NCBI GenBank assembly: GCA_036172665.1
Contig: CM069872.1
Span: 41,712,101-41,776,100 of the forward strand
Direction: 5' to 3'
Source: Prosopocoilus inquinatus
Taxonomy: Eukaryota; Arthropoda; Insecta; Coleoptera; Lucanidae
DNA: 64,000 nt
Shown here: positions 1 to 64,000 of the stretch, piece after piece
Numbering within the stretch: position 1 is the stretch's first letter
How the letters are laid out: each line of letters begins with the position of its first letter
Notes under the pieces: generated by a model
Told to the model about the DNA's origin: nothing
What the model saw: the letters and a program-made list of their open reading frames with translations, nothing else
Database searches by the model: none
Program-made: the position numbers and the translations under genes

Positions 1-67
1 ATTTCTAGCCCTAGACAACACTAAACACTTTTTACATCACTTAAAAACCTTATTTGCACACTGGTTT

Positions 68-2381
68 TTAGCTAGCTGAGGCTTGCAGTAATACTTCTCT
101 AAACTTTTCAATGGGAACTATAGTGTCCTCGTCGGGATTAATAATTTCAGGAATGACGGCGTGCGAGTGACCAGACGGCCATTTAACGATCTGCCCGTTT
201 CGTGTCCAACATGTCGCCTGGCACTTAAACTGGTTTCTACTGAACTTGCAATACCAGAAGCACTTGCTTTTGTATGTGCTCTTCTTAAAAAACGTGTGAC
301 CATCCACGATTAAACGGGGGTTCCCCCGCTTGCCCAACACACACTGCAGGGTCCCTGCAGATAAAATAATACATTAACATTTAAATACCAAAATACACAC
401 AGCTACAGTATTATATGGCATTCATCTATGTATACATCTAGCTATACGAGTGTGCAAAGGTTCAGTTTCGATTTAGAAAATTAAAAAAAAAAAAAAAAAC
501 AAACTCACTTTAGCAACTAAACTATAGTGCACAGAAAGAAAGATCTAACTACAGAGAGTCTAATTAGAGACATACTTTATGCCATATAATAATATGAAAA
601 TTAGACTGAGGTATTTAAAAGTTTTCTATTGTATTATTTTATTGAGGCACCCAATATGGAGAAGAAAATAAAACTTGTAACTTCACACAACAACATCACA
701 ACACTGATATTTTTTTGTTCTTTATCAAATTTAGGGGTGAGCGATATCAAATTTTAGATCGGTTAACGAGAACTTAAAAATGTCCATTTTTTATCGATAT
801 ATCATCGATGTTATTGATCGATGTTATCAGTAATTACAGATATAACCCGCAATCGCATCGCATCAACAGGTCCATGAAAAAATAGAAACAAGCCATTTAT
901 TTCTTTTAATACGTCCCTGGTTATGTTATTTATTATAGCTATTTATTATAGGAGTGTCTTACTTGCTGTTAAGGCACCACTGTAATACATAGTTTTATCC
1001 AACATCTGTTTATTATGAAATCATAATAATGTCGATTTTGATTAATAGTTAATTATGGGTTTATAATTCCACTAGTGTTTCATAGACCTCATAATATATT
1101 CAAAAGCGGCATTATTATGAACAGTTGTTGGATAAAAACATAAATCCAGGAACAGTTCGTATGATTAGTTGTGAAAAATTTAAGTTTCTTTCATGTTATT
1201 TATTAATTGATACTGATCGGGTATTTTATCAATCACTGATAAAAAAATATTGTTATTTGATGTTATCCTCAATTTTTACTCGTCCTAATTAATTCCACTT
1301 TGAAAGAAAAATTCATGCAACAAACAGAAAATGAAGCTCAACCTTGTGAGGTAACCCAATTTAAAAATGTAAATCTGCAATATATAATACTTGTCCAAAA
1401 AAATTGTAATTAATATAGAAGACTATTACAAAACATAAGAAACCAAGAAGACCCGCTATCACCTTTAATTATTATTAAATAGTTTACTGCACATTCAACT
1501 TTATGGTACCAAGATAATGCTACAAGATGTTTTACCTGGGCTTGAAGTGTCCGCAGACATTTTCGACATGTTCGGATGCATCAGAATATTTGATTTTGAA
1601 TCGGAAGATTCTCCTAGTGTTGTGCTAAGTAACGCCGACATATCCATGTGCTCATCGTAAGACTGATCTCTGTAGTCATCCGATGGATCTAAGGGCTCCT
1701 GTTTGGGGTTAACATTAGCATTATGCACGTAGTCTGGTGTAGCAATGTTTGATTCTTCTAACCGGGGTTGTTTCGCAGGAACTTGTGGGGTAGATCTAGC
1801 GACAGGTGGTGATTTTATTGCTCTAGGCGATTCGATAGGTTTTAAATGTTGTATGGGCTTAATTATTTTTTTAATGGGTCGCCTTTTCAAAAATTGCTTA
1901 CTGTCTGTTGAACTTCCGAATGTTTGCGGACTACTTCTATGATTGTCTAAACCGTTTGAATCCTACAACAAGTCCAATAGTTAAAACGATGACTTCATCG
2001 CAAAACCCAACTTACTGCATTACTGGAGCTATTGTCAGTCAGGCCCTTCACCTTAAGCATTTCAGCAACGCGCATAAACTGAGGAATTTCTTCTTGACTA
2101 ACACTAACTTCTCCCTGATACATGAATTGCAGTAAACTATGCAATGCATTGTAGTGAACATCCTGTAAGATAACTATCGGATGCTTGCACGGATTAACTC
2201 GGAACAATTCTTTAAAATACGGACTACAAACTGACAGGACCGTCTTATGTGCTTTTATGTATCTACCTTCCACAGCGAGGGTAACATCAACCAAGTCTTC
2301 ATCTTGGAGTAAAGCATGGAAACCTGAACTCAAGTTATTGTGGAAATTATTCCAGCACAGGGAGAATTGTTCACCTTCCAT
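68..2381 (-). CDS. BTB (TTK-type) / FLYWCH zinc finger protein, three exons
   Basis: Three minus-strand exons fit by phase and splice signal: 2381-2016 (ATG, donor GTAAGT, phase 0), 1962-1536 (acceptor TTGTTGTAG, donor GGTAAAA, phase 1) and 354-68 (acceptor TATCTGCAG, stop TAA). They give about 359 aa. Residues 5-113 are a TTK-type BTB dimerisation domain (begins FSLCWNNFHNNL, with IKAHKTVLSVCSPYF). Residues 123-264 are a polar, low-complexity linker. Residues about 275-330 are a FLYWCH finger (GNPRLIVDGHTFF, likely ligands C300, C309, H327, H329). This is the layout of mod(mdg4)-type chromatin proteins, in which common 5' exons are spliced to many alternative FLYWCH exons; other alternatives may lie beyond the left edge. 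Orthology to mod(mdg4) rather than another BTB-FLYWCH gene is inference. The exon chain itself is well supported. Confidence 0.85.
355..1535 (-). other. Last intron of the BTB/FLYWCH gene
   Basis: AT-rich intron of about 1.2 kb with no second FLYWCH exon visible. It holds an A-run near 483-499 and an imperfect foldback at about 985-1145: TTTTATCCAACA near its left end reappears inverted near its right end, as do the adjacent TTATTATGAA-like segments. The foldback may be a decayed miniature transposon. Confidence 0.5.
985..1145. repeat. Imperfect foldback repeat
   Basis: Arms of roughly 30-40 bp read TTTTATCCAACA followed by CTGTTTATTATGAA on the left, and the inverted equivalent on the right, around an AT-rich centre. 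No clear target-site duplication was found, so the class is not assigned. Confidence 0.45.
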
Positions 2382-2989
2382 TTTTGCACATGGGCCTTTG
2401 AAAAAAAAAAATTTGCAGGTCTAATGTATCATAAACACAAAAATTACCAAACATGCACACAGGAATGCAGTTCTTTGTACCTACTTTTCTTGGTGTTCGT
2501 TGTTAAGAAGTTCCGTAAATTGAATGTTTGTTTTCTTTCAAAGCGCAATGTAAATACTAATAAAGCAGCTTTCCTAAGGCGCTAAAATGGAGGACAAATG
2601 CAGTTTAGTTACTTCTGTTTTTAACGTCATGGAAAAGATGGCAACCTTCTTACTAGACTTCTTGCGGATTAATTTTCAAGCCACAGTCTAATGCACACAT
2701 CAAATTTAAAGACATAATTAATTATCGAAATAAAATGCCTTTTTTTCTTTGCTGAGGAATGCGATTATGTGCTATAATTAGTTTGAAAAATCTTTTAACG
2801 GCATTTTTATGCAAATAACTAAAACCGGCCTGTTTTAATTTAAATACATACTTCAGCGATATTAAATCACAAGTGAACTTATATATACACGAAAATGTAA
2901 GATTTTCTTTATATTTTCTTCGTATATTACAAAAAAAAATATGAAAAACAACATTTCAAAATTTACATTTATAGTATTGATCACCCTGC
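2382..2989. other. Gap between BTB gene start and the next minus-strand 3' end
   Basis: AT-rich sequence between the BTB start codon and the stop of the next minus-strand exon. It should contain the promoter and 5' UTR of the BTB gene. A long T tract followed by CAAAG just upstream of the ATG (minus strand) could be a 5'-UTR splice acceptor. No other coding signal was seen. Confidence 0.4.
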
Positions 2990-5444
2990 TTAGAAATTGA
3001 CAGTTATAGGGTTATCTTCGGAGTTATCTTCCTTGTTATTCTCATCGAGGTTAAGTGTATGGAGGACGCCATACCATATATAGGCCGATATCCATGCGAC
3101 CTGTAAAATCGTAACGGTTTTCCTTGACTAATAGATCGTACTTCTTACTCAAAGATGGCTGAACTCTCGTATACTAAAAATTAAATTTGTACGGTTCATT
3201 TCAGGAAAGAATACATGCCATGATACATGCACTTCATATATGGAACTCGTCCATTTCAGGCGGTTGCACTACGTTAATTAATACTACCCGAATTTTTGTG
3301 TATCGGAAATCCATCATTTTAAATACGAAATTAATAATAGTAATTGAGTAACGTAGTGTAACTACCTCAAATAGACGAGTTCCGTATATGACGTACATGT
3401 ATTCTTTCCTGAATGAACAGTATAGTCAAAGTCAGGAATCAAAAGTAATACGTCATTAATGATGAAAACTCGTACCATCTTAAAATACTTGAGAAATCTG
3501 TAAAATGTCGTCAGAAAATGAGAATTAAGTTGGCAATATATCACCTTGTTGTCAAGTGTAAACATAAACATTCGTACATAACCTCAATTTCGTGTTTTGT
3601 GTGTCTGACAGTTGCATATCAATGTAATTATCTTGACTGTAAAGTGGGTCGTGCTCTAAGTTCAATTACTTTCTAATTTCATTGTAGCAAACTGAGAAGT
3701 AATTATTAAGAAACTAAATAAAAGAATCTTTTATCTTTTTTACTGCATAACGTTTTATTTAAATTTCTGTTTAGCGCCACTACCATTGCCATTTCAATAC
3801 ACATCCAGGCCTTTAGGCAGCAATCGTTAGCGACACTCGTAATCTTCTCCAACGAACAAAAAAATGCTTTATTGAAATAGTAATTCTTCGTTGTGTAGAT
3901 AGTAATTTAGCCAAAGTAAATTAATTGTAGTAATAACTTCTCGTATTCTTAACGAGAGCATCCCGTCCCCTTATGCTTGGATTCAATCAGTTGAACCAAC
4001 GAAATTTACGTTGTTTTATTGCTTTGCGCTTTAAAACACTTTAACAACAAGTTTAATAGTGTTTTCTAGTATAATACGAACAATATGAGACTGTAGAAGT
4101 ATTAAATTAAAATACCTGTCAAATCTGGTAGCGGTTTTTTGTATTCTGCTAATTACTAGTCTTTATGGGCACGATCTGTGATAAAAACTATTAAATACGC
4201 TTACCCCATCTTTTACGGAGCAATTTTATTTACTTTTTCTTTACAAACATCGATAAAAATAATAAAATATCACATTTCGAAAAACGTCAAAACCCCTTTA
4301 CCGTCATATGTTAATTTCTGCCTGACGACGGCCTGATGTAATGTCAAGATAGCAATGCCACTGCTTGTGGCAACATTTACCTACTTTGACGTCATTACTA
4401 GCTGTGACGCATTACGCTTGCTTCGTGACGGGGCCTATATTATTGTTATTTGAACTGTATTTTAAATGAAAATGGTACCATATCGCTCCATAAATATTAA
4501 AATATCAAAGACAACTTATCAATTGCGATTGGGTAAAAACAATTAAAACAATCTTACGGTATAATACATGATGAATGCGCAACATAATTAATTAACGAGC
4601 TTCTTTTTTAATGTGTTTCTGCGAAATGGCTGATATCTCAAGAAGGTGGTGGTTTAGAGAGGAATAGATTGCGTAAGTGAATTTTCTCGAAATTTTAGGA
4701 ACAAAAATATTTTTTTGGCCGACACACTACAAGGTTATTAATACATAGTTTAAACAGCAACGTCCTACGATCGAAAAACACAAATCGCAACTTTTTTTCT
4801 CAACTTTCAGATGTCGCTATAAAAATTTAATTTATTTAGGAAAGCGCGGGATATTTGAATTGGTAAGTTTAAGAAAACGCGGAATATTCGAATTCGTTGT
4901 AAAATAGTTAATAGTTAATAAATTATTATTATTCATTTTACCATAATTATCCAAAACGCAAGTACAATGTTAAATAATGTAAATATATTTTCATAAAACA
5001 ATAGCTAAATAAGCGCAATATGCAAAGAGGAAATCGTCCTTCCTAAAAAGACGTATTAAAAAAATAATTACATGAGGCACTTACATAGCTTACATCACCG
5101 GCTGACATATACGACTGACACTGATATTTGCAATTATTCCAGAAAAGTATTCAAAATTGCATTTTTGGAAAGAATAATCGATGATTTGCTTAAATCGCTA
5201 TTTCTGGTAGTCATAATTGTTAAAATTTAGGTATGTCGCAAACTCGATAAGCTTTTCACAATACTTCAACGTCTCTGTTTCGCCAAAAGCTGCATAAAAA
5301 CTGTAAAAATTTTCATATTTTCTAAAATTATTTGAATTAGGAAAATTACACACTTACAACTTGCTTCTTGCTTAATTGGAAATCCACGTATTTGACCTTT
5401 TTTTGATAGGCAATGTGAAACGCAGCAGCAAAACCAAACGATAA
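2990..5444 (-). CDS. Unrecognised membrane protein, two C-terminal exons (partial)
   Basis: Two minus-strand exons join in phase 0. Exon 5444-5358 has an acceptor AAATGTTAG and a donor GTT|GTAAGT and encodes LSFGFAAAFHIAYQKK followed by VKYVDFQLSKKQV. The terminal exon 3100-2990 has acceptor GATTTTACAG and encodes VAWISAYIWYGVLHTLNL and an acidic tail ending in PITVNF and TAA. Both hold a hydrophobic stretch, so a two-helix membrane C-terminus is likely. Upstream exons were not located nearby. A further pair of exons at 31.1-26.1 kb on the same strand may belong to the same gene, but at least one linking exon is missing. I do not recognise the family. The join is supported by splice signals, matching phase and open frames only. 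Confidence 0.4.
3188..3424. mobile_element. Foldback MITE-like element
   Basis: Two arms of about 90 bp are inverted copies of each other: GAAAGAATACATG and GGAACTCGTC on the left recur as inverted copies on the right, around a short AT-rich centre. The left arm carries a small extra segment (CCATGATACATGCACT). Arms this long with a small loop are typical of foldback miniature DNA transposons. Class not determined. Confidence 0.6.
3425..5357. other. AT-rich intronic or intergenic DNA
   Basis: No supported gene. If the two flanking exons belong together, this is the intron between them. At about 4840-4900 there is a diverged direct repeat of about 42 bp (AAAGCGCGGGATATTTGAAT, then AAAACGCGGAATATTCGAAT). 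Confidence 0.35.
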
Positions 5445-6744
5445 CTAACATTTGGAACGAACTCCAATAACCATAATAACAGTGAGAAACCGAAATCTTG
5501 AAGAAATTCCGCAAATAAATCTTTTTAGTAAAAACATATTCACCGATTTTGACCATAGATAAGATATATTAGATGTCAAAGCCAACGTTGTATATGTGGA
5601 GCAACAAAATGCGCGCCTTACGCGGCTTGGGGGGGAATTAAAATAAAAAAAAGGCGCGTTTACAACAGTTTACCGCAAATGATACATTCTGCATTACCTG
5701 TACTGTTTATAAAACACAGATACTTAAGTTCATAATTTTGGTTCATGTTTGTATTTCACGAGAGCCGCACGTTTTATAACTTCTATTATTTTAAAATATT
5801 TTAAAATTGAAACAATTCCGGCATCAGTACGATGAAGGGGTGTCGAAAGAGTTTTGAACCAAACCTCGATTTGACGTCCTTAGAGTCGATCAAGATGGGT
5901 ATAAAGTACGTTGCGTACGATCAACGCCCACTGTATACAGGTCTGATTCATTAAGTGGGAGAATATTCCGACTCGAAACCTTGAACAAAACAAAAATGTA
6001 AATGTATTGTGCACTGCGGAGTCCGAGCTGACCCCACATACACAGTCATTTTACTGCGAAATCGTATATTCATGTAAACATTTAAAGCTTGATTCAAACA
6101 TGTTACAATAATTAAAGACGGGTCCGATGTTGGCCTTTGTAACTGTAAATCACGTAGGAACATCGGGGCCAGTGAGAAAAGAAGTTTCATGGGTCGTGTT
6201 TATTAGAAATTCGCTGCGTTTTCTTATTCCCGATGATCTACTTATCGAGTTAAGACAATAAAGACCCCTCACAAATTTTCAAACTTAATGCTGCTGCAAT
6301 AAAGAATTACTCCTACAAATTTATAACTCGCCTTGAAACAGTGTGTTATTCTGAACGCTATTTATGTTGAAATGAACTTTCTAATAATGCTTAAAAACAA
6401 ATGTCTGACATAATTAAATAGCGAGATATAATAAGAAACCAAGAAACTAACTCGGTAGAAAATTGTTGACTCTGATAATGCAGTAGAGCGTAGCAATTCA
6501 TCATCTAGAAATATCCTAGCATACTAATTAATGAGCGGAGCGCACGGGTCCTCACACTTCGATGTCTAGATGCTTACTAGCGAATACCCTGAGATCTGAC
6601 AAGCACACCCAAAAATGTGCGACCTCCGTGTGTGATCGAGTAGGCCTGTATGAAGTACTGTGTTGTTACGATAGCTAAAAAACGTAACTTGCACATTTTA
6701 AAGAAAACACAAAAAAATGAGTTTAAATTAAAAAAAATAATAAT
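5445..6744. other. Gene-poor stretch
   Basis: No supported coding or repeat feature. A 79-residue minus-strand open frame at 5951-6190 has no domain or splice support and is not annotated. Confidence 0.35.
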
Positions 6745-7380
6745 ATAAAAACCCCTACCACGTGACCGGTTGAGATCGTAGCTGAAATTATGATACCATT
6801 TAGTAAAGATCAGAAAAAGTTTTAAAATACACATGTAACTTCAACTGTGACCTTGGATGGGGTATGGTCTTTCAAGATCAAGAGTTACTTACCTGTTTAT
6901 CTATTCACAAAATCTTACTTACACTTTCAAAATACCTCACAAGATTTACACTGTCACATCAAGTTAATAAAATACAATATAAAAAACTAAGGAGAATTTC
7001 TAATGTATTCACTGCACTGCAACACAATCAGGAACATTACGTGGGACTGAAATTATGCAGGGATAAATTAAACGGTTAAAGAAAAAAATTGTTCATAATA
7101 CTTATCCTACCTTTTATCGAATCGTGCCGTTCTACTTGCCGTTAGCCTGGATTCAATTCCAACCGCCAGTCTCAATACTACACACCACCACTAAAACAAG
7201 AATTTAAAATTAATTCCTACATTTAAATATAAAGGAAATGAAAAATTACCTATAAAAGTCAGAACAACACAAAAACACACACTGAAAATTTGAAACGCCT
7301 TTTTTATAAGCACCCGTGAAGTCTAATAATAATTTGAAGGTGCTGGGAAGTTAAACATACGCGGCAGTTCCCTGAAATCA
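6745..7380 (-). repeat. Dispersed segment family A, copy 1
   Basis: This segment is diverged from copies at 8035-8575 and 25680-26075. Shared landmarks on the plus strand, left to right, are CCTACCACGTGACCGG, GGATGGGGTATGGTCTTTC, TGCAACACAATCAGGAAC, CGTGCCGTTCTACTTGC and CCTATAAAAGTCAG. Read on the minus strand, several landmarks lie between AG acceptor-like and GT donor-like signals, so this may be a duplicated multi-exon stretch. Its right end (about 7305-7380) resembles the coding exon at 26113-26216 but has lost the donor. Confidence 0.6.
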
Positions 7381-8034
7381 CTAAAAAAGATTTATTATTG
7401 CATTTTCGATAAAATTTCTTTAAAAATCTGAACTAAAGCACGGCTACAATAATTAAAAAAAAAAATTTTAACTGGAAAACTTAATTAACTAGAAGAAAGC
7501 AACAAATACTTTTACGCCATATTTATTCAACAACAAATAAAACATGAATTAGCATAACTTCTAAACAAAAAATGCAATATCAGTTCTTAATGCAAGAAAA
7601 AGAAGTCGGACCACTTGTTCCGCGCTCAGTACGAAAATTTAATACTCGGACTGTACTAGCTCCGCCCGCAGTATTTGGAAGGGAGTTATCTCATGTGGCT
7701 GCATCGAGCACAATACTGTCGACATGTAGGCGTTTTTATTGTTTGCAATTAAATATTTAAAGTATGTGGTGATCTGCAGCGACTATTACATTCTATTATC
7801 TCTCTAGGATGTGCGAACGTTTTGACGATTAAATACATTTAAATCGTTTAGTCGTCGAAGAAAAAACCTGAGGTAACTTGCGCATCTTCCCTCTTCGTTC
7901 AATGACAATTACAAGCATCGCAGCCGCGCAAAAGTGGAAGGAGTGAACAGTACATTCGGCATGAAAAGCGTCGGTACTAAGTGGGTCCAATTCTTAAGCT
8001 TGTACATAAGATTTGATACAAATAAATAAAATTT
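7381..8034. other. Spacer between family A copies 1 and 2
   Basis: AT-rich sequence without a supported gene. Frames here are short and show no recognisable domain. Confidence 0.35.
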
Positions 8035-8575
8035 AAGTAAGAACCCCTACCATATGACCGGCTGAGACCGTAGCTGATGTTATGGTAACACTTAGAAAAG
8101 TGAGTTTTAAAATCTAACAAAATAAAAATTAAATATAATTTAAATCATAGTTTCAACTACGATCCTGGATGGGGAATGGTCTTTCAAGGTATAAAGTTAC
8201 TTATCTACCTACTCTTTCACAAAAAAAAAACACTGCACAAAGTTCACACTGTAACTTCACTTCAGAAAGTATTATTAACAAAGAATAAAAATAAAAGCAA
8301 ATATTTAAAAGACACTAACCGCAATGCAACCCAATCAGGAACTCGACGTGGAACTAAAATTAAACAAAAATGAACGAAATTGGCAAGAAAGACTTTGGTA
8401 TTCATAATACCTACCCTACCTTTTATCGAAGCGTGCCGCTCTACTTGCTGTCAACCTGGAAACGTCCGCGAAAATGCCGAACTAGTCACTGAAAAAGAAA
8501 ATTAAAATAATACTACATACCGGATAAAACGAAACACTGAAATACATTCTGAAACAAGAATTATTACAACAGAAT
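8035..8575 (-). repeat. Dispersed segment family A, copy 2
   Basis: Shares with copy 1 the landmarks CCTACCATATGACCGG, GGATGGGGAATGGTCTTTC, CCAATCAGGAACTCGACG and CGTGCCGCTCTACTTGC. It is closer to copy 3 in the CCAATCAGGAACTCGACGTG block. Its right end runs straight into degenerate sequence that grades into the satellite array. The minus-strand splice-like signals around each landmark are kept. Confidence 0.65.
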
Positions 8576-8619
8576 TTTAATACAGAATATTGCACACTAT
8601 ATTTTAACACCTTACGAAA

Positions 8620-11600
8620 CTTCACTCTCTATCTTCACACTTCACGATATTTCAAGCGGTATCTTGACACTTCACGATATTTCACAAAGTATTTTGACAC
8701 GTCAAGAAATTTCTCACTGTATTGCGACGTCTAATATCACTGAAACTACAATACTGTAGTGCATTGTATTTCGCACAAAATATATCACTGCACAGCAGTA
8801 TACTATATTTCGCGACACTATACCGAACTTCTTCTCATGTTTATTTTTGTTTTGCGTCATCTTCTAATTTTATTGTAAATCTGTATCTCGACAATTCACC
8901 TCACCTAAATTACACAACACTACACACTCCACATAAAACATATATCACTTACACAACACTACACACTCCACATAAAACATATATCACTGCACAGCACTTC
9001 ACTATATTTCATGACACTACACAAACAGATCACGATCCTCTTCTTGGCCTTTCCCACATTTCTCCGCGTTTTCCTTTGTTTTGCGTCCTCTTCTAATTTT
9101 ATTGTCACCTTCCGATAAAATTCCTATTCCTGGCCTTTCCTCTTTGTTTTGAGTCCTCTTCTAAGTCTACTGTCATCTTCTGATAAAATTCAGCAACTTT
9201 CTCATCTCGACGTGATCATTGTTGACTGCAGACGACGATCCTCGATCTTCAGAGCACTTCACGATACTTCACACTGTATTTTAACACTTCACCTCACTTA
9301 AACTACACAACACTGTATTGCATTACACTTCACATAAAACATATATCACTGCACAGCACTTCACTATATTTCATGACACTACACAAACAGATCACGATCC
9401 TCTTCTTGGCCTTTCCCACATTTCTCCGCGTTTTCCTTTGTTTTGAGTCCTCTTCTAATTTTATTGTCACCTTCCGATAAAATTCCTATTCCTGGCCTTT
9501 GCTTTTTCTTTTGAGTCCTCTTCTAAGTCTATTGTCATCTGATAAAATTCAGCAACTTTCTCGTCTCGACGTGATCATTGTTGACTGCAGACGACGATCC
9601 TAGATCTTCAGAGCACTTCATTATACTTCACACTGTATTTTAACACTTCACCTCACTTAAACTACACAACACTGTATTGCATTACACTTCACATAAAACA
9701 TATATCACTGCACAGCACTTCACTATATTTCATGACACTACACAAACAGATCACGATCCTCTTCTTGACCTTTCCCACATTTCTATGCGTTTTCCTTTGT
9801 TTTGCGTCCTCTTCTAATTTTATTGTCACCTTCCGATAAAATTCCTATTCCTGGCCTTTGCTTTTTCTTTTGAGTCCTCTTCTAAGACTATTGTCATCTT
9901 CTGATAAAATTCAGCAACATTCTCGCCTCGACGTGATCATTGTTGACTGCAGACGACGATCCTAGATCTTCAGAGCACTTCATTATACTTCACACTGTAT
10001 TTTAACACTTCACCTCACTTAAACTACACAACACTGTATTGCATTACACTTCACATAAAACATATTTCACTGCACAGCACTTCACTATACTTCATGACAC
10101 TACACAAACAGATCACGATCCTCTTCTTGGCCTTTCCCACATTTCTCCGCGTTTTCCTTTGTTTTGCGTCCTCTTCTAATTTTATTGTCACCTTCCGATA
10201 AAATTCCTATTCCTGGCCTTTGCTTTTTCTTTTGAGTCCTCTTCTAAGTCTATTGTCATCTTTTGATAAAATTCAGCAACTTTCTCGCCTCGACGTGATC
10301 ACTGTTGACTGCAGACGACGATCCTCGATCTTCAGAGCACTTCACGATACTTCACACTGTATTTTAACACTTCACCTCACTTAAACTACACAACACTGTA
10401 TTGCATTACACTTCACATAAAACATATATCACTGCACATCACTTCACTATATTTCATTACACTACACAAACAGATCAAGATCCTCTTCTTGGCCTTTCCC
10501 ACATTTCTTCGCGTTTTCCTTTGTTTTGCATCCTCTTCTAATTTTATTGTCACCTTCCGATAAAATTCCTATTCCTGGCCTTTGCTTTTTCTTTTGAGTC
10601 CTCTTCTAAGTCTATTGTCATCTTCTGAAAAAATTCAGCAACTTTCTCGCCTCGACGTGATCACTGTTGACTGCAGACGACGATCCTCGATCTTCAGAGC
10701 ACTTCACGATACTTCACACTGTATTTTAACACTTCACCTCACTTAAACTACACAACACTGTATTGCATTACACTTCACATAAAACGTATATCACTGCACA
10801 GCACTTCACTATATTTCATTACACTACACAAACAGATCACGATGCTCTTGTTGGGCTTTCCCACATTTTTCCGCGTTTTCCTTTGTTTTGCGTCCTCTTC
10901 TAATTTTATTGTCACCTTCCGATAAAATTCCTATTCCTGGCCTCTCTAAAATTCCTATTCCTGGCCTTTGCTTTTTCTTTTGAGTCCTCTTCTAAGTCTA
11001 TTGTCATCTTCTGATAAAATTCAGTAACTTTCTCGCCTCGACGTCATCACTGTTGACTGCAGACGACGATCCTCGATTTTCAGAGCACTTCACGATACTT
11101 CACACTGTATTTTAACACTTCACCTCACTTAAACTACACAACACTGTATTGCATTACACTTCACATAAAACGTATATCACTGCACAGCACTTCACTATAT
11201 TTCATTACACTACACAAACAGATCACGATGCTCTTCTTGGCCTTGCCCACATTTCTCCGCGCTTTCCTATGTTTTGCGTCCTCTTCTAATTTTATTGTCA
11301 CCTTCCGATAAAATTCCTATTCCTGGCCTTTCCTTTTTCTTTTGAGTCCTCTTCTAAGTCTATTGTCATCTTCTGATAAAATTCAGCAACTTTCTCGCCT
11401 CGACGTCATCACTGTTGACTGCAGACGACGATCCTCGATCTTCAGAGCACTTCACGATACTTCACACTGTATTTTAACACTTCACCTCACTTAAACTACA
11501 CAACACTGTATTGCATTACACTTCACATAAAACATATATCACTGCACAGCACATCACTATATTTCATTACACTACACAAACAGATCACGATCCTCTTCTT

Positions 11601-12765
11601 GGCCTTTCCCACATTTCTCCGCGTTTTCCTTTGTTTTGCGTCCTTTTCTAATTTTATTGTCACCTTCCGATAAAATTCCTATTCCTGGCCTCTCTAAAAT
11701 TCCTATTCCTGGCCTTTGCTTTTTCTTTTGAGTCCTCTTCTAAGTCTATTGTCATCTTCTGATAAAATTCAGTAACTTTCTCGCCTCGACGTCATCACTG
11801 TTGACTGCAGACGACGATCCTCGATTTTCAGAGCACTTCACGATACTTCACACTGTATTTTAACACTTCACCTCACTTAAACTACACAACACTGTATTGC
11901 ATTACACTTCACATAAAACGTATATCACTGCACAGCACTTCACTATATTTCATTACACTACACAAACAGATCACGATGCTCTTCTTGGCCTTGCCCACAT
12001 TTCTCCGCGCTTTCCTATGTTTTGCGTCCTCTTCTAATTTTATTGTCACCTTCCGATAAAATTCCTATTCCTGGCCTTTCCTTTTTCTTTTGAGTCCTCT
12101 TCTAAGTCTATTGTCATCTTCTGATAAAATTCAGCAACTTTCTCGCCTCGACGTCATCACTGTTGACTGCAGACGACGATCCTCGATCTTCAGAGCACTT
12201 CACGATACTTCACACTGTATTTTAACACTTCACCTCACTTAAACTACACAACACTGTATTGCATTACACTTCACATAAAACATATATCACTGCACAGCAC
12301 ATCACTATATTTCATTACACTACACAAACAGATCACGATCCTCTTCTTGGCCTTTCCCACATTTCTCCGCGTTTTCCTTTGTTTTGCGTCCTCTTCTAAT
12401 TTTATTGTCACCTTCCGATAAAATTCCTATTCCTGGCCTTTCCTTTTTCTTTTGAGTCCTCTTCTAAGTGTATTGTCATCTTCTGATAAAATTCAGCAAC
12501 ATTCTCGCCTCGACGTCATCACTGTTGACTGCAGACGACGATCCTCGATCTTCAGAGTACTTCACGATACTTCACACTGTATTTTAACACTTCACCTCAC
12601 TTAAACTACACAACACTGTATTGCATTACACTTCACATAAAACATATATCACTGCACAGCACTTCACTATATTTCATTACACTACACAAACAGATCACGA
12701 TCCTCTTCTTGGCCTTTCCCACATTTCTCCGCGTTTTCCTTTGTTTTGCGTCATCTAATTTTATT
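8620..12765. repeat. Satellite array, 362-bp monomer with a 748-bp dimer
   Basis: Tandem array. The landmark GATCACGAT (one copy reads GATCAAGAT) starts at 9028, 9390, 9749, 10111, 10473, 10835, 11221, 11583, 11969, 12331 and 12693, giving spacings of 362, 359, 362, 362, 362, 386, 362, 386, 362 and 362. The 386-bp monomers carry a duplicated stretch of about 24 bp (TAAAATTCCTATTCCTGGCC). Units 10835-11582 and 11583-12330 share private variants (GATGCTCTTCTTGGCCTTG, CAGCACATCACTAT), so they are a recently duplicated 748-bp dimer. The left end (8620-9028) is degenerate, with a 40-bp internal duplication at 8911-8990. The right end stops inside a monomer near 12750. A plus-strand frame of 124 codons at the left edge is a by-product of the repeat. 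Confidence 0.95.
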
Positions 12766-13608
12766 GACATTTTATTGACAAAGACAATAATTTTTATTTT
12801 ACCAACATCGTCGGAATTTTTTTAATGAAATTGCTTAACGCAACATAGGATATGCAATCACAACAGTAATAATGTTGTTATAGCCGAGCGCTAATAAATT
12901 TTATGTTCAGAGGGATGCCGCCACCTATTGGTGCGCCGTGTTATGCGTTTTCTAGAAGGCGCGCCATCTGTTTTGAATATTCGAGAAAATTTCACGTTTT
13001 TCTAGTAACAGCTCATTGAATATTTAAGTGACAATGGCGGGCGATTTGAAAATTTTAGTTTACTAAGCAATAGTGCGAGCATCTCGGCAGTAAGTATATA
13101 GATACCGATAAGAGGGATCATGAGCAGATATCGGACGAAAGTATGAAACTCAATGTCATTCTCATAGGCGGCACGTTAGGTACATGCTAGGTAGGCGGTA
13201 TACCGATCGCGTACTTTGCGTTTGTTACCGCACATTTATCGCATTGAGGGGCCGTTTGACAATCACTTAACCATCTCTCGCAGGGCAAGGGTGTAGGACG
13301 TAACACACAGAAGGCGGGGCTACAAGGAGGACAGGAGGAATCAAATCGTACGATTTTCAGAATTTTTGCAGTTTTACCAGCGGCTTTACCTTGAGTTTTA
13401 CCGCGAAAATTTAAAATTTATTACATAGAGGGAGAAACATATATTCGAAAATAAAACGAAACATAATAGTTATTATGTAAATAAACGTGTTTAAATCCGG
13501 TCTTTTATCTTCTTTCTAAGTTAAATAAATTTCATTTAATCCGACAGAGATATGGCAGTTTTGTTAAAAGGAAATTAAGACCTTTCATAAATGCAAGGTA
13601 ATTTTCTG
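12766..13608. other. Unique-looking AT-rich spacer
   Basis: No gene or recognisable repeat. A CpG-containing stretch at 12890-13000 and another at 13240-13330 stand out from the AT-rich background, but neither shows a coding frame. Confidence 0.35.
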
Positions 13609-14822
13609 TATAGTGGTCCAAAAGTAGTGGGACGCGGAGCAATAGCTAAATAATAAAGAATATTAATTGTTGTTTCAGATATTTTATTATTCAGCAAAAA
13701 TAATATATATTTTTGCATAATTTTTATGTTTTTGAAGCAAGGTACACTTTAAGACAAATATTTTTATTCATAACGAATATGCATTTAAATGACATCTAAA
13801 AAGTCTGATCTATCCCTGTTTATAACTTTTGAAGGAATGAATTTCACAAAAATCCTGTAAATATTATTTCATTGTTGCCTTAATTGTTTTTTTTTTTTCA
13901 TATTTAATTTATTTATTCAGTCAATTAAGCAGGCAGAATATAAGACAGCCATGAATTATTCAAATGAAATTACTAAGAAACGTTTTCATAAAACGACCTT
14001 AATTTTAATCCACATTACAATATACAAAAAACAAAAAGTAGGTATAGTTATTTGTTAAACAAGACGTCACAATAGTTGTGATCCTAGTAACTAGTGTGGA
14101 TTGTTGTTAAATTGTTGAAAATTGTTGTTTTATTTACCTTTGCTGTTAAAATTCCGTTTTATAGACTGAGTTGGCAAAGCAAACTTTAACGTTTGCTTTT
14201 GAAAAAAAGTGGTTTTACATTTTTATAATTTAATTCAAATCCTATTGTTAAAACAGCCCTGAAATTCTGTTTCAGTAGGACTTAAACATGTAAACCATAT
14301 AAAGAAATATCTTCTGTAAAGTAACATTTACAAGGTCGTTGTAAAATTAATTCATGAATAGAGAGATTTTAGAAGGTATTTAAATACATATTAATTATTT
14401 ATAATAATTATAAAAGGCATCTTGCATCAGACACGGAAAAAATATGCAAAAATAGTACTTTTCGGTAAATAATGAAGCAATAATTAATCTTTCTTTTTTT
14501 TTCAATTATAAATTTTGGTAGTTTCCGCCCTAAAAATTATTAAGTTAAAATTTAGTACGTGAAATTTTGAGAATATTCTAAAAATTGAAGAATTCAATTT
14601 TAACGAAACATTAAAAAATTAAATTGAAACTAACTTACGTTAAAAAAATCTCGTTGGAATCTAGATTAATTTCGAATAAAATCACTCGGTGTATCTGTTA
14701 GGACTTAAAAAGATTTTCAGACAGGTAGAACTTATTGCCGTTAAAAGTTTCTTCAAAAAATCAAAAATAAAGATTTTCCCCATTTGATGCCGACTTTTTG
14801 GCTATCACTGTAGGTGCAATGC
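13609..14822. mobile_element. Possible dead Tc1/mariner-type element
   Basis: The left end reads TATAGTGGTCCAAAAGTAGT. The inverted right end reads TACAGTGATAGCCAAAAAGT. Both resemble Tc1/mariner termini (CAGTG followed by CCAAAA) and both sit at a TA dinucleotide. The 1.2-kb interior is AT-rich and no transposase remnant is readable. The terminal match is imperfect, so this call is tentative. Confidence 0.35.
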
Positions 14823-15461
14823 GTGGTAGCCACTATTTGTACGAATGTCGATTTCATAAGTTGTACAAATATTATCTGTCTGCTTATACCAGATTGAGAT
14901 TACTAGAATAATGTTATCAAGAAATTGAGTGATGAGACAAAATGTTATAAAGAAACGCCTTGTGAAAAACTGTCTCAATTTTTTTCGCGCATGTAACAGA
15001 ACCCAAGAGCAAATTTTATTTGTTTAAATATTTCTTATGGATATAAATGAATAAAGTAATCACTTGCAAGAGCTAAATACCAAACACCCAATTCCCACTT
15101 CGCAAAACTAGAATAGATTATTATTTTTTTTTTAATTTTAGGATTTTAAATAGGTACCATTTTGAGCCACACTAAAAGCTACTCACTGGGTCTTATATTC
15201 TTATATTTGGTTATCGAACATACACAAAACATACACTATTGGCACAAGTTTTTTAAACTGCAAAAAAATTCCCCAAATGATATAACTTTTTGCCGGTTAC
15301 TGTATACAATTAAAATAAAGAAAACAAAACCTTTAATACTTGAAACAGTTTCTAAACAGTAAAAGTTTACCACAAATGAAATAATGGCGAATAGTATTGA
15401 AATAAAATCCAAGTCCAGTTAAACTGCCTTTAAGGCCGTCGACTTTTAGTGCATCTGCAGT
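14823..15461. other. AT-rich spacer
   Basis: No supported feature. A 66-codon plus-strand frame at 15162-15362 has no recognisable domain. Confidence 0.35.
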
Positions 15462-15800
15462 ATTTTTGAATGGCATGCGTGAAGTCGTTGCACACAAAAT
15501 GAAGAAAGTGCATTTGGTTCATAAAAAAAAACTCCAGTCACTTTTACCACCAGCAGTTACAAGTCAAGAACCGATAATTGAAAATTTGGTTGCCAATGAG
15601 TCTTCAACTTTACTCACTGAGAGGGAAACTGCATTATTGAATAAAGGTTTGAAATTTAATCTGCCGTATAAAAAACCACCAACTGTAGATATTATAGCTA
15701 CTATAGAAAGTTCCATCTCTTCGTTAGATGAAGTTAATAAAACGTTTGTAAGAAACGCATGTAAAATTGAACTAGATAATAATACACGTACATATTGCTA
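15462..15800 (+). pseudogene. Penelope-like element reverse transcriptase, N-terminal fragment
   Basis: The frame encodes KLQSLLPPAV, then LTERETALLNKGLKFNLPYK and TFVRNACKIEL. The 'LT/S-E-x-E-x-x-LLNKGLKF' block is characteristic of the region N-terminal to the reverse transcriptase core of Penelope-like elements. The frame ends soon after (stop at 15874-15876) with no catalytic core, so this is a fragment. A second Penelope-like fragment lies 1.4 kb downstream on the same strand and may be part of the same insertion. Confidence 0.7.
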
Positions 15801-15879
15801 TGTTATTTTAGTTGAAGGTTTAATTTGGATTATGTTAAATAAGTTTTACTTACATTTTTGGGATGTATTATTATAATTT

Positions 15880-17249
15880 CGCATCAGAATTTTGTTTAAA
15901 GTCAGTGTAAATTTCGTGTATCAAGGGAGAATTGTAATTGCAAGGTATTTCGCCTCAAATAATACTTACACTAAAACACAAATTTTGTTCCATGAATTAA
16001 ATGATGTGGGTAACGACAAAGCACGTTGAACCGCAACCTAAATCAGTCTTGAAGCTTCTACGACGTAATAAAGGACTGCAGGACTTTGCTGATATGAAGG
16101 CATCTCATAAGCCTAGCAAAAGGTGAACACATCGTAAGTCAAAATGGTCACCTTCAGCCAAGAAGTCTTCAAGAATCACGACAATAAGAAACACATTGGT
16201 GGTAACAAAACAAAATATGTACGGAGATTATTGTTTGATATGTGTAAAGAGAATTCATTTAGAAACATTTTAAGACATTATATAAATCGGTAGCAACAGT
16301 GATAAGGAAGTATTTTTTTGTGAAAAGCAATAAAACTCGGGGATGGGACGATTCGCCGTCGCCAACTCGTCGTAGAACCAATTCGTCGTCGATCCAATTT
16401 ACCGTCCGCCCAATTCGCCGTCCCATGTTACTGCTTTATTTAGCTTGATAAAACACTTTCTGACCATTTTAGATAATATCCAAGTTATACCTACAAATTG
16501 AAGAAAATAACTATAATTTCAGTACGTTTCAAGTAAATTAAAATGGACTTTACTATTGTTTTTCTATTTCAAGTTAAAATAAATTCCTAATTACAGTGCG
16601 ACCGCCGTAAGATACAAAATTACGAACAAATTGGTGCTGTACGTACACATAATCATAATTCTATTTTTTTTTAATGGAACCCCTTTTTCAATTTATAATT
16701 TTAAATGACGAGCTTTCATGAATCAATACTTTGAAAGCAGTCGACTTTTGATGTGTAGTGATTTTGATTGATATGAAAATCAATATGATTTTGAGCAGAA
16801 TCTGAAAATATAAAAAAGATGAATTGGAGGGATTTTACGAACACCCTGAAGAAAATTAAATGTCAAGACAAATAATAAACATTTAAAGGAAAGCTAACGT
16901 ATCAGTATCGCAAAAATAAATATCAAACAATTAATAACTCCATTGCCGGAACTTAGTTTGTTATAACCCGTTTAAAAGAAAGAAATACATTTCATTTATT
17001 GTTGCAAAATCAAAAATTTGTTAAATAAACACATAAAAGAAAATAAACGATTTTAATTCGTTCTGAATTTCATTCAAACTTATAATTGAGCTTTTATTTA
17101 TAACAATTAGAAAAGAACCCAAAAGATTGTTATAAACAACAAACACAAAGGTCACGACCCTGGACCTATAAGAGTTTCTTGTTAACAAAAATTTATATCC
17201 GTTATTACAAACAAAAATTGTTTAAAGAAAAATAACAATAACGTAGCAA
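15880..17249. other. Sequence between Penelope-like fragments
   Basis: AT-rich stretch with no recognisable coding content. A short frame near 16020-16130 (KLLRRNKGLQDFADMK) has no known match to me. It contains the CpG-rich minisatellite listed separately. It could be an insertion into the Penelope-like copy or unrelated sequence between two copies. Confidence 0.4.
16346..16434. repeat. CpG-rich 16-bp minisatellite (about 5 units)
   Basis: Roughly five imperfect 16-bp units of the form AATTCGTCGTCGATCC, beginning and ending in GGGAC/GTCCC-type sequence (GATGGGACGATTCGCCG on the left, AATTCGCCGTCCCAT on the right). The GC and CpG content contrasts sharply with the surrounding AT-rich DNA. 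Confidence 0.75.
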
Positions 17250-17919
17250 TATGTATGTCAGAATACAGTTCGAAAGACACCTACGAACGATATCGTACCA
17301 TTAAAGGTCTAAATCAAAAGGACTGTTTCTTCCTCAACGCAGACAAGGGTAATAAAATTGTGGCTTTGTATAAAGACGACTACTATCAGAGGATACAGAA
17401 CCTACTGAATAGTGTCCGTACGTTAAATTGAATCGCAATCCTTTGCCCAAACTCGTCAGGGAAGTAAAGGACAGCATTAAAAATTGTCCTCTATTGCTAA
17501 ACAAATGGAACAAAGAAAAAGTTATAGTTTCTAATCCGATCCTCTCCAAATTATACGATTTAAACAATTTTAGGTTAGTAAAAGCAACGTCAAGCAACAG
17601 GGAATTAGACGGTTTTGAAACCATTTTCATACACAAAAAGATTCATTAATGAACACCGATCATGGGCAGGTTCCGGGTTGCTTGACTTTGTTGACGCAAC
17701 CCGGTGAGGCGCTCGCTTCTTTGGAGCTTACGCTTTATTGAAGCGGAACGCGTATATTATATAAGGTAGCGATAGGCAAGACACGGTCACTTCTCTTGTG
17801 ATGAAGAAGTAATCTACTGAAGATGGAAGCATAGCTGCCGAAACACGTATATAGTTTTTAAAAAACTTTTTGTGGTTAGGAGGTTCAATCCAATTTCAAT
17901 GTATTATTTTAATTACTAC
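17250..17919 (+). pseudogene. Penelope-like element fragment with terminal repeat segment
   Basis: Coding remnant at 17270-17645: DCFFLNADKGNKIVALYKDD then YYQRIQNLLNS, with a stop and frame change near 17430, followed by PLPKLVREVKDSIKNCP and SNPILSKLYDL. The ADKGN...KDDY block is diagnostic of Penelope-like elements. From about 17665 a noncoding segment follows, with a CTGAAGATGG...GCCGAAACACGTA hairpin (17816-17849) and the terminal AGGAGGTTCAATCC, matching the tail motif at 27.3-27.8 kb. The hairpin resembles the ribozyme-bearing terminal repeats of this class, but a hammerhead fold is not established. The 3' boundary is cut by the 2.1-kb element starting at 17920. Confidence 0.7.
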
Positions 17920-20046
17920 CGTGGAGGGAGTAACAACTGGAGGGCGCCTGAGCTATGCTTGCAATGTAAATTTCGTGGACGGAACAGACACCGTATAAAC
18001 ACCTTTTATGGCCCTGTTTGTATCTCCTCTTCCTACAACTGAATGTTAGTTGCTAATACTTAACAAATAAAGAATATATTCTAACTTTACTTGAAAAAAA
18101 GGTATTAATTATTAGACTCACTGAAATCTCCAGAAAAAATGATATCGACTAGAATAATAAAAAGATAAGAAAACGAACTAAAAATTTGAAATTATACACT
18201 GAGAATCTTATAAGACTGCACATAGTATTAATTAATGGAAGCTTTATTACATTATTATTTCCAAATTTATTTTCTTCGCCGTGGTTACCGTGCGTCGTTA
18301 GTAATGACACTACTGATTTTGAATTGTCAGATTCAATTAAATTGTTCTCTTGATTTATTGTAAAATGCATACAACCGCCGAAAAAGTAAAAATGTAGGTG
18401 CACATTATTATCAGATGCAGTTCATTGACAGAAGTCTTTGCGTTATTTGCCGCCAAATTTTCGGATAAATCAATTATTCCCTTCCTTAATACTTCCCATG
18501 TGCAATTTGTAAATGATTCAGCATTGAGAATTGAGTAGTAGCTATAGCAACGTAATGTTAAAACCTCTATGTGCAATTTTATATGATTCAGAAATGTATT
18601 ATCTGATCACGTAATTTTCGTCTATGTGCAGCGTTATAGAATTCTCACTGTATATTAAATAAAATTTTCATATAAAATCTGAATTATTAAAGCTTCAAAT
18701 TAATATCAACTATTAAGTGTGATATATCATTACAATCAGGAGAAAAAGTGCTATAGAATAGAATAATAAAAAGACATAAGTTGTATTTAAAAAATCGAAA
18801 CTGATGATGGTCGCGGAAAGATGAAACGTTTGACTTCAATTCTGTTACTTCTATTCGAAGTAGAATCAAAAAGTGCCTGTAGAAAGTATATCGGAACTTC
18901 AAAATTTTGTGTAATAAAAGAGATACAGAGAGAAAAAGAAAATCGATTTTTTTACATTTTTATTAATATCTCAAGAAGAAACAAGAAAAAATCATTCTCT
19001 CAATGGATACGAATTAGTACTAACTAACTACCAACTTTTCTTCCATTCAACCGAATTTGTACCTCTTACGGTTTAGGAAATCCCCTCAGTGCACACCCAG
19101 TTTGAAACAGCCGGTATATTTGTATGAAAGCTGAAAAGCATTACAGGATAAATTAGCGTATTAATTTAATTAAAATTAATAAAATTAAAATGTAATGTAA
19201 TGTAATCTAATATGTTAGATTACTTTTTAAACAAATGTATTTTTAAAACTACACAACATGATCATGTTTTACTTTTAATTCGATGTGTGATAAACGCGAA
19301 TTTAGATATAAGAATAAAATATAATTGGGAGAATATTTCTAATACGTTTTAGGCCCAATCTTACCACCTCCTGATAAATGAATCTGCCGGTTAATAACCA
19401 GGGAAACTATTGTCGGTACAATGGTTTCCAAGGATACTAACCGGCAGTTAAATTTATCAGGAGGTGCTAAGATCAAGCCTTAATATATTAATTCCTTTTT
19501 TATCAGCTACGCCACTGGGAAGGTCAGCCATAATGAGAAATTCTTTATGACTGTATATCGGGGAAATATATTTTGCGCGGTTCAAATTGTAATGAAGCGG
19601 GCAATATAAGATATTAGACCGTAGCGTGTAAACAAACGCGAGGGCTGCGGAGACAATTAACGCCGCTACAGCAATGGTGTTACTCAGTATAACAAAAAAA
19701 CAGAGCAATATTGCCGCAATAAAAAATTACAGATGTACAGTAATAATACTGTAATACAGTAATCAACTCTTCTTGTTTAAATGTGTAAAGATTTTCAGAG
19801 TAATTAGTTGACCAGTTGTACCTCGACCGCCGGAATTTATTGCGACATTGTATCATATAGTAAGAACGCCGTAAATTATTTTCACCGTCCCATTACACTA
19901 TGTGCCTGTTCGATACATTTTTACGGCGCTACTGAAACGATGGCGTGTACTTATTCAAATCCTATGCTTATTTATGACCCTAACTACTTTGGCGGTTTCG
20001 CCACATATTTAAACTGACGCTCCCTCCTGTTGTTACTCCCTCCACG
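17920..20046. mobile_element. 2.1-kb DNA transposon with 8-bp target duplication (hAT- or P-like)
   Basis: The perfect 8-bp direct repeat ATTACTAC flanks the element at 17912-17919 and 20047-20054. Terminal inverted repeats of about 32 bp begin CGTGGAGGGAGTAACAAC at both ends, followed by (T/A)GGAGGG(C/A)GC. Eight-bp duplications suggest hAT, P or a related superfamily, but the termini do not match the usual CAGGG form. No transposase is readable inside, so it is non-autonomous or decayed. It sits at the end of a Penelope-like fragment and holds a nested foldback element at 19350-19481. Confidence 0.85.
19350..19481. mobile_element. 132-bp foldback MITE nested in the 2.1-kb element
   Basis: Arms of about 58 bp are inverted copies with roughly ten mismatches: left TAGGCCCAATCTTACCACCT, right end inverted TAAGGCTTGATCTTAGCACC, both continuing CCTGATAAAT. 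The loop is about 16 nt. Flanking TA or TTA could be the target duplication. Confidence 0.8.
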
Positions 20047-20054
20047 ATTACTAC

Positions 20055-20418
20055 AGAGAACGGGAATAAGTACAGGATTTGAAATATTCCAGTTTAACTT
20101 TTGAACAATAATAATATTAGAATATAAATTTAACTTTTAAATTGATATAGCAAGTAAGCAAAATTGGAGATGTAAATAATAATTTTAAGAATTAATTCTA
20201 TATGTCGAAGACCATACAACATACTTGGTTGTGATCGTAAATTACTTCGCATTAATTTCCAAAATGCAGCGACAATTTTTCCTGTAAATCTAATATAGAT
20301 TTAAGACAGGTACACGCTGATTATAAAGGTACGTTTACATCTGAGATTTATTCCATGATATTTATGTCGGACAGAAATTGTAACCAATGTAAACAGTGAA
20401 GAATTTCTGTCGGAGATG
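20055..20418. other. AT-rich spacer
   Basis: No gene or repeat recognised between the 2.1-kb element and the long inverted-repeat element to its right. Confidence 0.35.
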
Positions 20419-21365
20419 CAGGCTGTCTCAGAGCTCCGTAAAACTTTCTTGCTATTCCAGGTATCGACTCATTTTCTCTTTGTATAATAGAAGCGCTTTC
20501 ATTGTTTATATACAGGGTGTCCAAGTGTTATTAAAATATTAAAGTTACGTTTTCTAAACTGAAACACCCCATTTTGACTTCATTTTTGGATTCTACACTA
20601 AATTTTGCGTAAAATTTATTTAAGCCATTTTTACGTATCAATCATACTCTTTGATATGAATCAATTGGTGCGACAATGGTTGAAAATTTTAATCGCTTTT
20701 CATTTTGGTACCAAACTACTAGAAACTTTCAGTTGTTTATTAAATATATACATCTAAAAATTACTATTTTCTCAATAACTTGTCGCATATTAGAACTGGA
20801 TACTATAAACTGTATATCATTGAAAAGCTTGTCAAAAACGCTACGGCATAGAGTGAAAATATACAGGGTGTTCTATTTGAAAAAATGGAATTTTTGTTAT
20901 TTATAACTATTCATCTTCAAAAAATCTTAGTAAGCCTTGAAACATCCCTTCACGACTTGGTCTGAACTCGAATGATTGGCCACAGCCTTGGCGTTGACTG
21001 AAAAAAAATCGGTTGCGTTATCTTTAGTGGTTTAGAAATTACGAATTTTTGAATGGAACCTTGCATCCGGGAATTTTCAAGAAAAAATTAACTCACATCA
21101 AAAAGTATGATTGATACGTAAAAATGACTCAAATGAATTTAGCGTAAAATTTAGTGTAGAATCCAAAAATGAAGTCAAAATGGGGTGTTTCAATTTAAAA
21201 AAACGTAACTTTAATATTTTTATAATACTTGGACACCCTGTATACAAACGAAAATAATTTTAAAATGTGTAATGGAAGCGCTTCTATTATACAAAAGAAA
21301 ATTTTAGTCAATACCTGGAACAGCAGGAAAGTTATGGAACTTTTACGGAGCTCTGGGACACCCTG
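20419..21365. mobile_element. Long-TIR element with ACAGGGTGTCC termini
   Basis: Inverted arms of about 250 bp (20419-20668 and 21097-21365) share CAGAGCTCCGTAAAA, TATAATAGAAGCGCTT, TACAGGGTGTCCAAGT and GAAACACCCCATTTTGACTT. The arms contain a second internal copy of the TATACAGGGTGTCC motif, and the roughly 430-bp centre holds ACAGGGTGTTCTATTTG. The arrangement suggests nested insertions of the widespread insect ACAGGGTGT-ended miniature elements. Superfamily not assigned. Confidence 0.75.
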
Positions 21366-21639
21366 TATATCTTTCAAATTGTAGCAATATATATCGACAC
21401 ATCTGTTGTTACCGTTCAATTTCTGTCCGACCCCGAATCACCCTGTATATTGTTCCCCGTGAAATTATTTTCACAGACCGCCCGGCAAATTCTTTGCGCT
21501 CCGTCGATTTGCTTTCAAAGTATTTCCCCGTGTTATTCGTTTTCCTGTAAAAATTAGGATAAGGAAAAGTTTGGGTTGTGAAAGTTAAATTATCCGGTCG
21601 CATAGATTCTTATTTAGCCTTTTTTAGTTACGCATTATT
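21366..21639. other. Spacer with a further CACCCTGTATATT end
   Basis: A CACCCTGTATATT motif at about 21438-21450 may be the end of another element related to the preceding one. Nothing else is supported. Confidence 0.35.
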
Positions 21640-22600
21640 GCATCATATTGTGAAATCAGCGATTCCTTTCCCACGTTAGCTACACAGAAATTGAACCTTG
21701 GTCTTTAAGACCATTGGTCCTCGTTGACGTAAGATTCTGTCACGGTTGGCGGAGGCACACTATCTCTCTTTGTTTTAACCCCATCTTTTTCCGTTCGCCG
21801 GTGCGAAGCGATTTTGTCAGAACAGAATGATTCTCGTTCTTCTCGGTGTAACAACCCGTTTCGTGTCGTTGTGCTTTCCTTTGTGTACGGTTTCGCCCAA
21901 AAATTGATGGTGGACGAAGGCAATAACAGCTTTTCTTAGCTGACTATATCCCGTTACACGTGAAGAGTAATAATACATTCGTATTGTCTACGCCTGTTCC
22001 CTTCCAAGCAGTTCTGCGAACAGGTGAGTCGTTGGTTGTTCTGTATCGCTTCGACACTTTCTATCGCGTATCTTTCTTCCTACCAGGCTTTAGTTAAGGG
22101 GTTTCCTCACCTCGGTGCCGCTTTCGGCAAGAGCGTCTGAGTTTGTTGGCCATTCCCCGCTTCGGCACGGTCTCGTGAGTCCCGGCGGACACCTGGAGCT
22201 GCTCAACACTCCGACCGACGAGCGACAAATGCAGGGATAAGGTTGGCCTGTTTATTATTTTATTTTATGTAAATTGCTACCGGAAAACGGCATGTAGCTT
22301 CACACTGCGTTGTGATACGTGTTAAAGTTGCTGTCTGCTACCTCTTCTTTTTTGCGCACCGTTCCGGTTAATTTATTTGAAGAGTTTGGCGTTTACATTT
22401 TAAGCGCGGTTGCGGCTTTTATTAGAGCTTAGATATTTTGTTTTGTTTATCGAGTTTTGACTCAGTTTTAATGTTAATGTTATTATTATTTGTTTTGTGT
22501 CAATAAACTGTATTGAAAACATATCTTGGGTGAGGCGTGGTTTTTCTTAATTTTTCCCCGCGGTTCCTTTCAGCCTAAAAGAAATTAAGTGGCGCCTTTA
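21640..22600 (+). mobile_element. Possible LTR plus primer-binding site remnant
   Basis: This stretch is clearly more GC-rich than its surroundings. Near its right end an AATAAA signal (about 22501) is followed by TTGGGTGAGGCGTGG, CCCCGCGGTTCCTTTCAG and then AAGTGGCGCC at about 22588-22597. An AATAAA-bearing segment followed at once by TGGCGCC recalls the R-U5/primer-binding-site junction of an LTR retrotransposon. No second LTR or gag/pol follows, and the left end is not defined. Tentative. Confidence 0.3.
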
Positions 22601-23064
22601 TTTTGTTTTATTATTTTTTTTTTGTTTGTTCAGAGCTAGTATATTTTTGTTTTGTTTTACCCACCCTATCCCACTAGGGCTGGCCGGCGACGCCGAAACG
22701 TTCGTCACGGCGATCACCTGCGTCACCTGTACAGGTACGTAGCACTGTACGGATAGATGTAAACACTGATTAGTTTGAAATTTATACTCGCCGGAGAGAA
22801 ATTGCAAGAGTTGCCTGCACGTCTACTTTTGTCACTGTCGCGCAATAATTTTTGTGATTCAAGATATGTAATAAAAAAGAATGGTTAAAAGTCGAAATTG
22901 ATGAACTAATTAATAGGTATAGTCATTAATTGATTATAGGCACCCAGTTTATCGCATCTTAAAATCCATTCTCGAACCCACACGGAACGTCTTTCCTTTT
23001 TTTTTCTGCCATCTTCAGAATAATCACGCCGGCGGCGATTTTTCTTTTCGATACCTTCATTATA
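22601..23064. other. Spacer
   Basis: Includes GGCGACGCCGAAACGTTCG near 22690, a short GC-rich hairpin-like motif of the kind seen in Penelope-type terminal repeats. This is not enough for a call. Confidence 0.3.
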
Positions 23065-23297
23065 AGGTGCTTTCTTTCGCTCACAAAATAGTGATCTAAA
23101 CGTGTTTTCATTCAAAAACAGACATTCTTTACTTTGAATCTCTCTATTTTTAAAACTTGTTTGGATTGAATTATGGTTTTTTACAAATCAACTGTCAATA
23201 AAAAAATTCAAGACAGCTGTTTTGTTGCAACAACTACGAAATTCAGGTCCAAACTATTCGAAACACGATTCAAACTTTTAAGCGAAAGAAAGCACCT
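23065..23297. mobile_element. 233-bp MITE, AGGTGCTTTCTTTCGCT family, copy 1
   Basis: Termini AGGTGCTTTCTTTCGCT and AGCGAAAGAAAGCACCT are perfect inverted repeats. Flanking trinucleotide ATA occurs on both sides, as expected for a 3-bp target duplication (PIF/Harbinger-like). A second, similar copy lies at 47468-47699 in the same orientation. Confidence 0.85.
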
Positions 23298-24616
23298 ATA
23301 AACAGCTTAATAATGAGCTTCGTGTAAAATGCAAGATATGTACGACACGTCAAACTATATTTGTGTAAACGGTTTATACCGGGTGGAAAGTATCAAACCC
23401 GAACATAGCAAACTTGCATTGAGAACTAAGTTTCTGTAAATTACTGCTCGCCATTTAAAGATACAAAAATGGTAATGGTAAGAAAGGAAAGATAAAATTA
23501 AGGCCAATATTATCGTGTTAAAATTATTTATATTGCAGTAAAACTTTTGGAATGTAAATTAAATTTTCAAATTTCAAATGAAAACTGTAGTCGCCTTAGT
23601 ATGTCAGATTTAAAGTTTGCAACTCAATAACCAGAATTTTCTACAATAGGCTTCTGGGGACCTATTCTTGACAAGCGCGTTTTTGAATGCGCATATGCAG
23701 GGATATTCAGGCAACCCTTTCATTAAAAGCTTACGGACTTCCTCTTTGAATTTCTATTTCATATTTTGCGGTTATAAATTAGCGATAATGATCTATTAAA
23801 ATATAATATTTCCAACTTTCGGGCATTTCCGTTTGTACCGGAAGTTGCTGTCAACTTTTTTATTATAAATGGAACACCCCATTTTTTATTGCTTTTTTGA
23901 AACCTTCATGAAATTCTAAAAATATTTTGTGTAAGATGCGATACAAGAAAAAGTAGCCGTTTTAGAGGTATTTCAAAAAAAAAGTTCAGAGTTGCAGTAC
24001 CCTGTTTATGATACTGCCATCTTTGTGTAACAAAAGCCATAATTTCAATTTTGGGCCTGTAGTAGGCTATACTCATAGGCTTTCAAGTCATACCTAATTT
24101 TACACAAAATTGTTTACGGGCTGGTTGAAAAGAATTTCTATTCGAACTGATTTCAACCGTCGTAAAGTCATGTTTTTCAAATAGAACACCCAGTATTTTT
24201 TATACCATAAGAATCAGAATTAAATGTTCTTTCGAACTGTATTAACTTCCCTATACCCATCTCTTACCTTTCTCCTTCTATTAATGATTTTCAGTATTAT
24301 TCCTGAACAGGGTGCTATGAAAATCTAACAAACAGAGGTTTTTTTAAATTAATTTCAGACTGTAAAATCAATTTAATTTTAAACACCGAAAAATAATATT
24401 TACATATATCTCTATCATCTGAATTTTTTATTTACAAATGCCGCATGTATTAGAATTCTTGGTAAGACTCTTTACACATTTACAAAGATAAATTTGCACT
24501 TACAGTACAAAATTTTACGAAAACTAATAAATAAATCAAAAATATTAAAAATAATACACAAATTGTTTGTTATAATATTGGCTCTCAGTTGTCCTCTGCT
24601 ATTATTTATTATTTTT
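23298..24616. other. AT-rich stretch with decayed GGGTGT-ended fragments
   Basis: Contains GGAACACCCCATTTTT at about 23870 and AAATAGAACACCCAGT at about 24179-24194. The latter is the inverted form of the internal motif of the 20.4-21.4 kb element. These look like fragments of the same miniature transposon group. No gene was seen. Confidence 0.45.
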
Positions 24617-25450
24617 CCTTCACTACAATCCTCTACGCATTATTTGGAGACGGTTTACTGATTACAGAGTCATCCCCCCTGCGGGGGCGGAAATAATGCC
24701 ACCCTTAACATTCAACGGGTTGTAACTTTTTTCTGGATAACTACAAACGAGAATTCCTTCACTACAATCCTCTACGCATTATTTGGAGACGGTTTATTGA
24801 TTACAGAGTCATCCTCCCTGCGGGGGCGGAAATAATGCCACCCTTAACATTCAAGGGGTTGTTACTTTTTTTCTGGATAACTACAAACGAAAATTCCTTC
24901 ACTACAATCCTTTACGCATTATTTGAAGACGGTTTACTGATTACAGAGTCATCCCTCCTGCGGGGGCGGAAATAATGCCACCCTTAACATTCAAGGGGTT
25001 GTAACTTTTTTTCTGGATAACTACAAACGAAAATTCCTTCACTACAATCCTTTACGCATTATTTGAAGACGGTTTACCGAATATAGGGTCATCCCTTCTG
25101 CGAGGGCGGAAATAATGCCACCCTTAACATTCAAGGGGTTGTAACTTTTTTTTCTGGATAACTACAAACGAAAATTACTTCACTACAATCCTCTACGCAT
25201 TATTTGGAGACGGTTTACTGATTACAGAGTCATCCCCCCTGCGGGGGCGGAAATAATGCCACCCTTAACATTCAAGGCGTTGTAACTTTTTTTCTGGATA
25301 ACTACAAACGAAAATTCGTTCACTACAAACAATTTGGCATTGATTAGTACCGGTTAGAAGTCATCCCCCCAATTTGGGGGATGGTCATTTTTCCCCTCCC
25401 ATAACTTTTTTATTTTTTTTCTACAAACGAAAATTCTTTCACTACATAAC
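24617..25450. repeat. 140-bp tandem repeat, about 6 units
   Basis: The landmark CTTCACTACAATCC recurs near 24617, 24756, 24896, 25036 and 25177 (spacings 139-141), then a diverged unit starts at 25317. Each early unit contains the GC hairpin CCCCCCTGCGGGGGCGG and ends ACTACAAACGA. Later units lose the hairpin core but keep the ACTACAAACGAAAATTC joint, showing decay towards the right end. Confidence 0.9.
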
Positions 25451-25679
25451 TCTACAAACAATTTGGCGTCGTTTTAGCTAAAAAAAGAATTTTTTGGAGT
25501 AAGTTGGGGGACAACTTCACACAGCTAAATTATAAACTTACGGCTCGGATTAACAATTGGCGCTATAAACGTCGTTCATTTTAAGGCGCTAAAATCGTCA
25601 CATTTCGTGATCAGGTAGCGACATTAGTGATTTTTTTTCAATCTGTTCTTGTCGCACAGTATTTCAATATCTAGAGTTA

Positions 25680-26075
25680 CTTAAGCATACCTGTGTTGAT
25701 TCATTCACAAAATATTCCTGATACAATGCACAAGTTTTATATCGTCATCGCGTCACATAAAAAAAATTCAAATGTACTCACCGCACTGCAACCCAATCAG
25801 GAACTCGACGTGGAACTGAAATTAAACAAAAATAAACGAAATTGCCAAAAAAAGATTTCTTAGTAATACTTACCCTACCTTTCATCGAAGCGTGCCGTTC
25901 TACTTGCCGTTAACCTGGAACCAATATCAGCCACAACACCGCACTAATCACTGGAAAATAAAATAGAAATTAAAATCCTGCTTAGAAAAAAAAGTATAAA
26001 GAAAAATTACCTATAAAAGTCATATCGCGCACAACGTAACACCGAAATACACACTGAAACAAGAATTATTGCGTT
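25680..26075 (-). repeat. Dispersed segment family A, copy 3
   Basis: Shares with copies 1 and 2 TTCACAAAATA, TGCAACCCAATCAGGAACTC, CGTGCCGTTCTACTTGCC and CCTATAAAAGTCA. On the minus strand the CAATCAGGAAC block forms a 35-nt interval between TTAATTTCAG and GTGAGT; in one frame it reads FHVEFLIGLQC, and copies 1 and 2 give SHVMFLIVLQC and FHVEFLIGLHC. It lies immediately downstream (minus strand) of the exon at 26216-26113, so it may be part of a transcribed gene. Confidence 0.6.
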
Positions 26076-26112
26076 AGTATTTCAATCAAAAAAAAACTTT
26101 AATTAGTTACTC

Positions 26113-29100
26113 ACCTTGTTATAATCTCATCCGTGAAGACTTTATTGGCGAAATCGATCTGTTCTGTGACATTTTCGAAACTGGATTTGCTGATCCTTGT
26201 AGCCTGTACTGTAAAGAAAATGTATAAAATTGAATTGAACTGTAACATTAACATAAGTTTAAATTTATTTAAAAAAAAAAAAACAAGGTAACGATTTTGT
26301 AAAACTTGATCAAACTTGTTTTTTTTTTTAATTTAATTGTATTAATTTCTTCAAGGTATTAAAGAAAATATTTTACCTTTTATAGTACTCTTGCGTTATT
26401 GGAGAATCGTTCTCACTAAACGCTGATCACTGCACCGTACATACTGGTGACGAAACACTGAAACAAAAATCATTGTTTTAAAAATTAGAACTCTTTCATG
26501 AGATATTAAAAATGAGCTGCTGATTTGAAAAAAGAAACAAAAACGTATTACAGTTATACCAAATAATTATGTGAATTAATTCATTAACTAAATTATTTCT
26601 ACCTTCTACTTGGTAGTTTTGTGGTAAAGAGCCGTTGTTCGTTAATGGGCGTAGCCAGGATCTTGTTTACGGGAAGGCAAAATTAGATCAAATCTTATCA
26701 AAATAAAAAATGATAAAAATTGAATATTTTGGAAATTTGAAAAAGAAACTGTAGAAGATCGAAAGAAAAAGCACTAAAAATTAAATATTTTAAAACTGAA
26801 AGATGGAAAAATCGTTAAGAATTTAAGCACATTTTAAAATTAAAAAAAAATTCAAGGTTCACCCAGACCAGCTGAACTGAACCTAAGTGAAGTCAACCTA
26901 AGAAAAGAATATCTCAGTAGTTAAAAAAACGTAGGAAATTATTAAAAATCGAAAATTAAACTATAGGAGATTGAAACAAGAAATCTAAAAAAATTAAAAT
27001 AAAAACCACAGGAAATTTACAGACATCTATGAAAAATAAAAAGATATTTTAAGGTCAAGTGAACTAAAACGAAATTCAGCTAACCCTACCAAACTAAACC
27101 GAAGCTAAGCGAACCCAGCCCTACTAAGGCCAACTTTTTTAAACTTAAAATGTGAAACGTTGAAAATGTTTCAAGGTCAAACCAATTCAACTAAACTAAA
27201 CTCGAGTGAATCCGACCCAAGAAAGGAATTTTTACAAAAGATGAGAAACCTAAGAAATTAACAAAAATCCGAAATAAAATAAACTAAAATAGTAAAGGAA
27301 ACTGTGGTTTAAGAAATAATTGAAATTAACCTCCTCCCACAATAATTTTTATATCCGTAGATACGTATTTCGTCAGCTAAGCTGCCATCTTCAGTACGCT
27401 ACCAACTTAAAAGCACTAAGAAAAAGATCTTAAAACAACCTAATCACACTGATAAAATCATAAAAATGTTAAACCTAACAACAATCTAATCATCCTAAAA
27501 GATATATATGTGTAAATGTAAGTAAATCTAAATTAATATATAAATCGGGAAAAGAAAAATTATATATATATATATTTTCCCCCCGATTTATATATTAATT
27601 TATATTTACTTAGATTTACACATATATATCTTTTAGGATGATTAGATTGTTGTTAGGTTTAACATTATTATGATTTTATCATTGTGATTAGGTTGTTTTA
27701 AGATCTTTTTTTTTTAGTACTTTAGTTGGTAGCATACTGAAGATGGCAGCTTAGCTGACTAAATACGTATCTACGGATATAAAAATTATTGTGGGAGGAG
27801 GTTAATTTTAATTATCGAAACTAAAATATTAAAAATTTTAAATTCGAAAAAACTTTAAAAGCTTGAAATATGAAATGTTAAACTTAAACATTTAGAAAAG
27901 AATTCAAGAAATAAAATGTAAAAGACTCTTCGAGGTCAATCCAACTTAACTAAATTGAACCCGAATGAAGAGTTTTTTTTATAAAAAAATTAAAATGCAC
28001 GAAATTATTAAAAGTCGAAAGAAAAAACAGATATTAAATATCTTAAAAAAAATTAAAAAATGTAAAAACTAGATAATTGAAACAAAAAAATGTTGAAAAT
28101 CAATTAAAAAGAAGTCCAAATAATCTAACAACTTGTTTAATTCTAGGAAAGAGATAGCCAATTTGAATACAGGCGGTATATCTAGAATTTCGTTTCTTGA
28201 AGAAGATGCCATTGTAATATTATTTTTTGTATCTTGTTTTAACCTCTTCTTTTAAGAGATGTTTACAGATAGAGAATTGAAACAGTTTCTTATCGCTTCG
28301 TGAGTTAGGGGTGGGTAATTGTCCCATTTGCCTCACATTAGCTACGCCCATGTTTGTGTTGTAATGGAAGCAGAGTTGAAGTACTTTTAACATGGTGGTC
28401 TCCTTATGCTTATGCAATCAAAGTTGATTTATTCTTTGAATTTTCAAATGAAACACCCACTATTTCAGGACGCAATAAGATTTACTTTTTTTTAGTTACG
28501 GATAACCGAAAGTTAAAATTTAATTGTATGCATTTATTGAACACGTGAACGCAGATTGTATTTACATTTATTTATTTTCTTGCTTTGCTTGGATTCATAA
28601 TTATGATTATAATTTATAACCTCTTACTTTCAGGTGCGAGTTATGAGTGAATTTGAAAAGAAAAACCATAAGAAATGCAAGTAAAAAATTTGAATCGTCC
28701 AATAGCACAATGAATACGAATACAATATGTCTGTACGTGCTGCATACGAGGGCGGAGCAAAGAACAATTAGGACCCCAGCTTAGCTTCTCCGAGGGCGTA
28801 AACTGAGTGCTGATTGGTTACGTTAACAAAGAACCTATCCAAAAACAAAAGGCCTGTAATTTAATCAATTCAAAATTAAAGCGAAAGTTAAAGAAATGTG
28901 AACGATGCATGTGACAGAGAAACAAGACCAGTTCGATTTAATGATTATTTTTTAAAAAAGTGGGTGAAACGTCATCAGTAGACTTATTACCTACTTTTCA
29001 TTTTTACAAATTCAATCAAGCAAGGACTTTTAAGAAGTTGACACATTTTTATACATCATTTGTACTTATAATGATTTGAAAAGCAACATCTCACCTCATC

Positions 29101-31082
29101 TGCTACAAAATTTATAACGTAAACACAAACTGTTGGATAAATTTCAATTATGCTTAACTACCTACAGTATAAATTTTATAAACAGGACAAGCAGGGCCGA
29201 CGGAAGGCGGTAAGCTTATCGCCTTACGCGCCGATCCATGAGGGGTGTCAAAATATGTTACTTAAAAAATGAATAAAGAAAATCGAATAATCTCAAGGTC
29301 AACCAAACTCTTTCCAACAACTGAACTCAACTCTATTTAATCCGAGCAAAAAATAAAAAAATAAAGAGCAATAAAAGAATCAAAGTAGACAAAAAAAATT
29401 TTTAAAGAAATTCAATGTCTACCCAATCCAACTAAATCCAATCTAACTGAATTCACCCAAAGAAAACAAACAGAAATATTAAGAAAATGAAAAGTAAAAA
29501 ATCAAACTCAACAAATCTCAAGGTCAACCCAATTCAACTGAACTTAACCTAACTATTCAATTCAAGCAAAAAATTAAAAGTAAAAAGTTTAAGGACGATT
29601 AGGTAAAGCGAATTTCGACCTACGCCAAGGTCAACCCTACATCTGAACTCGATGCTATTCAACCCAAGAAAAAAAATTAAACATCAAAAATACAATAAAA
29701 ACTCACCCCGCTTATATCATATTGTTATTTAAGCTATTTAAAAAATTATATTAAAATTTATACATGGATTAAAAAACTTGTCAAATAAAATCAAACAAAA
29801 GAGAAAACGAAAATAAAAGATGATAAGTTGATGGTTAAAAAATAAGAACAAATCAACTGAAATAATAATAACAGCATATTTATTCATCAATTTGAAATAC
29901 ACGAAACGTCAAATGGATGTTAATTATTAAGAAACAGAATAAAACAAAATTTCTACGAGAACTTCAAAAGAAAATTAAAAAAAAAATCGAACAAAAAGCA
30001 AAGGAAGATCAATTGCTTGTATTAAAAATTGAATCAAGTAAAGTCGAATAAGGAATTAAAAAAAAAACAAATAAAATAAAAAATGACGAGGATAAAACGA
30101 AAATAAAAATTCTATGTATAAAAGTAATTGATTCAAATCGAATAGAAAGCTTTGACGAATTCTTAACCGAAAATTTGAACAAAAGGAAAAAAAGAACGAA
30201 ACTGATAATTCAGATATTAAAGTCAAATCGAATCGAGAAATTACAAGATTTTAAAAAATGAAATAGAGTCCAATAGAATCACAGACTTATATTTAACAAA
30301 TTAGTAATACCTACAGAAATTTCTATCCCCCTTTCAAATTTAATTAATATTTCTAAAGTTTTAGAAATATTAATTAAATTTGAAAGGGGGATAGAAATTT
30401 TATTTACTTGTAAGGGGTGTCGATATTTAAAAATATTATTATTGAGAATCCCTGATTTATAGTAGCTATGACGTAGAGTTTACTTAGTAGACTTGAATTA
30501 TGTGCGGAAAGGCGTCGAAAAGTTTAATACGAAGTTGATTTTAGTTGTTGTTGTTTTAACAATTTTAAAAGCCCACTGTATTATTTAATGTTGAAGTTTT
30601 AATTATAGATACGTTCGTTATAAATCAAACAAAAATTACAAAATAACATAAAGAAACGTACAAGTAAAGATAGATGAGCACCCCCTTTCTTTTCTTCGAC
30701 AGTTCTCTTCAAAACGCAAATGAAGAATAAATAAAGAAAAGATGACGATTTCGTTTCGAGTTTGCGATAGCCTTTTGTGCTTAACTTAATAAAATTACGA
30801 AACATTTTTAAAAATTAAATTAAAAGAACATTGAATAAAATTCGTTCGAAAATTGTACCAAGATGAATTCGTTCAGTGTGGATACCACTTATGGAATAAA
30901 ATTTTTTCTGGCCTTCTTTTAGAAAATAACTCGATGGTATCCACACTGCACGTATTTAATTTTATGGAGAAAAATCTTACCTAACGCCAAATCGTCTGAG
31001 TTGTATTCATTCCAAATTGTAAACTCCAAGCCCATTCCAAGCGAAGTTGCATCAACAGGACAAGGGGGCCAAATGAATACCC
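26113..31082 (-). CDS. Unrecognised gene, two internal exons (partial)
   Basis: Exon 31082-30977 lies between acceptor TTTTCTTTTAG and donor G|GTAAGAT and is open as VFIWPPCPVDATSLGMGLEF then TIWNEYNSDDLAL, ending in phase 1. Exon 26216-26113 lies between acceptor ATTTTCTTTACAG and donor CAAG|GTGAGT and is open as QATRISKSSFENVTEQIDFA then NKVFTDEIITR, beginning with the two bases needed to complete the split codon. The phases therefore match. The 4.8-kb intron would be filled with repeats. I do not recognise the protein. It may be the upstream part of the gene whose C-terminal exons lie at 5444-2990. Support is from splice consensus and open frames only. Confidence 0.4.
26217..26689. other. 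Intron-like spacer
   Basis: AT-rich. A TIR-like pair ATGGGCGTAGC (26645) and GCTACGCCCAT (to 28351) could bound a 1.7-kb element, but no matching target duplication is present. Confidence 0.3.
26690..30300. repeat. A-rich degenerate repeat with recurring CAAGGTCA
   Basis: Long purine-rich, A-rich tract on the plus strand. A diverged block of the form CAAGGTCAACCCAACTCAAC recurs near 26850, 27050, 27170, 27930, 29293, 29518 and 29621. The last two intervals are about 225 and 103 bp, with a related block lacking CAAGGTCA near 29418. It looks like an old satellite interrupted by later insertions (the Penelope-like palindrome at 27.3-27.8 kb and others). No coding content was seen. Confidence 0.55.
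27318..27823. repeat. 506-bp palindrome of Penelope-like tail sequence
   Basis: The arms 27318-27550 and 27590-27823 are near-perfect inverted copies around an AT-dinucleotide centre. Each arm ends in the Penelope-like tail: right arm CTGAAGATGGCAGCTTAGCT, then TACGTATCTACGGATATAAA and GTGGGAGGAGGTTAATTT. The same hairpin and tail motif occur at 17.8 kb after recognisable Penelope-like coding sequence. This is a head-to-head pair of element ends. Confidence 0.85.
30317..30400. repeat. Perfect 41-bp inverted repeat with 2-nt loop
   Basis: The left arm 30317-30357 starts AAATTTCTATCCCCCTTTCA and is exactly inverted at 30360-30400, separated only by GT. Such perfection implies recent origin or selection; it would extrude or transcribe as a long hairpin. 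Confidence 0.9.
30875..30955. repeat. Small hairpin with CAGTGTGGATACCA arms
   Basis: CAGTGTGGATACCA (about 30875) is repeated inverted as TGGTATCCACACTG (about 30940) around a 50-nt centre. It may be a miniature element or a hairpin. Nothing else supports a class. Confidence 0.6.
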
Positions 31083-31083
31083 T

Positions 31084-31862
31084 AAAAGAAAACAAATGAA
31101 TATATAAAATTTATTAAGGAAAATATTTTTACATTCACACTTCTAACAGATTTTAGATTTTAATCTTGGGAGGTCACAGAAGAGGGGAAGAAAAAGGAGA
31201 AAATTAAATTCCTTTCTCAACTCGAGACAAAAAAAAACATGTTATTAAATGATGTTGATATGACTTTAGAAAATAAAACCAAAAGCGAAAAAGGAAAATA
31301 CCAGAAAATATAATTTTCCATTTTTTTTTGAAAGGTGACGCATAAAAAATGAACTGCCAAAAAATATATATGAATAGAGCAAGGCATTTTCCGTTTATTT
31401 TTATAAATATCACATGATGAACAACATATTTCATTGGTGCAAATCTACCAAGTAACAGGAAACTCCAGAGAAGACACGTTTTGCTTATAGAACTTCAGAA
31501 AATAAAACCAAAAATGAAAAAGAAAACCGTCAAAAATTATAATTTTTCATTTTCTTTAAAGGCGATGAATCAAAACTCAACCGTAAAGAAAATATATGAA
31601 TATTGGGCAAGGAATTTTTCGTTCATTTTTAATAAATATCACGTGATGAACAGTTGATTTAATTGGTGCAAATCCATTAAACAGGTAACAGGAAAAGCGA
31701 TAAAAGCAAGGCAAAAAAATTTCTTTAACTCTCTGCCCAAGCAACAGCCAAAATAATTATTTAAAACATTTTAATAGCACTTTAAAAAATAAAACAAGTG
31801 GCAAATGAAGGGGGGGGGGGGGAATTTAAAATGATGACATTTTTTTAATTACAAAATATTAA
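31084..31862. repeat. Tandem-repeat tract, left part (interrupted by gypsy)
   Basis: Two or three diverged units of about 190 bp with landmarks AAATAAAACCAAAA, TATATGAATA, ATATCACGTGATGAACA and GGTGCAAATC (about 31260-31480 and 31500-31700). A third begins near 31790 and is cut by the gypsy insertion at 31867. A run of 13 G lies at 31810-31822. The same units resume at 38086 on the other side of the insertion. Confidence 0.75.
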
Positions 31863-31866
31863 ATAT

Positions 31867-32192
31867 TGTTACGTTTCTAGGGTTTGAGTTTATTTATTTA
31901 AACGAATAAAACACTCGATAAAAACTTAACCGTAATTTAATAAAGCTTAAAAACTAATTTATTTGTAATAATTTATTTTCACACTAAAATCTAACTTCGA
32001 CGTTCGCTGTTAGAATTCGACTGCCTCGTGAGTCAACTCCGGGCGATTTTATATCATTTGCTGCCGTCTGGAATCCTCCATGCTGGAGAAATCTAGTCTG
32101 TTCGATGTAGGCTCCGGCCGCGTGACGGCCGATGACACATAACAGCGGACCGACTTCTTGACGCCTTGCGCTAAGCCGGTTGGTGCGCCACA
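31867..32192 (-). repeat. 3' LTR of the gypsy element
   Basis: 326 bp, TGTGGCGCACC...ACGTAACA on the minus strand. It carries a TATA-like ATATAAAA (about 32047-32056) and an AATAAA polyadenylation signal (about 31968-31977). Its first 144 bp also encode the last residues of the integrase/macrodomain frame. Confidence 0.95.
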
Positions 32193-34016
32193 CTGCCCCC
32201 TTCTTAAAAACGTTTCGTCTCGAAATGTTCCTGGTGATAGTCTTGAAGGAGGGTGTCGGAATCTACATGCTGGCCCATTCTTGCAACTTCCCGTCTGGAA
32301 GAAGTAACAGTCTACGGTTTTGCTGTTGCTGACTGTTGCCTGTGGGTGGTGGCTGCAGACTAGAACTTCAATTCCCGTTCTGTGGAAGATGACTTCCAGC
32401 ATGCTTCGAATTACTCTCCAGTCTAGTCCGTCCAATCCGCAGCCCAATTTGGGGATGGCTAACTTCATCTGATGGGTCTCTATTAGCTGTCTCCTCAGGC
32501 TATATAGGGCTCTCCACATACTTTGATAGTCAGGTTTACCGCTTGATGTCTTCTTAGTGACTAAATAATGCACGTGGCGCCTCCGATCTGCCGTCGAATC
32601 AATGATCTGCAAGCTCTTGCCTACCATGGGATGCTGTCTTCGTAGCTCCTCGATTTGGCCAAATTTCTTCCTAAACACCTGAGCGATTCCTTTGGACATT
32701 TTCAGGTCTTCTGCTACGCAGTGGGCCAGACTGTACTCCAGTGGCACTTTAAAGAGATCTTGTTGCTTCTCCGTGGTCACTCCAAACCGTGCCTTGCTTC
32801 CTTCGGCGTGATGAGACATGAAGATTTCGAAGTTCACTTCGGAAACTTGCGCCCTTTGTACTGTCCCTTCATCTGCTTCTCCATGGTAAGGGGCTATCCG
32901 GTTGAAGTGGATTACTTTGGGTTTGCCATGGGGGACCTTCCTGATGCGGTAAACGACGTCGTTAATCCGTTTCATCACTTTGTAAGGACCTTCCCAAGAG
33001 GTCTGTAATTTTGGGGAGAGGCCTCGACGTCTTTGGGGGTTATAAAGCCAGACCAGTGCTCCAGGTTGGTATCCCCCGTGTTGAGCGTTGATGTCATAGT
33101 GCTCCTTCATCCGATCACTGGCCGTCTGTATATTGTGACGCACTTGGTTGTGGATATCATCCATTTTCCTGCGTAATTTGCTCACGTAATCTTCGTCGGC
33201 AGAGACTTCGCCAGGCTTCACACCAAACTTCAGGTCGCAGGGCAGTCTCGGCTCTCGCCCGAATACCACTTTCGCGGGAGTCTCCCCTGTTGTCTCATGA
33301 ACAGATGAGCGGTATGCCATTAGAAACAGGGGGATGTACGTGTCCCAGTCCCTCTGATGATTGGAAACGACCTTGGACAAATGTCGGTTGATGGTTCTAT
33401 TGAACCTTTCCACCATTCCGTCCGACTGTGGGTGGAGTGCAGTTGTTCTAGTTTTTCGTACGCCGAGCAGAGTACACACGTTCTTGAACAAGGCCGATTC
33501 AAAGTTCCTTCCTTGGTCTGAATGCAGTTCCATAGGTGCACCATACCGACTGATCCATTCCCTGACAAGGACTTCCGCAATAGTGACTGCCTCTTGGTTA
33601 GGTAGGGCGTAAGCTTCAACCCACTTGCTAAAGTAGTCCATTACCACGACGATGTACTTGTTTCCACCATTCGTTTCTGGAAACGGGCCGGCTACATCGA
33701 TGGCAACTCTCTCAAAAGGACTTCCAACGTTGTACTGTCTCATGGGAGCCTTACCCCGCCTGTGGGGACCGTTACTGGCTGCGCAGACTGTACACTTTCT
33801 GCACCAATCCTTCACGTCTTCCTTGCAGTTCACCCAGTAAAATCTTTCGCGCACCTTCTCCATAGTCTTCTTAACTCCCAGATGCCCTCCGGAAGTTCCA
33901 TCGTGAAGTTCCCTCAGAACTTCTGGCACCCTATTCTTGGGGATCAGTAACTGTGTCTTCTGTTCCATGCCTTCCTGATTCTCTATGCTTCGTCTCAGAA
34001 GACCACGATCCAACAC
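32049..34016 (-). CDS. Integrase - TARG1-like macrodomain - CCCH zinc finger polyprotein segment
   Basis: 655 codons in the same frame as the upstream pol part; an in-frame TAG at 34077-34079 separates them. Residues about 30-80 form the HHCC zinc-binding region (H38, H45, C72/C75). The DD35E integrase core is D107, D167 and E203. A C-terminal integrase/chromatin-binding-like region runs to about 380. Residues about 411-557 form a macrodomain of the TARG1/OARD1 type: SLAHCVAEDLKMSKGIAQVF, YLVTKK and GCGLDGLDW. K488 and D529 correspond to the catalytic Lys84 and Asp125 of human TARG1, which removes ADP-ribose from acidic residues. Residues 570-588 form a CX7CX5CX3H zinc finger. The last 48 residues lie inside the 3' LTR. 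The role in the element is unknown; counteracting host ADP-ribosylation is inference. Confidence 0.9.
   Translation of the reverse strand: MLDRGLLRRSIENQEGMEQKTQLLIPKNRVPEVLRELHDGTSGGHLGVKKTMEKVRERFYWVNCKEDVKDWCRKCTVCAASNGPHRRGKAPMRQYNVGSPFERVAIDVAGPFPETNGGNKYIVVVMDYFSKWVEAYALPNQEAVTIAEVLVREWISRYGAPMELHSDQGRNFESALFKNVCTLLGVRKTRTTALHPQSDGMVERFNRTINRHLSKVVSNHQRDWDTYIPLFLMAYRSSVHETTGETPAKVVFGREPRLPCDLKFGVKPGEVSADEDYVSKLRRKMDDIHNQVRHNIQTASDRMKEHYDINAQHGGYQPGALVWLYNPQRRRGLSPKLQTSWEGPYKVMKRINDVVYRIRKVPHGKPKVIHFNRIAPYHGEADEGTVQRAQVSEVNFEIFMSHHAEGSKARFGVTTEKQQDLFKVPLEYSLAHCVAEDLKMSKGIAQVFRKKFGQIEELRRQHPMVGKSLQIIDSTADRRRHVHYLVTKKTSSGKPDYQSMWRALYSLRRQLIETHQMKLAIPKLGCGLDGLDWRVIRSMLEVIFHRTGIEVLVCSHHPQATVSNSKTVDCYFFQTGSCKNGPACRFRHPPSRLSPGTFRDETFLRRGQCGAPTGLAQGVKKSVRCYVSSAVTRPEPTSNRLDFSSMEDSRRQQMI
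32193..32207 (-). other. Polypurine tract
   Basis: Minus-strand AAGAAGGGGGCAG directly precedes the 3' LTR, the position where plus-strand DNA synthesis is primed. It is also translated within the upstream frame. Confidence 0.8.
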
Positions 34017-34076
34017 TATGGAGTCCCACTGCGCCCAGTATGATTTTACGGACGATGCACATGGTGCTACCTCTTC

Positions 34077-36974
34077 CTAGGTAGGCCTCGCGTCCCTGCT
34101 TTTCCACTCTAGCACTAATTTCAAATCCGGGTTGTTCTCCTGGTCTCTTCGCAGCTCTTCGGCTTGCCATTTGTCGTCAACAATGGCTGTCCTCGCAGTC
34201 GTGGCTACTTTCTCGTCCAAACGACTACAGTGCTTACAGTCTTCGGCACAGGGTCTTCTCGACAGAGCATCGGCATTTCGATGGCTAGTTCCTGCCCGAT
34301 GCTGAATTTCAAAATCGTACTCCTGAAGTCGTTCGATCCATCGTGCAACTTGCCCTTCTGGGTTCTTGAAACGGAGAAGCCATTTTAGAGCGGCGTGGTC
34401 GGTCCTCAGCAGGAAGCGTCTACCATACAAGTACTTGTAGAAGTGTTCTATCGTTTTTACGACGGCTAGCAATTCCCTTCTTGTGACGCAATAGTTTCGT
34501 TCCGGCTTTGATAGGACTTTACTGAAGTAGCCGATCACCTTCTCTTGCCCCTCTTGTATCTGGGAGAGTACGCCACCAATCCCAACGTTGCTAGCATCTG
34601 TGTCCACGACGAACTTGCCTTCCGGGAGAGGATAACTCAGAATAGGAGCACTAACCAAGTACTGCTTTAGTTGTTCAAAGCCAATTTGACACTGTTGGTC
34701 CCATTCAAATGGACGACCTTCTTCAGTGAGTTTTGTTAACGGCTTAGCAATGTCTGCAAATCCAGGAACGTAGCGCCGATAGTAAGTGCACAGGCCAAGG
34801 AAACTCCTTATTTGGTGTTTATTTCTGGGAGTTGGCCAGTCTTTCACCACCTGAATCTTCACAGGGTCCACGGCGATTCCGTTTCCATTAACAATGTGCC
34901 CCAGGTAATTCACTTCCTTCTGGAACAGGTGACACTTCTTGAGGCTAAGCTTTAGTCCAGCTCCGCGAAGCCGCTGGAACACTCCTTCCAGGTTCCTTAG
35001 GTGGTCGTCGAACGTCTTTCCCACGACAATTATGTCGTCAAGGTACACCATGCACGTTGTCCAGGACAGACCTTTCAGAACCGTCTCCATTAACCTCTCG
35101 AATGTCGCTGGGGCATTACATAACCCGAATGGCATCACTGTGAACTGCCACAGACCCATACCAATGGAAAACGCCGTCTTTTCTCGATCTTCGGGCGCCA
35201 GCTCCACTTGCCAATATCCACTCTTTAAGTCCAAAGTTGAGAAGATCTTTGAGCCGGCCAGGGTGTCCAGGGTATCATCAATCCGTGGCAAGGGATAGCT
35301 GTCCTTCTTGGTGACATTATTGAGTAACCGGTAGTCTACACAGAACCTGGTGGACCCATCCTTCTTCTTCACAAGCACTACTGGTGACGCCCACGGGCTG
35401 CTTGATGGTTCTATTACATTATCCTTTTCCATCTCGCGAATAATGCGTTCCGCTTCCTCACGCTTCGCCAACGGTAATCGCCTTGGAGCTTGACGGATAG
35501 GTCTTTCTTCTCCAGTCTCTATTTTGTGTTTCACGACATCAGTTCTTCCCTTGAATCCATTTTCTACCTCAAATACATCTTGATAGCGGCCGATCAGGTT
35601 CTTTGCTTTTGTCTTCTGGTCTGGAGTCAATTCCTGGGCTGTTGACATAACCATTTCCCATAATTTCCTTGGGACTTTCGCTTCTGGCACGTTTGCTTCA
35701 AGGTGGCGGGAGATGGAGGACACCATGGTGCAGCTTCCCAAGATGGTTCCTTTCTTGATATTGACGGAGAAACAATTGACGTTCATCAGGCGAACAGGTA
35801 CTTCCTTCTTCGCCGTCAACAACATTTTTCCAACGAGGACTCCTCTTCCAATCCTTTGATCATCAGTATTAGGTTCAACCATAATGACTTGCCCATCTTG
35901 AAAAACACCTTCCAGTTTCGCGTCGACGATAACCTCAGTCCTGCTGGGTAATACAACGTCTTTAGCGAGGACTACTCGAGCGGCCACGTCCCCTCGTTGA
36001 TGTAGAACCAACTCCTCATTATTGACCGCCATCACGCCACGCTTTAAGTCCAATTGGAACCCGTGGGCACACATGACGTCCATGCCCAAAATTGCCTCGT
36101 CCTCTATATCTGCCACCAGTGCACGGTGTTTTATTGGAGTTGAACCAATGGTGATGATAACCTCTACTTCACCGTGGACAGTTGCTGATGTTCCAGTTGC
36201 AGTTTTCAGTCTCCACTTGGTCGGCTCGGTGCGTCCAGATGACTTAATGACGTCGGGTCTTAGGATGGTCTTCGTCGCACCCGTATCCAACAACATGGTG
36301 TGAGGAATGTCATCAGTGGTAACATCCACGAAGATACTGCTGGTTAACTGCAGTAGGGATATTACTTGGTTGGCTTTCGTCTTTGGGGGCCTTTGAATAC
36401 GGGTCGACGTTTGCCCCTCTGCACCGACCCGGCTTAGTTTAACTGTGGCTTCCTTGGATCCTGTCTGGGCTTTGGACATCGCCTGCGAACATGTCCTTCG
36501 TCCTGGCCTTTCCAGCGGCTTCTTCTTCTTGAGAACCTGTTCCACAATGCGGCGAACATCCTCGGCGGTGGCATATTCCTTGGATTGCCCCTTATTAGCA
36601 GATCCCACCTTGGCGTTGGTGGACTCTTCCTCTTCTTCCTCTTGGAAGTCCATAGCCGCTCGAACCTTGACATGCCCTCTTGAAACTCGTCTCGCCGCTT
36701 CAAATTCCAAGGCATAAGCCAATGCGTTCTTGGATGTCTTCGGATGGGTCATTCTCAATGCCTGCTGGTTGTCTGGGTCACGGATTCCATCTATGAAGGT
36801 CTGCACCGTCAAACATCTGAGGAATTCAACAGGAGCTGTGGGATATGCCAACTGAGCCAGACGCGCAACGTCTGCTTCGAATTCCTGAAGACTTTCTCCG
36901 GATTTCTGACAGCGATTCCTCAACTGCGCATGGTATACCTCGGTCAGATGGGCCTGTCCGTAACGCATTTCCAT
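34077..36974 (-). CDS. Gag capsid - protease - reverse transcriptase - RNase H polyprotein
   Basis: 965 codons. Residues 1-95 are the C-terminal part of a retrotransposon gag capsid (YGQAHLTEVYHAQLRNRCQK, then LQEFEADVARLA). An acidic and Lys-rich linker follows with no CCHC zinc knuckle; only an isolated TC near 161 remains. The aspartic protease has LLDTGATKTIL (Asp230) and ILGMDV. The reverse transcriptase has VDYRLLN, STLDLKSGYWQ (Asp582), MPFGLCNAPATF and YLDD (644-647). RNase H starts near VVDTDASNVGIGG and ends near RNADALSRRP. The frame ends in TAG at 34077-34079, after which the same frame continues into integrase. The upstream coiled-coil gag frame is offset by -1; the start of the capsid appears deleted at the junction. 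Confidence 0.92.
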   Translation of the reverse strand: MEMRYGQAHLTEVYHAQLRNRCQKSGESLQEFEADVARLAQLAYPTAPVEFLRCLTVQTFIDGIRDPDNQQALRMTHPKTSKNALAYALEFEAARRVSRGHVKVRAAMDFQEEEEEESTNAKVGSANKGQSKEYATAEDVRRIVEQVLKKKKPLERPGRRTCSQAMSKAQTGSKEATVKLSRVGAEGQTSTRIQRPPKTKANQVISLLQLTSSIFVDVTTDDIPHTMLLDTGATKTILRPDVIKSSGRTEPTKWRLKTATGTSATVHGEVEVIITIGSTPIKHRALVADIEDEAILGMDVMCAHGFQLDLKRGVMAVNNEELVLHQRGDVAARVVLAKDVVLPSRTEVIVDAKLEGVFQDGQVIMVEPNTDDQRIGRGVLVGKMLLTAKKEVPVRLMNVNCFSVNIKKGTILGSCTMVSSISRHLEANVPEAKVPRKLWEMVMSTAQELTPDQKTKAKNLIGRYQDVFEVENGFKGRTDVVKHKIETGEERPIRQAPRRLPLAKREEAERIIREMEKDNVIEPSSSPWASPVVLVKKKDGSTRFCVDYRLLNNVTKKDSYPLPRIDDTLDTLAGSKIFSTLDLKSGYWQVELAPEDREKTAFSIGMGLWQFTVMPFGLCNAPATFERLMETVLKGLSWTTCMVYLDDIIVVGKTFDDHLRNLEGVFQRLRGAGLKLSLKKCHLFQKEVNYLGHIVNGNGIAVDPVKIQVVKDWPTPRNKHQIRSFLGLCTYYRRYVPGFADIAKPLTKLTEEGRPFEWDQQCQIGFEQLKQYLVSAPILSYPLPEGKFVVDTDASNVGIGGVLSQIQEGQEKVIGYFSKVLSKPERNYCVTRRELLAVVKTIEHFYKYLYGRRFLLRTDHAALKWLLRFKNPEGQVARWIERLQEYDFEIQHRAGTSHRNADALSRRPCAEDCKHCSRLDEKVATTARTAIVDDKWQAEELRRDQENNPDLKLVLEWKSRDARPT

Positions 36975-37666
36975 CCTATTCCTTCCACAATTCGGGTTTC
37001 ATTATTTTCTAGTACTTCTATTGGTGGCTGATCCCCGAACACTCGCAACCCCGCCATGATTTGTTCCAGATTTTTGATTTTGTTATCCTGCTGGAATATT
37101 ATTTCTTCCACATTTTCTTGCAGGTTTCTTGTTTCTTCCGATATTTTTACCACTAGTTTATCTTCGAGTCCTTTCGTCTGTTCTAGAAATTCACCCTTCA
37201 AATTTCCGGACTGTTCTAGAAGTTTCTCGTCGAAATTTCTGGATTGCTCTAGAAATTTCTCGTCTAAGTCTCTAGATTGTTCCAACAATTTATTCTGTAA
37301 TTTATCGAAATTTCCAGATTGAAGCTTCTCCTCTAAATTTCTGGATTGTTCTCGAAGCTCGTCCTTGAAATTTCCAGATTATTCTAGAAGTTTCTTCTCT
37401 AAATTTCCAGACTGTTCTTGAAACTTCTCGTCCAAATTTCTGGATTGTTCTCGAAATTCATCCTTCAAGATTTTATTAAAATCGACGGGACCACACGAAA
37501 TTTCGAAAAGGAAAGTCTCTGGATCTTCACCAGCTGTCAACAAATCGGATCGGAGACGCTGTTGAAGTGCGCCTTTCAAACCACAGGTTTCTAACTCTCG
37601 TTCTTCCAATTCGGTTTTTAATTCGGCCACTTTTAAGTCTTTCAACAACACTTTTCTCGTAGCCAT
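36944..37666 (-). pseudogene. Gag N-terminal region: SAP-like motif plus coiled-coil repeats, with stop
   Basis: ATG at 37666. The first 45 residues (LLKDLKVAELKTELEERELE and following) resemble a SAP DNA-binding helix-turn-helix. From about residue 75 an 11-residue repeat of the form LEQSRNLDEKF recurs at least seven times, encoded by 33-bp DNA repeats and predicted to form a coiled coil. An in-frame TAA at 37379-37381 interrupts the repeats where other units have CAG or CAA. The frame then continues to a stop at 36944. It meets the capsid remnant in the -1 frame with too little sequence for the N-terminal half of capsid, so an internal deletion near 36975 is likely. Confidence 0.8.
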
Positions 37667-37736
37667 TGTTTTTTTTTAATAATTTAATAATCTGATTAAA
37701 TTTAATTTACTTTAAATTGTTTATTTATTTTCACAA

Positions 37737-37755
37737 ACCCGCACACCGACACCAC
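37737..37755 (-). other. Primer-binding site of the gypsy element
   Basis: Immediately inside the 5' LTR the minus strand reads TGGTGTCGGTGTGCGGG, beginning one base after the LTR. It starts with TGG, as needed to pair with the CCA end of a tRNA. The tRNA is not identified. Confidence 0.7.
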
Positions 37756-38081
37756 TGTTACGTTTCTAGGGTTTGAGTTTATTTATTTAAACGAATAAAA
37801 CACTCGATAAAAACTTAACCGTAATTTAATAAAGCTTAAAAACTAATTTATTTGTAATAATTTATTTTCACACTAAAATCTAACTTCGACGTTCGCTGTT
37901 AGAATTCGACTGCCTCGTGAGTCAACTCCGGGCGATTTTATATCATTTGCTGCCGTCTGGAATCCTCCATGCTGGAGAAATCTAGTCTGTTCGATGTAGG
38001 CTCCGGCCGCGTGACGGCCGATGACACATAACAGCGGACCGACTTCTTGACGCCTTGCGCTAAGCCGGTTGGTGCGCCACA
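37756..38081 (-). repeat. 5' LTR of the gypsy element
   Basis: 326 bp, identical by eye to the 3' LTR at 31867-32192, including TATA-like and AATAAA signals. Followed by the ATAT target duplication. Confidence 0.95.
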
Positions 38082-38085
38082 ATAT

Positions 38086-40760
38086 GATCAAGAAAAAAAT
38101 GTACCTATTGCAAGGAAAATCTGTGAATACTGGTTAAAGAAATTAAAAAATAGCACGTGATCAACAACAAATTATTTCATTGGTGCAAATTTAGGGAAAG
38201 TGAAAAATGTAAAACCAAAACAGTTTCTTTAACTGGCCAATCAAGGGCCAAAGTTATTCTTTAAATCGATTTAACAGAATCTTAGAAAATAAAACACAAA
38301 ATGAAAGGGAAAAAATTAAATACGATATTTTTTATTGCAATATTGAAGACGACAAATCAAAAATGAATTGCAAAGAAAATCTGTGAATTTTGGGTAAAAA
38401 AAGTAATTAAAAAAACACGTGACTTCATTTCAGCAAATAATTTCTTTAACTGCCATAATCAGGATTATTTTAAAAATGGATTATTCGATTATGCTTTAAA
38501 ACGATTTAAAAAATTATGGAATTTAATAAGACTGAATTTTCTTACCATTTTCCTTTTAGTGCAGCCTTCCTTCCTTCGACGCCATTAATATAAAACATGT
38601 CCGGCCGGTCCAGGCGAAGAATTCCAAAAAAAGACGCCTGGCGAAGTCGTTACCAGCATTGTTACTCGTCCTAATCAAAAAGTAATTAAATTACAACGAT
38701 GCATTTTTGCAAAAACTACGAAAAATCGCCAAAAATGCGTAAGTAAATTCGGAGACAAAATTGTCGTTACAACGGCGTGCGTCACGTGATCAAAAATGGC
38801 GGAGCTTCTAGGAAATTCCGCTGAAGCAAACGCCATTCCGGCATTCCACAAAATCATATCCAAAACTATTTGAAAAGCAGAAAATATGAAAATAGCGATG
38901 CATTTTCTTATCGTTTTGATACGGAAAATAGAAATAAAATGCATTTGGCTTGGATTCAGTTACTTAAAGCAAAGAAGGCATCTCTTTTTTTTTTCTTTTC
39001 CTTTAAAAAAAAGCATTGCCTTAAAAATAAGTAGTGATTGCCAAAAATAATAATAAAAGCACAAAAGTATTCAGCAAGGATAAGAAATAGAGCTTTATTC
39101 ACCATTTTTCTGCTGGAAAAGTTTAACGACCTTTCTTCGACGCCAGACAAACAAAACAATTCCGGTACAGATGGACAAAAAAAAATGTCGACCGCCGAAG
39201 TCACAACAACGACGGTCGTTATTAATCCGAACCAAAAAATAACAGAATTACGCGGACTGATTTGCTCAAAAACTACGGAAAATCACCACAATTATAAAAA
39301 TTGCGAATATAAGCGAAAAATGCAAAGCCAAAATAGTTTCTTTAACTGGCAAATCAAGGGCTAAAATTATTCTTTAAATCGATTTAAGAGAACCTTAGAA
39401 AATAAAACACAAAATGGAAGGAAAAAAATTAAATACGACATTTTTTGATGACAGTAATGAAGATAACGAAGCAAAACTGAACTGTAAAGAAAATCTATGA
39501 ATTTTGGGTTAAAAAAAATTAATCAAAAAAGAATCACGTGATCAACAAATGACTTTACTCCTGCAAATTCACTAATAGAAAAAAAGCAAAGCCGAATTAT
39601 TTCTGCAACCGCCATGATCGAGATTATTTTAAAAATCGATTATTCGATTGTGCCTTAAATCGATTGAAAAAATTATAGAATTTAATAAGGCTGATTTTCT
39701 TACCATTTTCCTTTCAGTCCGCCCTTCCTTCTTTCGACGCCATCGAGATAAAACATGTCCGGCCGGTCCAAGCGAAGAATTCAAAAAAAGACGCCTGGCT
39801 ACCAATGTCTTTACTTGTCTAAACCAAAAAGTAATTAATTACAACGACGAATTTCCTCAAAAACTGTGGAAAATCGCCAAAAATGCATAAGCAAAACCCG
39901 GAGACAAAATTATCGTTACAACGGCGTGCGTCACGTGATCGACAATGGAGAAGCTTCTAGAAATTTCCGCCGATGCCTTCTGAAGCAAACGACATTCCGG
40001 CGTTGCACAAAATCACATCCAAAACGATTTGAAAATCAGAAAATATGAAAATACCAATGCATTTTCTTATCGTCTTGATATGGAAAACAAAAATAAAATG
40101 CGTTCGGCTTGGATTCGGTTACTTAAAGCAAAGAAAGCGTTTAGCAAAGGCATTTCTTTTTTTTTTTCATTTACAAAAAAGCATTGTCTTAGTGACTGGC
40201 AAATTTAATAATAAAAGCACAAACGCCGTACAGCAAAAATGAGAAATAATAAATAAATAATAGGCTTTATTTACCATTTCTTCTGCTGGAAAAGTTCAAC
40301 GACCTTTCTTCGACGCCAGACAAACAAAACAATTCCGGTACAGACGGAGGACGAGTCCAAAAAAAAAATGCCGACCGCCGAAGTCATAACAACGACAGTC
40401 TTTATTAATCTGAACCAAAAAGTAATAAAATCACACCGACTGATTTACTCAAAAATTACGGAAAATCGCCATAAACATAAAAAAATGCGAAGCTAGAATT
40501 GAAAACAATCATTCAGGCGTAATTTTCGTAATAACTAATGCGTGACGTAATCAGTAATGGTGGCAGCGCTTCGCGGAAATTCCGCCGAAGCAGACGCCAA
40601 TTCAAACTTTTAGAATACGTTTATACGAAAAATACGAAAAAGATCGATGCGTTTTGGAACGTGAAGCAAGAGCTAATTGCGTTCTGTTTGGATTCCGTCA
40701 CGCTGGAGCAAAGTTCAAAAAAAAATCGTCGTAAATACCAGTCAAAACTGAGGAAATTGC
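38086..40760. repeat. Tandem-repeat tract, right part (about 1.16-kb units)
   Basis: Two diverged units of about 1.16 kb: CTTACCATTTTCCTTT at 38541 and 39699, AATAATAAAAGCACAAA at about 39046 and 40208. Each unit contains a CGACGCCATTAATATAAAAC-type block and a CGACGCCAGACAAACAAAAC block, which are related to each other, so the ancestral unit was about 600 bp. A third partial unit runs to about 40760. CACGTGAT or a close variant recurs near 38152, 38790, 39533, 39930 and 40545. The 190-bp blocks at its left end are those split by the gypsy insertion. No coding frame is conserved between units. Confidence 0.8.
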
Positions 40761-42440
40761 ATGCATGAAATACTGAGAAAGAGAGGAAGCAAAATGAGAT
40801 GAACTAAAAGCGAATTTTCAATTCCTTAATAGGCAGAATGTGTTGAAGGACATTCGTTTTTTGTTCGTCTACTAAAACTGCGATAAAGCAACTGTAGCCA
40901 AAAAAAAAAAAAAATACTAAAGCAGCATCTCATAACTGAGTAACAAACATTAGTTTACCTGCAGCTGCAAATAATACGTTGGCTTTGGGGTGGAAACTTG
41001 CAAAAAGTTTCCAGAAGCACAGAGCGAGGAAAGCGCATAAACACATCCACCCCGGCTGGCAGTTTCAAAAAAACAAACGGAGTCAAGTTTTCACGCGGTT
41101 GCCTATATCAAGCAGGGTTGCAATCTTAGGGCGAGGAAAAATTGTGCATTTCTTTTCCAAAATTGAATATTCAAGATGCCAGAAAGCAATAACATCTTAG
41201 TAATATAGCAATTGAAATGGGGGATAAAGCTCAAAAGACGCGTTTACATTTACGCGAATTCTTTTCTGTTCCTAACCTCCGAACTGGAAAACGTACTTAC
41301 ACCTCAAAAATCCTCGATTAAAAATTACTTGTCTTCTCTAATCTGGCTGTGAAAGTCTGTAAATCTTGTTCCTAAATCCGATAATTCAATTAGAAACACT
41401 TTAAAGATTGAGGTTTTAAAATAACAAAGGCATCTAAGGGTACGTAAGCATAACTAAATCGTAACTTCGTGCCTCAGCAAACTGCCAACCCAATTTTTTA
41501 AAGCAAAACTTTGGTATTTTAATTCTTTGCTGCAGCAAATGGCCTAAATAGAAAGTACAAATCCTCAAAAATAAATTGGCGGAGGGTTCAGGAAACAGAA
41601 AAGGGCAAGAAAGTTGTTAATTAATTATTTAAACACTTTTTAGTTCGTGTTCGTTAGGTCATCTTGGAGTTTTTTTTTTCTTTAATTTAACTTGTTATAT
41701 ACAGGTGGTTATCAATTGACGGGTCTAATCCAAACATTGCATTTTTGTGAAAGCACGACTTTAATGCATTATTTCTTTGATGAAGCATATTTAAACAGTA
41801 CCATTTCGGAGAAGGAAAAATTACAGGAAACAGTAGGCTGCGGTAAGTGAACGGTCGAAGTGGTTAAACCAAAGCACGTGATCACTTTTCTCAATTGCTG
41901 ATTGGTCAGAGGGTTTAGTCGAACCGTTGACTTGACGATTAATTAATTAATTTGACCGCTCAGTTAACTCGGCCTAATTGTCTACTGTTTTTTGCTTTCG
42001 ACCGTATTTATAGCACAAGCTTATCTATCTCTCTTTTTATAGAATGGATTTTTTGTAATTCGATATTGTTAAGTCTGTTCAAGATCGATTCTTTTAACAT
42101 AGATTGCGGCCCGTCCGTATTATTTATGATTGTAGACTTAACTGCTGGTCGGGAATGTTTCCTGAAATTTAAAGAAATTGAATTTTTAATTGGAATTGGT
42201 ACTTTATTTTATAAGCCCTCCAAAGGGGATTAAAGCAGAGTTACTAGATTGGGTGACGTTCGGCCATTTAGACTACATTCAATACATATTTGACGCTTAA
42301 AAACCTTATTTGGCGCCTGGCGCCTATTTTGGGCTACTTTTGTTGTTGTCTTCACATAACGCCCCTCAACAAAAATTTACATCTAATATAATCCAAAAAT
42401 TTGACACCGCAGAGTCGATCATGCAAAGAAAAAATATACA
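40761..42440. other. Gene-poor spacer
   Basis: No supported gene. Contains a repeat B copy (about 41795-42010) and a further AGCACGTGATC motif at about 41875. Confidence 0.4.
41795..42010. repeat. Repeat B copy 1
   Basis: Motifs AACAGTACCATTTCGG, GAAAAATTACAGGAAACAG and TTTTTTGCTTTCGACCGTA recur, intact or partly, near 51300-51375 and 58283-58370 (inverted), and in part at 58540-58600. Ends are undefined; probably an old miniature element. Confidence 0.5.
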
Positions 42441-42449
42441 ATGTGATTA

Positions 42450-45170
42450 ATAATTAATAATTCCCAGAGCTGTATTGATAATATATTTACTGATGTACAT
42501 TGTAATATTCAAGTTGGCGATACGTATCTTTCCGATCATACCTACCAATCAGCAATCACAACTATTTCTGCTAAATCAGAAACAATGACATTCACTTACA
42601 GAAGAAACTACTGTCATGAAAATATACAAATTTTTAGAAACTCACTGGAAATTGAAAATTGGGAAACTGTTTACGAAGGAAATAGCACGAACAGTAACTT
42701 CATAGCCTTCATGGAAATCTTTTTGCATCACTTCGAGAATGCATTTCCTTTACTGCGTAGAAAAGATACTCGGAAAAACGTCGATCGTCCTTGGATGAAT
42801 AAAGAAATCAAAGAGTTACACCAAATGTGTATAGAAATGCATAAACTGGATAAATATCTCAAGTCCAATGATTTTCACAAACGTTATTTACACTTCAAAA
42901 AATTACTTAGAGAGAGATTAGAGCTTGCTAAAGTGACCTATAACAACAACAGAATAAAGAGAGCCACTAATATTTCAAGAGAGAGTTGGAAAATAATAAA
43001 TGAAACTCGGTTAACAGATCATCCAGAGGAGTGGTGTCTGCTGAGTGGGGACGGCAAAAAAATAACGGATAAAAAAGCTATCAGCAACATATTCAATGAA
43101 TTTTTTATCAGCCTCTCAAGCAGTGCAAATGATCCTGCTGAATTTGAATGCGACAATTCGTTTCACCATAGTATTGTTACGTTTCTAGGGTTTAAATTTA
43201 TTTATTTAAACGAATAAAACACTCGATAAAAACTTAACCGTAATTTAATAAAGCTTAAAAACTAATTTATTTGTAACAATTTATTTACACACTAAAAGTC
43301 TAACTTCGACGATCGCTGTTAGAATTCGACTGCCTGGTGAGTCAACTCCGGGCGACTTTATATCGTTTGCTGCCGTCTGGAATCCTCCACGCTGGAGAAG
43401 TCTAGTCTGTTCGATGTAGGCCCCGGTGGCGTGACGGCCGATGACACATAACAGCGAACCGACTTCTTGACGCCTTGAGCTAAGCCGGGTGGCACGCCAC
43501 AGTATGTATCTTGAACCTACAGATAAACATGAAATTCACAAAATTATAAAGAGTAAATGTCTCAAAAGTAGTTGCGGCCTTGATGGTGTGCCTGGCAAAA
43601 TTATCTGTAATGTAGCAGACTTAATCAATGATCCACTCAGTATCGTAATCAACAGTTCTCTAATGGAAGGAGAGTATCCACTAGCTTTAAAAAAGTCACG
43701 AATAATACCCATATACAAAAATAAAGGTGAATTCTTATAGATCGATTGCCGTGCAGAGTCATTTTGGAAAAATTTTCGAAGAAGTATTTAACAGGAGATT
43801 AATAGCCTTCTTAAATAAATACGAACTATTCAGTGACTCTCAACACGGATACAGAACTGGAAGATCTACAATCTCAGCTATTGCCCAAACTTATAATTTC
43901 TTACTTGATCAACTTAACAGGAAAGGTAAAATTTACGCACTTTTTTTGATCTTAGCCGGGCATTTGATTCAGTCAATCTGAATATTCTTGGTCAAAAGCT
44001 TGACAATCTGGGTATTAGAGAAATTCCTAACCAATGGATCAGATCATACTTAAATGGACGTTCTCAAAAAGTTGACATCGCGCAGGTGTTATCGGAAGAA
44101 CTTTATACCGAAGTTGGTGTCCCCCAGGGATCAATTTTGGGACCCATACTGTTCACTTTGTTTATTAATGATCTCCCCAAATTTTGCTCGGTGCCCTCCA
44201 ACATTGTGATCTACGCTGATGATACAACTTTTATTATAACAGAACAAAATGATAAAGATGCTTTTATATCTGCTAATACTTCAGTACTTGAAATGGCTAA
44301 TTGGTGTAAAAATAATGGTTTAATCTTAAATCCAAAAAAATCACAAGTTATGCAAATAATGCCAAGAGGAAGCGTGATATATAAATTCCCGTTAGTGAAA
44401 CATACGAAGCAATCGATTCCTGTAACATTCAGTTGCAAATTTTTCGGCTTAGAACTGGATCATACACTAACGTGGAAACAACATATTGCACATTTAGCAA
44501 GTAAGATCAGCAGTCATACTTTTTTAATTTTCAGATTACGTAACACAATAACTTATGATGTGCTAAGGACATTATATTTCGGACTTGTGTACTCTACGAT
44601 ATCTTACGGAATTATATTTTGGGGAAACAGTGCGGACGCAAATAAAATATTCATACAACAGAAAATAATACTTAGAATAATTGCTAATGTTTCTCCGAGA
44701 ACAAGCTGTAAGCAACTATTTTCACAAATAGGAATAATGACTCTGCAATCACTGTACATTTACAAATTAATTATTTATGCAATGTCCTTGGAAGAAGTAC
44801 CTTTAAATAAGAAGTTCCATGAATACCACACCCGTTCCCGAGAAGAAATTAGACTTCCTTTCAGCCGGTTAGCAGCAGGACAGATGGGTCCACAATACAT
44901 GGGTCTCAAGTGCCTGAAGAAGTTGAACATGTGGAAAGACAACATGCCACGGACACAAAATTCAGTCAAACTCAAACTAAAAAAATTTCTAATAGAAAAA
45001 GCCTTCTACACAGTGGATGAGTTTCTTACGCTGCAAAATTAAAAATTCTTATATTTAATAGTCATAGTAATAATTTTTCTTTCTTAATGTATAATGGTTT
45101 TCCTCCCCTTGACAAGTCAGATGTCAAGTTTTCTGTACACTCTTATTATTATTATCTTATTTATTTATTT
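42450..45170 (+). pseudogene. Non-LTR retrotransposon (LINE), endonuclease tail plus reverse transcriptase
   Basis: 5'-truncated copy. It starts in the C-terminal end of an AP-type endonuclease (SQSCIDNIFTDV, then YLSDHTYQSA), then a linker (ISRESWKIINE) and reverse transcriptase: KSRIIPIYKNKG, SYRSIAVQSHFGKIFEEVFN, DLSRAFDSVNLNIL, VGVPQGSILGPILFTLFIND and IYADDTTF. The C-terminal region continues to a stop at 45042 and a short 3' UTR. Frameshifts occur near 43725 and in a T-run near 43940. A 327-bp solo gypsy LTR sits in the linker at 43175. Reads as Jockey/CR1-type; the exact clade is not determined. Confidence 0.9.
43175..43501 (-). repeat. Solo LTR of the gypsy family inside the LINE
   Basis: 327 bp, clearly the same LTR as at 31867 and 37756 but with a dozen or so differences, flanked by a 4-bp target duplication GTAT (43171-43174 and 43502-43505). 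Removing it restores continuity of the LINE reading frame across the site. Produced by recombination between two LTRs. Confidence 0.95.
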
Positions 45171-46145
45171 ATAATCAGTGTTCAAGCCGCTACTTTAATT
45201 TATGGGTATTATATAACGAGAACCGTTTTCTTTTGTTTTTGTTTTTTTTTGCTTGTTCCATAGTTTTTTCTTTATGTTTTGTATTTTCGTTTTAAAAAAA
45301 TTGACGTTTTGTATTCTATTCGTGATTTGTTTGTTTCCTGCCAGTTTTCGGCCGGAGAATCACCGTTCCTTCATTTATTTGTTTTTTTTTGGATAACCGT
45401 TAATTGGTTTTTTAATGTTTTTCTTGCAATTTCCTCCTTTTTAAATGAATCTGTTTTTGCACTTTATTGGCTTGACTTTATTGGCTTGACTTTATTGGAG
45501 TTTGTCTTTATTGGAAAAAACTTTCGATGACTTTCAGTTTTTTTTACCTTAAGATCGTGCTACTTCTGTTATTTTTTAAATTCATTTTATACTTTTGTAT
45601 TTCTTTTTTCAATTTGATTTTTGAGATTTTGTTGATCGACGCTTATCTGTTTCTTTTAACAAGTTTTATTTTTAATTATTTTTCGTCTCAACTGTGATCT
45701 TTCGTTTCGCGTGCTTTGTTCGTTATTAATTTCTTCTGAATTGTTTAAATCGTATTATAGACTTTTTTATAACTTGCTTTTATTTTCTATGAATTTGCTA
45801 AACAGTCCGAAAAATTATTATTTTTCGTTCAGCTTGTTGTTTTCGCTCTTCTTTTGTTTTTTTTTTTTTCTGTTCAATTTATGTATTTTATTGCTGCCTC
45901 TTTATTATTTCCCTCTTTCGTTTCTGATTTCTTTACGGGCTTCATTTGCTTTTTTTTTGTTTTTTTCTAATTGTTGCGATTTTTAAAATATAAATTCGGC
46001 ATTTTTTTATTCGTTTTTGTTTTTTGTTTATCTTTTTCTTCGGATTTCGAATATCTTTGTTCTTTGCTTGAAATTTCTTTTGTTACTTCCTGCTTTATTT
46101 TTAATTTTAAAAAATACGCTTTTAAAGTAAAGTAGTTTCTGAAAC
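45171..46145. repeat. T-rich, strand-asymmetric tract
   Basis: Nearly 1 kb rich in T runs broken by C and G (for example CTTTTGTTTTTGTTTTTTTT), directly after the LINE 3' end. The stretch CTTTGCTTGAAATTTCTTTT near 46055 has a close inverted match in the A-rich tract at 58.7 kb. Long open frames here result from T-rich composition and are not genes. Confidence 0.5.
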
Positions 46146-46421
46146 TTGACAAAAGAAAATTTTCTAAAATCTGAAACAGTGTACAGTTACGGAAATAGAA
46201 AGCGGGACAAGTCTTATAACATACTTTATTTATTTATTCATTGAAAAAAATTTTGGCAAACCTAGATTAGAAGTCTAATGAGTTGGCACCGCTGCATGAA
46301 CAGAACAGTTTTATCAAAATTACTCCAGAATTAAAACACTTTTCCATCCTTTATTTTAACCAGTGAAACAAATGGTCAATAAATATTTTTAATTATAACC
46401 TAAAATATTTTTCGTTTAGAC

Positions 46422-47117
46422 CAGGGCCGTAACCAGACTAAATATTCAGGGAAGGCTTATCAAAGTGTGGGGTAGGCTCTATAAGATTTTCTCGAATTTT
46501 TAAAATATTGTCTAAATAAAAAACAGAACAAAGCTAAAATATTAAATAATAACATTCAAAATAATTGCAGTTTTTTGTGTTATTTCAAGCAAATTTTGCT
46601 GTGTTTTTTTTACATTTAAATTACCCTGTTCCCTGTTCGCAAATTGAACACTTCCAATGTTGCCTTGTGAAACATTAAACTGGCAATCAACAGTGTGGTG
46701 TGAAAAAAAAAAACAGAAGGAACGCGTTAATAAAAGCAAAACTCGCTACTTTCAAGTGTAACAACAAAACAGCGTTTATTTTCTTCAACACGACGAATTC
46801 GTGAAAAAAAGCAACTTCGCAACCGAGTTGTCAAATACTTGTTTGCAACAGTCTACAATCCATCCAGTTGCAACAGTTGTTATTTATTTGCTGGGCGTCT
46901 CTCTATGAATGAAACTTACGATTCTCCACAGGAAATTGAGAGTGGGGAGAACGCAAAGTGTTTGAAATAATTGACGAGTATTATTACACACATCGGAGTC
47001 CTAACAGTATGTATTATTTCATGTCAGGTTGGACCGTCGCGTCGCGTGTCGTAGGGCACGCTTGAAATTTTCCAACCAGGCTCAGCCTCCCTTGGCGCCC
47101 CTCTGGCTACGGCCCTG
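46422..47117. mobile_element. 696-bp non-autonomous hAT element
   Basis: Perfect 8-bp target duplication GTTTAGAC (46414-46421 and 47118-47125). Ends CAGGGCCGTAACCAGA and, inverted, CAGGGCCGTAGCCAGA. CAGGG termini with 8-bp duplications are the hAT hallmark. No transposase inside. Confidence 0.93.
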
Positions 47118-47467
47118 GTTTAGACATAAAATTATTTAGTGAGAATCCGTAATATTAAATGTAGAAATGTGTGCATCCGGTATAAAATTAATCAGAAAAT
47201 TGAGTAAATACCGCATTTTTAGTTAAAAGTGTAATTGATAACACCGGCGCGAGATGTCGCCACTTGAGCTGTAATTGGTAATGTTATGATAACATTAACA
47301 ATAAACCGGTAATTTAACAACACTACGTTTTAAGCACACACACGGCCCGTTTTGCTTGACATCTTGACGGAACTGTGTAGGCAAAACGTGAGGTAAAATG
47401 CATCGTGTATGGTGGCTTTTAGAGATTTTGGATTTAGGGTCAATTTACACCGCCAAAACAAATATTT
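47118..47467. other. Spacer
   Basis: AT-rich. GCGAGATGTCGCCACTTGAG at about 47250 recurs inverted with a few changes near 51440-51465, a short dispersed repeat. Confidence 0.4.
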
Positions 47468-47699
47468 AGGTGCTTTCTTTCGCTCACAAAATCGTGACCC
47501 AAACGTGTCTTGATTCAAAAACAGACATTCTTTTCTTTGAATCTCTCTACATTTAAAACTTGTTTGGATTGAATTATGGTTAGTTACAAATGAACTGTCA
47601 ATCAAAAATTCAAGTCAGGTATGTTGTTGCAACGACTACGAAATTCAGGACCAAACTATTAGAGACACGATTCAAACTTTTAAGCGAAAGAAAGCACCT
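47468..47699. mobile_element. 232-bp MITE, AGGTGCTTTCTTTCGCT family, copy 2
   Basis: Same ends and much of the same interior as the copy at 23065-23297. Flanked by TTT on both sides (47465-47467 and 47700-47702), consistent with a 3-bp target duplication. Confidence 0.88.
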
Positions 47700-48297
47700 T
47701 TTGTCAGAGTGTACCAATTTTCAAAGGCCGCAATTGTACCTCATATTTAAAAAAAAATATAGCTTAATTGCATTTACTTCCACTCGGTGGCGCCACACAG
47801 TCTCCCGTCTGAACCGGCCCTTAAGGTGAACAGAGAGATTATTAAACGTTTTGTAATTAAAGTTGACATAACCTCGAAATATGTATAAAATCATTGATTA
47901 AAAGCAAATGAAATTTAACTGATTTATAAAAACCAGCTTGATCATGAAGGGAGGAGAAACTCAACCACTTTAATTAAATTTGAATTGGTTCACATTCAGA
48001 CTGGTCGTAAATCGAAAATGGAAATGGCTATTATAGGGTAATTAATAAAGGAAAATGGCTAAGGGTTCAACTCAACAATAGATCAAAGCATATTGTATTT
48101 AGACTAGGTTTCTAGAAAGGGTTTTCTAACACACTTCATATTTGAAGAAAACTTAAACAACAAAGAAAAATATGATTGTAATGATAATTTGTAATTTAAG
48201 AAAATAAAAAATTACATTGTTTACTATTGTTTTAATAACTTAAAGAATCTGAAAAGAAAACATATTCACATAAGCATACAGCATATTGTATTTTTTT
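47700..48297. other. Region downstream of CacyBP
   Basis: AT-rich, no supported gene. It should contain the 3' UTR of the minus-strand CacyBP gene near its right end. Confidence 0.4.
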
Positions 48298-49217
48298 TTA
48301 AAAAGCTGGTCCTTTTGTTTGGCTTTCCGTCCAGGCCTTGGCTATGGTCCTCTTCATTTCATCATCTCCTTGTTCGTACCTTAATGATTAAATAACACAG
48401 TTTCAGTTGGAACTTTTTCAATTCTTCTTCTAATACTTACATGTTCCTCATCAGTGACATTAATCCTGCGGATGGATCTGCATTTTTATCAGCTTCTGGC
48501 AACTTTTTCTTAGCATCACTGGCACGTTTCTCCAGTTCAGTCACGTGCGTCCAGTTACTTGTGCCTTCTTTCATCACACTAATAATGATCATATCTACAA
48601 ATTTCTTATAATAATCTGCAAATGCTGAACGGTAAATTATTTACCTGTTTTAATTTTCCAAGAACTTGATTCTGGTTTAATTCCGTACAGTAGTTTGTTT
48701 ATTGTCAGTACATAATCCTTGTTTTCAAGATTCTTCACATTTAATTCCAATGATTTGTTAGTGAAAGTGCAGCTTACATCTTCTGCTGGAATTGTGTGTA
48801 CCTTTTGTAGCGTTACATAGAATTTTACATACTTTGCAGTCTGATCCCATGCTGCAATGTTAATAATAATTAATGAATATCAGACAGATTTAACCACGAC
48901 TTACCGTAATTGTTTAGTTTAACTTGGTAACGTTTCTGTGGTGCATTACTGACTGATAAGGCAGCAATGTCTACGTTTTCACCAGCTCGCTCAGCTTCAA
49001 AATGCCTTCTCTCTTCTTCTAATCTTATGATTTCGGAATTTAATTTTCTGATTTCCAAGCTGAGCAAGTCCTTTACCCTTGGCCTGGTTGCTTGATTTTG
49101 TAGAAGTTCAAATTCTTGTATGTCCAGTTTTAACTGTTGGAAACGTAAAGTAAAATAAACTAAAAAAAACTGGCCCTTTCTTATAAATGTAGCTTATACC
49201 TCTGCAATTTTATTCAT
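48298..49217 (-). CDS. CacyBP: Calcyclin-binding protein / Siah-interacting protein, five exons
   Basis: Exons 49217-49200, 49133-48905, 48851-48645, 48594-48441 and 48379-48298 join in phase to 229 aa (human protein 228). Introns are about 51-66 nt with GT-AG ends. The N-terminal helical hairpin has LLQNQATRPRVKDLLSLEI. The CS (p23-like) domain spans roughly residues 73-165 (RYQVKLNNY, WDQTAKYVKFYVTLQKVHTI). The SGS domain follows (ADPSAGLMSLMRNMYEQGDD then EMKRTIAKAWTES). The protein scaffolds Siah-Skp1 ubiquitin ligase complexes and binds S100 proteins in vertebrates; the same role here is inferred. All key family blocks are present and no damage is seen. Confidence 0.95.
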
Positions 49218-50205
49218 TTTGCCGATTAACTCAAATCACAAATTCTATGATTATTATAATGTGTTCTCATTCACTTTAAATATATGTTAATACGAATAAA
49301 ATAACGTGTTTTTATCTACTATTATGATAATACGAAAACACTTGCTTCCGCTTACCACCAAATATTCCAGAAAAGTACAAAACTGACAATCAATAATGCC
49401 ACCACCCACTAGTAATCACTACATTCGTGTCACTACTGAACGACTACCAACAACTACCAGTTTGTGAAATTAAATGTGCAGCAAATGGGTTAATGTTCGT
49501 AATTTTTTTAAGATGAATAAAATAAACTTTATTATCATTTACATAAAAATAAAGCTATTTTACAATAATAAATTAAATTAAAAATATGGTGCAAAGTTAA
49601 TGGCATAGATGGCGCAAGCTTCTCCGCAATCATAAGCAGGCATAAGCTGCGTTCAGCAATGCGATCTTTTTCATCACCTCTGAATTGTTCGGTTTATTCA
49701 CTCTTACATACAGTGAAACGCATTTTGTCTCCCTCACACTTTTGATCAGAGACAGCAAATTGGGCGCATTGCCGAACTCAGCTAGCTATTAATCACGACC
49801 TACTAGATTTCACAAGACAGACTCTCTTATCCGGCCTGCGCAATTTGTTTATTTGGTACGAATTTTCTCCATTTTGACGCTAGTTACCCAAATTGAAATT
49901 TTCTGATACTTAAACGTCATAAACGTCAAATGATGCATATTTATGACAGTGCTAATTAATTAAAACCATTTTGTTATAATTAGTAAATGATTTGTATTGG
50001 ATAGAATAATGTATCCGAGTACGGAATTACATTATAAAGCTTGGCAAACCAGGATCACAATAAAAGAAAACGTGTGATCTGCATTTTAGCGATTCTTGTC
50101 AGTTCTTGTGGGGTGTAGTTCGCATATTTTATGTCCGCCAAATTTACTTTGTCGGACTCTAGTTTAATTCGTTTGTAAGAAAAGTTTCCAATCGTGTAGT
50201 TCAGC
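49218..50205. other. Upstream of CacyBP
   Basis: Contains the CacyBP promoter/5' UTR by position and one copy of dispersed repeat C (49790-49930). No other gene was seen. Confidence 0.4.
49790..49930. repeat. Dispersed repeat C copy 1
   Basis: CACGACCTACTAGATTT, then GCGCAATTTGTTTATTTGG and ACGCTAGTT recur, slightly diverged, at 60468-60610 in the same orientation inside HERC2 intron 2. Confidence 0.75.
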
Positions 50206-50605
50206 TCTCAGAGACAGGTCAAAATCATGGCCAGTTGAATTGATATGTCTTATACGGTCGCTCCAAAGAACATTAAAAAATGTTTTTGTAAAAAAATGAA
50301 AGGCGGGTGTCAAGTGGCTCCCTCAAATTCAAAACTAGTGTCAAAGTTACTCTATTCTTGAAATTTTTTGTTATGAATGTCAATTCGTCTTGCTCGAAAT
50401 TTCAGTTGTTAAAATAAGCGTCGTTATCGTAACCATGGTAACACAAACATCTAATTGATGAGCGTGAGAGGGCGCTAGTTGATACACTCCATGGCTTGCT
50501 TTACTGGAACCACTGGAACGGAACATATTTTTGGGCGGATTGGAATTAGCCGTATATGACATATCAATTCAGCTGGCCGTGATCAAAACTCACGTTATTT
50601 ACTTC
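50205..50605. mobile_element. Inverted-repeat element, about 0.4 kb
   Basis: CATGGCCAGTTGAATTGATA with TGTCTTATACGG (50226-50258) recurs inverted at about 50545-50590, giving arms of about 40 bp around a 280-bp centre. Probably a miniature DNA transposon. No clean target duplication was identified. Confidence 0.6.
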
Positions 50606-50619
50606 GCTTCGGTCGAAAG

Positions 50620-51157
50620 TAGAGATGGGCCAGGGAATGCACCCGGTGTATTGAAAGCACCCACATGGACGCATTCAAAAATTAAAATTTCCCTCGCAAA
50701 TCGAACGAGAAATAATATTTTCTTGATGTTATTTAATTGTTTGCAGGTGGTTTCCAGGTTTAATGTTTCATAGGGCGCGTTCAGGGATGCTCAGCGGCTG
50801 AGTTGCTTACTCAGCAATCGTTTGTGATTGGCTCACATTAAGGCAATAGCCAATCACAATAGCCAATCACAAACGACTGCTAAGTACGCAACTCAGCCGC
50901 TGAGCGTCGCCCATAGTGTATGGTGAATAGCTGAATAGTAAACTTTCTTAAGTTTAACCGGAAGCTTTGTAGCTTAACATCTGAAGAAAATGAGTTAGTT
51001 TTTTAAATTAACGTTACAAAATAATTGTTTAGTGATAGTCCGTACAAAATATCGGGTGTTTGGTGTGATTTTGAAGCATTTTTCGTGACTTATGTAAATA
51101 TAGGCAACCGGGCAAAGCATCCAATGCACCGGGTGCATTCCGTGAATCCCATCTCTA
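50620..51157. mobile_element. 538-bp non-autonomous hAT element
   Basis: Ends TAGAGATGGG on both sides (inverted), followed by subterminal GGAATGCACCCGGTG in both arms. The flanks are GTCGAAAG and GTCTAAAG, an 8-bp duplication with one change. TAGAGATGGG ends are common in hAT miniature elements. A second element is nested at 50773-50912. Confidence 0.85.
50773..50912. mobile_element. 140-bp foldback MITE nested in the hAT element
   Basis: Starts GGGCGCGTTCAGGGATGCTC and ends GCTGAGCGTCGCCC. Inner arms GCTCAGCGGCTGAGTTGC and TTTGTGATTGGCT are mirrored on the other side, with an extra direct copy of AGCCAATCACA. Flanking ATA on both sides suggests a 3-bp duplication. It carries several CCAAT-type motifs. 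Confidence 0.85.
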
Positions 51158-51165
51158 GTCTAAAG

Positions 51166-52437
51166 TAACAAATAGTCCCATTCGTGATTGATTCAAACAT
51201 TCAAAAATTTTATATCAACTAATTACGAATAGGTTACGAAACCGGATGCCATATGCCGGAGATATGGAAATCCAGCATCATATGCGAAGCAATGTTGTCA
51301 TTTTAGGGAAAGAAAAATTACAGAAAAACTGTAATTGTCTGCAATTTTTTGCTTTCGACAGTACTTTTGCAAAAGGAAAATATCAAACTGATTTAAATGG
51401 GAACGAAGCAATCTACTAGATGCAGTAATACCAATTGAGTTACAGCTCAAGTGGTGACATCTCGCGGCTGGAGTTGGCTTTTTCTTAATATGCAGTTTAG
51501 GATGTTCCTAGTCGTCATGTTGACGTTGTAGACAACCACAGACCAAATCTCTGTGGTGACAACTGCTGAGTGCGCTGAACCATATATCGGCTTTCGTCGC
51601 TCACTTAACGAAAATGTTATTCGTTATCATTGATCACGTAATCAATTAAAACAAATAGCAGCAATCCCCAAATACCAAATCATGGAGGAAAAGCAGCTTT
51701 ACGGAAAATGCGTTCAATAAAATTCGTTATCAAAATGTTCTGAACTTGCTTCTATTTCTTGAATGCACGTTATTGCTTAACGTGTTATCAAAAATTATCT
51801 TATGTTAACCGCAAGTGTCATTGTCTTTAGCTAACATAATTCATTATAAAATTTTGACTCTTTTAAATATCACGCTCGCTGTTCTAACAGGTTTATTAAT
51901 GTAATTTTAGTTCACCAGCACACAATTGTGTGCAGGACCAGCAGTTTGCTAAATCTGTTGTCGTAATTGGGCAGCAGTAAGCAGCGGGAAAATTAATTTT
52001 TTTTTAAATCAACAATTTATTTTAAACAATAATATTTATCTCGATAAGTGAATGAGGTGTACTTTTCCTTGAGATTTTTATTGGAATTTTATGAGATATA
52101 TTAATACCCTGTGATTTGAAAATATAAATAATAATACAATGTATATCACTTTATAATATTTTATGGTACATGTAAGTGAATATATACATCTTTGGTATAG
52201 TTACCGCACATTAATGAGTATATGAAAATATATGAAAATTAGTCTATCCTAAAATTAGTTCGTGTTTACACGAAGACACGATCATCAAAAAATAAATTGT
52301 ATGTCACAAAAAGTGTTATAAGTACCTACAAGTATGCAGCATTTCGTTCAATATTGACAAAAAAAAAAAACGTGTAAAAACGATAAAAAAATATTTACAA
52401 ATATCTAAATTTCGTGATGACCTTTTGTCGGTGATCC
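51166..52437. other. Spacer upstream to the AGPAT 3' end
   Basis: No supported gene. A fragment of repeat B (51300-51375) and a short dispersed repeat near 51440 are present. The AGPAT 3' UTR should lie near its right end. Confidence 0.4.
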
Positions 52438-55400
52438 TCATATGAATGATTGCATGACTTCCTTGCTTGTTTCATGGAATGTCGCATTCATTGCTTCTCT
52501 CGTCATCGCGATCAGCTTGTCGACATCATTTGGGGTCATACCATCAGTTGATATCGGAGGCAAAGTGCTAATTATTATTTTCCCTGTAAATATTTACAAA
52601 TTCTTTATCATTCTAATATAGAGTACAACGATACATTTTCAAAACAATAATAATATGCACAGCTAAAATTCTTACCGTGATCGAAACGACGATTTTTTTC
52701 ATCTAGAAAATAATACTGACTGTAGACAACCGGTAAAATTGGAAGCTGTGCTGAAATCGCCATGTGGAAAGCCCCTTTTTTAAATGGGTGAATTTCTCCT
52801 GTATTATGCCTGGTCCCTTCAGGAAATACCCACAACTTAATCTAAAAAATATATAGTATAAATGGCTTTCATTTCTCATTTTTTAACTTAATTGAAGTCG
52901 ACGCTTAAAAATTGTAAATAAATGGTTTTTATTCTGTTAATAAACGTACTGACTTTGCCAATTTAAATTAAATGTTTTACAGTTATCTTGTATATATAAA
53001 AAAAGGTTAATTTGCTTCCAACTTAGTTTTTGTTAACGTAAAGGTAACAAAAACTAAAAACCCTATCTTAGCTTTTTGTTTCTCTTGACTACTTGTTTAT
53101 TTACTTTTTTCACTCCTGACGAAGCTATCAAACAATAGTGAAACGTTAAGTGCTATTTCTAATTATAATTCTGTCCAGTCAAAGATTAAAAACCATGTAT
53201 TTACAATTTTGACTTTTTAAGGTAATAGGGAATGTCTTTTTTTTATTTATTCATCTTCCATATGGACATTTTTTTTATCAGTAACAATCTTATCTGTCAT
53301 TACCAGGGCACAAAAATAAAAGTAATTTGGTTATCCCTTGTATACCTAAATATTTGTCAAAACTTGTTAAGAATTGACGATAAGGATAGTATGTTATTTC
53401 AGTCACGTTTTAGAAACTGTAAAACATTGCAATTACAATTTAATTATATACTTAGGAAAGCCTTGCAAAACGTATGGTTGCGTGTTGCACGTTTCTTAGC
53501 GCGTGACAGTGCTGGTAAATAATTTCCAGCGGTGTTCATATTTAACATCGACGCATAAAAACTGATTTCGGTAGTAAACATCGATATATCATTGAATAAA
53601 TAATTCCAAATACGGCGCATATCAATAAATAGATAAGGGAATTAATAACGTTATCGTGCAAATATCATGCAAAGACAAAGACTCATGGCCTCTCGTTATT
53701 AAGTTATGTTTACACAGAATGAAACATTTTTCTCCGTGGTGTCAACGATTAAAGTCTAGAATACATAAATAAAAATCCAATTGGGGATTATTGTCACTTA
53801 CAGATAGGAATAATAAATAAATGAAGAAACGTATTGATGGCTGTACGTAACTACTTAGTAAAAAAAATTAGATGTAAAGTGGAAGAATTTAACTAATTTT
53901 GTGTTTTATTATTCAACAGTTTCAATAAAATATGCATTCATTTTACATAATCCTCATTTTGAGTACCTGTATATGAGTCACAATGACCTGACAAACTTAT
54001 TAAATACGACAGCCAGATAAATGATTACTTAATAATACGTACCGAAATAGTGTATCAATAAAACATAAATATTTCCTGCAGTGTTTCGACGAAATATTAT
54101 TTAAAAATTCAGCAGGGAGTCCTGATATTTCGTCGATCAATAAATTGAAAACAAATGTCAAACAGAACAAGAAAACATTTACGAAAAATTCTCTTATGGA
54201 ATATAAAGTACAGAGGAAAGTTGATTGCACATTAAAACTTAAAACAATTGTAAGCAAGCACGTAAGCAGTAACAAATAATAAATTAATCACAGTTTAGCA
54301 AAGTTTAAATTGCTATAATAATTGGAAAGTTAGAAAGAATTATGTTATAAAATGAATATGCATGTTATTATTATTATCTACAGTACCTTGTGGTGTTTTT
54401 GGACAATCAAATATTTCTATTTGTGTCAAATTGAATGTGTATGAGTATAAAATTTTTATGTAGCAGGTTTTTATAAGATACTGAGTCTACATAAACATCA
54501 TTGAAGTAATATATAAGGGAAGTACTCGCACTACCAAAATAGAAACATTTATAGCTCTGTTTCATGCAAATATTTACAGTAGTCTGCAAATGTAAACAGT
54601 TTATTCTTATTTACTGTGGAAGAAACACAAACTTTAAATACTAAAATAAAAACTAGTTGACAACATTATTTATTTGCAATATGTTTATTTGTGTAGGCGA
54701 CAGTCTGTTAAGGGTGATAGTTTTACTTACACAAAGTATGCAAAATGTATTAAAATTGTTACAATCGAAAGGTTTCTTATAATCTGTTTCTTACTGTAGC
54801 AAAAGGTTATTATCAATATCAAAAACAGTCAAATTTAAACAAACTAATGCAGAAAAAAATCACTCAATTTTGCTTTTCTTTTCTAGCAACAAATGTTGAC
54901 CAGTAATAACTAATTACGATTAGTAAAATAATGAAAGACATGCGTTTTAGTTTTATCAAAAAGTATCAGAGTACTGTGCAAGCACATAAACACATTGTGT
55001 ATGCTACGAAAACTCAGCGTTAAATTAAATTATTTTAAGGAAACTTCAACAACATATTAAAAAGAAATGATCAAACTGCAAGCTTCTGTTAAAAAGAAAT
55101 TAAAAGCACATAATCACATTGTGTATGCTATGGAAACTCAGTGTTAAATTAAATGAAATTATGGAAATTGCAAACAACATATAAAAAAGAATTGATCAAA
55201 CTGCAAGCTTGTGTTAACGAGAAATTAAAAAAATTGTAGATACTTTACTTTTTTCTTTTTAATTTCTTCGGCAGCATCGCGCATTGTATTGCGAGCTTTG
55301 TCCGAGTTCATCCTATCAATAAAAATAAGCCCGCACAGCCATGCAGCCAATCCAAAAGGCCAAGCGTACATTAGTTCCTTTTTAGCGACAACCGTACATT

Positions 55401-55857
55401 TGTCCATAATGGGCCACAAATCAAACATCCCTGGTAAAACCACACCGAAGTTAGTAAGTTGTCTCCGAAATAGAAGTGGCTTACCTAAAATATCCAGGGA
55501 GCTTTGGTGATTTGCAACCATAATATAGGATTGGTCTTTCTCTAAATGCTCTCTCCCTCTGATCACCCATCTAAGCCCCAGCAAAGCTGATATCGGTTGG
55601 CAGAAGGCAGAAGCGGTTCTATAATGATTCTTACAAGTGAAAGTGTATAGGCCGAGGTGAATATCTATTTACACCAGATTTCGTACGTCCTGGGCTTTGA
55701 ACGAGAAATATGGAATTAAAATTAAAGAGTTAATGGACACCATGATGTAGTACATGAAAAACTTTAAATAAAACCTGAACACCTGACTAGATTCGTAGAG
55801 GAATGGTAAAATTAAAATGCACCCGGCCAAAATGATCTCCGTGTAGGATGCGTACAT
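52438..55857 (-). CDS. AGPAT: 1-acyl-sn-glycerol-3-phosphate acyltransferase (LPAAT), five exons
   Basis: Exons 55857-55673, 55618-55485, 55430-55249, 52841-52676 and 52583-52438 join in phase to 270 aa. The enzyme acylates lysophosphatidic acid to phosphatidic acid at the ER membrane. Two hydrophobic segments lie at residues 7-20 and 33-50. Catalytic NHX4D is NHQSSLD at 98-104; later motifs are FIDR (143-146), FPEGT (173-177) and LPILPVVYSQ (200-209). The intron between exons 2 and 3 is only 54 nt (55484-55431), in frame and free of stops. The 2.4-kb intron between exons 3 and 4 holds repeats, including a 124-bp tandem duplication next to the donor. The gene starts 578 bp from HERC2, divergently. 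The exact AGPAT paralogue is not decided. Confidence 0.95.
53095..53215 (+). repeat. Possible Penelope-type terminal-repeat remnant in AGPAT intron
   Basis: CTGACGAAGCTATCAAACAA followed by TAGTGAAACGTTAAGTG resembles the CTGAxGA...GAAACG core of Penelope-type terminal repeats. No coding remnant accompanies it. Weak. Confidence 0.25.
54981..55229. repeat. 124-bp tandem duplication in AGPAT intron
   Basis: Two copies beginning AGCACATAA(A/T)CACATTGT, at 54981 and 55105, each running through CAAACTGCAAGCTT to GAAATTAAAA. It ends about 20 bp short of the splice donor at 55248. Confidence 0.9.
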
Positions 55858-56435
55858 GTTATCGCCCTTATACTCATGCGAACTGTAACCGGTCTTCTAC
55901 TCAAAATTGATTTTTCAATACATAAACACATTTCAACTTGAACTTTACGCGAATGTCTCTACCAATTAGATTGAAGTGCGTATGGAACGCGTTCAGAATA
56001 CACACACTCTGTTCACTCACATTAACCAACAAAACCTTTAATTAACCGCACTTTATTACATTTAAATTAATCCATCGCGTTCAATATTATTAGAAAATAG
56101 TAAATCTACGTAAATTTTAATAGTTATGCATAGTTTGCACCGCTTATTTTTGCAAAACCATTTTCGAACGTAGCCACGCTAATTTGTTTAGGAAATATGG
56201 CGACAATTAGCGAATAGTTCAGTTTGCATGTGATAAAAATCGTGTGTTTCTGCAAATTGACGCAGAAATCGCAGAGCATGGATCTGTAAAACTGTACGTG
56301 ATTCAACAAAATATCTCGTTTCATTGCAATAAAAATAGCAAATAATTCCGCACGTTCCAGTCCGACTCGCTCAGCTGTCAAGTTAATTGCTTTAATATTC
56401 CAGGTACGGCTCGAGTTGACTGGACGCCAAAAAGA
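55858..56435. promoter_or_regulatory. Probable bidirectional promoter of AGPAT and HERC2
   Basis: 578 bp separate the AGPAT start codon (minus) from the HERC2 start codon (plus). No TATA box is placed convincingly for either side. Divergent housekeeping genes this close usually share a promoter; this is inference from layout. Confidence 0.5.
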
Positions 56436-59400
56436 ATGTCTCATATTGAGACGAAACTGAGGGCCCAGCAACGACTGGATCTGAAGTGGCTGAAATGTGA
56501 TCTACTATCGGTCTTTCATTCGCAGGATAGTTTAAATAATTTGTGGAACGGATTGATTTCCGATGGCGAACTGACAGGACCCTTTTCTGATGGTCTTTTA
56601 AACAGCGCGGGCGTTACAGCTCGGAAGGGTGAACTGGGAAAATATTACTGCGGGTTGAGGGTAAAGCGTTGCTTTAATCGTTCGTGGTTTCAACCTCCTC
56701 CAAACACATGTTCTTGCAGGTACTGACTTGTACTTGCTGTGATAGCATTTGCGGTCCACACACGGGCTGTAATTGTCTGCCATGTCAGAAATTAGATGCA
56801 GAGGAAGCTTTACTTAAACAAGAAGAAAAGAAGTCGCCTCCTTCGCCTCAGCTTTTATTAGATTCGTGGGTTTGGGGCCCACAACCATGTAAGTAATAGT
56901 TAACTTAATTGACTGTAGGAGTTGATAAATTTTGTTAATTGGAAGAAAAGTGTCCGTGTTTGTTCTTGAGATGTGTTTGTTCTTGAGCAATACAGGATAT
57001 TCACAATGAAGCTAGCTAACTTTCTTATTTATTTTTATCGTATTTTTATGAGGTAACTTAAATTTTGTGGCAAAATTGAAAAATGGTTCAAACCCCCAAG
57101 CACCAGGCAATTCCTTCCAGCATTCTCAATTATGCATTTTGTGAAAGTTGGCTGTTCATTAATTAAAAAATTGCTTGACGTAACAATCCATCATTTTTAC
57201 TGGAATTTGTGAACCTGAAATCATCAACTACAATTAAAGTGTATTTGAAGTTTCAGAGCACGTATACTAATTGTAAATTAGTTTACATTGTTTCAATTAG
57301 GAACACTATTTCAATTATTTTGAATATTTCTGTTAAAAACTATTTTATAATTTATTTTATCATTAATTTTCTGGTTAATTAGAATAATAAATAATTAATT
57401 TTATGCATTAGTAACTTTTTTTTTAATTACAAGTAGGTACAAATTTGTTTTCTGCAATTAGAAGAGAAACGGAAAATTGTTTTAAGTATTAAAAAAATTA
57501 GTAAATAATGCATATCTATCGGTGAATTGTAAAAAATGTTAGCCTTCAAATTAAAAGAATTCTTAGCACCTTGAATATAGGCAACCATACTAACGACCAG
57601 GATTGCCAGATTTTTTGCAAGCAATGTGGCCAAGTTGATAAAATGTAGCTAAAAGGCGTCAATTTTATCTGAAGCCCATACATAGGTATAACCAGTGGCG
57701 GCTCGTGATGATTTACTACGGGTAGGTAACAACTGCAAAAAGGGAAGTTGGTTCATTTTCACAACGCCTTACACCATAAAACAATCGACGAACACATTCT
57801 TGAGTTACAATCAACATTCAAAAGCGACGCGTTTTTTATTTGCTCAATTAACTGAACATTTCTCCTTCCTTTCGCGGTGGTGCTTGTAATTTTTGGTTTA
57901 AATTTAAGCATGTGATTCACAGAGCTTTTTCTCGGCTTTCCAGCGGCTTTTACTGAAAAAAAAAAAAAAACTACGAACGCTTCTTGAGTTACAGTCAAAA
58001 TTCCAAAGCGACGCATTTTTTATTTTCGCTCAATTAACTGAATATTTCTGCCTCTCCTCGCGATCGATCTTATAATTTTCTAATTAAATTTAAACGCGGG
58101 ATTTACTGAAATTTTTCTTAGCTTTCGACGAATCGACGACACCTGCAAAAGGAAAAGTGGGTACATTTTCCAAATTAATTTGTTTTTCGGGGCTGTCCCG
58201 ACGAGGATCCGGAATGTACGCAACTTCAATAGGACAGGGTAGCATATTGCTAACCCCGATGAGCCGCCACTGCGCATAACATGTTATGATAGAAAGCAAA
58301 AATAAAAATAGGCAATTACAGTTTCCTGTAATTTTTCTCTCGCCGAAGTGGTACTGTTTAAATATATTGTTCATTTATTACACTACTGCACACTCAAAGT
58401 ATCTTCATCTCTTATTAATGTATGAGGTTAGAACAAGATACAAATACTTCGAGTGCACACTAGCACAGCAAACAAGCAGGTTCACAGATTCAACAAAAAA
58501 CAAAAGTTTTCAGCTTGTCAAGTCAAGCAGCAGTGCCCTTTTAGAGAGAGAAAAATTACAGGAAATTGTAATCGTCTTAATATTTTTTTGCTTTTAAATC
58601 AAACCAATCGCATGTTTCGAAAACTACTTTACATGAAAAGCGTCGTAAGTTTTTAAACTAAAAATATAGCAGAAAGCAACAAAAGGAATTTCAAGCAAAG
58701 AAAAAACACGAAGATAAAGAAAAAAAAATGAAAAATTGCAAATTTGGGATAAATCAAAAATCCGAAGAAATAAAGAAAAAGAAGTGAAGTGAACAAAAGC
58801 AAAAGCAAAAGAAGATCGACAACACCAAGCTGAACGAAAAACAACTTTCTGGAGCAATCAAGAAATTCGTAGAAAATTAAAGCAAAGTGTAAAGGTCAAT
58901 AATACGATAAAGAAAAAACAATTAAAGAAATCAACGACGAACTACGATGAACAAAACAAAAGAATATCACCAAAAAAATTAAAACTGAAACAATCAATTC
59001 GACAATAAAAGCAAAAAAGAAATACGGAGTACGAAAACGTAAAAAATAGAAAAAGCAAATAAGATTAGCGATTAAAATAAACAAAGAAGCAAAAGAATCT
59101 CTGGACGAAAAAAAAACACTAGTAAAAAACAAAAGACTGAAAAAAAACCGTGAAGTAACTCAATGTGAAAAATAATAATAAAAATAATAGCATTTATTCG
59201 AACTCTCGTATGTACATACACATTAATAAATAACAAAAATAATTTGTCGAATCACAGGGTTGATTTCAGATTAACATGAAGTTGTCTGATTTACAAATCA
59301 ACCATGAAGGTAGTGAAAAAAAACTATTAGATCAGAAAAAAAAAACATCTTCTCTAATGAAATTAAGAAAATATTAAAGCAACTCATCCATGGAAAACTA

Positions 59401-62400
59401 ATTAAAGGGAAAATTCACATGCTCAAGAGATGATTCCGCAGGTGTCTTTTGAAAGCAACAATCGAACACATTTTTAATTCGGACGGTAACTTATTATAAA
59501 TTTTAGAAATATTGAAGGTAAAGGATCTTTCGAATGTAGCAGTTTTATGACTAGCAGGCGTTAATGGTCCCTTAAAACGAAGGTTTATGTTGTGAACGTC
59601 CGTACGAAAACTTATTATACAAGTAAGGTGGTGTCAGGGTCTGAATGATTTTATGAAAAAAAAAACAAGCAGAATGTAACAGTCTTCTTGTCTTCATATT
59701 CAGCTAAGTAAAGTCTTTTAATTTATTAGATACATGACTCCTTCTTTGCAGACCAAATATTAATCTTATGCATGAATTATGAACTTTCTGAATTCTCTTC
59801 GAATCTATATAATTTAAACATGGATCATAGACTGTATCGCAGAAATTAAAATGCGAAAGTACCAAAGATTCCACCAAAACACACCTAACACGTTTATTTA
59901 AAAATGAATACGTGCAGAATTATGCTTGGAGAAACGTCAGTATCAATATATAAGCCCAAATTTTTAACTATTTAAACCGGAGATAATGTAGAGAGAGAAT
60001 CTTAACTGAAAAATGATTTTTAATATTTTCTCGAGCCTTCACTGCGCCAAACAAAATAAGTTTCGATTTAGAAAATCAATTTGATAAAAATAAACAAAAG
60101 AAAAATACGAAAGCATAGTACCTACCACGATACTAAAATGGATAAAAAATGAAAATCGACGAAAGTTTTTGCAAACAAAAACAAGCTCGTAGGAAAGAGA
60201 GGAGAACTGTAAAAAAAAGCCAATCAAATACGAAAACCAATTCGATTAAAAAGAAGAAAAATGCGCATACAGAAAAAAAGAAAACGAAAGCAGAATTGTT
60301 AGACAAAAAAATGTAAAACAATTCCTTGAAAAACAAAAAAAAAGAGAAAGAAAAGATGTTAAATAATCAAAAACAGAAAAGAAAACAATACTCAAAGTAT
60401 TCTCGTCATAAATAAATTAAAATAGCGATATGGACAATCATTATTGATCACATCGTATATTGTTTCTTTCACGACCTACTAGATTTTACAAGACGGATTC
60501 TTATCCGGAATGCGCAATTTGTTTATTTAGTGCGCATATTCTCCGTTTTTGCGCTAGTTTTAATTTTATGTTCCGATTTGTCATTTTTGACAACTGATTT
60601 GTTCAAGGTCAAATAAGCACTGTCGCGTGTCAAAAATATGTGATGCAGTAATTGTGTCCCTAAACAGAGATCGAGTGCCTTAGGTTTTTTAAATGTTTTT
60701 TTTTTGGGTATGTGCCAAATACGTATAAATTATAGCCCAAATGGCAGAATTTCGCCCAATCTGGCAACCCCGCCAACGACCGTGTTACTAACGGCCGATT
60801 TCATAATAGGACTTTTAATTTAAAGTTACTTTAATCTAAAAAAATACATTTGTTTTCCTATTCTTAAAGTGACTTTAAATTAAAGCTTCCTTAAAGTCTG
60901 ATTATGAAAATGGCCATAATTGTTTTTAATTTTTGAAGTGTTCTGATAGTAATTTATGTCAACTGCCATTATTCATCACGAGCTTGGATACTGAACAACG
61001 CAAATTATGTTCTGATGCAGCAAGTAATTCATAATTTAGCCTTCAAATAATTTTTTTTTAGCACCTTGAGTATAGACAACCGTGCGAGCGACCGTGTTCA
61101 TTTAGTTGCCTATATTCGGGCTTTTTTATTTTATTGTTTCAACGAGCAGATAAATTAATTGTTTTTAATTTTTGAAGTGTTTTGTATTGCACGACGAATA
61201 GTAATTTAAGAGAGCTTTCTTTCTTTTTGTAGCAACGGAACAATTGTCATTATTCATCACGAGCCTTAATAGTGAACAACGCAAGTTATGTTCCGATGCA
61301 GCAAATAATTCTCTGTCGTCGACACGCTTACACCAAAGACTTACTATATACAAAAGGTATTTCATAGCATTAAACCGAGCACCGCACGTTTCCGAATACG
61401 ACGGCACCAATTTCACCAAAAAGCACAGCCAATCGACGAGTGACGGAAAAACCGTAAGCAATAAATCGATTCAACCTGTAATACCTTTGGATCCGACGGC
61501 AGGCCTCGCTCGGGTTGGGTCCAGGGCTGCCTTAAATTTTTCGTTTGCGTTCCTTAAAAGAGCCTGGAGATTAGGTGAAGATACGGATCTGTGTAGTGAG
61601 CTGTTATTGGAAGCTTTGGAAGCACTGCAGTTATTGCCAGTTGCGACTTTGTTTGATGATACGAATGTCTCGCCTATTTGGTTGGAAGTCGTTGAGCGTT
61701 CCTCAAAGTTTCTTAGACAAGTTGTAACAGGGTATATACAGCAACATTCTCAATAAGCAAATTAATATTAAAAAAAAAAATGATTTCAGCGATCTTACTA
61801 GTGCCCGACAATACTGTGAGATTCCTTTAACAGACCAACATATTGCTTTAAACATCCTCTTAGAACTAGCGTTGCAGAAAGGGTCGCTTAGCAGTATATT
61901 AGATAGTGTATTACTTTTAATTCAGTTATGGAATAAAAAAGAAGATTCAGATGACAATAGGTAATTAAGCGTGGCAACTTTTTCTTTATTTAATTAATTG
62001 TTATCGAGTGACTTCTTTAGATCACTCCCAAGTTCAGCCACAGCACCTATCTTACCGTTTTTAAAGCGGTTTGGGACAATAGCGTCTGTTTCAAAGGCCA
62101 TGTCTGTTAATAAAGATGAAAAGGAAGAAACCATGGCGTGTACTTTCACATTGTTGAAGTATCTGTATCTACCGGATGAAGACACAGCAGAAATTGATTT
62201 AAGACAGGGTGCTATGATAGTAATGGCTCATTTGGATAGGCTTGCATCTCCTCACGTGCCGTCAGAATCGTTTAATAGAGTAATTAATTACATAATTACG
62301 TTCGTTTTCTATTTAAAAGCTAAAATTTGTAGATTCCTACGAACCTAAATAGACAACAAGTGTGGAGTTGGGGGTGGTTAGCTTGGGTTGCAGGCGGTGG

Positions 62401-64000
62401 CCCTCAACTTTGCGATGCCATTTCAGAGTTAAAGGTCAAGCAATTGTGTTGCTCCGAGCGTTCGTTGCTGGCGTTAACTTGCGAGGGAAAAGTTTATTTC
62501 ATGTATTTCTGTTCTGAGACACCTTGCCCTCAATTAGTTGAAGGTAATTGTAACACAAAAGCAACAAAATTAAGGCTTCAGATTTGAGTCGTCGATTTTT
62601 TATGTAGGCTTAGAGGATAAGGTCATTATTAAAATATCATCGCACACCGAGGGAAAACATTATTTGGCTTTAACCAACAATTCTGAAGTGTATTCATGGG
62701 GAAACGGTGATGGTGGTCGACTTGGACACGGCGATAATTCTTCTAAGGATGAGCCGACGCTTATAGAACTGTTGAAAGACAAAGACATCATTGACATAGA
62801 ATGCGGTGGCACTTACAGGTATGTAATTAATTTTTTTGTAATTTTGATGCGCTTCACTTTTGAGATTTAGCGCTGCTATATCTGCGAATGGCATTTTGTA
62901 CACTTGGGGGAGAGGAAATTACGGAAGATTAGGCCATGGCACATCAGAAGACTGTCCCGTACCTACGATGGTCGCTGCTTTATCAGGTCATCACGTGATT
63001 AAAGTTGCATGTGGATCCGGAGATGCACATAGTCTATGTGTTACGAGCCAGGGTAAAGTTTACAGTTGGGGTGACGGTGATTATGGTAAACTTGGTAAAT
63101 TAACAGTATTATAATTGTTTTGCTTGTGGTTCATTTTAATATACTTATGGTAGGAAGAGGTGGGTCTGATGGCTCAAAAATACCACGACTAGTGGAGAAA
63201 TTACAAAATATTGAAATAGCTGAGGTGTATTGTGGAGGGCAGTTTAGTATGGCATTGGCGAAAGACGGTCGTGTATTCAGTTGGGGCAAAGGTGAAGGCT
63301 GGAGGCTCGGACATGTCACCGATGAACACATTCGTTACCCTGAGGTTGTCGAAACTTTACAAGGTAGAAATTTACGGCGTTCTGAAACCTCAACAATTTC
63401 ACCAAACAATCTTTTTCTGCAGAAAAGAAAGTTGTTTCAATGAGTTTAGGTTTCGGACATGTCCTGGCTTTAACCGACCAAGGTGAAATATACGGATGGG
63501 GCAAGAACGAGTACAAGCAAGTATGCGATAGCCCCGAGTCGTTCATCCAACAACCAAGACTAATCGAAGCTTTAAAAAATCAGAGGGCGATTGGAATTTG
63601 TTGTGGACCCATGCAGAGTTTCATGTGGTCCAATTACGATTCCTGTATTCCCAATCCACACATTCCTTTCGTTACGGATCTCACGGAAACCACATTTAAG
63701 TACGTCCTGAACACTAGTCGAGTTTATTTAATTTTCTAGCGAATGTGATCTTGCAGATTGCTTGATGAGTTATTGGAAGCCGTTTGTGAAAATTCACGGC
63801 AATCAGGCTTCGCTAATTGCCCAATATCTCAGGATAGAGAATGCATAACAGTTTCTCTGCTCAATTTATTTCATCTACAAGTAAGCAGCTCATAATTAAG
63901 AAAACTGCAACTTCATTAATGAGTAATGTTTCTTCCAGCTTCATTGTATTATATCCAATAACATTGATGTAAAAACTTTGGGACTTGGAGTGGGCAGTAA
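56436..64000 (+). CDS. HERC2: HERC2, E3 ubiquitin-protein ligase, 5' part (12 exons, runs off window)
   Basis: CDS exons 56436-56660, 56720-56888, 61233-61731, 61790-61960, 62021-62279, 62333-62543, 62608-62818, 62871-63094, 63154-63363, 63423-63699, 63757-63880 and 63939 onward join in phase to about 880 aa of a protein near 4,800 aa. N-terminal blocks match the family: LDLKWLKCDLLSVF, the Cys-rich LTCTCCDSICGPHTGCNC, LLDSWVWGPQP, RLTIYKRYFIALNRA, GLARVGSRAALNFSFAFLKR and IDLRQGAMIVMAHLDRLASP. Exons 6-10 encode the first RCC1-like repeat domain (VYSWGNGDGGRLGHGD, YTWGRGNYGRLGHGTSED, YSWGDGDYGKLG). Apart from the 4.3-kb intron 2, introns are 52-64 nt. HERC2 acts in DNA-damage signalling and protein turnover. 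The HECT domain lies beyond the window. Confidence 0.96.
57693..58272. mobile_element. 580-bp non-autonomous hAT-like element
   Basis: Ends CAGTGGCGGCTCGTGATG and, inverted, CAGTGGCGGCTCATCGGG. The flanks GGTATAAC and CGCATAAC match at 6 of 8 positions, consistent with a decayed 8-bp duplication. The interior has a diverged direct duplication of about 180 bp (ATTCTTGAGTTACAATCAA near 57800, CTTCTTGAGTTACAGTCAA near 57980), each containing AAAGCGACGC and CTCAATTAACTGAA. Confidence 0.82.
58283..58600. repeat. Repeat B fragments
   Basis: An inverted copy (58283-58370: GCAATTACAGTTTCCTGTAA, CTCTCGCCGAAGTGGTACTG) and a partial forward copy (58540-58600: GAAAAATTACAGGAAATTGT) of the repeat seen at 41.8 and 51.3 kb. 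Confidence 0.55.
58640..60420. repeat. A-rich strand-asymmetric tract split by a LINE fragment
   Basis: Two A-rich stretches (58640-59150 and 60040-60420) with very few pyrimidine runs flank the LINE remnant. Their composition mirrors the T-rich tract at 45.2-46.1 kb, and one segment near 58690 is a close inverted match to it. Open frames on the minus strand here are compositional. Confidence 0.5.
59150..60040 (-). pseudogene. LINE remnant, reverse transcriptase C-terminal part and 3' UTR
   Basis: The minus strand reads IVKNLGLYIDTDVSPSI, ESLVLSHFNFCDTVYDPCLN, RIQKVHNSCIRLIFGLQRRS, IIQTLTPPYLYNKFSYGRS and IYNKLPSELKMCSIVAFKRH before a stop at 59415-59417, with stops at three or more sites. 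These are typical blocks C-terminal to the reverse transcriptase core in Jockey/CR1-type LINEs. The 3' end is AATAAATGC followed by an ATT-rich tail near 59160. It is a different copy, and probably a different family, from the LINE at 42.4 kb. Confidence 0.8.
60468..60610. repeat. Dispersed repeat C copy 2
   Basis: CACGACCTACTAGATTTTAC, then TGCGCAATTTGTTTATTTAG and TTTGCGCTAGTTTTAA match the copy at 49790-49930. Confidence 0.75.
60917..61040 (+). pseudogene. Partial duplicate of HERC2 exon 3
   Basis: ATTGTTTTTAATTTTTGAAG (60917) and ATTATTCATCACGAGC, then TGAACAACGCAA and GATGCAGCAA, repeat the intron end and first about 80 bases of HERC2 exon 3 (61157-61310) in the same orientation, about 240 bp upstream. 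The duplicate lacks the pyrimidine-rich acceptor TTCTTTTTGTAG and is cut off after AGTAATTCATAA, so it cannot serve as an exon. Confidence 0.85.

What the first reader, a model, noticed from the sequence alone, without database searches (positions are those of the whole stretch)
32346..32786. TARG1/OARD1-type macrodomain fused to the integrase of a Ty3/gypsy retrotransposon
Seen: in one continuous frame after the DD35E integrase, residues about 411-557 carry SLAHCVAEDLKMSKGIAQVF, YLVTKK and GCGLDGLDW. Established: these blocks are those of the ADP-ribosyl-glutamate hydrolase TARG1 (OARD1), whose catalytic residues are Lys84 and Asp125; both are present (K488, D529). Macrodomains of RNA viruses reverse antiviral ADP-ribosylation. 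Inference: the element captured a host hydrolase gene and may use it to remove ADP-ribose marks placed by PARPs during integration or silencing. I know of no described gypsy lineage with this domain, so it may be a new retroelement system.
Basis: partly seen in the sequence, partly recalled or inferred. Interest (0 to 1): 0.95.

Follow-up and report, generated by a model that had tools for sequence, protein, structure and literature searches.

The report
Retrotransposons carrying a de-ADP-ribosylating enzyme
An insect genome holds very many jumping genes that have taken in a host enzyme predicted to strip ADP-ribose marks, fused into their own polymerase-integrase protein, which suggests that insects may use such marks against these elements and that the elements may fight back.

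Summary

It is not a one-off. The window's genome gives 1,425 first-look candidates (150 scored, 97-100% identical). The integrase-macro-CCCH order recurs in longhorn beetles, and the macrodomain in pollen beetle, firefly and leafhopper proteins. Window-type macrodomains form one clade (100/99) among animal OARD1 rows.

The same genome holds gypsy-like Pol frames with TARG1-type macrodomains in other places: protease-macro-RT, and integrase-macro without CCCH. In two pairs of loci dN/dS is lower in the macrodomain (0.13, 0.19) than beside it (0.35, 0.31). A probable host OARD1 gene, with an intron, is separate.

Most likely the elements carry an active ADP-ribose eraser that counters host ADP-ribosylation; activity and target are untested. 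My searches found no report of a macrodomain in Ty3/gypsy elements; a review reports macrodomain ORFs in fish endogenous retroviruses.

The parts
31867..32192 (-). 3' LTR, 326 bp, TG...CA, identical to the 5' LTR; the pol frame ends inside it
   Evidence: exact 326-bp match of 31867-32192 and 37756-38081
37756..38081 (-). 5' LTR, 326 bp
31863..31866 (.). target-site duplication ATAT, next to the 3' LTR
38082..38085 (.). target-site duplication ATAT, next to the 5' LTR
37379..37675 (-). gag-like frame with SAP domain at its start
   Evidence: Pfam SAP E 1e-07
36944..37378 (-). gag-like frame with 33-bp (11-residue) repeats; separated from the previous one by an in-frame stop; no Pfam match
34077..36998 (-). 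protease, reverse transcriptase, RNase H frame (973 aa), ends in an in-frame stop at 34077-34079
   Evidence: Asp_protease_2 E 1.9e-09, RVT_1 E 7.1e-38, RT_RNaseH E 1.1e-33
32049..34076 (-). integrase-macrodomain-CCCH frame (675 aa, P0001)
32889..32990 (-). integrase p58 C-terminal domain (residues 363-396), last integrase domain before the macrodomain
   Evidence: E 3.4e-13
32349..32780 (-). TARG1/OARD1-type macrodomain (residues 433-576); catalytic Lys508 at 32553-32555 and Asp549 at 32430-32432
   Evidence: residues checked
32253..32309 (-). CCCH zinc finger C-x7-C-x5-C-x3-H (residues 590-608)
   Evidence: CPSF4 finger E 1.1e-07; present in 117 of 120 relatives
32193..32205 (-). polypurine tract (by position and make-up), translated as part of the conserved LRRGQC tail
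   Evidence: sequence; tail in 99 of 120 relatives

Best explanation
Ty3/gypsy retrotransposons of insects took in the host gene for TARG1 (OARD1), the hydrolase that removes ADP-ribose from glutamate/aspartate and from nucleic-acid ends, and kept it as a working part of their Pol polyprotein. In the window's family it sits after the integrase and before a CCCH zinc finger; elsewhere in the same genome it sits between protease and RT, or after an integrase without a finger. Made with Pol, it would be packed with the particle and, fused or cut free, erase ADP-ribose that host PARPs or sirtuins put on element proteins, RNA or cDNA ends, or on silencing factors, so lifting a host block. Shown: the fold (predicted), the intact catalytic pair, the fusion's conservation, a place among animal OARD1 rows, several architectures in one genome, signs of purifying selection. 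Inferred: enzymatic activity, the substrate, and that the benefit is escape from host ADP-ribosylation.
Against: No activity was measured. The fold also binds ADP-ribose, so a reader role is possible. In the fly study 3 of the 8 significant elements fall, ten further risers miss its FDR limit or p limit, and the effect may be indirect through Lola and Mod(mdg4). The tree does not tell one capture from several (AU p 0.377). Copies for the pN/pS counts came from lists ranked by protein similarity, which biases them. The close pair L065-L070 shows no extra constraint on the macrodomain (0.60 against 0.65), and the control stretch of L068-L069 is only 67 poorly aligned codons. One relative (P0112) has Gly for the Asp. 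Firefly P0124 lacks the finger, pollen beetle P0122 lacks its first Cys. No RT was found beside L068, and the L071 frame stops inside the domain.
Confidence: 0.6

Rival explanations
1. Reader, not eraser: the domain binds ADP-ribose at DNA breaks or active chromatin and steers integration, as chromodomains behind the integrase of chromoviruses do.
For: In the window's family and in L066 the domain follows the integrase C-terminal domain, the place of chromodomains (recalled).
Against: The Lys/Asp pair reported as catalytic in TARG1 is kept in nearly all aligned relatives. In L064 the domain lies between protease and RT, away from the integrase.
Confidence: 0.17
2. End care: the enzyme's main job is to clear ADP-ribose from cDNA or RNA ends, made by PARPs at DNA breaks or on RNA phosphates, so that integration or reverse transcription can go on. 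It is a narrower form of the best explanation that needs no antiviral or silencing use of the mark.
For: TARG1 removes ADP-ribose from phosphorylated nucleic-acid ends (PMC7050489, passages); fusion to the integrase would place it at cDNA ends; a CCCH finger could hold RNA (inference).
Against: No direct evidence; the PR-macro-RT order of L064 gives no special access to cDNA ends.
Confidence: 0.13
3. Passenger or structural spacer: the domain was caught by chance and amplified with a successful element, with no enzymatic use.
For: High copy number alone could come from a recent burst: 21 window-family sequences differ by a median of 1.3%.
Against: The domain keeps its frame and catalytic residues across insects at about 53-62% identity. 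Pooled pairwise ratios of 0.34 and 0.16 lie below a simple neutral simulation (median 0.83, range 0.43-1.56), though both samples are ranked by protein similarity. It occurs in several architectures.
Confidence: 0.05
4. Metabolic use: it deacylates O-acetyl-ADP-ribose or similar metabolites for the particle, unrelated to ADP-ribosylated macromolecules.
For: TARG1 also acts on O-acyl-ADP-ribose (PMC7050489, passages).
Confidence: 0.05

Closest known systems
TARG1 / OARD1 / C6orf130 (ALC1-like macrodomain class)
   Different: A free-standing host enzyme, not part of a Pol polyprotein
Orchid Ty3/Gypsy elements with an ALKBH5-like m6A eraser (PMC9289625; start of abstract and passages)
   Same: Ty3/gypsy lineage that captured a host eraser of a regulatory mark
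   Different: Plant element, m6A demethylase instead of ADP-ribose hydrolase
Epsilon-like endogenous retroviruses of ray-finned fish with macro-domain ORFs (PMC4977317 passages, citing Basta et al. 2009, which is not held)
   Same: Macrodomain carried by a retroelement
   Different: Vertebrate retrovirus lineage, additional ORF; the passage names neither the macrodomain class nor a fusion to Pol
Bdelloid rotifer LTR retrotransposons with captured ORF3 (GDSL esterase, DEDDy exonuclease) and dUTPase (PMC5408684, abstract)
   Same: LTR retrotransposons of invertebrates with captured enzymes
   Different: Other enzymes
Macrodomains of insect and other viruses (predicted structures in BFVD: Kadipiro virus VP8 at 41% identity, thrips virga-like viruses, invertebrate iridescent viruses)
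   Same: Macrodomain of similar fold carried by viruses of arthropods; Kadipiro VP8 is closer in identity than human TARG1
   Different: RNA and DNA viruses, not retroelements
Coronavirus and alphavirus macrodomains (MacroD type)
   Same: Macrodomain fold; reported (ADP-ribosyl)hydrolase activity (PMC7050489, passages)

Membership tests
TARG1/OARD1-type (ALC1-like) macrodomain hydrolase | Macrodomain fold closest to TARG1 | tested here: met
TARG1/OARD1-type (ALC1-like) macrodomain hydrolase | Catalytic Lys84 and Asp125 | tested here: met
   K508 and D549 aligned by phmmer, spacing 41 as in TARG1; Lys in 133 of 133 and Asp in 133 of 134 aligned rows
TARG1/OARD1-type (ALC1-like) macrodomain hydrolase | Phylogenetic place among animal OARD1 | tested here: met
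   the clade with the named animal OARD1 rows, unnamed rows and the element domains has 98/98; phage-collection and Paenibacillus/Bacillales rows lie outside (midpoint root)
TARG1/OARD1-type (ALC1-like) macrodomain hydrolase | Hydrolysis of ADP-ribosyl esters | not testable with these tools
   Needs an enzyme assay
Ty3/gypsy LTR retrotransposon | Order PR-RT-RNase H-integrase | tested here: met
   two adjacent frames
Ty3/gypsy LTR retrotransposon | LTRs with TG...CA ends and a short target-site duplication | tested here: met
   326-bp identical LTRs, ATAT duplication; two further copies of 20 with both LTRs complete and their own 4-bp duplications. LTRs of the other families were not looked at
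Ty3/gypsy LTR retrotransposon | Place in a named clade by RT tree | not tested
   No reference RT set was used
Chromovirus-like integrase with a C-terminal targeting module | Chromodomain behind the integrase | tested here: inconclusive
   Pfam scan of P0001 lists no chromodomain up to E 1; a targeting role of the macrodomain was not tested
MacroD-type viral macrodomain | Closest to MacroD class by fold and sequence | tested here: inconclusive
   TARG1 and DarG rank above the alphavirus and rubella rows shown; a family not listed is not excluded

The most novel reading that the evidence does not exclude
TARG1 has been captured more than once by different Ty3/gypsy lineages in one insect genome (after the integrase with and without a CCCH finger; between protease and RT), because ADP-ribosylation is a general insect defence against retrotransposons. 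The element-encoded erasers would be the retrotransposon counterpart of viral macrodomains, and the CCCH-macro pair the mirror image of CCCH-PARP antiviral proteins such as ZAP.
Probability: 0.4. Interest if true: 0.92.

Novelty: new variant of a known kind. Interest (0 to 1): 0.8.

Why it matters
Macrodomains of RNA viruses are a leading sign that ADP-ribosylation can be antiviral. Finding a conserved eraser-like domain of another class in very abundant Ty3/gypsy elements, many with near-identical LTRs, suggests that insects may also mark retrotransposons with ADP-ribose, and gives a direct handle on that question: purify the element's domain and ask what it strips. Public annotation hides it: relatives bear names such as 'C3H1-type domain-containing protein' or 'Cleavage and polyadenylation specifi...'.

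Tried and rejected
Chance or one-off chimera: rejected by copy number and by relatives in other insects. Pfam Macro alone would have missed the window's domain. Origin from the phage-collection domains: seven loci with TARG1-like domains fall outside the clade of animal rows. Congruence of integrase and macro trees: too few rows, unresolved. Single capture of all element macrodomains: neither shown nor rejected (AU p 0.377). A copy sample free of protein-similarity bias, by DNA search, was asked for and never answered. A first pN/pS on flanked loci mixed strands; redone on both strands without gaps it gave 0.28 for the macrodomain (16 loci) and 0.52 for an integrase part (14 loci, 2 dropped; indels may inflate it); neither is used in the argument. 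A diagnostic SKG/SRG motif instead of GAG was dropped, because host-like rows also vary. Macro relatives ranked 121-170 were not listed and not seen. NCBIfam gave only sub-cut-off DarG matches for the domain. The notebook entries count some results more roughly than this report; the report holds.

Full report
What is there. The element lies on the minus strand at 31867-38081. Its two LTRs are 326 bp and identical, with TG...CA ends and an ATAT target-site duplication on both sides. From the 5' end it has a gag-like frame with a SAP domain and 33-bp repeats, then protease, reverse transcriptase and RNase H. Next comes the frame of the finding: H2C2, rve and p58_C integrase domains, macrodomain, CCCH finger, and a tail whose last conserved letters (LRRGQC) are the translated polypurine tract and LTR start. 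This copy carries two in-frame stops, one in gag and one between RNase H and integrase. Identical LTRs say that the insertion is recent (inference). Many other copies have open frames of about 1,450-2,030 codons around the macrodomain, so uninterrupted copies probably exist (inference).

Is it conserved? The protein search with residues 411-625 found 170 proteins, 120 listed: 102 from Aromia moschata, 16 from Molorchus minor (both longhorn beetles, recalled) and 2 unnamed, at 53-58% identity. A search with the domain alone gave 15, among them Brassicogethes aeneus, Pyrocoelia pectoralis, Aquatica leii and Macrosteles quadrilineatus. Of these 135, K508 is aligned in 133 and always Lys; D549 is aligned in 134 and Asp in 133. 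Many rows are near-copies from one genome, so these counts are not independent. Integrase C-terminal motif, macrodomain and CCCH finger occur together in 109 of 120, and with the tail in 92 of 120. Between the window and P0036, identity is 104/125 in the rve core, 82/144 in the macrodomain, and 5/14 and 9/22 in the two linker pieces before it: the domain is held better than its linkers, though less well than the integrase core.

In its own genome. The window lies in an assembly of 650 Mb. A search with the domain gave 1,425 first-look candidates; the 150 scored are 97-100% identical, and 148 have no stop in the domain. A search with the Brassicogethes relative scored 150 of 1,409, of which I count 149 without a stop. 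These are the best-matching rows, not a random sample. Of 20 copies taken at steps down the list with surrounding DNA, 17 have an upstream direct repeat of their own 3' LTR of 125 bases or more, in 9 of them identical over the part covered; in 3 none was found or only 50 bases. Two of 20 have both window-type LTRs complete inside the stretch, each with its own 4-bp target duplication.

Other architectures in the same genome. A search with fly OARD1 (150 of 1,299 candidates scored) brought up domains 46-54% identical to it, against about 41-42% for window-family rows. I read ten loci. L064, L065 and L070 carry the macrodomain inside one frame with the same flanks; Pfam finds a protease before it in L064 and L065 (L070 not scanned), and the stretch that follows L064 holds RT and RNase H (L074), in a frame that one search gives as 1,916 codons open. 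L066 has H2C2, rve, p58_C and then the macrodomain (Macro E 2.4e-08) with acidic repeats and no CCCH; L067 is like it (L067 not scanned). Its RT was not looked at. L068 and L071 have a protease and then the macrodomain; no RT was found in the stretch after L068 (one of its two longer frames scanned), and the L071 frame stops inside the domain (Pfam lists no Macro there). TARG1 is the best PDB match for L064, L066 and L068 (E 1.8e-38, 3.5e-42, 3e-39). L073 is the window's family. L069 shows a macrodomain frame and no other Pfam domain. L072 is probably the host's own OARD1: the sequence runs to GIAVNFR, breaks off, and goes on after an acceptor-like TTTCAG within some 60 bases; the second piece was scanned and gave Macro alone (E 0.0002, just under the cut-off). 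The element domains printed run through this point without a break, which fits capture through RNA (inference). LTRs of these other families were not looked at.

Origin. In a tree of 91 domains, the 17 rows that I labelled element-type beforehand are one clade (100/99), inside a clade (98/98) that holds the named animal OARD1 rows and unnamed rows; phage-collection and Bacillales rows lie outside under the midpoint root. Two leafhopper proteins named OARD1-like fall in the element clade. With the genomic loci added (58 rows), the window-type clade (99/97) excludes them, and they fall among host rows with a weakly supported backbone. Holding all 19 element domains together is not rejected (AU p 0.377). 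So one capture or several cannot be told by the tree; the different places within Pol ask for at least two placement events (inference). No named host OARD1 of a beetle is in the tree.

Selection. dN/dS in the macrodomain against the rest of the shared stretch: L064-L065 0.13 against 0.35 (pS 0.63, near saturation); L064-L070 0.14 against 0.41; L068-L069 0.19 against 0.31 (rest: 67 poorly aligned codons); L066-L067 0.24 against 0.35; L065-L070 0.60 against 0.65. Among window-family copies the pooled pairwise pN/pS is 0.34 for 20 copies ranked by fly OARD1 and 0.16 for 20 ranked by the window; a simple neutral simulation gives 0.83 (40 runs, range 0.43-1.56). Both samples come from similarity-ranked lists and may be biased.

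How it most likely works. The domain keeps the pair that TARG1 uses for catalysis, and its place in Pol differs between families, so a role that does not depend on being tied to the integrase is likelier than a targeting role. As part of Pol it would be packed into particles. Candidate targets, all inferred: ADP-ribosylated Gag or Pol, RNA or cDNA ends, or chromatin and silencing factors. Support for such host marks: in PARP-1-deficient flies 5 of 8 significantly changed mobile elements rise and 3 fall; ten more rise, nine of them of the gypsy superfamily, without meeting that study's limits, and the effect may be indirect (PMC7712786, passages). SIRT6 silences L1 by ADP-ribosylating KAP1 (PMC4695847, passages). 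The Rack review suggests that RNA ADP-ribosylation may help to recognise transposon-derived RNA (PMC7050489, passages). ZAP, a CCCH protein of the PARP family, restricts retrotransposition (PMC4441479, passages). The CCCH finger resembles one finger of CPSF4; its role is open.

What is known. Searches for macrodomain or macro domain with retrotransposon, gypsy, Ty3 or LTR retrotransposon, and for TARG1 or OARD1 with transposable element or retrotransposon (open-licence PMC papers only; I saw listings, for the first 20 of 63) brought no report of a macrodomain in Ty3/gypsy elements. The nearest are an m6A eraser in orchid Gypsy elements, captured ORF3 enzymes of rotifer elements, and macro-domain ORFs in fish endogenous retroviruses. 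Structural relatives in insect viruses suggest that arthropod viruses have taken in such domains too. I therefore call this a new variant of a known kind, of high interest.

Noticed in passing
(library of predicted viral structures): Kadipiro virus VP8 matches the element's domain at 41% identity; thrips virga-like viruses and invertebrate iridescent viruses also match.
   Followed up: no
L001-L007 (viral contigs): TARG1-like macrodomains in seven contigs of a viral collection, 33-37% identical to the element's; they fall outside the clade of animal rows.
   Followed up: partly
38198-40500: Repeated pieces about 1.11-1.18 kb apart, next to the 5' LTR.
   Followed up: no
43930-45042: Reverse transcriptase frame of a probable non-LTR element (RVT_1 E 3.8e-26; non-LTR by recall).
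   Followed up: no
1995-2420 and 55225-55668: Host exons: a BTB domain of the lola/mod(mdg4) kind (kind recalled) and an acyltransferase.
   Followed up: no
32001-38000: The element has 43-50% G+C in 2-kb steps against 27-41% in the rest of the window.
   Followed up: no
L066:1927-2427: Repeated acidic motif of the kind EWDxEDEIPLSEL behind the macrodomain.
   Followed up: no
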